From: Acarospora socialis
Taxonomy: Eukaryota > Ascomycota > Lecanoromycetes > Acarosporales > Acarosporaceae
NCBI GenBank assembly: GCA_025617375.2
Contig: JAMYGW020000009.1
Location: 992,001-1,056,000 of the forward strand
Reading direction: 5' to 3'
Length of the DNA: 64,000 bases
Shown: piece by piece, positions 1-64,000 of the stretch
How positions within the stretch are numbered: position 1 is the stretch's first letter
How the letters are laid out: the number at the start of each line of letters is the position of its first letter
Position numbers and translations under genes: made by a program
Notes under the pieces: generated by a model
The model's input: only the letters and a program-made list of their open reading frames with translations
Database searches by the model: none
Told to the model about the DNA's origin: nothing

Positions 1-68
1 TGTTTTATCCTGTTTGCTTCTGACAACCAACATTGAAACCTCTTTCATATTGATGCAGCATTTTTCAG

Positions 69-1738
69 CCTACATAAATATGCTTATAAGAATATAGACA
101 ACCCATCAGCCAAGCACCTCATGGGTCGAGCAGTCGCCATAGACCCTACAGAAAACTCTTGCTTTGATAAGATTAAGCAATGGCTGAACAACTGCGACGA
201 ATATCATCACACTTGTCGACGAATCAAGTTGTCACCTCTACCGAAAAGAGTTCTGGACGTTGGACCATCCGATGGATCTATGGATCCAGTCCTTTGCGTC
301 AACCAGAACCGCTGTGGACAATACATCGCACTTTCGTATTGCTGGGGTGAAAGTCAGGCGACAGTAACCACACGGCAGACTCTGGATGACTTCACGAGAG
401 GAATCAAAACGTCGACTTTATCTCAGTCTCTGCAGGATGCTATTCACGTCACTCGAAGGCTTGGGCTGAGGTACATATGGATTGATGCATTGTGCATCGT
501 ACAACAGGAGGAAAAGCCTACTGACTTCGTGATTGAGTCAGTAAAAATGGCGCAGTATTACTCTAATGCATATTTCACACTCGCTGCTGGCTGTGCGGCC
601 GATAGCCGCGAGGGATTCCTGATGAAGCGGTTGTCGGCACCAGCAGGACCATGTCGACTAGACTATACTCGACCAGCTGTACCTGCATGGGGGCAGCCCG
701 CAATTCAGCGTGGCTCGGTCTTTGCATGTCTGCCATCATCTGAAGATGTTGGGCCTCTCGAGAAGCGCGCTTGGACACATCAAGAGTTAATCTTGAGCCA
801 CCGAACACTAGTCTACGGAAAAGAGCAGTTGATGTTCAGATGTCAGCAGGCTCGATACAACGAAGCCGGTAGTTCTCTGCTTTGGAGACAGACATACTCA
901 AATTTGAAATCAACCAATGGCCTCGTTGAGTTCGAGTATAACCGTTTTGGAACGAAAAATGGTAGCGCTCCGCCAGTGGTATTCCATACTCGGAGATTAC
1001 ACAACCCGGGCTATGCGTGACCCGGAGGACAAGTTGACGGCAATTTCAGGAATCGCACAATCTCTCCATGAAACGCTTCAATGCAGGTACCTGTTCGGTT
1101 TGTGGGAAATGGACATGATTCGAGGACTGCTATGGACGGACAACCTACTACGTTCCCCAAAAGAGAGAGCAGTGGCACTCAGACGACCAGAAACCTATCG
1201 CGCACCATCTTGGTCCTGGGCATCCGTGGACGGGCCAATCCACGTAACAGATACGGAACGCCTTGCGTACAGATATCATAATCCAGACAACATTCGGATC
1301 AAGATCTTAGCGTTTGATATAGCCGCGAATTCTTTCGATCCGATACGCGATAACACAAGTAAAGCCGGCGGCACTGGACTGAAGCTGCAAGGCGTCTTGA
1401 AGCATGTCCAACGCTCAACAAGGAGTGTCTCTCAATATACCTTCCAAAGTCCTCTCATCAATGGCCGAATCCGAATGAATCATGAGGGCAATATGTTTCT
1501 CCTCGAACCAATGACGGTACCTGTTTCTGAAGAAAGCGATTCAATCACAGTTGGAGTAGCTTTTTTTGATGTGCTCAACCGAGGATTGACGAGCTTTTGG
1601 TGTACGCGACTAACATTTCACCAAGGACTACTTCTAACCTTAGATGACAATGGATGCTATCAAAGGATTGGCTTTTTCGCTGTGGAAAATGAGATTTGGT
1701 TTGATCAAGGTGTTCAAGAAGAGTTTACACTTATTTGA
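69..1738 (+). CDS. HET-domain heterokaryon incompatibility protein, 5' end outside window
   Basis: Likely a cytosolic self/non-self recognition protein that triggers cell death on fusion of unlike hyphae. The HET domain is plain: YIALSYCWG, then RRLGLRYIWIDALCI and YSNAYFTLAA, with the C-terminal blocks RAWTHQELILS and DKLTAISGIAQSL and a YRAPSWSWAS signature. The frame is open upstream of the ATG at 121 and reads like protein (DNPSAKHLMGR), so that ATG is internal. The exon most likely begins after the TTTTTCAG acceptor ending at 68, and the first exon lies left of the window. Two frames are used. A 97-base intron at 869-965 (GTAGTT...TAG) would join them as NEA-A-LRQWYS, but its donor is weak, so a frameshift remains possible. 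Family certain; exact structure about 60% sure. Confidence 0.82.
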
Positions 1739-2117
1739 GAAAGGGAAAATAGAACTGGGTTGAAGCAAATGTGCCAAGCTTTAATTCTTGACCTAAACCA
1801 CTAGAAAACTGCTGTGCCCGATGTGACACAAAAACTAAACTTGTAACAACATTGATTACACAGCGAAGAATGGCCTCTCCGAGCTTATATTAAATAACTA
1901 CATCTCTGCTATTCCCTTGTATGATTCGCGCTAAGCACCGCAGGAAAACAATGTAACTCTTGCTCAACCCTGATTATCAACGCACAAAGGAAGAGAATGC
2001 AGACCTTCCATCACTTCTAAAATTACGTAGGTACTGCTGTTGTATTATGTAGACCCTCGGAGAAGTGACGACACAGTTTCCACTAACTTAGAAAATAAAT
2101 AGGGAGCCTTTGTTGAT
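1739..2117. other. intergenic, convergent 3' ends
   Basis: A 379-base stretch between the 3' ends of the HET gene and the epoxide-hydrolase-like gene. It is AT-rich with TTAAATAA- and AAATAAAT-like tracts suited to polyadenylation. I see no gene in it. Confidence 0.5.
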
Positions 2118-3897
2118 TCAATCAATCTCCTGCAGTCCGCCCTCGAGATCTATTTCTACCGGCTTCTCCGCCATCCTCGACCCAACGACCTTCTCGAAGA
2201 ATTCTCGCAAATCACCCACGAGTTCGGCAGGCCGCTCCCACGCCGCATACGCGCCACAGCCCTCATGCCTCCGCACCCACAGCAGTGGCTGTACACAAGC
2301 GCCCCAGGCGGGGGGACCGCCGCGCCAACTACCCGCAAAGACAGTGATGCCGAGCGGAGTGGGACTCCACTGCTGTCGGATGGATATCATGTCGCGTGTA
2401 CTATGGCGGTAGAGACGGAGACCTGCTTCGGGGCCCGGGAGCCAGTGGAGCATGGTCCAGTTCAGAATTTCGGTGGGTGTCCAGGGGTAGATGCTGGAGG
2501 AGGTGTAGAGGCGCTGGCGAATGTAGGCGAGGAGGCCAACGGGGGAGTCGCATAGGGCGTAGGAAAGCGTTTGGGGGTATCGCGAAATGTCGGGTTCCTC
2601 TGTGTGGTCGTTACTGCTGTTGTTGTTATATGGCTCTTGTGGAGGGGGAGAAAAGTCGAGCGGGTAGTAGCCGAGAGGTCTGACTGTGGGAAAGACGCGG
2701 TGCGTGAGGCGTGCGAACTGGTATTGAAGCCATATGATAGGTCGATGGGATAATGATGGTGGTCGGACCGACATTGATGTAACGTGAGTAGCGATACAAG
2801 AGGCTGGATAACGGATTGCGAGTAGGCGCGTAATGTGGGAGCCACTTATGATCCTGGGTCAGCTGTTTTCATGACTCAGGAATTGTGTTAGATAGTGGTG
2901 GAGGATCTTGACTCACCTGCCTCCGCCATGAGCCACGTAGTGCCGGTATCCTAAGCGCTTCATCAAGAGATCAAAAATTGATGCAGTTGCACTTAAGTCC
3001 ATCCCCTCTGCATGACTCGCGTCACTAAAGCCAAATCCAGGTATGCTTGGTGCCACCACATGAAAGCTCTGCGCGTTCTCGCCTTTAGGAGGGTTCGTCA
3101 ATGGCTCAATTATCTTGGATGCTTCCAAGACACTGCCTGGCCAGCCATGGCAGAAGAGCAGTGGGATGGCGTACGGTTTCGATGACCGCTTGTGTACAAA
3201 ATGTATACGATGTGGTGGATGAGACGGTAAGGATGAGATCGAGGTACGGTATTGGGGTAGAGAAGCGTTGATCAGTGACTCCTGAGCCCGCCAATCGTAC
3301 GTTTCAAGCCTGATGGAGTGGATCAGCTCCGAAGGTGCAGCACGCTCTCGAAAGTGACAAAAGACACCGACTTGAGAAGTAATTTTGAGAAATGTCAATA
3401 TTCAAAAGCGCTTCTAACTCCTTCACAGCACTTTGTGAGCAAAGAACGTATCAGCCCTTCCCGGACATCATCAGATTGTTCGAGAAACGATGAACAACCC
3501 GTCTCCAGAGATCCCAAATTGAATGCTCACGGAATTCTTTGACAGCAGTTGTGGTCTGCTGGGAGTGATTGGGGAAGAGCTGACGGGCCAACGGCAAAAC
3601 TAGAGCAGTGAAGAAGAGTCTCAAAACCCTCTCACTCAGAACGTACCAAAAGTCAACAAGTGGCTCCAGCTCTGCCTTCGGCACTCCATGCTCCCAGCTC
3701 CTTTCTTTGGGTAATAATATCTCGTGCGGTAATCGAGTCAACTGCAATTTCTGTCTTGTGAGGTCCAGATATTTTGATGATACCTACCATCTCTTCAGCT
3801 CCGTGCCTGCAATACCAGCAACTTCAGCGTTGAGATCAATACTCACACGTATCTTGTAGGGCTCAATAGTCTGGTCCTCATCGTCGCTGGACTCCAT
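2118..3897 (-). CDS. epoxide hydrolase-like protein, catalytic triad lost
   Basis: Alpha/beta-hydrolase of the microsomal epoxide hydrolase type. Exons 3897-3847, 3783-3647, 3309-2917 and 2844-2118 sum to 1308 bases (435 residues), a normal family length, without internal stops. The N-terminal EHN domain (PYKIRV, LQLTRLPHE, VDFW then YDWRAQE) is followed by the oxyanion motif HGWPGS and PSIPGFGFSD. At the nucleophile elbow the family has GGDWGS but this protein reads GGGSGS, so Asp is Gly. The charge-relay acid position (usually FPGE) reads FAGS, and the catalytic His position (usually GGHFAA) reads CGAYAA. The splice at the elbow (AG at 2918-2917 to T at 2844) decides the nucleophile residue but uses ordinary signals. 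Intron 2 is 337 bases, long for this window. No epoxide hydrolysis by the known mechanism is expected; a binding or regulatory role is inference. Confidence 0.82.
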
Positions 3898-4370
3898 CGT
3901 AGGGTAATAAACATGTGGCTGATGAAAAGTGCTCGCCTGAGCTCTTTGTGGCGGATGCCCTAGTACAAGTACCTGCGTGTGGCAGTAATGACATACCTAG
4001 GTAGTGAGTCGCAGTCTCCAGTCTAGAACAATGTGTTCCTGTGGCTTGCGCGTCGTTCTTGGAAGACGGTAGGAATAATGATTGGCTGTTAGGCAGGCGT
4101 CCCCCTTGCCCTGAGTGGCGATCCTCGGTAAGCGAGATAGGCACAGACCAAGCACAGCCACAACCTCCCATTAGCGTGACCCGAAAACAACAGGCCGGCG
4201 CCTCAAATATGAGTGCTGCAACGTGATTACCTTTCGGACATACCGATGGTGCCAAAGAGAATTTGTAGAGCGATAAGGGAGGGGATCGTGATTGAATTTT
4301 TGATTTGTCAATAACATAATCAGCGTAGGACCTATATTGCGACGTGTCCGAATACGTAAGCGTTTGAGTG
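3898..4370. other. intergenic, promoter of the epoxide-hydrolase-like gene
   Basis: A 473-base stretch upstream of the epoxide-hydrolase-like gene and downstream of HID1, both on the minus strand. A long minus-strand frame at 3878-4255 shows no family resemblance and no biased codon use, so I do not call it a gene. Confidence 0.5.
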
Positions 4371-7300
4371 TTAGACGTCCCTGACAGTCACCGGTGCATT
4401 TCCGCCACCGCCACTTGTCTTTTGAGACTCCTGACCCCTGAGGCTGAGGCTTCCTATCCTCTGAACCAAGCTGCTGCCCACAGCGTCAACGGCTCCCTTG
4501 GGTGCCAGCAACGTCGGTCCTTCGGCCGCTGTCTCTTGCACTTTGAACAACTTGATAGCAGTCCCATTCCACACGCCCACGGTACCCTTGGTGACTACCA
4601 TCTCGCTGGCGAAGATGAAACTCCACAAGAGGGACTCGTACCAACCCAAGGACAACGGGGACCATTCGAACAGATGTACACGCAGCGGTGAAGGATCAAT
4701 GCCTCGGATTTGAGTACGTCGTATGATGTCTAGCGAAGATCGAGGATCGGGCGAGCTTGCGCCAGGTGGAGAAAGTCTCGGGGAAAGCTCCGATATGAGG
4801 GTGAGGACGGTATGTAGCGGTAGTTCAGGTAACCAGGTTTCGATCTAATAAGCTTGTATCAGCAAAATCATACCGGTGTGCAGCCGTGACTCTTACCCAG
4901 TCCGAGGTTGGGGCGAAGTCGGTTCCCGTTGAGAAGACAGTCGCGCTGTGGCTGTTAAGGCTTGTTGTGCTGTTTTGTCTGGAAAACGATGGTTGTCCAG
5001 CCGGCATCTTCCCCCTCGCTTTCTCAGACATGCCTCTTAGCTGCATTGGAACCGCATCATCAACCGAAACATCAACCGAAGAAGAGACGGACGGCGTTCG
5101 CGAGTTTTGCCTCGACGGAGACGATTGCGACGGCGTGGGCTGATGATAGTCGTCATCGTCAGAATCTTCATCCTCACCTATGGCAAACGCTGTGCTTTCT
5201 TCCGGCACGTTACTCAGTGTTGGCGTCCTAGTGCTCGCCGGGCTTCGCGCGCCGTCCATTGAGCTTGTTCGCAGGACTCGCGCTGGACTCGCAGGCGAGC
5301 CAGGCTCACTCGAAGCTGCCTTTCTATGTTCGTTAAGCCGCTCGATCTCCGCCTGCCCGCTTTTCAAGGTAAAACTTCGAAGTGCTTCAAATCGCTTTTT
5401 CGATCGTATTACGGCAAGGATAAAGTGTGGGTTCTCTGTTGAGCTGTTAGCCGGATAATCGACCAGCGGTGGTTGCGAACTTACTACTGTACTGATGTTC
5501 AACGATAGCATTCATTGCTTCGAGCAAAGAATGTAGTAATAGATGATTTGTTTCGTTTGCAAGCAGAAATGCTGGAGAGGACATCGAGGCGAACAGTTGC
5601 AGTAGTTTAGAGCTTGCAGTCGTGCCCAGGTTCTCAATATAACCAGCAACGTTGTTGATGATAGCCAGAAGGGCAGGGTAAATGGCATCGAGCCTACCTT
5701 TGCTGGCTGTGAGGAGTGTGAATATGGACTGCTCGTTTCAATTGGTTAACCTAGAGTCCCAGCTATGCTGCTAATAGAACATCACTTACAATAACGAGAT
5801 GGTCTGCATAAGTCCCACTGAAGTCGGCTAGTCTTATACTTGGTGGCAATGCCTCGTGATTCTCAAACTTCTTGTTCAACCTCTTCCCGAAGTTTGGCTC
5901 TACACTCAGCGTTTGCAGCACAAAGACGCACATCTTTACCACTCCCTGTTTAGAGGGATCTGCCATGTATTCCATAGCATAGAACACGGCGAAGACTACA
6001 AAGTCATGGGCTCTGTTGGTGTCAACGATAAAGGACCGGAACCGCTTGTTGCACTGCAGTGCTTCCCAGAAGAGCATCATCATCTCAGGGGCCCACTTCA
6101 GTGATTTCTGGCTGCCAGGCAGGTACGAGGAAGTTGCTTGTAGCTATACATGCTGTCAGCCTCCATCGAAAGCCAACAAACTTCATGTATGCTCACAGGC
6201 TGATGTAAGATCCTGGTCATCCCGTCCTGCAAAAACTGAAAATCTTGAGGGCGGTGTAACCTTCCTAGGTAATGGCGGTAATAATTCTTCTGCGAGGTGC
6301 CATACCCATCATCTGGTATAGGATATAGTAGCAAGACAAGAAGAAACTGAAGACAATATGTGACGAGTATCTGCTTTGGATCCTTCAGGACCACGTGGTC
6401 GTAGGGAAGCCGCCAACTAGCAGGATTGTATTTCAAAGTCTGCCTATGTCAGGGTGATGTTCATGTCGAAGCATGGGGATTTGCTTACGGTGTTAAGTAA
6501 CGAGCAGAGGACCGACAAGACCACCTGTTTGTCGGGACAGGTTGCGATATACGTAATGGCCTTAACTCCTTTCCTTGGTAGGATGTCTTCCTTCCATCAG
6601 CCAAGGTATTCTTTCCGTTCACTGAGAGATCTTACTAGCAGACATATACATTGACCGACTTGTCAATGTGAGTAACAGGCGGAGGATCTCCGTTCTATTG
6701 CTCTCAAATTCTTTACTCGTGCCTATGGAGGTGTTGCAGCCCACACCACTGGACCAGATGGAATACCTAACCTTGCTTTTCTCGTTCTGTGGCATTGGCA
6801 ACGTAAAGTCGCAGAAGAAAAGCATGTCGATCAAAGTATCAATCAGCTCCTCTGCCAGCGGTTTGGCCTCTTCGAACTCGTCTGACGCATCTCTTGGTAA
6901 TGGGTTATCGTCTGGCTGTGCTTCGTCGAACAAGACCTCCGACCTCGCTATTCGCGCATTTCTCGACCGTTTCTTCCTGGCTCCCCAGAAGAATCTATCT
7001 TCCCATGACTCAAGATGGTCCGCTTCGTAGAGGAACGGGAGAACTCGGCTGAGTATACGAATGCAGTTGAGAGCATCACGGTCCGGCGCAATTTCTGGGT
7101 CGGGGAAGGACGGATGGTTGCGAAGGATGAACAACCGGGATGTCAGGGCTAGAATGAGCGTCTCAAGGTTGGCAAGGGATGTATCCCGGGTACGGCGGAT
7201 GTCAACCGGCGAAAAGAGACTGAAAATATCTTCCGTGGACTCTGGAAGCTGCCAAAACTGATGTCTGGTCAGTACAATGATTTGACCACGAGCAGAAGCC

Positions 7301-7408
7301 GAGACAACACACTCCGGTCCAATATGGGTCATCGGCTGGGATGTCCTTCTCTTCCGACAGTCGGAAGATGCCTTGTTTAAAGACGAGCTTCGAGTCGGAA
7401 GCACCCAT
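4371..7408 (-). CDS. HID1: HID1 family protein (Golgi/dense-core vesicle sorting)
   Basis: Orthologue of HID-1/Ecm30, a peripheral Golgi protein involved in protein sorting. Eight exons: 7408-7313, 7257-6639, 6586-6489, 6439-6197, 6143-5790, 5728-5485, 5435-4897 and 4844-4371, giving 888 residues. The start MGASDSKLVFKQ matches the family N-terminus and has Gly2 and Ser6 as in N-myristoylation signals. Recognisable blocks are GFWQLPES, ITYIATCPDKQVVLSVLCS, NPASWRLPYDH, EMMMLFWEALQCNKRF, AHDFVVFAVFYAMEY and NPHFILAVIRSKKRFEALR. A Ser/Asp-rich disordered insert (about residues 550-660) precedes the conserved C-terminal WLPELPLHTVLTL. Introns are 49-63 bases with standard signals. The acceptor of exon 6 is a tandem GAGCAG, so one Gln may be optional. 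Confidence 0.92.
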
Positions 7409-8038
7409 TGCTCTTCGCGCTGCTCACCAGACAGAAGTTGTTAGAGGTAGGTTAATCGAAGGCTGCAAATCCACTATGTTGATGTATGGCCCGTAGTGGA
7501 TATCGTTGCTGCAGGTCAACCCGAATCTCGTTTGCAAACTCCACAGTCTCACTTGCGCACGAATGATCGAGTCATGAGAGTAGGTTTTGGAGATTGTTGT
7601 GGTGAGCTTCCGTTACACATCATCTGTTTACATGTAGTTTCTTGAGATCTACGAAGCGAGGCCAGAGCAATCACAGTATGACGTGCCCCAGCATTTATGT
7701 TGTATACCTATAATAATGCATTCTGAACGTCCGGTTATCCATTGGGTCATGAGTAACAAACATGGAGATATGCATACATGATTTGAGTTCATCTGAATGG
7801 CCTCCATGTTCTCTTTGTACGTTCATTAATTCGAATAATGATAACTAAGTAAGTGCATGACTACACAGACGTAGCCACAAGTGAGAGCTCGATGCGCCCA
7901 ATGATTTCACAAACCTCCGAAAGCTGCTTGCATCGGACTATGCTCTCTGTCTGAAAGTGTTTCATTATTCCATGGTAACTATATTGGAGCTACTATACTA
8001 CCAACAGCTACTAGCTGCACAATGAGGAGGCATGCAGT
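7409..8038. other. intergenic, HID1 promoter
   Basis: A 630-base stretch between the HID1 start and the POM34 stop. It is AT-leaning with several short palindromes and no family-like frame. It should contain the HID1 promoter and the POM34 3' end. I saw no clear TATA or CCAAT box. Confidence 0.45.
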
Positions 8039-8741
8039 CTATAACAGATATAAAGCCCTGCTGCTCTCCATCCCCTTCTTGTACAGCCAGCGGCTGTTGG
8101 CCTGCACGCTGGCTTTCGGGGAATCGGAGCGCCCGGCAGGCCCTGGAGAGCCGAGACTCAATTCTCGGCTCAATTCTCGACTGGAGTCTCGACCCGCTAA
8201 TGGAGACCCCGGCAGACTTCTCCGAGCGCTGACAGGCGTCCCACCTCGCGACCGTTGGTAGCGCGGCGGGGTGACATATTGCTGGCCAGGGGTCAACGGC
8301 GGCGTTGCGGTGGGATCCAAGCCTAGCAGCGCACGCTGCCCCGGCGTCAGGGGAATGTCTAGCATCTCGTCCTTGCGTTGAACAAGAGGAAACAGAGCGG
8401 TGCCAATGTTATATACTAGCAGAGCGCGGAAGAGGAGCATAAAGTACTTGACGTATCCCCAGACATATGGGGCCAGCCTGTTGAGATTTAGTATTTGGGA
8501 GGTATAACGGCTTGAAACTGGCATACTTGGTGGAGATGACGACCTGAAGAAGCCACGTTCCGAGCAAGCAGCCAATGTTCCAGAGAAGTATAGTTACTTG
8601 TCTCTCCCCAAAAGTAGACGCGTGTCGGCGGCGTTGTATCTCATCAAGAGCCGGATGTCTCCACGAGCCAGGCGACGGCGGGATTGAGTCGGGGCGGATA
8701 ATTTGTGACTTTGGCGTAGATGGCATGCTATTAGAGGCCAT
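8039..8741 (-). CDS. POM34: nucleoporin Pom34-like nuclear pore membrane protein
   Basis: Integral membrane ring component of the nuclear pore, where Pom34 partners Pom152 and Ndc1. Exons 8741-8527 and 8477-8039 encode 217 residues. The intron of 49 bases (GTATGC...CAACAG with an ACTAAAT branch) joins VVISTK to LAPYVWGYVKY. N-terminal SPGSWRHPALDEIQRRR is the family signature before the first membrane span (ILLWNIGCLLGTWLLQVVI). The second span is YVKYFMLLFRALLVYNIGTAL. A repeated LTPGQ motif (PLTPGQRALLG and PLTPGQQYVTP) and a Ser/Arg-rich tail containing SSRELSRELSLGSPGPAGRS follow. The two-helix hairpin with short soluble ends fits Pom34, and the protein is shorter than the yeast one. Confidence 0.85.
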
Positions 8742-9537
8742 TGTAGAAGCGTAGAGAGAGTCAAGGTGCTGTAGCAGTGCTGTTAGCAGATACGATTGGA
8801 CTCTTCTATGAAGGATGTCCTACTCTCTTAGTCTTGATTCGAACTGTAGATATTGGCTACCTATACCGTCGTAGCTGCGTGGTTCAAATGTAGGGCGATT
8901 TGGATCCAAGGAGTACGGTGAGGTGTCACTGTTTACACAAGGAGTGTAGTTGACATGGCGAAGTGGATATTTCTGTATTTATGTGTAAAGGATTAAGTTG
9001 CGTTTTTGGAAGCGTTCGATACTCAATTGTTCCTTTGCGACGGCATGACGAGAGGGAGCTTTTGGGACAAAGATAAATTGGGTTTCGAGTTCATAGAGTA
9101 AATCTTCATCAGAAGTACGAGTAGGAGGAACTCCATCCAGTCGCGTAAGGTATACAGTACTGAGCTTCGCGTTGGTAAGGTACGGTATCTTCCGCTCGGC
9201 TCGAATTACCTTGCGGCGATAGCCGGCAACTTAGCAACTTATCATTGCTTACGTTAAAGCTCCAATGTCCTTTCAACAGCGAACCCAGACGCTCTCTTTA
9301 CGGTACATGCTATTGACTGTTGCTAAAGACCTGTATTCTGTGATCATAGATAGCATCTATCAGATCAGAGAAGAGAGATTGTACGAGGAAGAGCCAGGTG
9401 TCGAACGTTAGAGCAGCCAAACGCCGTTATCTCTCAGCTACGGCGCCTTGTAATAAGATCCAAGACTTGCGGAATGGGGTGTGCGTTTTTGCACTGCATC
9501 AGACTGAAATAGAACCCAACCGTTCAGGGAACCGATC
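8742..9537. other. intergenic, divergent promoter region
   Basis: About 800 bases between POM34 (minus) and the acyl-CoA-synthetase-like gene (plus). It holds one CCAAT pentamer near 9262 on the plus strand and no recognisable gene. The frame at 9398-9604 has no family match. Confidence 0.45.
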
Positions 9538-11406
9538 ATGGAGAGGCTTGACGCTCAAATATCAGAGCTCCTCTCAGGCTGGAGCATCTACACTACTCTA
9601 TTAGCCATTGCGGTCGTTGCATGGATTGCTTATCCGTTGCTGACGTCCAAGGGGCCCGACACCCACCCGTTTCTTCTTGGTCGCCAATCCACAGCTGCAC
9701 CCGTAAGACAACCCCGGGAGTCAGCTGTCTATCGATCCCTGGAAGCGCCGCATGGATACCCTTTAAGAAGCGGATTGTCAGTCAAGGACCGGGATGCGCC
9801 AAAGTGGTCTAGTGGCCGAGATGGAGATCTACGAGATGTCTGGAGACAGGCTGTACGTGGCGTCGTTACCGCCGACGGTGAGGAAACGGCCCTGAGGGGG
9901 AAAATCTTAACGGTACTTGGAATTGAACAGGTGATGGAACACGACCTGGATACTTTATCCAAAGAACTTAATGCCATTGGCCAATTCGTTCGAGAACATT
10001 CAGGGAAACGTGTTGCGATCTGCTTGCCAAACTCGGTTGAAATGCTTTCCAGCATATTCGGTAAGACCAGATTGCCCTAATGCTGCCGTCTTAGTGACTG
10101 ACTGATATGGATTAGCCGGCGCTTTCTATCACTTTTCTCCTATCCTTATCACGTATGGACAGTCTGCAGACGTCGTCGTTGAGTGTCTGCAAAGAGCTAA
10201 GCCTGATATACTCATAGCTGAGGCTGGTGTTTTACAAATCTCAGATGTGATCAAGAGCTGTCCAAGCCTAGCGCAAGTTGTTTGGGTAGCGCGACGTGGT
10301 AGCCGACATATGGAATGGAACGAGGTACCTGAGGGTATTGGAGGTAGAGTGGGAATCTCTGTGTGGCATGATATTGTCGACGAGAAGAAAGACGTTGTTG
10401 GGGCACAGTTGCCCGCCAATGCACAAGGCGAAGTGGTTCCGGGTATCACGACGTTCTGGCCAACCAAGGAGGATCCGGTAGGACAAATGACAGAGTTTTC
10501 CCAAAAGGTAAAGCATACTAAAACCAATCGCTCTGCTTCATTTCTAACGCCCGCACGTCTCAGAATATCATTGCTGCCATAGCAGCCCTGAACACTACTT
10601 TACCACGCAAGGAGCGCGTCAAACCATCTGATATTCTTCTGCCTATGGACTCGCTCACATCAACCTACCCTCTCGCGTTGACCATGGGTATCATCTTCTC
10701 CAATGCCTCCGTTGCACTTAACTCTGTGGCCGGTATCGACGTAGACTTCGCTCTCGCCACTGCCGGGATCAAACCGACCATGGTTGTAGCATCTTCGCAA
10801 ACGATCTTTAACGCCTACGCTGAGATCAAGAAATCCAAACTTGGGTATGCTGAAAAGCGCGAGCAATGGTTCCACGACCGCACTCTCAAAGCTGGTCGTA
10901 TGCCTAAGGCAAACCTCTTTATCCAAGATTACGGCCCCTTACGACATGCACTGGGCAGCACGGCGAAGCTTCGTCTTCTCTTCGTGTCTGAGCGCGCCGG
11001 TGCCAGTCAGTCGCCACAATTGAAATCTAAGATACTCTCAGACATAAGAGTCTATACTGGAGCACGGGTTGTCTACGCTCTGACTGCTGCGAAGGTAGCT
11101 GGAGCGGTGGCACAGACTAATCTCTTCGACTATCGCGTTGATGAAGAAAACGACACATGCAGTCATTTCGGACCACCACTTAGCAGCGTTGAGGTGAAGT
11201 TGGTGGATACCCCAAGCCACAAGACGACGGACGAGGGCAATCCTCAGGGCGATGTAAGGCGCTCCTCCTTCGTTTTCTTAGTGTTTGATGTCTCCCGCTA
11301 ATCTGTTTGTTAGATTGTTGTACGAGGACCGGCCGTTGCTGGCGGCGAAGTCAACCTTGGCATTGTGGGAACGTTTAGGGAGGATCACACTTTAGCGTAT
11401 GTGTAG
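9538..11406 (+). CDS. membrane-anchored acyl-CoA synthetase-like protein with degenerate AMP-binding motifs
   Basis: Exons 9538-10060, 10116-10507, 10564-11253 and 11314-11406 encode 565 residues. After a single N-terminal span (YTTLLAIAVVAWIAYPLL) comes a region typical of fungal long-chain acyl-CoA synthetase-like proteins (HPFLLGRQSTA, PKWSSGRDGDLRDVWRQAV), then the AMP-binding fold (VAICLPNSVEMLSSIF, AGAFYHFSPILITYGQ, FSQKNIIAAIAALNT, PLALTMGIIFSNASVALNS) and a C-terminal GTFREDHTLAYV. The adenylate P-loop (normally TSGTTGxPKG, just before the NIIAA helix) is replaced by TFWPTKEDPVGQM, and I cannot find the YGxTE motif; its place reads ALTAAKVAG. The fold is therefore probably kept while adenylation is doubtful. 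Introns are 55-60 bases with normal signals. Acyl-CoA ligase would be the automatic call, and I would not trust it. Confidence 0.8.
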
Positions 11407-11926
11407 ATGATACTTATGATAGATTGCAATCTTTGACGAATGATATGGGCGAGGTTGGGTAGGCTTGACGTCTCCGTGGATAGATAGACTTTTAGTCACT
11501 TCTTACTCCTCTTTCTTTACCATATTAGACATATAAGCAGCCAGCTATCGAAGTGACTCGTGATATTCGGAAGTATGCTACATATCAATCGTAAGGTAAA
11601 GCGCAAACATCGTGCGAAAGTATGCCTCCCATGCAAAACAGATCTTACACCAGGTGCGAAGTAGATAGTTGTATGCCACCATTTGGCAGGAAACCTGAAC
11701 ATATTCCAATACTACTGTAATCGACACATTGCAGAGTCTCTAGAAGCTCTGACCGCATCATGCAGCCCCGGTCTACCCCTTTGTGGTGGCGAGGCGTACC
11801 CTTCGATACTCCACTGAGAGTGCTCCAAAGGCGTTATGTCGAGACTCCCCCAGTCACACATATATACGGCGAGTAACGTACTTCCCCAGTCCCCTTTACT
11901 GGCACGCAAAGTCATCGCCGACCACC
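11407..11926. other. intergenic, convergent 3' ends
   Basis: 520 bases between the 3' ends of the acyl-CoA-synthetase-like gene and IMG1. I see no gene and no repeat of note. Confidence 0.5.
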
Positions 11927-12745
11927 TCACCGCTTCTTATTCCCCTTCCTCTTACCCGCATTCGCGTCTCTGCCCTTAACATCCCCCGACCGCAGCACCG
12001 CACGCTGCCGCAAATATTGCTGAACGATATTCTGCACCGAGCCCATATCGTGTTTCGGTTTCCTGTACACACAGCCATCACATCAGCACACATCCACCCC
12101 TCCAGATACCCTCATCAACAAATAACCCTGAAACAATCATCACACGTACCGCATATAATACAATCTCGCCCTCCTCGCCCTCTTCACCCTCCTCTGCACC
12201 ACCTCAATACCCTCGATATTGGGACTATATATCTTAAACCACATCTCGACGCCCACGCGCGTCAGCTGGTTGCGCAACAAGATGCCCGTGTCGACGCCGC
12301 GCCGCCGGATGTTCAGACACACGCCCGCGAACGGGTCGCCATTCCGCAGCCGCACGAGCAGGACATCGCCCACTTTGGCGGCTTCGGGGTTTGCGCGCGA
12401 GAAGAGTTTCGTGCGGGCGCCGGTGGGGTCCAGGAAGGTCAGTTGGTCGGCGGTGAAGGATGCGATGGGTTCTTTGTAGGTCGCGAGGGGGGTGGGGGGC
12501 GGTGGGTAGGTTTTGATTTTCTTGGGGGCTAGCAAAGACTGTCAGATTTTGGTCCCTTGAACATATCTAAAGCACTCACTGGCAGTACCTGCGTTTGCTA
12601 ATCGGGGAGGAGGTGGTATGGATGCTCTCGACGTGGACTGGACCGTGGACAGACATCGTAGAGCCTGGTTTTGATTTCGAGATGGTCGAAAGATTGACTT
12701 CCAGCAGCTGAGCGGTCGTAAACTAGAGTTCATTCTAGCTGCCAT
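11927..12745 (-). CDS. IMG1: mitochondrial large-subunit ribosomal protein bL19m (Img1)
   Basis: Mitoribosomal large-subunit protein. Exons 12745-12580, 12528-12150 and 12062-11927 encode 226 residues. The first about 50 residues (MAARMNSSLRPLSCWKSIF, then ALRCLSTVQSTS) form an Arg/Ser-rich mitochondrial presequence. The L19 core is unmistakable: LTFLDPTGART, AKVGDVLLVRLRNGDPFAG, RRRGVDTGILLRNQL, then TRVGVEMWFKIYSPN and KRARRARLYYMR. A basic tail ends in RNKKR. I chose the ATG at 12745 because no in-frame ATG lies upstream. The gene faces another presequence-bearing gene across a 240-base shared promoter. Confidence 0.93.
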
Positions 12746-12985
12746 TGCCGCAATGGCTTTAGACTTACAAGGCGATGTGATGCTGCAGTAGCAGTTCCGC
12801 GCAGAGCCGCAATGCGTTCTAACGTTGGTCGCAAACCCTGGCACGCTTACATAATCTTAAATTATTGCGCTTCGACGCAGATTGATGAGCACTGGAAAGA
12901 CCACATCATATGCTGCCATGCTTCCACAAACAGACTGAACTCAAACGCCCCGAATTTCACCTCAATCCCGTATCCATCCGTCGCT

Positions 12986-14166
12986 ATGGCTATCCGAGGT
13001 TTCGGGTATGCCCCGCGCTGCCGCCAATGCATTCAACAAGCCGCGAAACCCAGTCACCGACGGACATTCACCAGCTCCCCCTCCCACCAAAAGCACGGTA
13101 TGAACCGTCCACACATGACCCACTGCCCGACTCCAACCTTGAAGAAGCCCCTAACCATGCCCACAAATCAGGTGCCCTCCCAACCTTCACCCCCACCTCC
13201 TCCCCCGACCTCGACGCCCTCCTCTCCACCTTCCGCAGCAAAGTCTTCGTCCCCTCGCACCTCCTCAAACGCCACCGCGACCTCGTCTACCGCAAACGGC
13301 ACCACCGCCTCCTGACCTCCGAGCCGCTAACCGTGACAATCGGCGCCGAAGAAATCCCGCTCGAGCCCCTCGACCACCTCGTCGACGAGCCCAACACGCG
13401 CAAGGGCTTCGCCGGCGTGCTGCAGCTGATGCGCGAGCCCCGCGACTGGGACAACTTGCCGGGGTTCTTGGTGGGGCTGCAGACGGCGAAGAGGAGGGTG
13501 GAGGGCGGGTTGCTGGAGAAGATGGTACGGAGGGCAAACGAGCTGGGGAGGCAGGGGACGGTGATGGAATGTGTGCGGCGGTCGGCGACGACGGGGTTAG
13601 TGTTGGATGAGGCGCGGGTCGTGCGGGAGGTCATGTGGGGGCCGAGGTTGAGGGCACGGCAGATGGGTTGGAGTGAGGAAGGGTTGGGGAAGGGGCTGAA
13701 GCAGGCGGCGCAGGTGTTGGAGTTGCTGGAGGATCCGAAGCATAGCAGCAGGAAAGGGCTCGAGGGCGTGCACTTCAGCAGGATGCCGGATGTCGTCGGG
13801 GTCGTGCTCGAGCTGGCGGCTGCGAGGGCGGTGAGGTATGGTGTCGGCAGGGACGAGGATGGGAAGGTCGCTATATACGCTCCCGCTACTGTTGCGGGCT
13901 TACGGACACAGCCGCCGAATACGGATTTGGATGCATGGAATTGGTATGATGCGAATTACGAGCTTCAGAGATGGGCACCTGTGTTGCACGGCTTGAGGTT
14001 AGCGGTCGGCGTGCTAAAGGACAAGCCACAGCTCGCAAAAGACATTCGGAACAGCACTCGGAAACTGGAGGAAGTGGTCTCAAAGGCTCGAGATATTGTG
14101 GTGGCAAACACGCCTAAGGACCGGACGCGGCGTGGCTTGATGGTCTACGATGAAATATCGTCATGA
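12986..14166 (+). CDS. predicted mitochondrial protein of unknown function
   Basis: I do not recognise the family. Exons 12986-13097 and 13172-14166 encode 368 residues. The 74-base intron (GTATGA...AATCAG) changes frame and joins HQKH to GALPTF, which puts a good presequence in front (MAIRGFGYAPRCRQC, then RRTFTSSPSHQKH). The mature part is mostly helical and charged, with SKVFVPSHLLKRHRDLVYRK, EEIPLEPLDHLV and WDNLPGFLVGLQTAKRR, and long Ala/Leu/Arg helices suggestive of a helical-repeat or ribosome-associated protein. The shared promoter with IMG1 fits mitochondrial gene expression; this is inference. Codon use changes sharply from C-ending to G-ending near 13450. Confidence 0.8.
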
Positions 14167-14936
14167 TCTCCATGCTTTGTACTCATAGCTTGGTCAGGGC
14201 GCAATGTATAGTATTTCAGCCTATGGGTAGACTCACTGATCTGAAGCTTGCAATCCCAGATCAATCCGATCTAGCATCCCTTACAACAGCTGAGAACCAC
14301 AACCACATGTACAGAGCTCACAGACACACGACGAGACCACAAACAAATGTTTGGAAGGATTGAAGCATCCTATCTCAGCCCTCCGATCCACATCACCGTC
14401 TCCTCCTCCAGATTGACCTTGTAAGAGCAACGGCAGCTCGACGTAAAACTTGCTATCGGTCGAAACTTCGCTAGAAAGAACCTTGCCCCTTGCTTAGCCC
14501 CTTCTGCGCCTTCCTTCCATTCTCCTTCTCGTCTGTTGCCGCACCTCAAGTCCATGAACAGCTGACACTGACCAATTTCACCTCTTCTCTACGTAAGATG
14601 ATCTTAGCAGGCACGTCGCTAACTTCTTCTTTGCTTCAACGTCCAGCACCAGTACGATCCTGAGACCAGCCGCGGTTCTTCGTACATGTGACCGTTCACG
14701 GTGAATGATGCTTTGAGCGACAAAGAGTCAGTCTAGGTGGAGGTAGCATTAGATGTCTTCTCACGCTTGGCCGGGACCACAATCCTTCGCGTCACGTCAA
14801 TTTTGGCGGCAAGATTGCAACGGCATGCTGATCGATTCACCCCTTTCAGTCGATCTTGAATGTCTAGAATTGCGTCACCGTCGCAGACAGTGACTTGGGC
14901 CATGGATGGTTCTTTCAGGAGCCTTCCTGTACTCAG
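14167..14936. other. intergenic, convergent 3' ends
   Basis: 770 bases between two converging genes, larger than usual for 3' ends here. A minus-strand frame at 14370-14555 shows no family resemblance. I see nothing else definite. Confidence 0.45.
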
Positions 14937-16256
14937 TCAAGCTAGAGCTTGAACAGATTGATCCTCCGCTCTCTCCGGATTGCCTTTCGTGGCTAGGATA
15001 CTTCTCAAAAATGACGCCGCGCTCATTTCGCTACTTTGTGTTTCATACTGAACAGGATGCGAAGATTTGTTGGTCCACGATAGCCAGGGCGGAAGACTTC
15101 CAAGAAGGGACGATTGTCGTCGGCTACTATCCAATACCCTTCCTCTAGCAATTGGGCCGTCAACTCGAGCTGCCGGCCCTTTCAATATATCCTCTTCTGT
15201 CGATATCACGGCCTTCCCACTGACCAGCGAGTTATCGTGCTGAGACAGGGAGCTGGATCCGCGGAGCGTTGTTGTGCTGGGTTCGTGAGCTGGCAACGCA
15301 GCGTCTGAAAACAACATGACTGGCAATGCCGACTGTTCCAGAACCTTCTGCTGCGCTTTCGTTGGGATGGTAGCTGACGCCAAGCTGGCGGATGCAGAAC
15401 TTGCAGCGTGGCCATAGGAGATTGAGGTCTGTCGGTGTGTGGCCGGACTGGGCCTTTGGCCACCGGTTGTGTTGGACTGATGCTGATACTTGCCAGTCAC
15501 GCCGTGATGGATACTCTGCAAATTATCACTGAGTCGTTCGTTGATTGAACTTACTTCCTCCACGGGCGTCAAGGCTTGATTGAGCGAAGATCGCCCCATT
15601 GTTGATGGCTGTCCGCCAGGTCTCACAGCCATAAGTTCGCCCTGAGGGGGCATGTGTGCATCATACTCGTTAGCCAGGCTCATCTTGCTGCGGCCGCAGA
15701 TCTCTGCGATTGCGTCGACATCTTCCCGTGCTTCCTGCTCAATGGCCTGCAGTATGTTCTCAAAACTGAAAACCTCTGCGGCAGGCAAGTCGACTTCGTT
15801 TTTCATACTTGTTCTGTCATACATTGTTGCTGACACCCTTTGGTCGGACGGCGGACGTGAGGTCGAACCCCCGGAATATGTCCGCACGATTATGGGCTGG
15901 GACGAAAGACTTGTACGTGTTCTCGTACTTTCAGCACGGCGGTGACGAGGTGCGACGCCGTTCAGTCGACGCAGGGCAGCGGTGCGGTTAGCAATGGTTG
16001 CCTCATCGAGAGGTTGTCCGATATCCCGAGCATGGTGAGGAGAGGAGAAAGTGGAGTCTTCGGTGGTACGTATGTTTGGAAGAAGAAGGTCTGGCGGAAG
16101 AGAGTGACGGTTGCCCCTAAGACTTACATTGGGTTCGGCATCTCGCTCGAGTCGCTGCAGGGTAGAGTGCTGTATCCCCAGTCCGTCATGGAGCAAGGTA
16201 TGGGACCGTCGTGAATCTGTTAGGGAGGGCACATTGGACTGCTCCTCGGCCGACAT
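14937..16256 (-). CDS. uncharacterised Ser/Thr-rich disordered protein
   Basis: A single exon of 439 residues beginning at MSAEEQSNVPS; the frame extends further upstream only through a TTG. Composition is Ser, Thr, Arg and Gln rich and mostly disordered. The one part that looks folded is near residues 170-215 (VFSFENILQAIEQEAREDVD, AIAEICGRSKMSLANEY), a helical block ending in HMPPQGEL. A similar helical motif occurs in many uncharacterised fungal proteins (recollection, not a search). An ANRTAALRRLNGVAPRHRR stretch is strongly basic. No transmembrane span or enzyme motif is visible. It shares a 488-base divergent promoter with the PhoD-like phosphatase. Confidence 0.72.
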   Translation of the reverse strand: MSAEEQSNVPSLTDSRRSHTLLHDGLGIQHSTLQRLERDAEPNVSLRGNRHSLPPDLLLPNIRTTEDSTFSSPHHARDIGQPLDEATIANRTAALRRLNGVAPRHRRAESTRTRTSLSSQPIIVRTYSGGSTSRPPSDQRVSATMYDRTSMKNEVDLPAAEVFSFENILQAIEQEAREDVDAIAEICGRSKMSLANEYDAHMPPQGELMAVRPGGQPSTMGRSSLNQALTPVEEVSSINERLSDNLQSIHHGVTGKYQHQSNTTGGQRPSPATHRQTSISYGHAASSASASLASATIPTKAQQKVLEQSALPVMLFSDAALPAHEPSTTTLRGSSSLSQHDNSLVSGKAVISTEEDILKGPAARVDGPIARGRVLDSSRRQSSLLGSLPPWLSWTNKSSHPVQYETQSSEMSAASFLRSILATKGNPERAEDQSVQALA

Positions 16257-16744
16257 ATTTTCTAAGGAATGCGGCAATGGTATTGGTCAATAAAATGTAA
16301 TTGCATACGTTCCGTGATTTAGTTGCATGGTTCGAGGAGGTTCACAGGAGTTTCTCTGGTGTTGCTGGAATCTAGAGCCGTAGCGGGGAGGTTGCAGTTG
16401 ATGTGCTGGCAAGTTCGTCTTGCGCTTTCATGGATGTCATCAATGCACCTTGCTGTTTCAAAAGTCGAGTACCTAGGTAAAGTCAATGGTACGGTGGATG
16501 TACATGGGTGCTATACTATTGATCATATAGCTTGATATATATAAGAAGTTTGAACATATGGTGATCCGTGAAGAAATAATGCAGTTACAGTATCCCATTC
16601 ATGCAGTGTGGTCGGGAAGTTCGACGTCACAAGCGAAAGCGTTGGTCGAGGGAGCTCCATCTCTAACTTCCCGACAGCCATCATGATCTTAACTCCATTG
16701 GATCATGGTAACTGCTGGTTGCCATTGTTTATACCTCAGCGACT
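16257..16744. other. intergenic, divergent promoter region
   Basis: 488 bases between the disordered-protein gene (minus) and the PhoD-like gene (plus). It contains a TATATATAA stretch at 16536-16544, listed separately. Nothing else stands out. Confidence 0.5.
16536..16544 (+). promoter_or_regulatory. TATA-like element upstream of the PhoD-like gene
   Basis: TATATATAA lies 200 bases before the chosen ATG at 16745. Distance and sequence fit a TATA box with a leader of about 150 bases, but an AT-rich accident is possible. Confidence 0.3.
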
Positions 16745-18692
16745 ATGCCTTCACTGATTGATACGTCGACAGTGCTCAGCTCAACAGCGTTGCGCCTGTT
16801 TACATATATATTCTTGAGATGGGTATATTTCACACTTTGATCCAGGGCGTTCCAATGCACTGACGGGAAATCTGCAGATACCTGGACATGATCTTCCACC
16901 GTTAATTTACACCTCTGCAGCAATCTATATTGTGTCGTTCTTTATCAGCTCAAGAAAAACATCACCGTATGAGGTTATTGCAGATGAGGTTGACATTACG
17001 ATAAGAGATAGAGATGTACAACGACCCAATGGCAAACCTCCGGTCTTGCCCTCGTCGGCGGCTCATCTACAGGGTTTGGCCACCACGAAAGGGCCACAAG
17101 GGGACAACGATGAGCCAGAGCTAGATTTTGAGGAGACCATTGTGTTCGGGAAGAAGAATCCTCGAATATTGCGGACGCTTCTCACGGGTTTACCGAGTCC
17201 CACTTCGACACTGTGGAGCCTCATAGCGCTTAGCTTCAATCTACTACTCGTGCTGCCTACGGTTGACATTGTCTATGGTCGACTGAGGTATACAAGCGAC
17301 GACCTGTCTTTTGCGCGTGTTGGCCACGTCTCGGACAGCACTGCGAAGATATTGATTCGCGAGCCGAACGCGACGCAGCTTCCGATCTATGTATCATATA
17401 GACGTACGGAGCCACACATACAGCCCAATGATTACAAACAACCCATGCTTGATTCTTGGAAGTCTGCAGGACAGATATTTTGGCTCTCCAATGATACCGA
17501 CTACACGTACCCAGTCACAATGTCCCGTTTAAGACCTTCCACACATTACCAGTATGCGGCATCCAACAACCTTACCGGCTATTTCCGTACTGCTCCTCTG
17601 CCGGGACGCGTTCCACTTGGTGACGGTGACAAGTTCACCTTCCTCACATCAAGCTGCATCAAGCCCAACTTTCCATACAACCCGTTCTCCCACTCCCTAT
17701 CAATCCCAGGCTTGCATCACCTGGCAAAGCGCATCCCTGAGCTGAAGGCCTCGTTCATGCTGTTCCTCGGGGACTTCATCTACGTTGACGTCCCCAAGCG
17801 TCTAGGCACAGACGCTGAGACCTATCGGCGGGAATATCGCCAAGTTTATGCTTCCCCGGATTGGCCAAGTGTGTCGGAACAACTGCCCTGGATCCATGTG
17901 CTCGACGATCACGAGATTGCAAACGACTGGGACCAGAACACGACCGGCGTCTATCAAGCAGCTGTGGACCCATGGCATCACTATCACACATCCGTCAACC
18001 CACCAGCCGCTCGGCCCGGGGAGTCTTACTTTCAGTTCACCCAGGGCCCAGCAAGTTTCTTTCTAACGGACACGCGACGCTACCGCTCCCCAGAATTTGC
18101 CGCTCCCTATAACTCGACGGAGAAGACAATGTTGGGTAAACAACAACTGACTGACCTCCTCTCTTTCCTCCGCCGCTCCGAGCCGCACGGGGTGAAATGG
18201 AAGATCATGGCCTCCTCCATTCCCTTTACGAAAAACTGGCGCTTCGGCGACGCCGACACCTGGGCTGGCTACCTCCACGAACGGCAGGTTATACTAGAAG
18301 CGATGTGGGACGTCGGATTGAAGGGCGGAGTCGGGGTCGTTGTTCTCAGCGGCGATCGCCACGAGTTCGCCGCGACGGCTTTCCCTCCTCCTGCGGGCAG
18401 CAAGTGGCCGCTGAGCGCGACGGTGCACGAGTTCAGCACCAGCCCGTTGAGCATGTTCTATCTGCCGGTCAGGACGTATTGGCAGGAGGACGAGGAGGAT
18501 GTATGCATCAAGTACCTGCCGGACGGCAACTCGAAGTTCGGAGCCGTCGAGATCACGAACCCCGAAGCTAGTGATCAAAGTGTATTGAAGTTTAGGCTGT
18601 TTATTGACGGTAAGGAGAGCTGGAGTTATACTCTCACCACTCCGCCGGGGATAGCCGGAGGTGGAAGAGGGAAGGACGCGGTGTGGGGGTGA
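16745..18692 (+). CDS. PhoD-like metallophosphatase, membrane anchored
   Basis: Exons 16745-16822 and 16878-18692 encode 630 residues. The small first exon (MPSLIDTSTVLSSTALRLF, ending FLRW) is joined by a 55-base intron to IPGHDLPPLIYTSAA, which removes the need for a non-ATG start. Two hydrophobic segments (TSAAIYIVSFFI and LWSLIALSFNLLLVLPTVDI) suggest a membrane-anchored enzyme with the catalytic part in the lumen or outside. The PhoD motifs are all present: FLTSSCIKPNF, MLFLGDFIYVDVP, HVLDDHEIANDWD, FFLTDTRRYRS and VVLSGDRHEFAAT, supplying the Asp, His and Arg ligands of the metal centre. Substrate is not shown by the sequence; the family cleaves phosphodiesters and phosphomonoesters. 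Confidence 0.9.
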
Positions 18693-18875
18693 TTGTACAC
18701 AAACATATCTTCGCCGTATTTACTTCAAGCTGTGTACAAATGAATAAAAGAACACGATGCCTATTCCCAGAGGTACCTTTGAGATATAGCGGAACTCCTC
18801 CCAAATGCTTACCAAACCCAAGGACACGCTCATGATGCTTCGAAGCTCGTGCAGACAACAAACGGAGATCCTCAA

Positions 18876-19927
18876 TCACGCGGCAGCTCCATCCGTACCG
18901 CCCTCAATCATACCCACCAACTCCTTCGCAATGCCCTGAAAGATCGGACACAACGAGCAACTCCGATACTTCTCCACCAACGGCGCCTCATCCACTTCCC
19001 TTTCCCTTTCCCTTTCCCCTTCCCGGTCCCCCGCATCCCTCTCCCCCACCCCAACACCCACAACCTCTCCTTTCCCACCAACCCCCACCACCGTCCCCAC
19101 CGGATAAACCGGCCGTCTCCCCTCCTCCACCAAAACCCCAAACTGCGGATCAACCGGGAGACTCCCCAAAAATCGCACCCCAAACTCCCCCGCCATAACC
19201 CTCCCGCCCCCATCCCCAAAAACATTCGCACACTCCCTACAAACCGGACACACGAACCCGGCCATATTCTCGACAACGCCCAGCACGCTAACGCCCGTCT
19301 TGCGGCAAAAGTTCAGCTCCTTCCGCACGTCCGCCGTCGCGACAGCCTGCGGCGTCGTCACCACCACCGCGCCGGCGACCTGGCCAGCGCAGGCTTCGAG
19401 GAGCAGGGTCTCGACGAGCGAGATGTGCTCGTCGGAGGTGCCGGGCGGCGTGTCGATGAGGAGGTAGTCGAGGGCGCCCCAGAGCACGTCGCGCAGGAAT
19501 TGGCGCACCATGGCGGTTTTTTTGGGGCCGCGCCAGACGACGGCGGAGTCGCGGGTGCGGAGGAGGAAGGCGAGGGACATGCAGGTTAGGGGGCCGACTG
19601 ATGGGGAGGTGGAGGTGGAGGCAGGGTGGACGGGGACGGGGATCCAGCCGCCGGGGGCTTGGGTCACGGTGGCGGATTCGAGGTTCAAGAGGTGGGGGAT
19701 CGACGGGCCCGTTAGGTCGATGTCGAGGATGCCGACGGAGTGGGAGGCTTGCGTGAGGGCTAGGGCGAGTTGCGTCGTGACGGAGGATTTGCCGACGCCG
19801 CCTTTGCCGGAGAGGATCTGTGGTTGGGGAAAGCGGCGCGAGTTAGTGGGGTGGATGAGTTGGACGGGGTGGGTGGTGTGGAGATGGGACGTACCAGGAT
19901 GATGTGTTTAACGCCGTCAAGGGACAT
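18876..19927 (-). CDS. CFD1: cytosolic Fe-S cluster assembly ATPase Cfd1 (NUBP2)
   Basis: Scaffold P-loop ATPase that with Nbp35 assembles cytosolic and nuclear Fe-S clusters. Exons 19927-19895 ([11 protein letters not shown]) and 19817-18876 encode 324 residues. The second exon opens with the deviant Walker [13 protein letters not shown]. It continues with [49 protein letters not shown] and [17 protein letters not shown], and reaches the cluster-binding pair VCPVC. A hexanucleotide repeat near 18997-19024 encodes an unusual Arg/Glu run ([13 protein letters not shown]) before the C-terminal helix. A further CSLC pair follows it. The gene converges on the PhoD-like gene with 183 bases between stops. 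Confidence 0.94.
18997..19024 (+). repeat. CCCTTT hexanucleotide microsatellite inside CFD1
   Basis: About four units of CCCTTT, slightly decayed at the right. On the minus strand they are in frame with CFD1 and encode an alternating Arg/Glu run, so unit changes alter length but not frame. Confidence 0.8.
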
Positions 19928-20439
19928 CGTGACGGTGGTTGATTACGGTGGAGATGTGTGTAATGCGAGATCTTACAAGTGTAATATCTTCATTGTATGT
20001 ACTTTGTTTCCTTTGAGGGTTATCAAAGCTTCTTATCGCGTCACTTCCCAGCTTTGAGTTTGGGCCGCGAAAACATTGTTCCGCTACAAATCTGCCGACG
20101 AGGGCGCGCTGCCAAGACAGATAGGAAGCCGTATCCTCGTACACATGTACGAAGCTAATCTGTTTGATTGTGCCCAAAAGCTTGAGATCACCTGGTCTAA
20201 AAAGTCACAGTGATGCCGTAGAGGTGAAAAGACACTGGCTATGTCTGGCTAGATCTAGCGTATTTTAGGAGAGCTACGACTTGATGACTTCGAAGTGTCT
20301 TTCAAATCGGTGGCATGGCAATCAATGCTATTACTCCCTTGAGGACTCTACGTGCCTAGTTCGCTAGGATTAATATGGGCTGCCGTTTACCATGAAATCA
20401 TTTGTATTATACTTATACAAATCATACATACGGTTGGCT
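19928..20439. other. intergenic, CFD1 promoter and P450 3' region
   Basis: 512 bases upstream of CFD1 and downstream of the P450. I see no gene. No clear CCAAT or TATA box was found. Confidence 0.45.
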
Positions 20440-22314
20440 CTACGATATGTCATGGCAACAGTCATATGTTCTGAGGCAATGCCAGACATTACTTGAGCAG
20501 GACTTTGCAACCATCTGCATTCGTTCCCATGTCTCTCCCGGAGCAAGCTCGATTTTCGGAAAGGCTTGAACGATCCTCGCAATCCCATATGAAGCAAGCA
20601 TGAGCCCAAAGTCCTCTGGAGCTCCAATATCAGCTCTGCTCTGATCTATGAAGAGCTTTTGTGACTTACTGCCTAGGCAAACGCGGGGACCCCCGTTGAA
20701 GGGCAGATAGCCCCATTTGATGTCAGCGAGCTCCGAACCTTCCCATCTTTCCGGTCGGAAGGTTCCAGCGTCAGGGCCGTACAAATCCTCACGCCGTTGC
20801 ATATGGTAAACTGAGTATGCAATAGGCATTCCTTCTCGAACCAAGAGTGGAGAAAAGCCATCCGGGCCGCCACCTCGTGGAAGAGTAGTTGCACGCTTAC
20901 AGAAACGTGTGTTTATTGGTACAGGTGGGTATAACCGGAGTGCTTCATGCTGGTTTTAGCTCGGGATGGCGAGAATTCCCCCACCTCAGCATTAGATCAC
21001 TTACTTTCTTTGAGAATGTTTCGGAGGTAGGGCATGCGCTGAATATATGCTCGAGTGACATCTTTGTCCTGTCCAAGAACGGAGTCGATCTCACTGCGGA
21101 GTTTTCTGAGCACGTCGGGGTATCTCACAAGGAGACGGCTGCACAACAGAGATTAGTAAGACTCTAAGAGAATAGTATAAGGACTCACAAGACGTAAGAC
21201 ATTGTCGCAGCTGTGGTATCTCGACCGGCGATAAGCACATTGATTACCTGGTCTCGAACAAGACCTGTATCTTGATGATGCTCACTATAGAGATCATTGA
21301 TGAATGTAAATTGATCAGATGCCTTTGCGTTGTTCTGCTGCAAGGCTTCTCTGACAAATTGGTCTGTGTATGACTTGACCGTCTTGCAGGCTGCGAAGAA
21401 TCCCTTAGGAGCATACAAAAAGTATAAGTCGCCAAGTCTGACACGAGTAGCAGTAACTAATGAGGCCTTGTTGAAGGATTTTGAGAATAGATCAATCTCA
21501 TGCTTGAAGCTCTCGGTAGATTGGCCGAGTATCATCGCGATTGTTGTGTCAAGAGTCAAACGGTAGAACAAGGGCTGGAGGTCCACGGTGCCCTGAAGAT
21601 TGCTCAAGGTCTCGACCAGATTTTCCACGTGTGGTCGAAAGCCTTCGAGATTTTGATATTGCATGCGTACAAATTGACGCCGCAGAAGCTCGCGCGAATG
21701 TTTCCACGCGGGACCATCTTGAGTGAATATACCTTCACCGATCATACTCTTCATGGCTAGATTTCGAGGTCCAAGATGAAAGTCTAAGTTGTTTTTCAGA
21801 TCAGATATTCCCGAATAGTATATCTGGGCCGCGTGGAAGAAAGCGGATCTAGCGACGAACCATCAAATTGGGTGGCCAAGATGGCCTCTATATTCTCAGG
21901 ATCCTTCGTCGCATACCCAGTGCCCCCGAGTATCGTCAGTTCGGCAGTCGGTCCTAACTCTTCAAAGTACTCTGTAAAAAGAGCAAGCAGCTTCTTTCGA
22001 CGTCCAGCCCTGAATCCTCGTTTGACAACATCCAAGGCTAGAGGCCATTTGTACTTGAGAACATATGCTGGTGGCTTGCAGCCATTGCGTTTTCCGAATT
22101 CATTGTCCGCCTAAAGAGAAGGTCTCAGTTATACTATGGGAATAGATACCATTGTTTGACATGTTTGTGATCATACCCGATATTTCGTTGCCTTGGAGAT
22201 ATATCTGTATATACAGAACGAAAACAAAGCGAGAAGGATAAAGAGACGGATGGACGGTGGTTGAGTAAGTCCATACGTCGGTTCGCCTCGCTCATAAGGA
22301 TTGTGAGTAGACAT
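20440..22314 (-). CDS. cytochrome P450, CYP52-like (alkane/fatty acid hydroxylase type)
   Basis: Exons 22314-22177, 22110-21861, 21783-21189, 21138-21005, 20942-20670 and 20615-20440 encode 521 residues. One N-terminal anchor (IRLFILLALFSFCIYRYI) places it in the ER. Landmarks: LGPRNLAMKSMIGEGIFTQD, helix I AGRDTTAA, the ExxR block LKETLRLYPPVPINTRFCKR, ATTLPRGGGPDGFSP, FRPERW and the haem loop FNGGPRVCLG with its Cys ligand. This layout (TLPRGGG..., KDFGLMLASYGIARIVQAFP) is that of fungal CYP52-class enzymes that hydroxylate alkanes and fatty acids; the substrate is inferred. The last intron (20669-20616) falls straight after CLG, is 54 bases long and has no in-frame stop. The C-terminus after PGE is atypical (Cys-rich). 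Confidence 0.92.
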
Positions 22315-23268
22315 GCTTCTCGATTATGCTAACAAGTCTTCAAACAATGTCGTATGGAGAGAATGAACGCGGATTTGGGATGCGTCTCATAGAATAGACC
22401 TCCCCCCAGGGGGTCCCCCAGGGGGTTAAGAACATAGGTACGAGTAAGGCTGACGAGCAGGCTTCGAAGCGCCAGGGTTGGATGCTAGGAAGCATCCAGC
22501 CAATCGTTCACTTTCGGGGAAGGCTATCCGCCATCTGGGCACCGGCGCTAAAATGAAACATGATGCATAACTGGCTGATCAGGTTGTACACAGCTTAAAG
22601 AGTAGGTGGGGTTGAGTTGAACGGCCACAATAATATCAATAGTTGGTGGACTATCCAACTGCCTTATTCCGCTATGTTCAGCCTGAACAGGCAGTTGATC
22701 TGGGAGTTGGTAGAGCGGCAAAACCACTCTAACGAGCTGATTGAAGAAGGCGACTGCCGCAAAGAGCAACAAATACGGAGTACGTTGCTATCACAGCCAT
22801 ACGACAGAACGGGCTGAACACCGCTAAGAGATACTCGCTATTGGTTCGAAGCCTTGACTAGGTCTGCGGCAAGGCAAGAGGATCAGCAAGCATGCAGGTG
22901 TTCCCGCCTTCACTCTTCTATGGCTGTACGAGTAAACTCATGCCATCCACCCAATCTTCAATGAGTGGAGCGCCCACACACCCGGGAGAGTGCATGCTAG
23001 ACAGAGAATGCTCCAAAACCTCTGGCGTGAATTCGGCCGATCCATTCTGACCCATCGACATACACATACGGAGGAACTCTCCAAGTATAGCAGCTTATCA
23101 GTTCCGTATCGAGGAAGCCGGGTTAGAGGGCGGGTGCCTTGATCATCAGCTTCATACACAATCTAGCGCTCCAATTCATTATTTTACCTTATTTCCCCTT
23201 GGGCGCCATTGCAGGACTGCACAATACTCTAAGGTCCTTGCCTTCAGGAAAGGCAAATTTGTTGCTAT
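22315..23268. other. intergenic, divergent promoter region
   Basis: 954 bases between the P450 (minus) and the NLR gene (plus). It contains the paired C5AG5T repeats (listed separately). Minus- and plus-strand frames in 22548-23200 have no family resemblance. Confidence 0.5.
22403..22426. promoter_or_regulatory. two tandem self-complementary C5AG5T repeats (STRE-like)
   Basis: Two perfect 12-base copies of CCCCCAGGGGGT. Each is a 5-base inverted repeat around one A and contains AGGGG, the core of stress-response elements bound by Msn2/4-type C2H2 factors. They lie about 90-110 bases before the P450 start codon, so they probably belong to its promoter or leader. Confidence 0.45.
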
Positions 23269-26200
23269 ATGGCAGATCCTTTCTCCATCATTGTTGGAAC
23301 AGCTGGTTTGACCGATATCTGCATACGTTTTGGGGTCTTCTTGAAACAAGCCATAGATGGATTTCAAAAGGTAGACAAGGATCTAGAGGAATTGTCAAAG
23401 GAGATCACAGCACTCCACTCCGTGAGCGACCTGATCAAACGCAGTTTTGAGGCCGATCTAGCCGGAACAAGGGATGCCAATGACCAGCAGATAATAGACA
23501 ACCATTGGCAAGCGACTCAAACCACGCTAGAAGGATGTCAAGTTATATTAAAGAAGTTGAGTGCCTTAATAACCGATATCCTGGGCGAGGAGAAGCCCAA
23601 ATACGCCAAACTCAAGAGTCTACGAAAGTTTTTGAGGCAGCAGTCAAAGGAGGGCGAATTCGTCGAGTTGCGGCAAAGGCTACGTGCCTATCTGATCGCC
23701 CTGCAAACGAGTTTAGCAGCGGTCAATGTGTAGGCCGAATTGCTCAAGCCCTTCGGCTTCAAGTTGTTAACAAGGAACAGTATCTATACTCGAGAATCGC
23801 AATCGACGTTGAAAGGGTCCTTTTCAGAACTATCAAAGAAGATTCAAAGCCTAGGTGCTGATCTGCAATCCAAAATTATCGCTTTGCAAGCAAACATCGA
23901 ATCTTCCACAGAGAAAACTGTAAGTCATCTATGCCCGAACATGTCAATATAAAAATTAATAACTTTGAAGCTCGACAATGCTGTGACGTCCGCCCAAAAC
24001 GTGGTACCCCTCGCATCTCTCAACAAACACTTTTCTACCCCTCAGAGTGTCAGCAGTATTTTCACTGGTCGGGCTACTGATCTAGAGACGTTGAGAGACT
24101 GTCTCCATGCTCCAACGTCTACCAACCAGCTTCAAGCACAGAGAAGATTTGTCATTTATGGGCTGCCAGGATCAGGCAAAACGCAATTTTGCTGCAAGTT
24201 CGCCTCAGACAACAGGCAAAGGTAAATCAGATAACGACCCTCAAGACAGTCTGTAACTAAGTCAGAGCGCTAGCTTTTGGGGAGTTTTCTGGATTGATGC
24301 GAGCTCCAGTGAGCATGCTAAGCAATCCTTCGCGACAATTGCAAGAATCGGGAAGGTCGAGCCGAATGAACGTGCTGCGAAGAACTGGCTTTCCAACCTC
24401 AGTATAGAGCAGCCGTGGCTGCTCATCATCGACAACGCTGATGAGTTAAGCTTTTCAGTCAAGGAGCTGTTTCCGGATGGTGATAGTGGTGTTATTCTCA
24501 TAACAACGAGGAACCCAATCCTGAAGGTGCATGGCACTGCTGGTCCTCGTTACTATCATTTTGCTGAGCTTGGTGAGGCTGAGTCGGTTGAGCTCCTCCT
24601 AAGAGCCGCCGATGAATCATTGCCATGGTCCCAATCCACCCTCGAGTCAGCAAAGGAAATTTGCAGGAGTCTGGGCTACCTACCACTAGCTCTTCTGCAC
24701 GCAGGAAAAACTATCCTTGCCCGTCTTTGTACCCTCGAGAACTACCTCAGCTTCTTTGAAAAGAACTGGACTCGCATCCGGAAGATGAAAACCTCACACG
24801 ACACAGGTTTCATTACAGATGCCAATGCCGCTATCTATTCGAGCTACGAACTTATACATGATGCACTCGTGGCAAAGGGGACGCAAGCTTCCGGAGACGC
24901 ATTAGATTTACTCAAGATCTTCTCCTTTCTTCATCGTCAACGCATCCGAGTGGACATCTTCCTGCGTGCGGCATCGAATCCTACACTTGAAATACTGGAG
25001 CAACGCCGACGAGCACAAGAGGAAACCATTATCAACAGTCAAGCGAAACCGAATTCTACCCCGGCTCAGACCATCAAAAAGTTTGCTTTTGGGGTACTCG
25101 CGTTCTTGTTGAATCTGGGTTATCGCCCTGTTCTACCACGAATGCTCAGCGACGCGCTCAGATCAAGATCTTTTGATGAATTGCGGCTCCGGGAAGCGTT
25201 GAAAGAGCTCTTTCAGTTTTCTCTAGTGTTTGCTAACCCCGATCCAAAAGACGACAGTTATTCCATGCATCCTGCGGTCCATCTATGGGTGAGAGAAAGA
25301 CCAGAGATGACAATCGGAGACCAAGCAGTATGGTGCCAAGCAACAGCGACTATACTCACCCAAGCCATTCTCCTTCCCCCATTGGGCGATAGAGAGTATG
25401 ACGAAATCCTTCGAAGGGATCTACTTCCACATGTTAGTCATGTACAGAGCAACGAGCAAATGATTCGAGCCAGATTTTCAGAAAATCAGGAATCTAGAAG
25501 ACGAATATGGCCGGTGCTACAGCCGCGACTCAACCGGGCCCAAGCAATGCAGCTTGTCAAGTTCAGTCTGGTGTACGCGCAATGTGGCCTTTTGGAAGAA
25601 GCTGAGAAGCTACAATTACAGGTAAAGGACTTCTGTATGAGAACGGTGGGCATAGAACACACCTCTACGATGGACGTTATGCTATTGTTATCGAGGACCT
25701 ATCAGCTTACGAAGGGCGACGAGGCTGCGGATCTGCAACAACGTGTCTTGGACGTGTGCATCAAGGTTCGTGGCAAGGATGATCTCAAAACACTCAGGGT
25801 CATGGACATATTAGGATCAAGTCGGTGGCAGCAAGGGCGAATTCGAGAAGCGCGAGAAATTCATGAAAATGCCGTGGACGGGTTGAAGAAGGTGCTTGGC
25901 CACGACCACGTAGACACGTTGAGGGCCAAGGGTAATCTTGGCCGAGCGGTTGGAAAGGATTTCGGGTTTTCAAAAGCCATCAAGATACACTCCGAGGTCC
26001 TCTCTGGTCTTCACAAACAGCTCGGCCAATCTCACCTGGATACCCTCATCGCCAAGGACAATCTGGCTATGGCTTACTTCGATAGAGCCGCATATGGCTA
26101 TGGCCATCCCGGCGATCTCGACGCCGCGGCTCAGTTGGAACAAGAGGTTTGGAAGGAGCGGAAGGAAAAGCTCGGAAAGGAGAACCTTTATACTCTCTGG

Positions 26201-26725
26201 GCCGGTCTCAACCTCGCGCGTATCAAGGCCTTACGCGGCGAAATCGACGAAGCCTTGGCGATATTTCTCTCCGGGCATGCAATCGCAAGGCGAAACTTAG
26301 GCGAAACCCACTTCGGTGTTCTCTTCGGCAAGCTCCACTATGGCCGTATTCTTACCTATGCAAAGAGGTACGAAGAGGCGGAGGAGATATTATCGGAGGT
26401 CATTGAGTCATACGGGGGATCGCGCAAAGGCCATCCGGACCGTCTCCTTGCGATAACATCCTTGATCAAGTGCCGGAATCTGCTAGGTAAACAAGCAGAA
26501 ACGACAGCTCTTCACCAAGAGCTTACACAGCGTACTAAAGCTCTCTTCGGTGAAAATCATCCCTGGGTCACATACCTTCTCGATCCGGTGACTCTAGCGA
26601 AAGAGCCGGATGACGAGGTGAAAACACCTGTTGAATCAATCACCAGAGTCAATACAGGCGTTGGTTCTACTGAGACCATGATGCCCGTGGCTATGATTGC
26701 GAAATATGGGCACATCTATGCATGA
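23269..26725 (+). CDS. STAND/NLR protein: fungal N-terminal domain, NB-ARC, TPR repeats
   Basis: Signal-transduction NTPase of the fungal NLR type, likely in non-self recognition. Parts: 23269-23730 (start MADPFSIIVGTAGLTDICIR, the N-terminal domain found on fungal STAND proteins), 23740-23919, 23971-24221 and 24268-26725. Introns 23920-23970 and 24222-24267 have good signals. The NTPase shows FVIYGLPGSGKTQF (Walker A), WLLIIDNADE (Walker B), GVILITTRN and a GYLPLALLHAG helix. The C-terminal half holds about six 42-residue kinesin-light-chain-type TPRs (for example RGKDDLKTLRVMDILGSSRW, GHDHVDTLRAKGNLGRAV). The frame closes at 23731-23733, between the N-terminal domain and the next coiled segment, and I found no convincing intron there. 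The copy may be broken, or may need an unusual splice. Confidence 0.85.
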
Positions 26726-27292
26726 CCTTTTCTGATGTCGTTTTTTATCAATAACACTCCTCTTCGCTTCATGTCTTTCCTAATGAAATAATGAAATAAG
26801 GGCAGGCCTCAGGTCAACATCTTTGGTGAATTGGCAAAGCTGAATCACTTAAACTTTTGTATTGGACCTTGGCCGCTGGATATGTAGAATATGAATATGT
26901 ATATAGAAACATGGATTATGTGGAGGCTCATATACTTTGTATACTTGAGCATTTACTTGACTTGAGTCGGTGGCCGCGAGAACATAGTTGCGCTTCACGC
27001 TCGTTGAGGGCACGCTGCCATGACTCATTATGAACGCGTATGCTCCTTTCACTAAGGCACTAATGCAGCATTTCTGATTGAGACAATCAAAGATAGACTG
27101 TATAGTTTTAGGTCATAAGTGGATTCATTTATAATCTAGAACCATACGAGGCGAATGTGACTGCACGGTCAAACCAGTCTCTCTAGCTTAACTGTCTATC
27201 TGGGTCATGATACAGCACACGCAGTTCTAAGATCGTCAATTCATGCTCCAGAGTAGCTAAGACCAGAACTCCACCATGCACGGGCTGAAGCT
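26726..27292. other. intergenic, convergent 3' ends
   Basis: 567 bases between the NLR gene and SHP1. AATGAAATAATGAAATAAG near 26783-26801 suits polyadenylation of the NLR transcript. I see no gene. Confidence 0.5.
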
Positions 27293-28698
27293 CTATTGCC
27301 ACTTTTGGATCACCACTCCACCCCTCTTCAACTCCGGTAGATCCCCTAATGTAACCGACTTATCACTCAACTCCTTGCTAGGAAAGGTGGTCATAAGAAC
27401 CCAACTTCTCTGAGCGCTATTGGGGCTTGCCGCATTCACAAACGAGTATACGTCGCCTACAGTATGCGTCATGTTGAACCTAGAGGAGGTTCGAGTACCA
27501 TCGCCAAGACGTATCTGCAGCGAGATGGTGGGTTGTGACTCATCCACGTCAACGGTTGCCGACGTGGAACTGCTGGATGATGTGTGTCCTCCACTTGCAG
27601 AGGCCGGCGGTGGCTGCGAGGATGTGGTAGGTCCGACGCCTGGCGTGGGGCTTCCTAGACGCTGCCCACCGCCTGAGAACGGCTTATACTTCTTCTTCGG
27701 CTGCACGTAATTGCCCTCGTGTCTTTCGAGCTTCACGTCCACTTCTTGGTCGCGTTGGACATTCATCACTTCCAAGGGTGCGCGACCTTCTTTAATCATT
27801 TCCAGGATCGCTGCGTTTCTTGGGTCGTCGGTACGGTAAAGGGGTCCGTCGTCCACCGAGAAGCCATCAGACCAGAAGTGTAAGTGTCTCTCTACCGGTG
27901 GAGCTCGTCGGGGGACATTGGCAGTAGGATCTTCAATGACTCGGGACGGTGTGTCGTCTCCTCCAAGAGTTCGTGCAGTTCCAGTGAAGCGAGATGTCGG
28001 ACCCCGCGGATCATCACCGCCAGGTCTTTGCATATTTCTTTGAAATGATAGCGTTAGCCTTTATGTACAATGCTTGAGAGCCTGTGACTTACTGCTTTGC
28101 TCTTGTGATGATCCGTTTTTTCAAATCTTCCGGGTTTTGTACCGCCAAGCCAGACTTTTCTCCGCCAGCGAAAAGATCTTGCTTCTCGTCATAGTCAGAG
28201 TCGTCGTCGTCGTCATGACCATGCCCGGCATGTGCACCACCTTCCAAGTCCCCAAGAGTAGCAAACTTCTTCTGTGGTGCTTGCTTGTTGCGAGAAGAGG
28301 ATGGAGCAGGTGCACTTGAAGTTGTAGGTATTGGCTGAGGGCCTGAACCACCCGCTAACGTCCGTCCACCTGTTGAAGCAGCAGGAGCAGCATGTGTTTC
28401 CTCATCTGGATCTTCCATTTCCATGTCTTCGTGAAGCCCGGGGTCACCTCCTGTTACACCCTCATCGAGAGACGTGTAGTATTCGGCAGCGGCGCTTGAT
28501 AAGTCCCACTGATTTGTGGCAAGGTATTGTTGGGCCTGGTGAACAAAGTAAGCACAGGTCCCACAAAGAAGCATACCATGCTCTAAGTGTCTATAGACTA
28601 CTGTTGCAATTTGAACCCCTTACCTCATGAGGTGCCGTACCAGTCAGGGTGCAGAACTGAGTGATCAGCGCATCGCGGTCAGCAGCGGTATCCGCCAT
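27293..28698 (-). CDS. SHP1: p47/Shp1 UBA-SEP-UBX cofactor of Cdc48
   Basis: Adaptor that links the AAA ATPase Cdc48/p97 to ubiquitylated substrates, membrane fusion and PP1 control. Exons 28698-28624, 28535-28093 and 28037-27293 encode 420 residues. The UBA domain is split by the first intron (DALITQFCTLTGTAPHE then AQQYLATNQWDLSSAAAEYY). A disordered linker carries an Asp run (HGHDDDDDSDYDEKQDLFAG). The SEP domain shows HLHFWSDGFSVDDGPLYR and LEVMNVQRDQEVDVKLERH. The UBX domain closes with ISLQIRLGDGTRTSSRFNM, VLMTTFPSKEL and LPELKRGGVVIQKWQ. The FP-type turn that inserts into the Cdc48 N-domain is present as TTFPSKEL. Confidence 0.94.
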
Positions 28699-29043
28699 TA
28701 CCGCAGACGTTTGTGGTCCAGTGCTTGATTTGGAAAAACGGAGGATGTCGTTGCGATGAAGAGCACCGTAGCTCTCGATATGACTTCAAAGCACAAACCG
28801 AGGCTGATAGTCTAGAGCAGGAGAATGCTATTGTTGGTGCTGGTCTGGTAGAATGGGAATGTTTTCGTTAGGTTGATACCTCCCAAACGTCATTCGCTTC
28901 AGGGTCCAACGCACCGCCACAATTTGCGCCTCAGGCCTCGCCTCATGGCATCTGGAGCTACGCATCGCCAAGGCATATGCCGAAGCACTTCCTGCACCTT
29001 TTCTACAGCTTTCAGTCTCAGGAGGTACATATCTCCATATTTT
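28699..29043. other. intergenic, divergent promoter of SHP1 and MIM1
   Basis: 345 bases between two divergent start codons. No repeat, TATA or CCAAT motif stood out. Confidence 0.5.
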
Positions 29044-29594
29044 ATGATGGCATCGGAGTCGCCAGATCGGCGAAATAATCTCTCCAACTCATCTATGACA
29101 ATACCGTCTGACAGCGAAAACTACTCTGCAAACAACGAACTCTCACCGTCGCCGCCATCCTCCTCAAGCTCGCCCCTAATCCTCTATTCACCACCTACCA
29201 TATGGGGATTGATCAGGGGTGCAGCGATAAATCTCCTCTTACCATTTGTCAATGGATTGATGCTGGGCTTTGGTGAGCTGCTAGCGCACGAGGCAGCCTT
29301 CAGGTTAGGGTGGTCAGGCACAAAGGTAGGTTGTTTGTTTGGTGCAACGTATTGCAATCCCAGGCTTCTACGCGGTCATCGAAGTCATAGCACTGATCAA
29401 TGTCACCAAGCTCGGTGGCATAAGTTCGCGATTCCGCCCGAAATGGCATCATTGGCTAATTCATCTGTGGTCAATAGATATTTCCTAGCGGCCGAGCGTC
29501 AAGGTCAGTTGGACCAGGCATAGAGATCCGAGATGATCCGGTTGAGCGGCAGCGGAACGATGAAGAACTGGAGAGTCTCACGAGTTTGGAATGA
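29044..29594 (+). CDS. MIM1: mitochondrial import protein Mim1 (Tom13)
   Basis: Outer-membrane protein that inserts alpha-helical outer-membrane proteins and helps assemble the TOM complex. Exons 29044-29325 and 29478-29594 encode 132 residues. A disordered Ser/Pro-rich N-terminus (NELSPSPPSSSSSPLILYSP) precedes the conserved block IRGAAINLLLPFVNGLMLGF followed by GELLAHEAAFRLGWSGTK, the single family-defining membrane span. Its GxxxG-like glycines are retained. The 152-base intron (GTAGGT...AATAG) joins K to IFPSGRASRSVGPGIEI, giving a C-terminus that ends LESLTSLE. The second exon is too small to show up as a frame of its own. The start could be either of two adjacent ATGs (29044, 29047). 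Confidence 0.88.
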
Positions 29595-29990
29595 TGGAAA
29601 GGCGGGAATGGTCCTAAGACGAAACTACTCGTCCAGTCAGCTTGGTTTTGTAGGCGTATGGGGAACGTCAAACATAGCGCACGGCGTCCGGGATTAGGTC
29701 AAATATATATACTTTACGAAGTATACTCAACGATTATTATTTTCGTGGACCTACGTAAAGGCAGTCAGTCATCTGTATATGACGCTTTTCAAAACATTCA
29801 CCATTTTACCATTTCTTAGCACTATGACCGCAATAGTAATCGGACCCTGGACGAGAATATCTTAGCCGAAAAGTCGTTTCGGAGAAAGTCGACCTCGCCA
29901 ATACCTGCCGACTTTCTAGTTTTCCTTACTTGGATTCGGTACCCTAGGATGCAATCAACTGAGTGATCGGTGTTGTATAGCTGCTTCATA
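29595..29990. other. intergenic between MIM1 and OXA1
   Basis: 396 AT-rich bases between two plus-strand genes; it should contain the MIM1 terminator region and the OXA1 promoter. I see no gene. Confidence 0.45.
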
Positions 29991-31568
29991 ATGCTCCCCA
30001 GCAGAGGTCTCAGATGGTCTGGCCATGCCATAAGCACAGGTAGACGGCGACTGAACCGACAACCCCTCTCATCGCGACAAGTATGAGCCCCCGACCTGAG
30101 ATCTATCTTACATTGTTAACGAGTAGCAGTTTGCTTCCGCAACACCCCGAAGCAAGCCGCTGTCACCACTCCTAGTATCGAAGAATACCTTACAAGTGCA
30201 TAGGGCAACTTGGCAGAGTCATAACACTCGGGTTCTTTCTCCAGTGCTCGCGACAGCTGGTCTCCGCTTTGCTTCTTCCACCCCCGCCGGAACGTCGCAA
30301 CTCTCCAACTCGGAGTCTTTCGCGAGCCCGACTGATGCATTCAACACTACACCTCTCGACGACCTCGCCCAAATCACGACCAGCGATCTCGCAGCCATTC
30401 CGGAGCAGATAGGCTATCTCAAGTCCCTCGGACTCGACTATGGCTGGGGTCCCACTGCCTTCATCGAAACCCTCCTTGAGCATATTCATATCTACACCGG
30501 AACACCCTGGTGGGCTTCGATCCTCCTCACCGCAGTCGCTGTACGAATTGCGCTTTTCAAGCCATACGTTGCCGCGGCTGATGTATCTGCACGTATCGCT
30601 GCAATACAACCCGTAACGACGCCCATACGGGAGAAGATGATGGCTGCTCAACGAGTTGGGAACCAGCAGGGAATGCTTATGGCACGACAAGAGTTGCTTC
30701 AACTACACAAGAAGGCTAATATCCAAACGTACAAGGCTTTCGTTCCCATGATTCAGGTCTTCTTAGGCTATGGAACTTTCAGACTGTTCAAGGGGATGTC
30801 GGCCCTGCCGGTACCCGGTTTGGAAACCGGCGGGTTTCTATGGCTGAAAGACTTGACGGTGTCGGATCCGTTTTATATCCTTCCACTGGCGACAGCTGGT
30901 GCGTTCTACATGGTGATGAGGGTGCGTACCGCAAGGCAGTCAATTCCTTCGATAATCTTCGAGTTTGTCTGACCGTGGCGCTGACGTTGGCACAGAGAGG
31001 CGGTGAAACTGGCACAATGATGATATCGCCGCAAATGGTAAGGTTCATGACCTATGGTTTGCCTGCACTGTCTGGCCTCATCATGCTGGCCTGGCCGGGC
31101 GCGATGCAACTCACCTTTTTCGCCACGTCCATGATGTCACTGGTGCAAGCTACTCTTTTCCGTAACCCTTCGTTTCGTCAATGGCTCGGTATCTATCCTC
31201 TACCTTCTCGTCCCGTAACGCCCGCTCCCGGCGCCACGGAAACTCCTAAGACCAATTATGACGGTACCATAACGATGTACCAACCTCCTGATGCTGCCGC
31301 ACCTGAGTCAGCGGAAAAGAAAGGGCTGTTACACGGCGCAATCTCGGAAATCAAAGGCATGAAGACGGAAGCTCTCAAGAGCATGAAGAAGGTGGTGGGA
31401 ACTACGAACGAAACCGGTGGGAGAAGGAAAAGGACGGCCGCGGAGCTGAAGTCGGCGCGGGCGTATGAAGAACGTAGGCGAAGGGAAATAGCTCAAGAAA
31501 AAATTGAGAGGGGTTTAGCTCGATCGAGGGCGAAGACGTTGAAGGAACAGGCGTCACGCAATGAATAG
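29991..31568 (+). CDS. OXA1: mitochondrial inner-membrane insertase Oxa1
   Basis: YidC/Oxa1-family insertase of the inner membrane, which takes nascent chains from mitoribosomes. Exons 29991-30080, 30130-30921 and 30996-31568 encode 484 residues. The first exon (MLPSRGLRWSGHAISTGRRR) is a presequence joined by a 49-base intron (GTATGA...GTAGCAG, branch GTTAAC) to FASATPRSKPLS. The insertase core starts with TPWWASILLTAVAVRIALF. The charged loop ARQELLQLHKKANIQTYKAF follows, and then FGLETGG-like PGLETGGFLWLKDLTVSDP, MMISPQMVRFMTYGLP and FFATSMMSLVQATLFRNPSF. The Lys/Arg-rich C-terminal helix (RRKRTAAELKSARAYEERRR) is the ribosome-binding tail of Oxa1. Confidence 0.93.
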
Positions 31569-32092
31569 GTATTCTCAAGGGTTAATAACAGATGTGAATA
31601 TGCTCTGATACAGGCCTGGGTATGATTGCATTGTTGGGCAGCAGCATGTATCGATAGTGTGGAGGGCAAACATTAGATCACCTCTCTGTTCTGACTGACT
31701 GAGTGTATATAAGCAAGGTACGGTCGCTGTAAAAATATTAACCCTGGGACAAGGAGCAGAGGTGATGGTGGCTATGCTTGTCAACAATGAGTTTGATATA
31801 AAAACATTTAAAAGCCAACATATAAATTTGTATCACCTTAGCTGAACTGCATATATGTGGAGCTACTTGTCTATAAGGATCATCACCTACAACACAAACC
31901 AGCTAATAGCGACAAGACGACAGACGAAAAACATCCCAGCCCTATGAACATCGCCGGCATCTGCCGCCTTAGCATCCTGAACCTTAACCTGAACCTCAAC
32001 CTCACAACCCACCTCGCACCAACGTCTCCATCGCATCTCAAACCGACCAACCCACACCGTCTCACATCTCACTTTTCCGCCCAAATCAAAAC
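31569..32092. other. intergenic, TAF11 promoter
   Basis: 524 bases between OXA1 and TAF11. It carries a degenerate tandem ACCTNA repeat (four units, 31981-32004) about 90 bases before the TAF11 ATG. I see no gene. Confidence 0.5.
31981..32004 (+). repeat. degenerate ACCTNA hexamer repeat in the TAF11 leader
   Basis: Four consecutive units ACCTTA, ACCTGA, ACCTCA, ACCTCA. They resemble, but do not match, telomere-type or telobox hexamers. Confidence 0.5.
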
Positions 32093-33450
32093 ATGGCCTC
32101 CCCACCCAACACAGCAACCTCCTCCTTCCCCTCAAACCCGAAGAAACGCCCCTCCCTCCCCCTCTCCCCATCAACCAACAACAACGCCTACAAACGCCGC
32201 AAACCCTCCACGACCCTCAACTCAGCTAGCACCGGCAACACGAGCGCCCACCCCCTCCGGCAAACCTCCTTCCCGCCCGAAGAACAATTCTCCCTCGGCG
32301 ACGACATGCGCAGCCCCAGCGTCGAGAGCTCCGTCGCCGGTGGAGGCGGAGGAGGAGGGGCGAGCGTCGCGGGCGCCAGTGTGGGAGGGGGATCGACGCG
32401 AGGGAGGGGACGGCCGCGGAAGAGTGCGGGTGGGAAGGGAAGGAAGGGGGATGAGGATGGGAGGAGCGTAAGGAGCGGGAAGAGTGGGAAGAGCGGGAAA
32501 GGACGCGGGGGTGTGGGTGAGGGGAAAGGGAGCGTGGGTGGTGGCGGCGCAGGAGGGGGAGGGGAGGAAGGTGTGGAGGGGGATGAGGAGGAGGAGCAGG
32601 ATGAGGGGGGGTTGGATATGGCCGTTATGAATGGTGGAGAGGGCGGTGGGGAGGCGGAGAGGGCGGCGGAGAAGAAGAAGATGGCGTATGTTTTTCCTCC
32701 TTCGTCCTCGCTTCACAATGTACATGGTGGGGGATTGGAAATAAGGATCGGGGGCTGACGAGTGTGTGCGCGTACGTTATAGTGTCCTGATCGACGCCTT
32801 CGACCGCGACCAGCAAGATCGCTACGACATGTACCGCCGTGTCAAGCTGAAGAAGGAGACGGTGCGCAAGGTCCGTTCATTCTTCCCTTACTACCCTCCT
32901 CTACCTTCCCTTTAACCAACCCCACACACCTTCTCGCCTGACAATCCATCTCCCAGACCCCAATCGGTCTTAACTGATACATGAGCCAAACCAGATAACG
33001 AACGCCACCCTGTCACAATCCGTCCCCCCGTCCGTCATCACCACCATCAACGGCTACACCAAAATCTTCATCGGCGCGCTCGTCGAAAGAGCCCGCCAGG
33101 TCCAACTCCAAGAACGCCAAGCCCTCTCCCAATCCTCCCAACCGTCCTCCTCCCAGCCTCCCTCATCGTCAACCCTGCTCCCCTCTTCGTCGGCAACACT
33201 CCCCCCCACCTCCTCCCCCTCAACGCTCCCCTCACAAGCGCAACCGCAACCACAGTCCGAAGCCATTAAAAAGAACACGACAGGGAAAGAAGACTTGGGA
33301 CCTCTTCTACCAGACCATTTCCGCGAAGCCTTACGCCGCTACAAACGCGATGGCGAGGGCGGTGGGACGGGGTTCGCGGGGCTGAGTTTGGGGTTGGGCA
33401 TTAAGGGCGCGGGGAGCGCGAGGTTGGGGGGGCGGAGGCTATTCAAGTGA
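32093..33450 (+). CDS. TAF11: TFIID subunit Taf11 (TAFII28)
   Basis: Histone-fold subunit that pairs with Taf13 in TFIID. Exons 32093-32685, 32783-32870 and 32995-33450 encode 378 residues. The first exon encodes a long low-complexity region (basic AT-hook-like GRGRPRKSAGGKGRKGDEDG, then Gly- and Glu-rich). The conserved fold begins at the end of exon 1 and reads AVLIDAFDRDQQDRYDMYRR, VKLKKETVRK, ITNATLSQSVPPSVITTING and YTKIFIGALVERARQVQLQE. After a Ser/Pro linker comes the terminal PLLPDHFREALRRYKRDG. The second intron uses a GTCCGT donor, the weakest in the gene. The coding strand is strikingly C-rich early in exon 1 and G-rich later. Confidence 0.92.
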
Positions 33451-33977
33451 CGAAGTTCTAGGTTGGAGAAGGTGGGGGATGAATGGATACGCGGATTCTA
33501 GGGCGTGAGGAGAGGAACTCAGAGGCAGGGAGGGAGGGAAGGAGGACGAGGGTATAGGACGAGGGAGGTTCTCAATGCTGTCCTCAACCGCCCTCTGTTA
33601 CGTACACTTACACATGCAAGTCGTCATGGTGGGTTTGCACTAACTATCATATTGCGAGCTCACATCCCCGATTTCGAAAGAATCCTTAGTAATTGATCGT
33701 GAGAACATCCGGCATGGGTGACGAGACGACACGTTATGCTTACAGCATGTATCCAATACATTTGTACCAGGGAATATATATTGAATATAACAAAAATTAT
33801 GGAGGTCGATTCTACCCTCATTCAAGCTACCAGCAAAGACCGAGTATGACATAACCGGAAATAGGACAGGTAACACGAATACGAGCAAACGAAGCGTAAC
33901 AGATTACAACCGGTCTCAAGCTATCTGCTGGCAATTCTTTCATCACCATCCTCCACTCCTCAAATATACATCCCGTC
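33451..33977. other. intergenic, convergent 3' ends of TAF11 and SPE2
   Basis: 527 bases. The first 120 hold a purine-rich tract (GGGAGGGAAGGAGGACGAGG near 33530), and the rest is AT-rich. I see no gene. Confidence 0.5.
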
Positions 33978-35658
33978 TCAAAACCCCACCTCCCCCAACC
34001 GCGGCGCCCCTCCCTTCCAATCGAATCTCTCGTAATACCTAAACACCAGATCATACCCGTCCAGATCATGTACGATACGGTCGATGCGACGATAACCCTT
34101 GAAGTTCTCCATCCTCGCGCTGCGCCGCGCCGCCTGCCGTTCCAGACTCTTGATCTCGGCCAGCACGTCGAGATTGCCGTTGCCGTCCAAGAAGCCCATC
34201 TCGGCGGTGTCCGGCCTGGCTTCGAAGAGGGTGACGCTGAAGCGGCCTGGTTTGAAGATGTTGACGACCTGTTCCACCACCTCGGCTGTTTCGCGGCCGG
34301 TTTGACGCCCAGGGACGTTGGTCTCGAAGCTGGCGTAGGAGCAGTGCGGCTCGGGCGTGACGTGTACGGTGAAGTAATGGCTGCCTTTGGTGCCTTCGGA
34401 GCGGGGGATCACGCCGTTGGCGGAGAAGCCGCAGGGAGTGAAGAGGTATGCGTCGATGCGAGCGTCGGGATACTTCGCCGAGGGGTAGACGTCGGCCAGA
34501 CCACAGGACTCGGAGACAACAGTCCCCAGAGCGTGGCCTTCGGTCGTGAGCTCCTCTGGAATGGCGTCCTCCTCGTCCGAGTTGAACTCGCTATTGTCCG
34601 AGGACGTGTTGCTGAAGACGTCAAAACCATCCTGGCCGTTGAATCCATTCCTGTTTCCGAGCCCATTGCCATTGATATGCATGTCCTCAAATGCACACTC
34701 TCCCAAGACGCCGTTACGATGCTGTCCGTTTGGGTGAGACCCACGGGCCCGCTGGAAGTACCGGCCCTCTGCTAACGCACTCGCATTTTTGAGGTAAAAC
34801 TGTTTAGCATTCTCCTCATCCAGATCGGTCATCAAAATTTCCAGTGTTTCATCATCTTGCCCGTCCTCAGCCTTCAGACCATTCACCGTAGCTGCTGCCA
34901 CGGTCCTGGGAAACTCTAGCACTTGGGTTTCAGTCTCGTGGCCCTTCGGCGTAGCAGGAGGCGTTAGAACTGTATTCGGTGCAGTTAGATAGAGGTACCA
35001 ATGCTCTCCATTCATCTTGCCAATCATGTAGGCGCTGCCGCCGAGAAACAACTTATCCAGTGATTTGACCTCATCCCTCCAGCTGCGGTGAGGACCGCGT
35101 TGAAGGTTGGGGAAAAGAAAGTTCTTTCTGCTATAAAACACCCTGTAAGGAGTTGCGGCTGTCGCAGTGCCCTTCAACGGATTGCCACGAACATGAGGGA
35201 ATCTAGCGAACAGAGCAGCGATCTCCAAGATACGTGGCAATCCAGAGAGGAGGGTTGTAATCCCACATGTCTTGAGGATCAGCTTGTGCGGGAAGACGAA
35301 CATGCTCGACTCAGATAGTAAGTATGCGTCAACTTGTTCGGATTCAACGATGGAGAGAACTTGACAGTTCACTAGGTCAAGCATGTCTTTCCATATCTCT
35401 GGAGAGACTGCCTTCAGACCGCCCGGGGCAGTCGAAACCGGCAGCTCATTGGACGATGGACTGAACCACACTTCCAAAAGCTTTTCTGGGCCTATAAAGG
35501 GTTAGTGCTTGCCATTATGGCGATACGAAGGCCATACCTTCGAATGCATTGGCGGAATCGAGATCTTCAGCAACGTCACGATTGATGGTTAAATGCGGCG
35601 TTCCGCTAAAGGAGGATGGAGAAGCAGTGTAATCCTTAGGAATTTCGATGTTGACCAT
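33978..35658 (-). CDS. SPE2: S-adenosylmethionine decarboxylase proenzyme
   Basis: Makes decarboxylated AdoMet, the aminopropyl donor for spermidine and spermine. Exons 35658-35538 and 35485-33978 encode 542 residues. The chain starts MVNIEIPKDYTASPSSFSG, with SANAFE/EKLLEVWFSPS across the intron. The autocleavage site LLSESSMFVFPHK is intact: cutting between Glu99 and Ser100 would yield the pyruvoyl group. Further family blocks are LKTCGITTLLSGLPRILEIA, YMIGKMNGEHWYLYL, DAYLFTPCGFSANGV and YFTVHVTPEPHCSYASFETN. A disordered Asn/Asp/Ser-rich insert (about residues 290-345) makes it longer than the yeast enzyme. The upstream 434 bases have no ATG on the coding strand. Confidence 0.95.
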
Positions 35659-37052
35659 TTCCTGCAGGTGCCAGGTGCCTTGTAGTGACTTGCACACGGG
35701 GGCTTGTTGTTGGGATCGATCGACGTGGTCCAGCGTTACCACCGTGAAGCACTATCTACCACCCAGACGAACAATACGGCGTCGTCTGAGGAGAGAAGGC
35801 CCACGATTTGTGGGAGATTGTAGGTGCTGGCGTCAACCAGCAGCAGTAGGCTTTGAGCTTTCTGGAGTTGAAGATGTTATGGAGGTCGGGCCGAGAGAGG
35901 GATAAAGAACGCTTTGCGGCGAGAAATATTGACTATCTCTTGTCGTCCTCGTACTGAAAGATGCCGATACTCTGCGAAAGTATCGGTTCTAGCAGACGAG
36001 GCTATCTGCTTGACACTGAAAGTGTTTGTATGTGACGGAGTTGCACGTAGCGGGTGTTATCTGGGCCTGAGCAAACAGATATTAGCAGCGCCCATGATAT
36101 ACTAGCATCTTCAGATATAGTAAGGTGGATACCGCGAGGGTTCAACATAGCAGGTCAATTCGTTGCACGAACTGACGGAATTTTAAGGCCACAGAAACAT
36201 ATGCTGCGTGAGAAACTTACTTTGCAGGCTTAGATAGAAAGCGCAGCAGGTCGTTCTGGCTCATGGAGAATGTGGGCGGTGACTGTCAAGCTCAGTGGGT
36301 GGCTAACAAGAGCCTAAAGCTTGCGGAGACGACTGATTTTGTAGATTCGCCACGACTGTCGAATTCCTGGAAAGTGGATCTTGACGGCGGATTGCGGACA
36401 AGTGTAGTTTCCTGAGACTTATAAGTCGCCACTCGAGGTATGTTTGAAGTGGTTACGGTTTGTACAGTTTAAATGCAGGCCTTGCCTTAGTGGAGCGTCT
36501 TGGGTATGCTCTGGCTGTTGAGAATTTAGATAGTTGACTATCCAGAGAGTACTCCGTACGGTACACTCAAGAACTCCCACGTATTTAACCAAACAGATTT
36601 AAATGTCGAATTGCCTTTGTGATCTTAAATCGCACTGCTCTGCTAGCAAAGGAAGATTCGAGGTGGATATAGAGAATTGTGTGTTTTGAAGGGGTAGCAC
36701 AAGATAGAGAACTATGTGTGGTGACTGGTGAGGGACTTTTTTGTGTGGTTTGCCCCGCGAAAGTAACGAACAGGCTGTGATTGGCCAATGCATCCAACGA
36801 CGTCAATCCTCTTCAGGCATCCGACAGAGGAAGTTGCCGAAACCTTATATGAGGGGAGACATACGCTCCGTAACCTATCACATGGTCAGTCTGTCTGAGA
36901 CTTCTCTCCAACATAGCTACAAAGTCTGAGGTGGTTTTCTATCTATGTAATATAGAGTACATAGTACAAGTATCTAGAGGGATATTCAGTGACGCCAGTA
37001 GGCTATGCGGATCCAACAATAATACAAGATGAACGCTGAGCGTTGAATGTGG
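35659..37052. other. intergenic, SPE2 leader/promoter and MRPL15 3' end
   Basis: 1394 bases without a recognisable gene. The part nearest SPE2 (35659-36092) lacks any ATG on the minus strand. Two short upstream frames begin beyond it (ATGs at 36095 and 36107 on the minus strand). A palindromic ATTGGCCAAT lies at 36780-36789. Confidence 0.55.
36780..36789. promoter_or_regulatory. palindromic double CCAAT box
   Basis: ATTGGCCAAT contains the CCAAT pentamer in both directions. CCAAT is the site of the CBC/HAP complex. It lies about 1.1 kb upstream of SPE2 and 270 bases beyond the 3' end of MRPL15, so its target is unclear. Confidence 0.35.
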
Positions 37053-37985
37053 CTATGAAAGCCCTAAGGGTTGCAAGATCCTCTCTCGGACCACTGCGAC
37101 TGCACTCTCCCCTCCTCTTTGCAGTGCAACAGCCCCGACAATGGCGTAGAGCGCCTGCGCCAGGACGATTTCCATTCCTGAGCCGATCAAATTGCTGGCC
37201 TGGGATTTGAGGGATGGTGTCAGTGGACCATTACCACACGAACCGAGTGGAGGGATGTATCCTCACGTTCTTTGGTTTCCACCGGACAACACTAGCAAGA
37301 CCATATTGTTGCGCTAACTGCGATATTCGTCGCTTGTCTCCCATACGTGCCTTTGCTTGCAATGTGACATTCTGTAATCCGCCCAAAGCCGGATGCTGAA
37401 AAGGGGCCCGTCCGTACTGATCGGTCGCTTGAGATAAGAGTGGGCTGGGGGCAGCGTGGACCAATGCGAGTGTTGTCTGTAGATCGACTAGCCGCTTGCC
37501 TATACCCACTCTTCTCGTAAGCTGATTGCTTTCCCTCTCGACTTTAGCCACTTGATGTGGAATAGAGGCATACCAAGGAATGCCAGCCGATCGTTGAACC
37601 CTCTCCGTCCGTGGTCATAGCTCTTGTGCGTAACGGCGAGCCATTTCACGTCTTCGGTGAGCACCTTCTCGCCCCCACTGCCTAATATCTGTTTATACAC
37701 CTGATCTAAGCGTTGAGGATCCTCGTTGACTCGAAACTCGTTTTCTGCCGGTTTCGGCCGCGACCGAACTGGGGCGACCATTCTTGCGGGCGTAGACTGC
37801 CATCGTGGTCTCTCTACTTGATCTGTACTCATCTGCTCAACCCTTGCGGTGGATGTGGAGAGGCATCTTGCCTGGGAGGATGAAGGGACTCGAGATTGTA
37901 TTATAGCCTGTCTCTTGCACGGAGTGCTTCGCGGAAGTGCCCTTGTGACCGCTAAGAACCTTGGTAGAAGTTGCTCTGCAGGCAT
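37053..37985 (-). CDS. MRPL15: mitochondrial large-subunit ribosomal protein mL57 (Mrpl15), RNase III fold
   Basis: Mitoribosomal protein derived from RNase III. Exons 37985-37574, 37508-37267 and 37199-37053 encode 266 residues. An N-terminal presequence (MPAEQLLPRFLAVTRALPRS, then SQARCLSTSTARVEQ) precedes the fold: NEDPQRLDQVYKQILGSGGE, KWLAVTHKSYDHGRRGFNDR, LAFL joined to VGIGKRLVDLQTTLAL. It ends with NLIGSGMEIVLAQALYAIVG and REILQP-like RERILQPLGLS. The RNase III signature acid cluster is replaced (TDVKWLAVTHKSYDHGRRGF-type helix), as expected for a structural relative without nuclease activity. The acceptor of exon 2 was chosen among several nearby AGs because it is the only one that keeps frame. 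Confidence 0.88.
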
Positions 37986-38238
37986 GCTTATAGCGGTCGT
38001 GTACGGACAGATAATGTAGGTCGTTCTTGACACACAGTTCGGTGTTGAAATTGATCAAGCAGATGCGATAGAAGCTAGGCCCAAAGAGGGACCTGAGGTA
38101 AAGAAGATCGACTAACCTAACTCGGTACGGAGCAGCTGCACGCTTAAGTGCGCGATGCGCTTCGTCGCGTACTAAAGGTACCTTGACTTTCGCGTTTCAC
38201 GATTTCATGAGCCTCGTCGTACCAGGTAGGAATTGGGC

Positions 38239-40023
38239 ATGATGCTGGCTACAAATAGCTCTCATAATACGCCATCAGAGTCCTTAACTAGCAAACTTGC
38301 TGTCGCTTTACCGCGTGATGTTCGTATCGTGCTGCATCACATATCCTCGACCCCAACACCATGCGCCGCCATCTTTGCTGCCCCTCCAGGCTCGAAACCG
38401 GAGAAGACCTTCTGCGAAAGCCACTTTGTCACGGTTTCGGTTGCACCTTCGGCGGCAGAGACCGAGCTGTTCATCTATGCCATTGAGATTCTTATCTACA
38501 CCACTGAACATCTCACCACGCTTTTCGTTTCCAAGGCGGACTCCACGGGATATAGTCGGCTGGTGGAAATTCCAAAAGGGTCGCCATCGTTATTAAAGAC
38601 TGTTTCATCAACGCTTATTTTGCATTTAGTGGTAACACGACAACGACCGGGAGTCAAGCTCGTGGTGTCGCTGTTTGCGCGGGCACAAGATCAGTACCTC
38701 TTCCCCGGAAGCGTCGAGAACAGCTCCAAGCACGTGTTGGATGATCGAGGACTGGTTAGATGGTGGAGCGGAGTCTTGGATACGGTGTTGAGGCAGCATG
38801 GGGGAGCCAACGGTGAACATGCAGGCGGAGACGACAATCGGGGCCCGGAAGATGCAACACAGGTGAAAGGATACTTGATTGTGCCCGGCTGCGACAAATA
38901 CGAGACACTGTCATTCCTGCCGCCTTCTGCAAAGACCCACCCGCCAGACCGCAAGATATGGAGCAACTCGCATCCACTGCGCCAACTCGTAACGAACCCA
39001 AATGTTCCGCCGCGATGCCTGATCCCACATTTCCCCGACGATCCCAAAGCAAGGTTCCTCGATGAATTAGACGACGAACTACCAGACTCGCAAGCAAGTC
39101 AAAGTAGTCCGGCAAAACGACACAACAACGGACAATGGAAGAGCGTCAAGACGCTAGAGCAATTCTGGGAGCTGATGGCATTCAGACAGGAGTGCTCTTC
39201 CGGAAGGCTTGTGGGATTTCTGTGGGCGGTCTTCACTCCACCAGAAGCACCTTCACAAGTACCCATTCACCTAAACGGAGGAAGCCAAGTCCTCAACACT
39301 CTCGGACCCCACAACGAGCACAGCATGCTCCCCACCCCGTCCCATTCATCGCAGCAGCACACCCCATTCCTCCCCACCTCACACCTCTCACCCACCCCCT
39401 CATCCCTATCCCCACCTCACAACCCCCGCACCCGCACCCGCGCCTTCCGCCGCAAACCCCCCCTAACAGGCCCCATCCACCCGCGCCTTCCACGCACCAA
39501 ACCCCTCCGCACCACCCCCTCCTCTACCCCCACCCCCAAACAACCCGCCACAACAGAACACTACCACTGGCCCCCCTCGCACCGCAGCCAGCTCGTCCTG
39601 TCGGCCAAAAACTACCAGCGCGCCATCGACTTGCTGCTACGTCTCGATTTCGCGGAGCGGCGGGTCGCGGAGAGCAGTACGCGGCGCTGGGTGGATGAGG
39701 TGCGCGTTATTGCGGGGGGAGGCGCGAGGGGGTGGGGGGTGGTGGTTGTTGGGGAGAGGGGTGTGAGTGAGGAGGGGGTGCGGACGCTGGACGGAGGGGG
39801 AGGGGTGGTGTGGGGGAAGAGGAAGGGTGCGAGTGCGGAGGTTGATGCGGAGGGACGGGAAGTGGGTGGGGAAGGGGGAGAGGTGCGATTTATGGGGTCG
39901 ATGGGCGGGGAAGAGAGGATGGTGGAGGGGGGGGCGCAGAAGAGGTCGGGGATTGGGATTGGGAATGTGAATGTTTTGAGCGAGGGGCTGGTGAGGAAGA
40001 AGAAGAAGAAACAGGAGCCTTAG
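38239..40023 (+). CDS. RTT109: histone H3-K56 acetyltransferase Rtt109 (KAT11)
   Basis: Fungal p300-like acetyltransferase acting on H3K56 during replication with Asf1 or Vps75. A single exon of 594 residues; I use the ATG at 38239 (a second is at 38242). Landmarks are LAVALPRDVRIVLHHISSTP, AIEILIYTTEHLTTLFVSKA, DSTGYSRLVEIPKG and the active-site region GLVRWWSGVLDTVL. These are followed by KGYLIVPGCDKYETLSFLPP, FWELMAFRQECSSGRLVGF and, close to the end, NYQRAIDLLLRLDFAERRVA. A Pro/Ser/His-rich insert (about residues 335-450) separates the last two. The chain ends in a Lys-rich tail (RKKKKKQEP), as in other Rtt109 proteins, where it acts in localisation and H3 handling. Confidence 0.92.
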   Translation: MMLATNSSHNTPSESLTSKLAVALPRDVRIVLHHISSTPTPCAAIFAAPPGSKPEKTFCESHFVTVSVAPSAAETELFIYAIEILIYTTEHLTTLFVSKADSTGYSRLVEIPKGSPSLLKTVSSTLILHLVVTRQRPGVKLVVSLFARAQDQYLFPGSVENSSKHVLDDRGLVRWWSGVLDTVLRQHGGANGEHAGGDDNRGPEDATQVKGYLIVPGCDKYETLSFLPPSAKTHPPDRKIWSNSHPLRQLVTNPNVPPRCLIPHFPDDPKARFLDELDDELPDSQASQSSPAKRHNNGQWKSVKTLEQFWELMAFRQECSSGRLVGFLWAVFTPPEAPSQVPIHLNGGSQVLNTLGPHNEHSMLPTPSHSSQQHTPFLPTSHLSPTPSSLSPPHNPRTRTRAFRRKPPLTGPIHPRLPRTKPLRTTPSSTPTPKQPATTEHYHWPPSHRSQLVLSAKNYQRAIDLLLRLDFAERRVAESSTRRWVDEVRVIAGGGARGWGVVVVGERGVSEEGVRTLDGGGGVVWGKRKGASAEVDAEGREVGGEGGEVRFMGSMGGEERMVEGGAQKRSGIGIGNVNVLSEGLVRKKKKKQEP

Positions 40024-40560
40024 AGGTGTGGCTGAGTTCGGTATGATTTTGATCTACTGAGGTGGAGATTTGTTGTCCTGAACGAGAATAGGCGGATTGG
40101 ACGGTAAGAAGGCTTTCTGTGATTGGGCGCCAGCGGGAGTATTTGACGAACGGGGCGCTGTGTTGAGAGTATGGGTCAAGGCTGGGGCATAAGCATGGCG
40201 TTGGTTGGCGTCGTCATGTCGCGCTAAGAATAGGGGCGTGGAATCCTGGTAGGATGGCAGTCGAACCGATGAACTCGTATGCTACGAGGAAACAGTTATT
40301 GGATCGCGTGAATAGAAAAAGAGTCTGAGAGTCTTATGCGATTGAACAAGACATAGTGTCCGTTCGCCAAGGTTGCTTCTAATCATGGAAGGTTTCTTAG
40401 AAAATGACAGTCTATCAGTGAGCGTGAATGAATGCCTATACCAAAGTCAATGACTCCTCTACCTTCCGCCCGTGCGTTCTCCAGCAAGGCCGCAGCCAAG
40501 CCTGTCAACCAACCTGCAGCAAACAGAAACGTAATGAAGCGGGTGCAAAGGGGCAAAGGG
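40024..40560. other. intergenic, convergent 3' ends
   Basis: 537 bases between RTT109 and the coiled-coil gene. I see no gene. Frames here are shadows of the neighbouring 3' end. Confidence 0.45.
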
Positions 40561-42105
40561 TCAGCCACTCCTCGCCTTCGTATCCGTCCCACTCCCATTC
40601 CCAGCCGCAGGTGCAGTACCCTGCCGCGTAAAATACTTATACCGATACGCCTGCTTCGGCTTCTCGTCCTTCTCAAACCTGACCTTTTTCTCCCCCGGCC
40701 CCAGCTCATTCTCCTTTCCCGGCTTATAATCCGGCCCAGGGCCAGGACCACACTCCTCACGCCCCCACATCTGCATCAGGACCTTGCCCATGAACTTCTT
40801 CTCCTTCTCCAGCCCGGCCTTCTCCCGTATCAAGACCTGCTTTTCTTTTTCTAGAGCGCATTTCTGCTTCGTGACGGCTTGGATCCGCGCTTCCCAGTGC
40901 GCTTCGTATCGGTTCGCCGTGGCCGTGATCTCTTTCTCGATCCGGACGTGGTTGTCGCGGTAGTGTTGGGCTTGCCGGTCCAGGGCGGCGTGGGCGTCGG
41001 CGAGATGCGCGGTTAGGGAGGCGATGGTGGCTTTGTCTTTCTCCCTTTCCTTGTCTTTGTCGGAGTCCTCATCGGGTGGGCTGTGCTTATGGCACGGCGA
41101 GATCGGGACTTCGGGTTCGGTCTGCGAGGCGCTGCTGCGGACGGCGGCAGTCGGGATTCTGCGCTGTTGCGCCGTGTGATTGATGGCGGACTGCATGGTT
41201 TCGACCAAGGAGAGCGTCGATTGGAGTTGCTGCTGGGCGTGCTGCAGTTCGGTGGCGAGCAATCGGGCGGAGGAGATCGCGGCCGCTTGAGCGGCGTTGG
41301 ACGTCTCGAGTTGGTTCTCCAGGCTGTTGATTTTGGCGCTTGACTCGGATTGGGTAGTGGCTAACTTCGTTGCGAGCGTTTGCTTCTCTTTCTTCATGCG
41401 CTCCAATTTCGTGCTTAGGTCTTCCATCTGTGTAGTTCGGGAAGAGCTGGCGCCTTTAAGCTCGCCTCTCATATGTGTCATCCTGGTTTGCAGGTTTTTG
41501 AGTTGTATGTCTGACGTAGCAATTTTTGTCTTGGCAGTTTTGAGCTCCGCTTCTAATTCCGCGATTCTTGATTGGTGAGACTCTGTGTCTGCAGGCGCTT
41601 GCTTTAAGGAGGCGCGGTGCGCCGGTGTCGAGGTACTCTGTGGTACAAACGCGCTTTCATCGTGGTAGTCCTCGACTGTTGGGTTGGGAGGAGCAGCGGC
41701 TTGATTTGGAGCTTCGATGCCTTGCTGAGCATATGGTTGCTCTCCTCGCATCCATTGCTCCATGTTCAATGTAAAATCCGTAGGTCCGTCATCGTGGCTT
41801 GAGACCGCATCAATGTCTCGCCGTGGTGGAGTTGGCGGCAGGCTGGAGTCCTTCTTCGATCGTCCATTGCTGTTTTTCGAGCTGTTCCCGCCAAGCTTAC
41901 TGAGGTTAATGCTGTAGTCGCCCATCTTGAAGTCACTGCTGCTAAGAGATGATATGGATGATGATGTGCTGCGGGGTGGACGCGGTGTATTAGATGTAGA
42001 GATACGTTGGATGGTGTGTTTCCGTGCTTGTGACCTTGCAGAAGCCAGAGGTGTGGATTCAGATTCCGGCGAACCAGGTCGCGAAGGGCCGCCTGAGGAA
42101 CTCAT
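40561..42105 (-). CDS. coiled-coil protein, possibly spindle-pole or septation related
   Basis: A single exon of 514 residues from MSSSGGPSRPGSPESESTPL; further upstream the frame offers only non-ATG starts. Layout: a Ser-rich disordered N-terminus with PPTPPRR; a short conserved-looking block FTLNMEQWMRGEQPYAQ; a long heptad-patterned region (about residues 170-310, beginning ESHQSRIAELEAELKTAKTK, then LENQLETSNAAQAAA); a Lys/Glu/Asp-rich linker; a second coiled coil (IEKEITATANRYEAHWEARI, then KEKEKQVLIREKAGLEKEKK). It ends with a basic, Gly-rich tail. The arrangement resembles fungal spindle-pole-body-associated coiled-coil proteins, but I cannot assign a family from sequence alone. Confidence 0.75.
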   Translation of the reverse strand: MSSSGGPSRPGSPESESTPLASARSQARKHTIQRISTSNTPRPPRSTSSSISSLSSSDFKMGDYSINLSKLGGNSSKNSNGRSKKDSSLPPTPPRRDIDAVSSHDDGPTDFTLNMEQWMRGEQPYAQQGIEAPNQAAAPPNPTVEDYHDESAFVPQSTSTPAHRASLKQAPADTESHQSRIAELEAELKTAKTKIATSDIQLKNLQTRMTHMRGELKGASSSRTTQMEDLSTKLERMKKEKQTLATKLATTQSESSAKINSLENQLETSNAAQAAAISSARLLATELQHAQQQLQSTLSLVETMQSAINHTAQQRRIPTAAVRSSASQTEPEVPISPCHKHSPPDEDSDKDKEREKDKATIASLTAHLADAHAALDRQAQHYRDNHVRIEKEITATANRYEAHWEARIQAVTKQKCALEKEKQVLIREKAGLEKEKKFMGKVLMQMWGREECGPGPGPDYKPGKENELGPGEKKVRFEKDEKPKQAYRYKYFTRQGTAPAAGNGSGTDTKARSG

Positions 42106-42624
42106 ACTAAGACCTCTACCTAGAACGATTGATAATGTTGAGGGGTTCTGTTCAGGGTTCAGCCAAGAGGAAGCGTAAGGATAAGTTGGTGTCGACGTCG
42201 GTGCAGCCAAAGATGTCGTGTTGTTTACTTTCGAGATACCGCGTTGAGTTGACTTGGAAGCTTGGACCCGAGCTACGCTACTTACGTAAGCCAACCATAC
42301 TAACGGTTTCCTTCCCCTTCCGAGGTTGTTCCTTTCTGTCAAGGCAACAAAGTACTCTGTAATGTAAATCAGTCACTCAATCTCCTCAGATCATATACAA
42401 AAACTGAATCCAATCCTACTCTGCCTGCATTGTTGTTACCATGTTTGCTCTCAGTCCATTATAGGATAGTGTATCTCGAAGAAATACCACCACCATTCCT
42501 ATCACCTCGCTTCCATCCAACCATCACCTCCGCGCTTTTCCATATCAAGTGTCTAACCTAACATAAGCCGTTTCCACCACGCCCCTCATCCTGTTCTCGC
42601 CAACATCCTTCGAACCCTGCAATT
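42106..42624. other. intergenic between two minus-strand genes
   Basis: 519 bases holding the promoter of the coiled-coil gene and the 3' end of the four-span membrane protein gene. I see no gene. Confidence 0.45.
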
Positions 42625-44457
42625 TCAAAGCCAACCCCCAATTCCCGATACCGTTCCTCCCCCCGACCCCGTTGCCCGTCTTCCCATTGCCATCCTCTTC
42701 CCGCCACCACTGCCATAAACATCCCCCGGCTGCCTCCGCTTAACTAACGTCCTACTACCTTTCCTCCGCATACCACCACCCGCAGCAAGTCCCGCCCTTC
42801 CCATCACGGAATCTCCCGCTCGTGCCTGCGCGAGAAGGATGGCCGATTGGTTGGGATGTTTGTCCACAGGCTCGTAGAGTCTGCCGTCAGTGCCGTGGGT
42901 GTCTATTTCGACGGCCGACTCTAGAGCGAGGGCGAGAGGGGAGGGCTGATGGTGGTGGTGTGGGTAGCTGGGCTGGAGAGATAGGGCGGGAAAGATGGGT
43001 GTGCCTTTGCGGAGCGTCTCGTAGTCGTAGGTTGGGAACGATTGGGGTGCTGGTCGAGGGTTTTCATAAGAGGGGAGACGTGAGAGTAAGGGACGCTGGT
43101 AGGGTGTATGCCGGTATGGCTGTTGCTGTTGCTGGTGGTGCGTGTAAGAGTGGGTATACGTGTGGGCACGTCGATGGGGTTGTTGAAGTGTGGCGGCAGA
43201 CTTCGCGTTGCGGACGGCAAGCGGAGGGACAACCGGGTTGGTCGGTGGGCGCCGGTACCTAGATGGATACTCACGGGCTACTTTGGCCGGCATTGTCAAT
43301 GTTCTTTCCGGTACAGCTTCTTCGGCGGGTCTGGACCATCCATGCGTCACAAGCGGTCTGGAGTCGAGCTTAAATTTATCGGGAATAACAGGGACTTCTG
43401 GCTCGTCGGCTCTGCGCATAGTTGATAAGGGCGACTGGCGGGATATGGAAGAGCGTGTGCTACCTCTGGAGCTGATGGCGCTGGTCTGACGGCTGACAGT
43501 GCTGTAGCTTGAGGAGGCGCTGATGTCTGAGAAGACAGACGGAGCAGGTACGGTTCTAGGTTGTGGGATATAAGCTGTCGACTCGTAGATCGCTGACTGA
43601 CGAGGCAAGTCCGGTCCCGCTGCTGGCCACGCCAAGCCTAAAGAATACGACCTTCGTGGCAGCGGAGGAAGAATCGGTGTTCCGCCGTGAAGCCATTCCG
43701 CAGTGCGTGGAGCGCTCGGTAGCGAAGGTCTGCGGATCCAACCTTGTTCGATGTCTATAGAAGAAGGGACTAGACTCTTGTCGGATATGAAGGAGTAAAG
43801 GCTGGGATTAGCTGTTGGTACTGGTGTGACAGGCGGAGCACAGGACGTAATTCCAGACAAAGATGCCCGGAAAGGTTGGCCCGGTAATTGGAGCGCACCG
43901 AGAAGTACGAAGGATGCGATGCTGTACGGAGTCAATAAGCTTGCGGTGTCCCTCAAGAATATTGTCGCTCACAAGGCAGCCAACGATGCCACCACGCTAG
44001 TTGTGTGAATGATGCAACCTTCTTCTGCTTGCCAGAGTGCATGATTGCCATTGCTAGGAAGGCACATGGGCTGTCTTACAGCGCCAGCACCTGACGCAGC
44101 GATCCATGATATAACCACAAGCCGAGCAACGGCGAAACAGGCGGAGCGTAAAATCTTAGATGCTTGGTAGGAGAGGCCAGCCTTTCGATACCGTCGAGCC
44201 ATAAGTTCATGAAGAGGTAGATATATGATTGACAAGCCAGACTGCATTTGGTTCCGTCAGTCATCGACAACAATCTCAAAGGCGAGTTTGCTTACAGAGA
44301 TAACCATCAGAATCTCGCTGGGACTAATGGCAGGTTCTACCAGTCTAGCAATGTAAAGGTAAACAGCAGATGACAAGACAAACGTTGACAGCGTAGACAG
44401 TGTGTATAAAGAAAGCACGATGGCAATCAAGGTCTTACGACCTTCTGATCTTGCCAT
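42625..44457 (-). CDS. four-span MARVEL-like membrane protein with long disordered tail
   Basis: Exons 44457-44296, 44241-43973 and 43921-42625 encode 575 residues. Four hydrophobic segments lie in the first about 160 residues: IAIVLSLYTLSTLSTFVLSS, EILMVISSGLSIIYLPLHEL, ACFAVARLVVISWIAASGAG and TTSVVASLAAFIASFVLLGA; two of the four straddle introns, which supports the splicing. The remainder is a Ser/Pro/Arg/His-rich cytosolic tail with a Gln run (HHQQQQQPYRH), a His run (YPHHHHQPS) and a basic Gly-rich end. Four closely spaced spans resemble MARVEL-type fungal membrane proteins, but I see no decisive signature. Introns of 54 and 51 bases have clean signals. Confidence 0.78.
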
Positions 44458-45594
44458 GCTTATTCTTTTTGTACTGTCACCTCTCAAGAACAAGTTCTAT
44501 CACCAATTCCGTTTCTATACTCTGCAACAGGTATATCTCGACTCCAGATGTCAATGTTGCGTGGTGTTCTGAGACGATGAATTAGGTAGAGGATGTACTA
44601 TCAAAGCTTGAATGAGTTGGCAATGAAGTCTTTGGAAGGAGGCTATCAAACCCCCGAGGGCACGGGATTCAGAGAGGCTGGGAGAGTCACCCTCGCGCAT
44701 GAACGCGACGCGTGATTCAACAGGATAGAGTGAGATCTTTTGAAGCAGGTAGGTAAGGAGAGCTGAGAATCACATTGAAGAGGAGAAGAGCTCACTGAGA
44801 CATTGGCTGGGCAGCAGCCTGGAAGTAATGGAATGCTGGGTCTCGGGGGCGGGTGTCCCTTGCGCTGGTTTGGAAACATAGCAGCATTCCAGTTCTCCCA
44901 GGGTGTGGTTGGAACGACACAGGTGAAGAGAAGCGTCATTCCACAAAGGAATGACCCAGCTAGTGAGTACGAAGGTAGACAAGTTAAACAACACATCACC
45001 AGAGTTCTATAAGCAGGTCGCTCCCCCACCCAACTTCTGAAGTCCAGTCTCTCAAGGTAGACCGTCAATTTGCGCATTGCATGTCCGAGCACTGGAAGCC
45101 AATTCCCTTAGAATGTTGATTGTGCATAACAAACGGTCGAGATTTTGTGCTTTGAGTAGTCCTGATCTAGAGCAAAGCAGAGGAAGACGCTTGGAAAGAT
45201 CATGTACTAGGATCCAACGAGTGAACTTCATATCATCACAACCTCATGCTGATATATTCGAGTAGCATAGTAGGTAAGTTGAATATCTGCTGTAGTGTAA
45301 GCTCATCCCTGCTACATGCCTTAATTGGATGGGGCGATTGGCGCGGGTAGGGCTGATCGAGGCTTAAGTCCGTGCCTCGGCTGTCGGTCTGTCATGTGGG
45401 GGACGCTCACTATATCAACAACATGATGAAGAGAGGAGGATCTCTTTCCTTCCAATATCAGTTGGCTCTCTAGATCTTGTTTGTCCATAGTACATCTCTT
45501 TTATATTTTCTTATTTCCCCGTCTTGGAACTCTCCATACCTGAGCGAATCCGTTCAGTGTCAACATATATTGCATCCTTTCTCTCCGCAACGAC
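44458..45594. other. intergenic, divergent promoter region
   Basis: 1137 bases between two divergent start codons, long for this window. A minus-strand frame at 44646-45092 contains a hydrophobic stretch (LPSYSLAGSFLCGMTLLFTC) but no further support. I leave it uncalled. CCTCATCCCTGC-type plain sequence elsewhere. Confidence 0.4.
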
Positions 45595-46832
<1,238 letters not shown>

Positions 46833-47931
46833 AAGTAGATGATGAATCTGATAGAGATGAATACCACTTGTCCCTTGGATAGCTTTCCGTTCTCGACAGA
46901 GATACTCGTTGTCACATACCTCGTCATCAATAGACGCGCACATACTTTCAAAGGGAAAGGGGTGCCCAGGATGATGAACCACGTTATATCTCTCGTACAC
47001 TGGGCTTCAATCACAACGCTGAGTATTGGGGATAGCAGGACAAGGGATCGTGTAGGAACATGCGGGATGTAGAATTACGGACCTAACGCCTAGGAAGGAT
47101 TGGATTATAGTGGTGTAGAGATGAGTAGGAGCTTAACTGAGGGAAGAGACGAAGTTGGCCGATCTGATACTGGACGGTAGCTGTGAAGAGAGGATGCGAG
47201 GGTTGGTATTGACATACGAGCGTATACAGGCTGTAAGGAAAGGAGATGGCGATGAAAGATCATAAAGACGAGAGATAATGGACTTGCTCGCACATGACGT
47301 AGGCGAAGCCATGCTCTCCTGAACGCCTTTCAGTTAAATAAAGAAGAGACTTGTAGCTATCCCAGACTTCGTCGCCAAAAGACAAACGTATGGCTCCGAT
47401 CCGTCCATACTCACTCTCCTCCAGGATGAATCTGACACCGTCCCTAAACAAACCCGACCGAGAGAGCCAGCGGAGAACCTCGAGTACATCGACCCTGATA
47501 TTCTCCCTGTTCGACTCAACAGCTCACACTCCACAACCTCTATGCAACCATCTGTAACCCTGATATGAAACGCACCGAATCACTAAGAGCGAACGATTAA
47601 AATGCGCGATTAACGACGGGTCTGTCTTTCCTTCTCAAGAGCCTCTGAAGGAATATCAGCAGAATGCCAACATATGATCCACCTACTCATCATTCCCGAA
47701 AAGGGTAGATAGGTGAGCTGTTACGGCTGAGGTTCCTGATGATAGAAGAAAAGTGAAAACAAGTGCGGCGGACAACAAAGTGGTGGTTGCAATCGATGGG
47801 TTGTGATTGGTCGGTTCGGGAGAATGACTAAGCGAGACTGGCTGCCGTAGCCGAGGGGTTCTATCTCCTTCGTGACGACAGTCTTGAGACAGTATCAATT
47901 GCTGCTAGATCTCAGTGTGATCCGGTCCATC
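46833..47931. other. intergenic, SDH3 promoter
   Basis: 1099 bases between the nitronate monooxygenase and SDH3 (same strand). It carries one inverted CCAAT box at 47806-47810. Frames at 47105-47534 (minus) have no family resemblance. I see no gene. Confidence 0.5.
47806..47810 (-). promoter_or_regulatory. CCAAT box upstream of SDH3
   Basis: CCGACCAATCACAA on the minus strand contains a CCAAT pentamer 122 bases before the SDH3 ATG. CCAAT boxes bind the CBC/HAP complex, which with HapX represses respiratory and Fe-S genes in iron starvation. Spacing and target make this a reasonable candidate. Confidence 0.4.
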
Positions 47932-48661
47932 ATGTTGGCTCAGAGGACAGTACAGCAATCGCTGCGGCGGCGTAAGTAGCCCGCCTGCAGCAGCCTACCA
48001 TTTCGGAGAGACGTTAAACGCTGACACAATCCAGTCGCCGCGCAGCAGCCCGACACATTCTCCAAAACGGCCCTGTCAAGATTCGCTGCACCGGCCGCGG
48101 TAGCGACGAACAACCACTACATTCAATCCAGGTAAGCCAGGCATCACATCGAATCGACCTTCAACTCCACCACCCTCCTACTCCCACGACCCACTGACCA
48201 CAAAACCCCCCACCCCCCACAGACCCGCCGCAACAACCACCGTCCGCGCCGCCGACGCGCACGACATTCTCGTCAAGCAGCGCCTGAACCGGCCCGTGTC
48301 ACCGCACCTATCCATCTACAAGCCGCAGATAACCTGGTACGGCTCGGCGCTGAACCGGATCACGGGCTCGATCCTCAGCGGGGGCTTCTACGTCTTCGGC
48401 GCCGCCTACCTCGTCGCGCCGCTGTTCGGCTGGCATCTGGAGTCGGCCAGCATGGCGGCGGCGTTTGCCTCCTGGCCCGTGGCGCTGAAGGTCGCGGCCA
48501 AGTTCACGGCGGCGTTCCCGTTTACGTACCATGGCTTGAACGGTGTGAGGCATTTGGTTTGGGATATGGGGAAGGAGATGGGGAATAAGCAGGTGCAGAG
48601 GACGGGGTGGGCGGTTGTGGGGTTGTCGGTGACGGGGGCGGCGGTTTTGGCGATGATTTGA
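47932..48661 (+). CDS. SDH3: succinate dehydrogenase cytochrome b subunit (complex II anchor)
   Basis: Membrane anchor of mitochondrial complex II carrying the haem and ubiquinone site. Exons 47932-47971, 48035-48131 and 48223-48661 encode 191 residues. The presequence is MLAQRTVQQSLRRRLAAQQP. The mature part shows the SdhC signature RPVSPHLSIYKPQITWYGSA followed by LNRITGSILSGGFYVFGAAY, then three membrane spans. The haem-ligand region reads FTYHGLNGVRHLVWDMGKEM, with the axial His in YHGLNGVRH. The first two exons are too short to stand out unspliced. A CCAAT box precedes the gene. Confidence 0.94.
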
Positions 48662-51601
48662 GTGGGTGGCAATTAGGGCTTTGATTGTGAATATTTAGTC
48701 CATTGACTCATTGATTCTCTCTGCAAACTACGCTTTCGAGATTCGCTGCGTATCCAGACCGAAATTGTTGATGGAAAGTAAAAGACATATATCAACTCGA
48801 GTATTATATAGTAGGGTTGATGTGGTTCTAATGTTCTAGATGAGGTGATATGACCACCGTCTCAACGACGTTGGCGTGCTTGCTACTACTTTCTTCAGGC
48901 CCAAATCAAATGGACAAAGGCACAATGAGAGGAAGACAACCAGGAAGAGAGCGGCGAGTATAACATTCGGGTTGCCCTAGCGCCTGCATATCTAGAGAAG
49001 CGTCGACAAAAGCCGTCCCCCACCAGCGCGTAACAGTCTTCCCTAAATAAATGAAACCTGTAATTAAACCGAGGTACATCAAGTCGCTATTGTGAGAGTG
49101 TGTCTACCATCTTAAGTGATTGATGGTCTGTGACCCTGTTCGACGTTAGCATTGTTCCCAGTACAAATTTGGCCAATTCAGTACACGTACACCCACGTAG
49201 AGCGATGTGTGCTGGCTCCAACACTTCGCCGAAAAATATTCATATGTGTGCCCCTGACATCGTAGGGCTGGGAGGGGGAACAGGTGGATGCTGTGGAGGG
49301 GACGGCGGATCCTTCCTTGACCGTTCACTGAACTGTGGCTGGTCGAGCAATGTAGCGTTATGGAGGTGGATCGGATTACAAGAGAGCTGCGTCGGTAAGC
49401 CGTTTGAAGTGGCAAGGCGGAGACCGGGCTGAGAGTTGCGAAGCAGAGCCATCTATTAAAGAGTGCTATGACTCTATGTCAAGCAAAACACAAAGTATGA
49501 ATGCGGCTGGAAAACAGCAGTGTTGTCTCGAAGAGGACTTTTGCAGGACGCAACATGCAGTAAGAGACATAAAGAGAAAGCAGCTCCGTCACGAGCGGAG
49601 GAGCAATATGTACACTGAAGGCTTTCCCATCGGCTTGCCAACTCAGCTCGGAGAGTCGTTTCATCTAGACCGTAGAAGGAGGCAAAGAATGTTCGGCATC
49701 ATGCAAGGTCCCATCCCGCCCGCCGTGCCGCCAGAACCCACGTGTTTGGTGTGACCCGAATGCGAGCTTCGGGATGTAACATCATCCATCCAGAAATGGA
49801 TTATTCATCCACAGAGTTGCAGGTCGTATCTAGATACAATCGTGGGAGGCCAGAGATGCGGCAAGATTGGTGAAATATCTTTCCGCCGGGACGGCAATGA
49901 ATGTCACTGCCCGTGGGATTCCCCATGTCAAGGCAGGTTACCTCCCGACGGCTCTCGATACGAGAAATGGAAAGATATGAATGCTTTAACACCAAGCAAA
50001 ACAGCGTTCGAGACTCGACGTGGCATGTGTTCAAAGTAATTAAGCGGTCCCATCTCCTGAGTAATTGAAGTGGAACCCCTTCCGCTCACCCGGATATGAT
50101 GACGCATGTAGCAGTGGCCGTGACTGCTAGACTGAGGTTTAGGATATGAAGTGGAGACACAGAAAATGGGAATATTATAGACGAAATAGCGGTAAGGGAA
50201 ACCACCCGCTGCCCGGTAGCTTATCAGAGCAGGCTTGCCAGCGATGTGTCCAGAATACAAAATGAAATTGAAATCAAGACAACGCAGGACATCAACAAGC
50301 GCTGACGATGGATATGACCGGACCGTTGGGTCGGCGTCCTAATCTTTGATTCGAAGTCTAGTATGAGCCATCGCGCCCGCGGCTTGGCTTGCTTGTATCA
50401 CAGGTGCACTGGTTTAAGCATGAATCTAAGGGACGAATCCCTTCCAATGAATTGCCCTAACTGACGTAGTAGTGATTAGAACTGTGCGCTCGTTGGTGCC
50501 TAACAGACCTACCCAAGCAAGCTTTACCCACCATTGCGAGGATTGTAGGATAGATAGCGCTCATACGGATATGAGAAGGAATTTGAGAGACACGCCGAGA
50601 AGGGGCACTTGAAGGGCTCTAGCATCACCTTTTGCGCGCTCCGCCAGTGAAGCTAAGACTTGATCATGATTCGTGTTCACGTACAGTCGTCTCGGAAATT
50701 TTCTCCACTCCTTAACCGTGACACAAGATCTCCTCCGTTGCACAACCGGTAGATCTTAGCCTTGCTTCCGGTGTGGCTTGATGTAACCGCAATGATTCGG
50801 CATTAGAGGTTTGCGGCCTTTGTGCGTAGGTGCCCGAGTCCTTGTTTGCTTCTTTCGGAGGTATCTGCAACCCAAACTACAGGCATCCCTCGCACCCAAC
50901 GGGCTCATACAAATTGTCGTGTGGCTTGAAGAGGCATGGCTATGAAGACGGTGTAGAGAGAGAGATATAGTGATGAAGATATAATCTAGGATGTGTAACT
51001 CCATCCACCGTACCACTCGTGAAGTGAGAAAAATTCAAATCCCAGCAACGGTCTAGAGTCTTTGTTACCGACAATCTGGATACCTCTCACAAGGAGTGAT
51101 CACTCGTAGAGACCGTATGATCGTGAAGGCTTGAGAATGAGTGGACGATGATCTAGACTTAAGGCGGCCTTATCGTTTGTTTAACCGCGGTAGCCGCTAT
51201 AAGCGGGCGCTACGACTATGCTGAATTACATCTAACTCGCTCCGTCATTCTATGTCAACATTATCGTACAAACCTGGCAGTGAAGGATTTTTGAAAATCA
51301 CAAAAGTGTCCCGAGTCATGATATGTGCGTGAACAAAAAGCGCTAGGTACAGCTCAGGAGAGCTCATGTGGAGGAACCGAGATATTGTTGTCGACCAGAT
51401 TATCATCAGGACGGCCTCGGAGAGCACTGCTTGTGAAGCAGATTCCGTTGATCACCTTCCGAGCTTGTTAGAATCCGCTCCTAGTGGAAATTTGACGTTA
51501 TATAATTCAGTGCTTTAAGAAGTGCCAGGCGATCTCGAGCACCAGAAACCCTACGTTGAGTGCTATTCCGCAGCTAAAACGTACCCTTTCCCAATTGGAA
51601 C
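48662..51601. other. 2.9 kb stretch without a recognisable gene
   Basis: The largest gene-free stretch in the window. Several frames of 60-116 codons occur on both strands (for example 49404-49754 plus, 49928-50260 minus) but all lack family resemblance, sustained hydrophobic or helical pattern and codon bias. I found no tRNA, no clear repeat and no transposon ends. It may hold a non-coding RNA, a long TAF6 promoter, or a decayed gene. Confidence 0.5.
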
Positions 51602-53047
51602 ATGTCAGTCTGGAATCCGGACAACATCAAAGATGTCGCAGAGTCCGTCGGGATTGCCACACTCAGCAATGAAGTTGTTGAGAACCTCTCCCGGGACGTG
51701 GAGTACCGACTATCACAAGTTCTGGAAGAAGCTCTGAAGTTCATGAGACATAGCAAGCGGACTGTTTTGTCTACGCAGGATATATCTCAAGCGCTACGGG
51801 TACTCGATGTAGAGCCCCTCTATGGATATGAATCAACTCGCCCTCTTCGCTTTGGGGAAGCCTCAATAGGACCGGGGCAGCCACTATTCTATGTCGAGGA
51901 CGAGGAGGTTGACTTTGAAAAGCTTATCAACGCACCTTTACCGAAGGTACCTCGAGAGATCTCGTTCACCGGTGAGTCGAATGGTACTGCTACTCACGCC
52001 ATCACTTACTGGGATAACAGCACATTGGCTTGCCGTCGAAGGCGTGCAGCCGTCGATTCCGCAGAATCCGACCTCGGCGGACTCGAGGAACCAAGAGTTA
52101 GTACCAAAGGGCCCAGGGGCAAATGCCAGCCTGGCAGCTATCAATGGCAACGACAACGTGGCCGTCAAGCCGCTAATCAAGCACGTTTTATCAAAAGAAC
52201 TGCAGCTCTACTTCGAAAAGATCTGCAGTGCCATCCTAGACGAAACTAACGACGAGTATCGCGTGGCCGCCTTCGCAAGTCTGAGAAGCGATCCAGGCCT
52301 GCACCAACTCGTCCCATACTTCGTCCAATTCGTCGCCGAGAAAGTCACCCATAACCTCAAGAACCTTTTCCTCCTGATACAGATGATGCAACTCACCTCC
52401 GCCATGCTCGATAACGAGAGCCTCTACGTCGATCCATACGTGAGCCAGCCCGCTTCATCCACACTCTAGACCTACCAGCTAACCCACAGCAGGTCGCCTC
52501 CATCGTCCCACCAGTCCTCACTTGTCTTGTCGGGCGCCGCCTGGGCTCCGGCACCGATGCCCTTGCCCACTTCGCTCTCCGCGACCTCGCCGCCTCGCTC
52601 GTCGGCAAAATCACGAAAAAGTACGCCAAAACCTCACACACGCTCAAGCCGCGTCTGGCACGCACTTGTCTCAAACACTTCCTCGACCCCAACAAGCCGC
52701 TCGGCGCTCACTACGGCGCCATCATCGGCCTCCAAGCCATCGGAGGCCCGGACGTCGTCCGCGCTCTGATCTTGCCGAACCTGAAGATGTACGAAGCTGT
52801 GATCAAGGAAGAAATCGCAGCGGACGGGCCGAAGAGGGCGGAGGCGGAGATGGTGCTCGGCGCTATGCTCGCTTCGCTGAGGACCTTGGAGGATGAGCGG
52901 TTTGAGATGTCGAATGGGCAGGCGGGCAATGGTGGTGAGGAATTGAGGGGAAAGCTCGTCGATAAGGTGGGGGAGCTGGTGGGCACCAAGGTGTTTGAGA
53001 TGGACAGACCACAGTTGGCGCGAGCTGTTCTTGAGGGGCAGGTTTGA
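51602..53047 (+). CDS. TAF6: TFIID/SAGA subunit Taf6
   Basis: Histone-fold subunit that pairs with Taf9 in TFIID and SAGA. Exons 51602-51971, 52021-52439 and 52490-53047 encode 448 residues. The N-terminal histone fold is [40 protein letters not shown], then [20 protein letters not shown] and [18 protein letters not shown]. The central linker joins to [17 protein letters not shown] across a 49-base intron. The C-terminal HEAT-repeat domain follows: [87 protein letters not shown] and [20 protein letters not shown]. The last acceptor is a tandem CAGCAG (52489 or 52492), so one Gln may be optional. Confidence 0.95.
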
Positions 53048-53501
53048 TAATGGGGGTTTTGACGCTATTAATGAGTGCTGGTTATGGCGTGGGAAGGTAT
53101 GGCGTATGGCCCGGGATTGGGTTGCGGGGTTTGGACACGGTCGAAGGATATCTGCTATTGTTGTTCTTTCTGCATATTTTACTCGCATAGAAAAAGCCAA
53201 GTGACTTTCTCTGCTTCAGTTTGCGCCACTTCACTTTTATACATTCCTCGGGACTGGCCTGTGTATGTGAGGTTGTTGAGTAGGCCCGCCATAAACGGCA
53301 GATAAAGTTCCACTCAATACACTTGCATGAGAAGGAAGCTTCACGCATCAAAGTTCAAGCGGCGAATAGGCTGTTTCAGGCATGAATCATGGCCGATATT
53401 GTTGTCATACTGTAGTATGTACCTTGGTCTAGTAGCACTTGTCCATCTTACGTAGATAAGCAAGCAAATGTTGCGATCACCGAAACATAATATTCTCCTA
53501 C
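53048..53501. other. intergenic, convergent 3' ends of TAF6 and GUS1
   Basis: 454 bases. Frames here are shadows. I see no gene. Confidence 0.5.
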
Positions 53502-55752
53502 CTACTTCGTCCTCCCAGTCGGGATATTGAAAAGCACCGCCGGCTGCCCATGCAAGAAAGGCCGATCGCATCTAAAGTACCCTTTCCTTTCGAATTGAAT
53601 GATATCGTTTTCCCGGAGCTCCGCAACGTTACAATCGGCCCAGGCCTCGCTTCTGAATTCTGTCTTGGGATTCAAAAAATCATCGACATTATCGTCCTCC
53701 TCGATCTTGTCCTTTGTGATGAGGTAGTCGAAATCGACAAGGTCGACGGGGATCAGTTCCTGCCCGGCCTCGGACAACCAGGTGATCTTCTTTTCGGTCT
53801 TCTTCACGTCGCCTTGGAGGTGAAGTTCAAGTTCGAGACTAGTGACATTGCTGTTCAGGGGGTTCAAGGATGTGTGGATCTTGCGGACGATGGCGTTGCC
53901 CCAGTTCATTAAGGTGATTTCCTCGTCTTCTTTGAAGGTCTTTGCGTCTTCCTGGTCGATCAAGATGGACTCGCTGTATGCGACCTTCTTGGTGCCGAGA
54001 GATGGGTTTTTGCCATGTTTTGGCTTGTCCTCAATATAGGGTGCGGCTCGTGCTCCCCTAACGCTTGCCTTCACGGCGTGTTCCTTATTGATGGCAGTAT
54101 GGCGAGGTGCGATGGGATCGATATATTTCTTGTTCGTGGCCCAAAAGATGGTCCAGTCCAAGTTAACGATATTCCGGCTCGGACCTTGTTTGAGGATGAA
54201 CTCTCTCAGTGCTTCGATAGTCATCCCTCGCCTTCTGATGCCGCGGATTGTTGGATATCTAGGATCGTCCCAACCCCAAACGACACCTTGTTCGACGAAC
54301 TTGGTAAGTTTCCGCTTCGAGAGTAGCGTACGGATGAAATTCATTCGAGCAAAGTCCCAGATATGCACTTTTCGTAAGTTGAGCGCATTGAGCATCCAAT
54401 CGTACTGGGGGTTACGATCGCGATACTCGATTGTCCTCAAGGCATGGGTGACTCCTTCCATTGAATCGACAATGGGGCAGCAGAAGTCATAAGTTGGATA
54501 GATCTTCCACTTGTTGCCCGTACGATGGTGTGGTTGGGGATTGCAACGGTAAATGACTGGATCACGCATCGCTTTATTCGGATTATCGACTGACATCTTC
54601 GCTCTTATGCACCACTTGACTCCCTCTTCAGACCCTTCTTTCATCGCCTCAAAGTGTGCAATGTTTTCTTCGGCACTGGCGTCACGGCGCTTGCTAGCAA
54701 CGCCATCCATTCTCTCAGCCCGCATTGTCTCCTGATCCGTGTCATCGGCGTATGCTTTGCCCCCCTTCAGCATGCGCACACAGTACTGATAGAGCTCTTC
54801 AAAATAGTCGCTAGTATGACTAGTCTTATCTGGTTTTATCCCCATGAGTGCAAGGTCCTCAATGATTGCATTCTCGAACTCTTCCTTTTCCTTTGTGGGG
54901 TTGGTGTCGTCAAATCGACATAGCAGTGTGCCATTGTACTTCTCATGCGCGAAGTAGTCATTTAACAGTGCAGCCTTGGCATGACCAATGTGTAAGTAAC
55001 CTCTTCATTGATTGTCAGCATAAAGCACGGACACTGCTTGCATTTCGCTGCACGTACGATGGTTCAGGAGGAAACCTAGTCACTACCCCCTTGTCCGTAT
55101 CCGGCAAACTGATATCATAATTTCCGCCTTTGCTGCTATCGGCTGCTCTCTTGGCCTGTGTCTGAGCATTCATAGCCTGAAGCGCAGTAGTGATCCATGG
55201 ATTGGACTCCTCAAGGTACCTGTACCAGCGGCTGACATTGGCCATACTCCCTTTCTTCATTGAAGAGGCAGCAGCTTTGTGTCCTCGAACGGCGCCCCAT
55301 ATTACAAGATCAGCGGTGGTTAGGGTATACCCTACAATGTGTGACCGGAGAGTGAGGTGGGAATCCAGCTGGAATAAATGATCCTCGACAGACTTATAGT
55401 CCGGTGGAAAGAAGTGCGGCAATCGAGTAATCCATTCCCTTTGCTGTTCGAGGCTGTGAGAAGAGACCTTTTGCGATTGTAATATTCGACTCACTAAATC
55501 TCCGTGTACCGTCGAAAGTGATGGATAAAGCTCAATGAGTCTCTTGACCACCGAGACAGTGTCCTGAATTGAGGAGCCATCGTCCATCACGAGCTGCATG
55601 CTTTCTCCATCCTTCGAGCCCTTGAGAGCAACGCCATCTTCAAAGTTGATATCTATGTTGGCATCCTGTGTGTTGTTGACCAAGGTTGCTGCAAGCAGCG
55701 GAGGTATTACCGTCGCCTGGTTGGCTTTTACAGCAAGGTTGAGGACAGTCAT
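53502..55752 (-). CDS. GUS1: cytosolic glutamyl-tRNA synthetase
   Basis: Charges tRNA-Glu in the cytosol. Exons 55752-55058 and 55002-53502 encode 731 residues. The N-terminal about 190 residues form a GST-like domain (SLEQQREWITRLPHFFPPDY, TLTTADLVIWGAVRGHKAAA), as used for Arc1 binding in fungi. The class I catalytic part starts at VVTRFPPEPS. The intron lies exactly before the HIGH motif (GYLHIGHAKAALLNDYFAH). Then come LLCRFDDTNPTKEKEEFENA, YPTYDFCCPIVDSMEGVTHA and the KMSKS-equivalent LLSKRKLTKFVEQGVVWGWD with DDPRYPTIRGIRRRG. A beta-barrel anticodon region closes the chain. The gene faces MRPL1 across 204 bases. Confidence 0.96.
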
Positions 55753-55956
55753 ATCTGCTGGTGTCTCTTTGCGACGCCCCGATATCTCGAACTTGTGTGT
55801 AGAGGACGTTGAATATCAGAGTTGCGTGACTCAGGTTCTTGAATCTTATGTAATCACAGCATGAAGTTCACTGGCAAGGGTAGTGATGAGGACTAGCGCC
55901 CCTCATGCTCCCGGAACAAACTTAACGTCCAGACAGCATCGCTCAGGACTACCAGA

Positions 55957-56982
55957 ATGGCAACCGCAAAATCGTGCCTGGGCAATAGGTCACTATCTGG
56001 CTTGGTCTGTCATTCTCAGCCATTGCCTCTACGGATCTTCCTCCCTTCGCTGCAGGTACGACACGCATCAGGTTCTAGCCAGAAGTCCGGCAAGTTCAAG
56101 AAGAAGGATGCTCCGAAGAAACGAAAACCTCGCAATACCTTCAAGCAATATGATCTTAAAGATGCAGATCAGTTCGCTTTATGTGACGCCATGCGGTACT
56201 CAATCCTACTTGGCTCCAGAATGCTGAACCCTTCTAGCTTTGGACACTGACAAAGTCTGCTTAGCTACATCCGCGCTTTCGAAGTCGGCCGCCCTCCAAC
56301 GTCTTCCAAATACGAGATGCATCTCAAGCTCCGCACACTCAAAAACGGCCCTACAATTCGCAATCGAATACAACTTCCTCATCCCGTAAATACCTCAATT
56401 CGAATCTGCGTCATCTGCCCTCCAGATTCTCCGATTGCACAAGCCGCCATTAGAGCCGGTGCCTCTGTGGTTGGTGAAGAGTCGGTTTTCGATGCCGTCA
56501 AAGATGGGCGTATAGAATTCGACAGATGCATATGCCACGTTGACTCGATACAAAAGCTGAACAAGGCAGGCCTAGGCAGAATATTAGGTCCGAAGGGCCT
56601 GCTGCCGAGTGTGAAGTTAGGAACGGTGGTCAAGGATGTGGCGGGGAGTGTTCGAGAAATGATCGGTGGTAGTGAATATAGGGAAAGGATGGGTGTGGTC
56701 AGGATGGCTGTCGGCCAGCTTGGGTTTACCCCTGAAGAGATGCAGCGGAATATCAGAGCCTTTGTGGAGAAGGTGAAGAAGGATATGGCGCAATTGAGCG
56801 ATAAAATCAACAAGGAGTTGCATGAAGTGGTAAGCTGATCGTTATATGTTTCCTGATAAACTGAAAGTAGAGAACTAATTTTACAACAGGTCCTCAGCTC
56901 CACGAATGCGCCAGGCTTTACTCTTAACGGTGATTTCAGAAGTCCAATATCTCCGCCAACTCGGGATCTTTCCACTCTGTAA
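55957..56982 (+). CDS. MRPL1: mitochondrial large-subunit ribosomal protein uL1m
   Basis: Mitoribosomal L1. Exons 55957-56195, 56265-56829 and 56890-56982 encode 298 residues. The presequence is MATAKSCLGNRSLSGLVCHS and continues to about residue 36, followed by a basic stretch (SGKFKKKDAPKKRKPRNTFK). The L1 core is DAMRYIRAFEVGRPPTSSKY (spliced at R), HLKLRTLKNGPTIRNRIQLP, RAGASVVGEESVFDAVKDGR, then LNKAGLGRILGPKGLLPSVK with the typical GPKGLLP loop and GTVVKDVAGSVREMIGG. The small last exon (VLSSTNAPGFTLNGDFRSPI) is joined by a 60-base intron with an AACTAAT branch. Confidence 0.93.
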
Positions 56983-57109
56983 TTATACATATACAATACC
57001 TATGAGTCTGTTTAGCCCTGTCCATCCCATACTACATGTGCAACCGGGTTATTATATGAGCTCATGGCGCCTTCGCTATGCTTTGTTCAATTTGCGGCAA
57101 AAAAATCTT

Positions 57110-58025
57110 CTACTTTATGTCTTCAAGGACCCTCAAGGCATCTCTTTCCTCGCCCATTTCCCGATAAACGCCCATGATCCTCAATAATCTTGCTTTAGAA
57201 TGCTCGTCTTCCCCTTTGGCCAGCTTTGCCTGCTTCGTTGCAGTACTCAGATCTAGCAGCAGCGTATGTCGTAGCCTTAAGAGCCGCTCTCCTTGCTTCC
57301 TTAAGAAAGGATGATCGGCGCCGGTCCACTCGATGAGACGCTTAATGTAGATATACTGCCGTACATGACGTTGCAACCGACCCGTGGACATCGCGTTACC
57401 CACGCCATCCTCGTCACTCTCATCCTCACTGTCGGTTAAGCCCAAGTCCACATCAGCTTCACTAAGGCCGTCCGACAGTCCGTTCACATTCTGGACCAGC
57501 AAACGTGCTTCCAGTTCTTCCAGTCTCTGGTCCACTTCTAGCAGCTTCCTTCCCAGCACAATCTCCTTCCTTGTCGACGCACGCTCTTGAAGCAGCGTCC
57601 CAACTTCCCCTTTCCTCTCCATGACTCTATTCCTCAGACCCTCAACATCCCTCCTAAAGCCAAGCATCCCAACTCTAACCTCTTCCACCTTCTCTTCTCC
57701 TCCCTTCAGACTCTGCCCTAACGATAAGAAGTCCTGATAATTTTCATTCACCAGATCCAATAACTCCTTGTTGAGTTCTTGGCTTCGCGAGCGCAGCTCG
57801 GCGCGCAGATCTTCGAGTGTCTGATGTCGGTTATGTAAGGTCGAGAGGAAGGTCGCGGGGTCGAAGTCTGGTGTGAGAAAGGCGGAGCGCTGAAGGGGTT
57901 TAGGATATGGAAGATTGTCGTCGTCGAGATCAGAGCCGGAAGAGTCATCGCCGAACTGTGTGCGTAGTGGTTCAGCAAGTTGCCCAGGGTGGATGTTGTA
58001 GGCTGCTTACGTAGAATCTGTTCAT
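57110..58025 (-). CDS. COG2: conserved oligomeric Golgi complex subunit 2
   Basis: Tethering-complex subunit for retrograde Golgi traffic. A five-codon first exon (MNRFY, 58025-58011) is joined by a 55-base intron to exon 57955-57110; total 286 residues. Recognisable parts: the acidic start FGDDSSGSDLDDDNLPYPKP, then LQRSAFLTPDFDPATFLSTL, the COG2 N-terminal coiled coil RHQTLEDLRAELRSRSQELN, and KELLDLVNENYQDFLSLGQS, typical of the family. Helices with heptad spacing continue to the end. Fungal COG2 proteins are short like this one. The gene diverges from hapX with 293 bases between starts. Confidence 0.9.
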
Positions 58026-58209
58026 GCTGGAGGATCGAACAAAAAAATGTGGTAACAGCTAGTCACGAATACTGTTCTAGTCCTCCTCTTCACCAATGAG
58101 GAAGACTGTCTACAATCCCATGCAAGTGAAGGACTCCGTGTGTGCGAGTAATAGTCGATATCGCTCGATTAAGTTAGGGCCGGATCTACATCAAGCCATC
58201 CGACTTTGT

Positions 58210-58235
58210 TGACTCAAATACCTAGATACTGATAA
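58210..58235. promoter_or_regulatory. AP-1-type TGACTCA and paired GATA motifs upstream of hapX
   Basis: TGACTCA (58210-58216) is a perfect bZIP half-site pair, and GATACTGATAA (58225-58235) holds two GATA cores. In aspergilli hapX is repressed by the GATA factor SreA in iron plenty, and GATA sites sit in its promoter. These motifs lie about 85-110 bases before the hapX ATG but could also serve COG2. Confidence 0.4.
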
Positions 58236-58318
58236 CTTACCTCCAGGCAGCCTTCGAGTGACGGCAACTCGCTCCAACGCTTATTCGCGCCTTTACAGAA
58301 CCTTCGAAACACATTAAA

Positions 58319-59836
58319 ATGTCTGTCTCATTGGAAGCATTGACACTAAACTCTGCCGCATCGCCGCATTCGGTTGCCCCACTATCTTCCATCGCTGCAC
58401 ATCAACCTTCAGCAGGCCCCAAACTACTTGCACCAGCTCCCTCGGCAGAAGCAAGTACTCCTATGCTTACTACAAGGGAATGGATTATCCCACCTCGGCC
58501 CAAACCCGGACGAAAGCCTGCCACTGATACCCCTCCAACGAAGCGTAAAGCTCAGAATCGCGCCGCTCAACGAGCCTTCCGCGAGCGACGGGCTGCAAAG
58601 GTAGGGGAGCTGGAGGAACACATCAGGAAGATTGAAGACGAGGATGAGAGGGAGCAGACGGAGTTGCGGGGACAAATCGAAAGATTAGAGGCGGAGATCG
58701 AGCATTATCGTGAGGAGCTGATGGCTTGGCATCAAAGATGTCATAGGCTGGAGAAGAGTTTGGAACGTGAGAGACTGGGAAGTCAAGCTCTGATGCAGGA
58801 GCTCACGATCTTACGAGATGGAAAAGCTATAGGAGCGGATGCAGTAGCTTTACCGCCTAGAAGATCTGTCCGGAAGAGAGGATCCATTCAACAAGAGCAG
58901 TACCCTGAGCCGGTTCAGACCGTATTAGGCTCTCAAGATATATCCATGGGTTGTGGAGCTTGCACTTCTACCACTCACTGCGAGTGCATTGAGCAAGCGT
59001 TCAATATTTCGAATTGCACCTACTCCGAGGACCCTATACCGAAAAGACCGCTGTCACCGCAAACCTCTACTGGAAGCAAACGTCTTAGACAGTCGGACGA
59101 GGTCTCCAAGACTGATCCGGAAGCTCTCGAGGTTGACTTCACTACTCGATATTCTACCAAGCCAAATAGCACCACAGCTGCTGTTTCTTCCAATTCTCAG
59201 CTAACAGCAGCGTCAGCGACGACTTCCGCAGACCTCTGTGGATTCTGTCAGGACGGGACTCCTTGCATCTGTGCCGAGACTGCTGCTGATAACGCCCAAA
59301 CCATTCATCCAGCTCACGCTGTCTCTCAATTCACACCACCACCATCAGACGGTGACGTCATTCCGAAGCCAGCCGCAAGCCAGCTCACGTCTTGGAACAC
59401 CAATCCATGTGCGAATGGCCCCGGAAATTGTGACCAATGCCGTGCAGATCCACGAAGCACACTATTCTGCAAAAGTCTCGCCGCCACCCGCACCTCCGCT
59501 CCAGTTACCACTACCGCAACCACAACCACAAGTAGCAACATCCAAACCTGCACCAACGCCTCCAATCCAGGCGGATGTTGCCGCACCCAACCCCACCCAA
59601 GTCGTGGCGCAGGCCTGACCCTTACCTGCGCAGACGCATATACCACTCTCTCCCGCCATCCACACTATGCGGAAGCCAGCGATGACTTGGCGACTTGGAT
59701 GCCGAGCCTGCAGACACGACCAATGATGCAGGGTGAGGAAGGGCGGCCGGCTATGGAAGTGGATGCTGCGAACGTGATGAGCGTGTTGAAGTTCTTTGAT
59801 CGGAGGTTTGGGGAGGGGAAGAGGCCTCAAGGGTGA
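58319..59836 (+). CDS. hapX: iron-responsive bZIP transcription factor HapX
   Basis: Partner of the CCAAT-binding complex: represses iron-consuming pathways in iron starvation and senses Fe-S clusters in excess. A single exon of 505 residues. Residues 52-68 (TREWIIPPRPKPGRKPA) are the Hap4-like CBC-binding motif. Residues 73-95 form the basic region (TKRKAQNRAAQRAFRERRAA), followed by a coiled coil to about 165. Four cysteine-rich regions follow: A at 212-223 (CGACTSTTHCEC), B at 307-318 (CGFCQDGTPCIC), C at 364-384 (CANGPGNCDQCRADPRSTLF then C) and D at 411-421. All key Cys are present. The conserved C-terminus MSVLKFFDRRFGEG closes the chain. CFD1 and SDH3 in this window are plausible targets by known biology. 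Confidence 0.96.
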   Translation: MSVSLEALTLNSAASPHSVAPLSSIAAHQPSAGPKLLAPAPSAEASTPMLTTREWIIPPRPKPGRKPATDTPPTKRKAQNRAAQRAFRERRAAKVGELEEHIRKIEDEDEREQTELRGQIERLEAEIEHYREELMAWHQRCHRLEKSLERERLGSQALMQELTILRDGKAIGADAVALPPRRSVRKRGSIQQEQYPEPVQTVLGSQDISMGCGACTSTTHCECIEQAFNISNCTYSEDPIPKRPLSPQTSTGSKRLRQSDEVSKTDPEALEVDFTTRYSTKPNSTTAAVSSNSQLTAASATTSADLCGFCQDGTPCICAETAADNAQTIHPAHAVSQFTPPPSDGDVIPKPAASQLTSWNTNPCANGPGNCDQCRADPRSTLFCKSLAATRTSAPVTTTATTTTSSNIQTCTNASNPGGCCRTQPHPSRGAGLTLTCADAYTTLSRHPHYAEASDDLATWMPSLQTRPMMQGEEGRPAMEVDAANVMSVLKFFDRRFGEGKRPQG

Positions 59837-60079
59837 TAAGATACCGGAGAAAAGAGCTCATGGGATGCTTGATGGGTGGTAAAGTTGGGTTACGTGCTCA
59901 GAGGGGTATTGTATCATGGCAGGACATGACATGGCGCTGTTGTTGCATGATAGATTTACGGTAGATCAATTCGCAAGAATTCCCCACGCTCATAGTGTAT
60001 CACTCTACTCCTATGGGAAAAGGATTCAGTGCATCCTTTATACGCTTGTAAAATCATGCAACGATGATTGGAGAATACA
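59837..60079. other. intergenic downstream of hapX
   Basis: About 240 bases between the hapX stop and the first recognisable part of the NLR relic. I see nothing in it. Confidence 0.4.
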
Positions 60080-61000
60080 CTCAACCTGCGGTTTACGGGG
60101 CCGAAACGGGTGCGAAACAGTGCCGCATATCGTAGACGTTCGACATGAGTGCGAGAATGGCGCGATTCTCTTTACCTCGCGAAGCGCCGATGTGGCTCGA
60201 AATCTCGTGGGCTGTGAAAAGGATACCATTAGAGTCGGACAATGAGCGAAGTCAAAGCAGTCCAGCTTCGGCAGAAGAACCTCGCTGACACTGTAGAGGG
60301 AAGCATAGCAGAATTCGTCAAGACGGTAGACTATATCCCTCTCGCTATCGCTCAAGCCGCAGCTTACCTCAACCGACTTGAGCCACGCATTTTAACTTCG
60401 AGATATCTAGGTGACTTTCATACGTTCGAAAGAAGAGCGAGGCTACTTTACAAAGGAGCTAAAGACCCGTTCAACTCGATCCTCACAACCTGGTAAATAT
60501 TATTTAAGCGCATACATAAGGAACGATTGTCGGCCGTAGATTTACTCTCATTTATGAGCTTCTTTAACCGGTAGGGTATACCTAAGTCCATGATCCGTCA
60601 TTACACAGATAAAGAAAGAGAGACACAAGACAGTAGCGTTGAAGATGACATGACTGATATAGACTTAGTTGATAGAGAGATGACTTTAAAGAGGATATAG
60701 CGATCCTTCGGGCCTTTTTGCTGGTTAAAAGTAACGTACTGTACCGCGAGGACGAGTTTAAGATGTACGCCTTGGCCTAGTTTGCAATACAAATATAGTA
60801 GTTCGATCCACTTAGAAATGATCTGGTGTGAAGTGTTTGTCAAAGTGATAGTCAGGAAGTTCCCCGATGGCGACTATGCAAACTGGTCGAAGTGTCAGAC
60901 TCTTTTCCCGCAGGTTTTAGTTGGGCAAAAGACAAGAGTATTGCAGTATCAACTTAAGTTCCTGCGAGAAGAATTTTTGTATACTGAGAACAGTTGCGAC
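60080..61000 (+). pseudogene. decayed NLR (NB-ARC) relic
   Basis: Scattered pieces in different frames read like the middle of a fungal NB-ARC/TPR protein. First comes ECENGAILFTSRSADVARNLV (the GSILLTSR motif region). Then, one frame over, come MSEVKAVQLRQKNL and TVDYIPLAIAQAAAYLNRLE (the GLPLAI helix). After that LLSFMSFFNR plus GIPKSMIR, and finally FPDGDYANWSKCQTLFPQV from the start of a TPR region. Several stops and frame changes interrupt it, and both ends are missing. Many stops are explained by C-to-T or G-to-A, as expected from repeat-induced point mutation, but I could not measure this. Confidence 0.65.
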
Positions 61001-61394
61001 TTTCCGGCTCCATGTCACTCAATCGAACATTTGCACACATGGTCCTGTCGAGCAGGCTACTTCTCAAGCTCTTGGACTCACAACTGCACCGTGAGCGACT
61101 AGACATGATGCCTTCAAAGGATAATCCTCAAAGCATCCATGACCAGCACGACCCCAAGCCTTCGTAGCCTGATGATGCGACAGATACAACTTGAGATCAA
61201 GTCACATACGTTTTCTGCTCCTGGAGAAGTCCGAATGTCACCAAGATGGGATGCAAATGTGATTATGAAAGTAATAAAACGATACTTTCTTTCATCGAAG
61301 CTTAAGGACAATATAAGCAACCATAACACCTCTTCTAGAGGGAAGCAAGACCCAAACTCTCAGACATCCCCACCAACGTGTCCAAGACCTATCA

Positions 61395-61939
61395 AGTCTT
61401 CGTCCCCTGCTGCAACAACGGCTCCACCATCTGCAAATACCCCTCCACAGCCACATACGGTATCTTCTCAAACGTCGGCCTGTGATCCACCATCTTCGTC
61501 CCCGGCGGCACATAACTCGGCGCCTCCGGCGTCGCGCCCTCTCCCTGCGCATACGGCTGCAACTAGCGCCACTGGTCCGCGCCTAGCGTCGGTAGGCCGT
61601 GCGAGTCCGCCACGGGCACGGTTCTAATATCCTTGTTGCGGTCTAGGACGTTGTCTTTGACTTGTCGAAGGTAGGACGCCCTTAGGGAGTAGTACGGGGC
61701 CGGCGTGGAAGAAGGTTGTCATTCGTTGGAGGGCTTGCTTGGTCACCCAGTGTGGAAGCGTTAGGGAGACGGTGGGTAGGATGCCGGTGTAGGCGGGGAC
61801 GACGGTGAAAGGGGTCGATGAGGGCGGAAATGAGCTGAGGGTGTGAGTCGCGTTGTTTGGCTTGTTCGTCGGCTGGGATGGGGATGTAGGCGCCGTTAAC
61901 AAATTTGTTTGGGGCTGTGTAGAAGGCGAAGAGACTCAT
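61395..61939 (-). pseudogene. decayed gene of unknown family
   Basis: Three minus-strand stretches in changing frames read like one former protein: MSLFAFYTAPNKFVNGAYIP (61939 downward), then FTVVPAYTGILPTVSLTLPH, and finally NKDIRTVPVADSHGLPTLGA together with PPGTKMVDHRPTFEKIPYVA near the end. At least one in-frame stop and one frame change lie between. I do not recognise the family. It could instead be an intact gene with unusual introns, but I found no good splice pairs. Confidence 0.45.
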
Positions 61940-62385
61940 TGTTTGTGGTGTTATTGTCTGCAGAAGAGGTGGGAGTTGTCTTCGGGCCAGAAGGTGTGCA
62001 GGGTGTTGACAAGAGCGCGTGGGCCAGGGAGATTCTGATCGAGAGCGGGAGATAGAGGGTGCTGGGTCGAAGGAGCGTTCCAGAGGCTCAGTGGTGAGGA
62101 TGACCCCCAGAACTTGCAGACCAAAAAGATCAGAGTCGTATTGAACTTGACCTCAAAATTGGATTCAGGTTCATGCAACGCCCTGCCTATGCAGAACTAA
62201 CGCCTCATCTCCGAGGTAAGCACGTAGGTAGCAGGAACCGGCCACAGCAGCAGTGTTGCAGCAAAACCAGTCAAATGACCATCGCACGTCAGGGGCGGCA
62301 AGGTGAGGCAGGAGCTCACAGCTTCTACTTTACCAAGTTTGTGATTTCAATGACTAACAACACAAACTTCTTCCAGAATGCAATC
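61940..62385. other. intergenic
   Basis: 446 bases between the decayed gene and the ankyrin gene. I see no gene. Confidence 0.4.
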
Positions 62386-63845
62386 TCAAGCGTCGACAAA
62401 AATCTCATCATCGCAGTTATCGTTATCATCATCGCTTTCGGTTCCTAGGAGATCGGGATGTCGACAGATTTCATCGGAAAGCTCCATCTTAGATAATATT
62501 CGAACAATGGCTTCATGCTCTTCTTCTCCAGCTTTCCGTCCGTTGGCCAGCCGGAAGTCCCGGTACTGTTCAAAGTTGTCTATAGGATGAGATAAATGAC
62601 AATACTGGTTTGCTGACTCCTCAACAATCCGCATTATTGCGACACTTCCGTACCAGACAATGAAGTCCAGCAGATGGATCGGACCGTCTCGAGCACGACG
62701 ACCAGGCTTTAGCTCGAAGTATTCATTGGTCTTTGCTCCATGCTCAATGAGCATTCGTAATTTCTTCGGTTTGTTGCGATAGACCGCCTCCAAGACAGGG
62801 CTATTTCCATACACATCTCGCGCTTCTATATCTGCTCCATGATCGAGGAGTAGTTGAGTTGTTTCCTTGCTTCCTTGAATTGACTTGAGTAGCGGGTTTT
62901 GAGAATAGATATCCCTACAGTTAACATCTGCCCCCTTGTTGATGAGCATGTTGAGAAAGTCCAGACTTATACTGTCATGCCCCACCGCAATTCGAAATGG
63001 GGTTCTCTTCCAGGCATCAAGGGCATCAACTTCAGCTCCCGCACTTAGCAGAAGCCGGCCGCACAGAGTTTGAGATGATGGGGGAGCTAGAAACACATCG
63101 TGAAGAGGCGTCATTTGTTCTTTATCCACAGAGGTCGGAGAGGCTCCATGTTCTAGAAGTGCTTCAACGGCGGCGCTATTGCCTATGATCACCGCCCAAT
63201 GAAGTAGTGAACGGCCGAAGCAGTCAGGAGTGTTGATATAGGCGTTGTTTAACCTCAATTGCTGACGCAGATCAGCTTGTTCCAGACCAATGACGATGTG
63301 ATGCAATGGTGTAAAACAAAGATCGTCAGTGATGCTAGGTTTTTCAATGGTGAGATTCATTTGCGCCGACCACAGCGGCCTCTGGCTTGGTCGATCGACA
63401 AGTAAACTTGATTGTGCATAGGCACAAGCAGAACTATCGTTCATAAGATTGTGATTCAATCCAATTCAAGACAGCGTCCAGACTTACACTCCTCGGGGGT
63501 CGACCAAATGTAGATTTGCGCCATAGTCTAATAGCAATCCGACTATATCGTGGCTTCGGAACTTCAAAGCATACTACCCAAATCATTTTAGTACATACAC
63601 ACTTCTTATTATAAGCCCCTATCACTTACAATCAGTAAGGAAGTTCCGTCATCGTCAGCCATATCGTTGCCGGAAATCGATCCCTCTCGCAATAACTGAA
63701 GAAACTCATGGGACTGATATTGTTCAATGCACTGCCACGCTTTATGAGATGCTGAAATGGTGCGCGGAAACCCAATCGACCATGATGCTGATAGTTCACC
63801 CAAGTCCCTATATGAAGCTGTAAGCATGAAGGCTCTCTTCATCAT
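62386..63845 (-). CDS. ankyrin-repeat protein, start uncertain near window edge
   Basis: Exons 63845-63630, 63573-63488 and 63406-62386 would encode 440 residues. The 56- and 81-base introns have normal signals and keep frame (SLLI joined to YALKFRSHDIVGLLLDYGAN; RG joined to VLLVDRPSQR). About seven ankyrin repeats run from residue 70 to 370, for example FGRSLLHWAVIIGNSAAVEA, LLEHGASPTSVDKEQMTPLH, NMLINKGADVNCRDIYSQNP, LLLDHGADIEARDVYGNSPV and KLRMLIEHGAKTNEYFELKP. An acidic tail (ESDDDNDNCDDEIF) ends it. The N-terminal part (WQCIEQYQSHEFLQLLREGS) is also seen in many fungal ankyrin proteins that begin much further upstream, so more exons may lie beyond the right edge. Function unknown. Confidence 0.82.
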
Positions 63846-64000
63846 CCATCGGGGAAAATGATATGTGAGCTGAGATGAGGCGGTTTCTCGCTTAATGCAT
63901 CCTTGATAGTTGCAAGGGCGTAAACGGAGGAATGGAGTCCCTGTGTAGCTGTAAAAAAGCGTGCCCAGAACTTCTGTTATGCAATGCGGGCTCTCTAGAC
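63846..64000. other. right edge
   Basis: The last 155 bases upstream of the ankyrin gene. They may hold its promoter or an unseen upstream intron. Nothing else is visible. Confidence 0.3.

Follow-up and report, generated by a model that had tools for sequence, protein, structure and literature searches.

A four-exon gene of the EHN (microsomal) type of epoxide hydrolase was recovered by exon assembly and translation at 3897-2118, on the minus strand of the window (the whole 64,000-nucleotide stretch of Acarospora socialis DNA that was analyzed, to which all positions refer). Its 435-aa product carries none of the three catalytic triad residues of its relatives and, judged from sequence, has probably lost epoxide hydrolase activity. 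The protein is best explained, with a probability of about two in three, as a maintained pseudoenzyme, an EHN-type scaffold whose split from an active enzyme is old and which is without covalent catalysis.

The spliced exons total 1308 nt, or 436 codons with the stop, and contain no internal stop codon, while the introns (63, 337, and 72 nt) have GT..AG borders in all three cases (Table 1). This bears out a first-pass annotation of the same DNA, which had described 436 stop-free codons joined at normal splice sites. Intron 2 is long compared with its neighbors. Its sequence matched only its own place in a genome search, a result that does not prove rarity but on which the possibility of a repeated element was rejected. 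Nor is an exon hidden within this intron needed, as the solved relatives shown align across it without a gap. Local frameshifts that might mask the catalytic motifs were also considered, but inspection by eye of the alternative frames across exon 4 (40 aa or longer) showed no epoxide hydrolase motif.

Table 1. Exons, introns, and active-site codons of the hydrolase gene (window positions)
Feature	Position	Strand	Remarks
Exon 1	3847..3897	(-)	start codon 3897-3895
Exon 2	3647..3783	(-)	EHN domain, first part
Intron 2	3310..3646	(-)	337 nt, GT..AG
Exon 3	2917..3309	(-)	EHN second part and start of alpha/beta-hydrolase core; HGWPGS at 3149-3132
Intron 3	2845..2916	(-)	72 nt, GT..AG, within the nucleophile elbow
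Exon 4	2118..2844	(-)	remaining core and cap; stop codon 2120-2118
Codon 193 GGC (Gly)	2919..2921	(-)	nucleophile Asp in relatives
Codon 276 GAG (Glu)	2598..2600	(-)	first cap Tyr column in the 82-sequence alignment; assignment uncertain
Codon 339 TAC (Tyr)	2409..2411	(-)	second cap Tyr, kept
Codon 366 AGT (Ser)	2328..2330	(-)	charge-relay acid position; Asp/Glu in 72/79 relatives
Codon 392 GCG (Ala)	2250..2252	(-)	catalytic His position

HET, Hid1, and P450 genes lie nearby, and these together with the short introns suggest a filamentous fungus. A HET-domain frame at 37-1738 on the plus strand converges on the hydrolase gene. In it, two open frames overlap at 908-1020 in different frames, which may reflect a frame change or an intron near 1000. 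A large open frame at 23233-26725, preceded by a shorter one, encodes tetratricopeptide repeats at 24257-26722 and may be an NLR-like gene.

The 435-aa protein is predicted to adopt the scaffold of an epoxide hydrolase and is probably soluble. Pfam EHN (PF06441) matches residues 11-125 (E 6.2e-34), and Abhydrolase_1 matches residues 112-210 only (E 4.1e-14). At the sequence level the oxyanion motif HGWPGS is retained at residues 117-122, and the column of His117 is His in all 81 relatives; the persistence of this motif and of the EHN domain, reported in the first-pass annotation, holds. Among solved structures the nearest matches are epoxide hydrolases, the 11 hits including 5f4z (E 7.2e-49), 4i19, the Aspergillus niger enzyme 1qo7 (E 1.5e-33), and the Bombyx mori JHEH 4qla. 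These four (E 7.2e-49 to 1.5e-30) have the EHN domain, HGWPGS, DSPxGLLA, and the second cap tyrosine in common with the window protein, which differs from all of them in missing the Asp, the acid, and the His.

The relatives used for comparison are the single paralog found in the genome and the best 80 of 96 loci obtained when genomes of bacteria and archaea were scanned once. The scan patterns did not include the triad residues, and reading frames were chosen by BLAST. Two sequences, L057 and L071, fall short of the acid and His columns, and L057 is also short of the Asp column. The tree holds 79 sequences and uses 77 of the 80 loci; L078 was likewise omitted, its reported match being partial. 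Searches for further relatives returned 80 pattern matches on viral contigs, none of them a relative, and 450 plasmid records with a relative, all below 60% identity.

Against this background the loss at the active site is clear. Gly193, Ser366, and Ala392 align on the Asp, acid, and His of 5f4z and 1qo7, within motifs that read GGGSGS (191-196), FAGS (363-366), and CGAYAA (390-395), just as had been read in the first pass. The nucleophile column is Asp in all 80 relatives that reach it (one of the 81 falls short), and the base column is His in 79 of 79; among the 79 relatives that span the two columns (78 from bacteria, plus the paralog), every one keeps both residues. The acid column is more variable, being Asp or Glu in 72 of 79, and five of the seven others have such a residue in a neighboring column. 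All three replacements are small residues. A change from His to GCG takes at least three base changes and one from the acid to AGT at least two, so the loss is not a single recent mutation.

The state of the cap is less certain. Two cap tyrosines of epoxide hydrolases are needed as a pair for catalysis (PMC8244358). The second, Tyr339, is kept in a column that is Tyr in 77 of 79 relatives. The 82-sequence alignment places Glu276 in the first cap Tyr column (Tyr in 52, Phe in 18, and His in nine of 79 relatives), but a two-sequence alignment with the paralog puts Tyr266 there, followed by an insert. Because these alignments conflict, the first cap tyrosine is not counted as lost, and its loss is uncertain. 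Compared with the paralog, the window protein has some 15 additional residues in the loop that precedes PQTL, which leaves the position of this tyrosine uncertain.

The paralog lies on contig 11 at 119200 (G000 C11:119200, L004) and is, besides the window gene, the one EHN gene that a search of the genome (31.1 Mb, 38 contigs) found; such counts are minimum values when a family is large. Its spliced product has 411 aa with intact triad motifs (GGDWG, FPRE, and GGHFAA). The window protein is its sister with a support of 0.989, in a tree with no other fungal sequence. The two proteins share 38% identity, too little for a recent duplicate, an origin that was therefore rejected. The genes differ in their intron places, and only the paralog has an intact triad. 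Intron 3 of the window gene interrupts the nucleophile elbow itself, and the nearest intron of the paralog lies several codons upstream.

Among 36 columns at least 95% invariant, 32 are kept (conserved columns being counted only where a residue is present in at least 70 of 81 relatives), and the four lost are Asp193, His392, and the changes Y62F and W301Y. The last two are conservative, whereas the other two columns are catalytic. A hand estimate puts at about 0.01 the probability that four lost columns of 36 would include both catalytic ones, but this is not used as evidence, because that very loss is what drew attention to the gene. At a threshold of 90% invariance, 40 of 48 columns are kept, the lowest share of the 82 sequences; the next lowest belongs to an intact sequence from a bacterium (40 of 47). 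The codon score in frame is 0.066 per codon (0.068 for exons 1-3 and 0.066 for exon 4), and shifted frames score negative. The 10 open frames taken as genes in the window span 0.008 to 0.139, a range that includes these values; the paralog scores higher, at 0.126. Synonymous codon choice is only slightly better than chance, being matched by 48 of 1000 random sets.

The two parts of the protein have evolved at different rates. The N-terminal part has a terminal branch of 0.86 against 0.70 for the paralog, and six of the 77 sequences from bacteria are at least as distant from the others. The C-terminal part, encoded by exon 4, has a branch of 1.64 against 0.66, and its mean distance to the bacterial set exceeds that of every one of the 77. 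The rate thus splits inside one gene, the exon 4 half (2118-2844) running at about 2.5 times the paralog's branch and the N-terminal half (2917-3897) near it. Neutral evolution scaled to these branches was simulated with 200 runs per setting, a rough procedure that allows substitutions only, ignores indels, and equates branch length with replacements per codon. Some 22 stops would be expected in exon 4, where none is seen, and 10.5 in exons 1-3. The probability of no stop in exon 4 is 0.005 if 25% of the branch was neutral and 0.11 if 10% was; for exons 1-3 the corresponding values are 0.085 and 0.335. A long-standing decay of the gene is unlikely, since the exon 4 branch alone predicts about 22 stops and shows none.

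A younger decay, in which constraint is relaxed, catalysis is gone, and the frame is still open on its way to a pseudogene, accommodates the long exon 4 branch, the lowest retention of conserved columns, and the weak synonymous bias. It must, however, be reconciled with 1308 nt free of stops and frameshifts, and the neutral share of the exon 4 branch would be about 10% at most, or roughly 0.08 substitutions per site (with a probability of 0.11 for the absence of stops). A share of that size seems too small to account for the two and three base changes needed in codons 366 and 392. The stop-free frame and these several changes together argue against a young decay as the cause of the triad loss, though a more recent relaxation may have occurred. 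The rate of exons 1-3, close to that of the paralog, also speaks against it, yet up to a quarter of that branch could have been neutral. Relaxed constraint is on these grounds an unlikely account. The first-pass annotation had proposed a pseudoenzyme in a maintained gene, and this stands in part: the lost catalytic residues, intact frame, and coding bias favor it, whereas the long exon 4 branch and the lowest share of conserved columns weigh against the claim that the gene is maintained.

A changed enzyme, with a new nucleophile or nucleophile-free chemistry, is distinctly improbable. Ser194 could serve as nucleophile if the elbow had shifted by one residue, and GGSGS in the window protein fits the small-x-nucleophile-x-small pattern. 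Some alpha/beta-hydrolases also act without a canonical nucleophile, but the carboxy lyases described as nucleophile-free keep a D/E-H dyad (PMC11878206). In the window protein, by contrast, the base position has no His and the usual acid position no acid. The nearest His, H387, stands in a column where most relatives have Pro or Asp; a His does occur there in the A. niger enzyme, but alongside that enzyme's own catalytic His.

Alternative splicing of intron 3 was examined for a form that would restore the nucleophile. Every GT or GC donor from 2990 to 2790 was paired with every AG acceptor in that interval, for introns of at least 30 nt, and none of the nine in-frame, stop-free splices yields an Asp in the elbow. 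Recovery of the Asp by this route is ruled out across these nine, and the restoring splice that would have overturned the first-pass reading was not found. Only two of the nine use a GT donor, and two acceptors fit that donor. The favored splice has a branch-like site, CTGAC, about 14 nt upstream of its acceptor. An error of gene model or assembly, whether another intron 3 splice or a truncation at the TGA after exon 3 if intron 3 is retained, could draw on the position of intron 3 inside the elbow, unlike that of the paralog's intron, and on the two acceptors, but is very improbable indeed given that none of the nine in-frame GT/GC..AG splices supplies the Asp, that the acid and His losses lie inside exon 4, far from the junctions, and that exon 4 has coding bias and a product 33% identical to the C-terminal part of the paralog. 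It may be speculated that the Asp disappeared through sliding of the intron 3 splice junction.

Losses of catalysis are known for other members of the fold. The gibberellin receptor GID1 is an alpha/beta-hydrolase that has lost catalysis and binds a small ligand; it belongs to the hormone-sensitive-lipase family and, unlike the window protein, keeps part of its triad. Cfl2 belongs to a different epoxide hydrolase subfamily from the EHN type. This Cif-like protein has been proposed as a possible pseudoenzyme that acts without catalysis, though it retains its epoxide hydrolase motifs (PMC8244358). Alpha/beta-hydrolase families without a full triad include DUF687, DUF3530, Arb2, and CGI-58, of which the first two have suggested binding, scaffolding, or non-enzymatic roles and CGI-58 a suggested cofactor role (PMC11878206). 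They resemble the window protein in having the fold without the full triad, but none is described as EHN in the accessible part of that source, where a missing serine is the only loss stated for CGI-58 (PMC11878206). Among the literature matches listed for pseudoenzyme, inactive, or triad-lacking epoxide hydrolases, a scope mostly outside subscription papers, there was no EHN protein with the whole triad lost. Pseudoenzymes of the alpha/beta-hydrolase fold are thus known, and a triad-less EHN member is new as far as this literature search reaches.

Under the preferred explanation, a maintained pseudoenzyme, the ancestor would have been an active EHN-type epoxide hydrolase from which the lineage diverged long ago. 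The Asp, acid, and His would then have been lost, and the protein would now work without covalent catalysis. The exchange of the triad for Gly, Ser, and Ala may have left a larger active-site pocket, and the protein may, as the first-pass annotation suggested, bind lipids, epoxides, or a partner enzyme. Since lipophilic molecules are bound by epoxide hydrolases, a lipid or epoxide ligand is a natural candidate, as is pairing with the paralog. Most likely, the emptied pocket would hold a lipophilic ligand or, alternatively, the protein would pair with another hydrolase such as the intact contig 11 paralog. A more specific scenario, in which the fold has become a small-molecule receptor or regulatory subunit with an opened pocket and a lengthened cap loop, exon 4 evolving fast under selection for a ligand or partner and the EHN half staying constrained, is tentative and somewhat unlikely.

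Domain matches alone would mislabel this protein as an epoxide hydrolase. If the maintained pseudoenzyme reading is true, a triad-less EHN protein that keeps most of its scaffold would offer a test case for the reuse of epoxide hydrolases.
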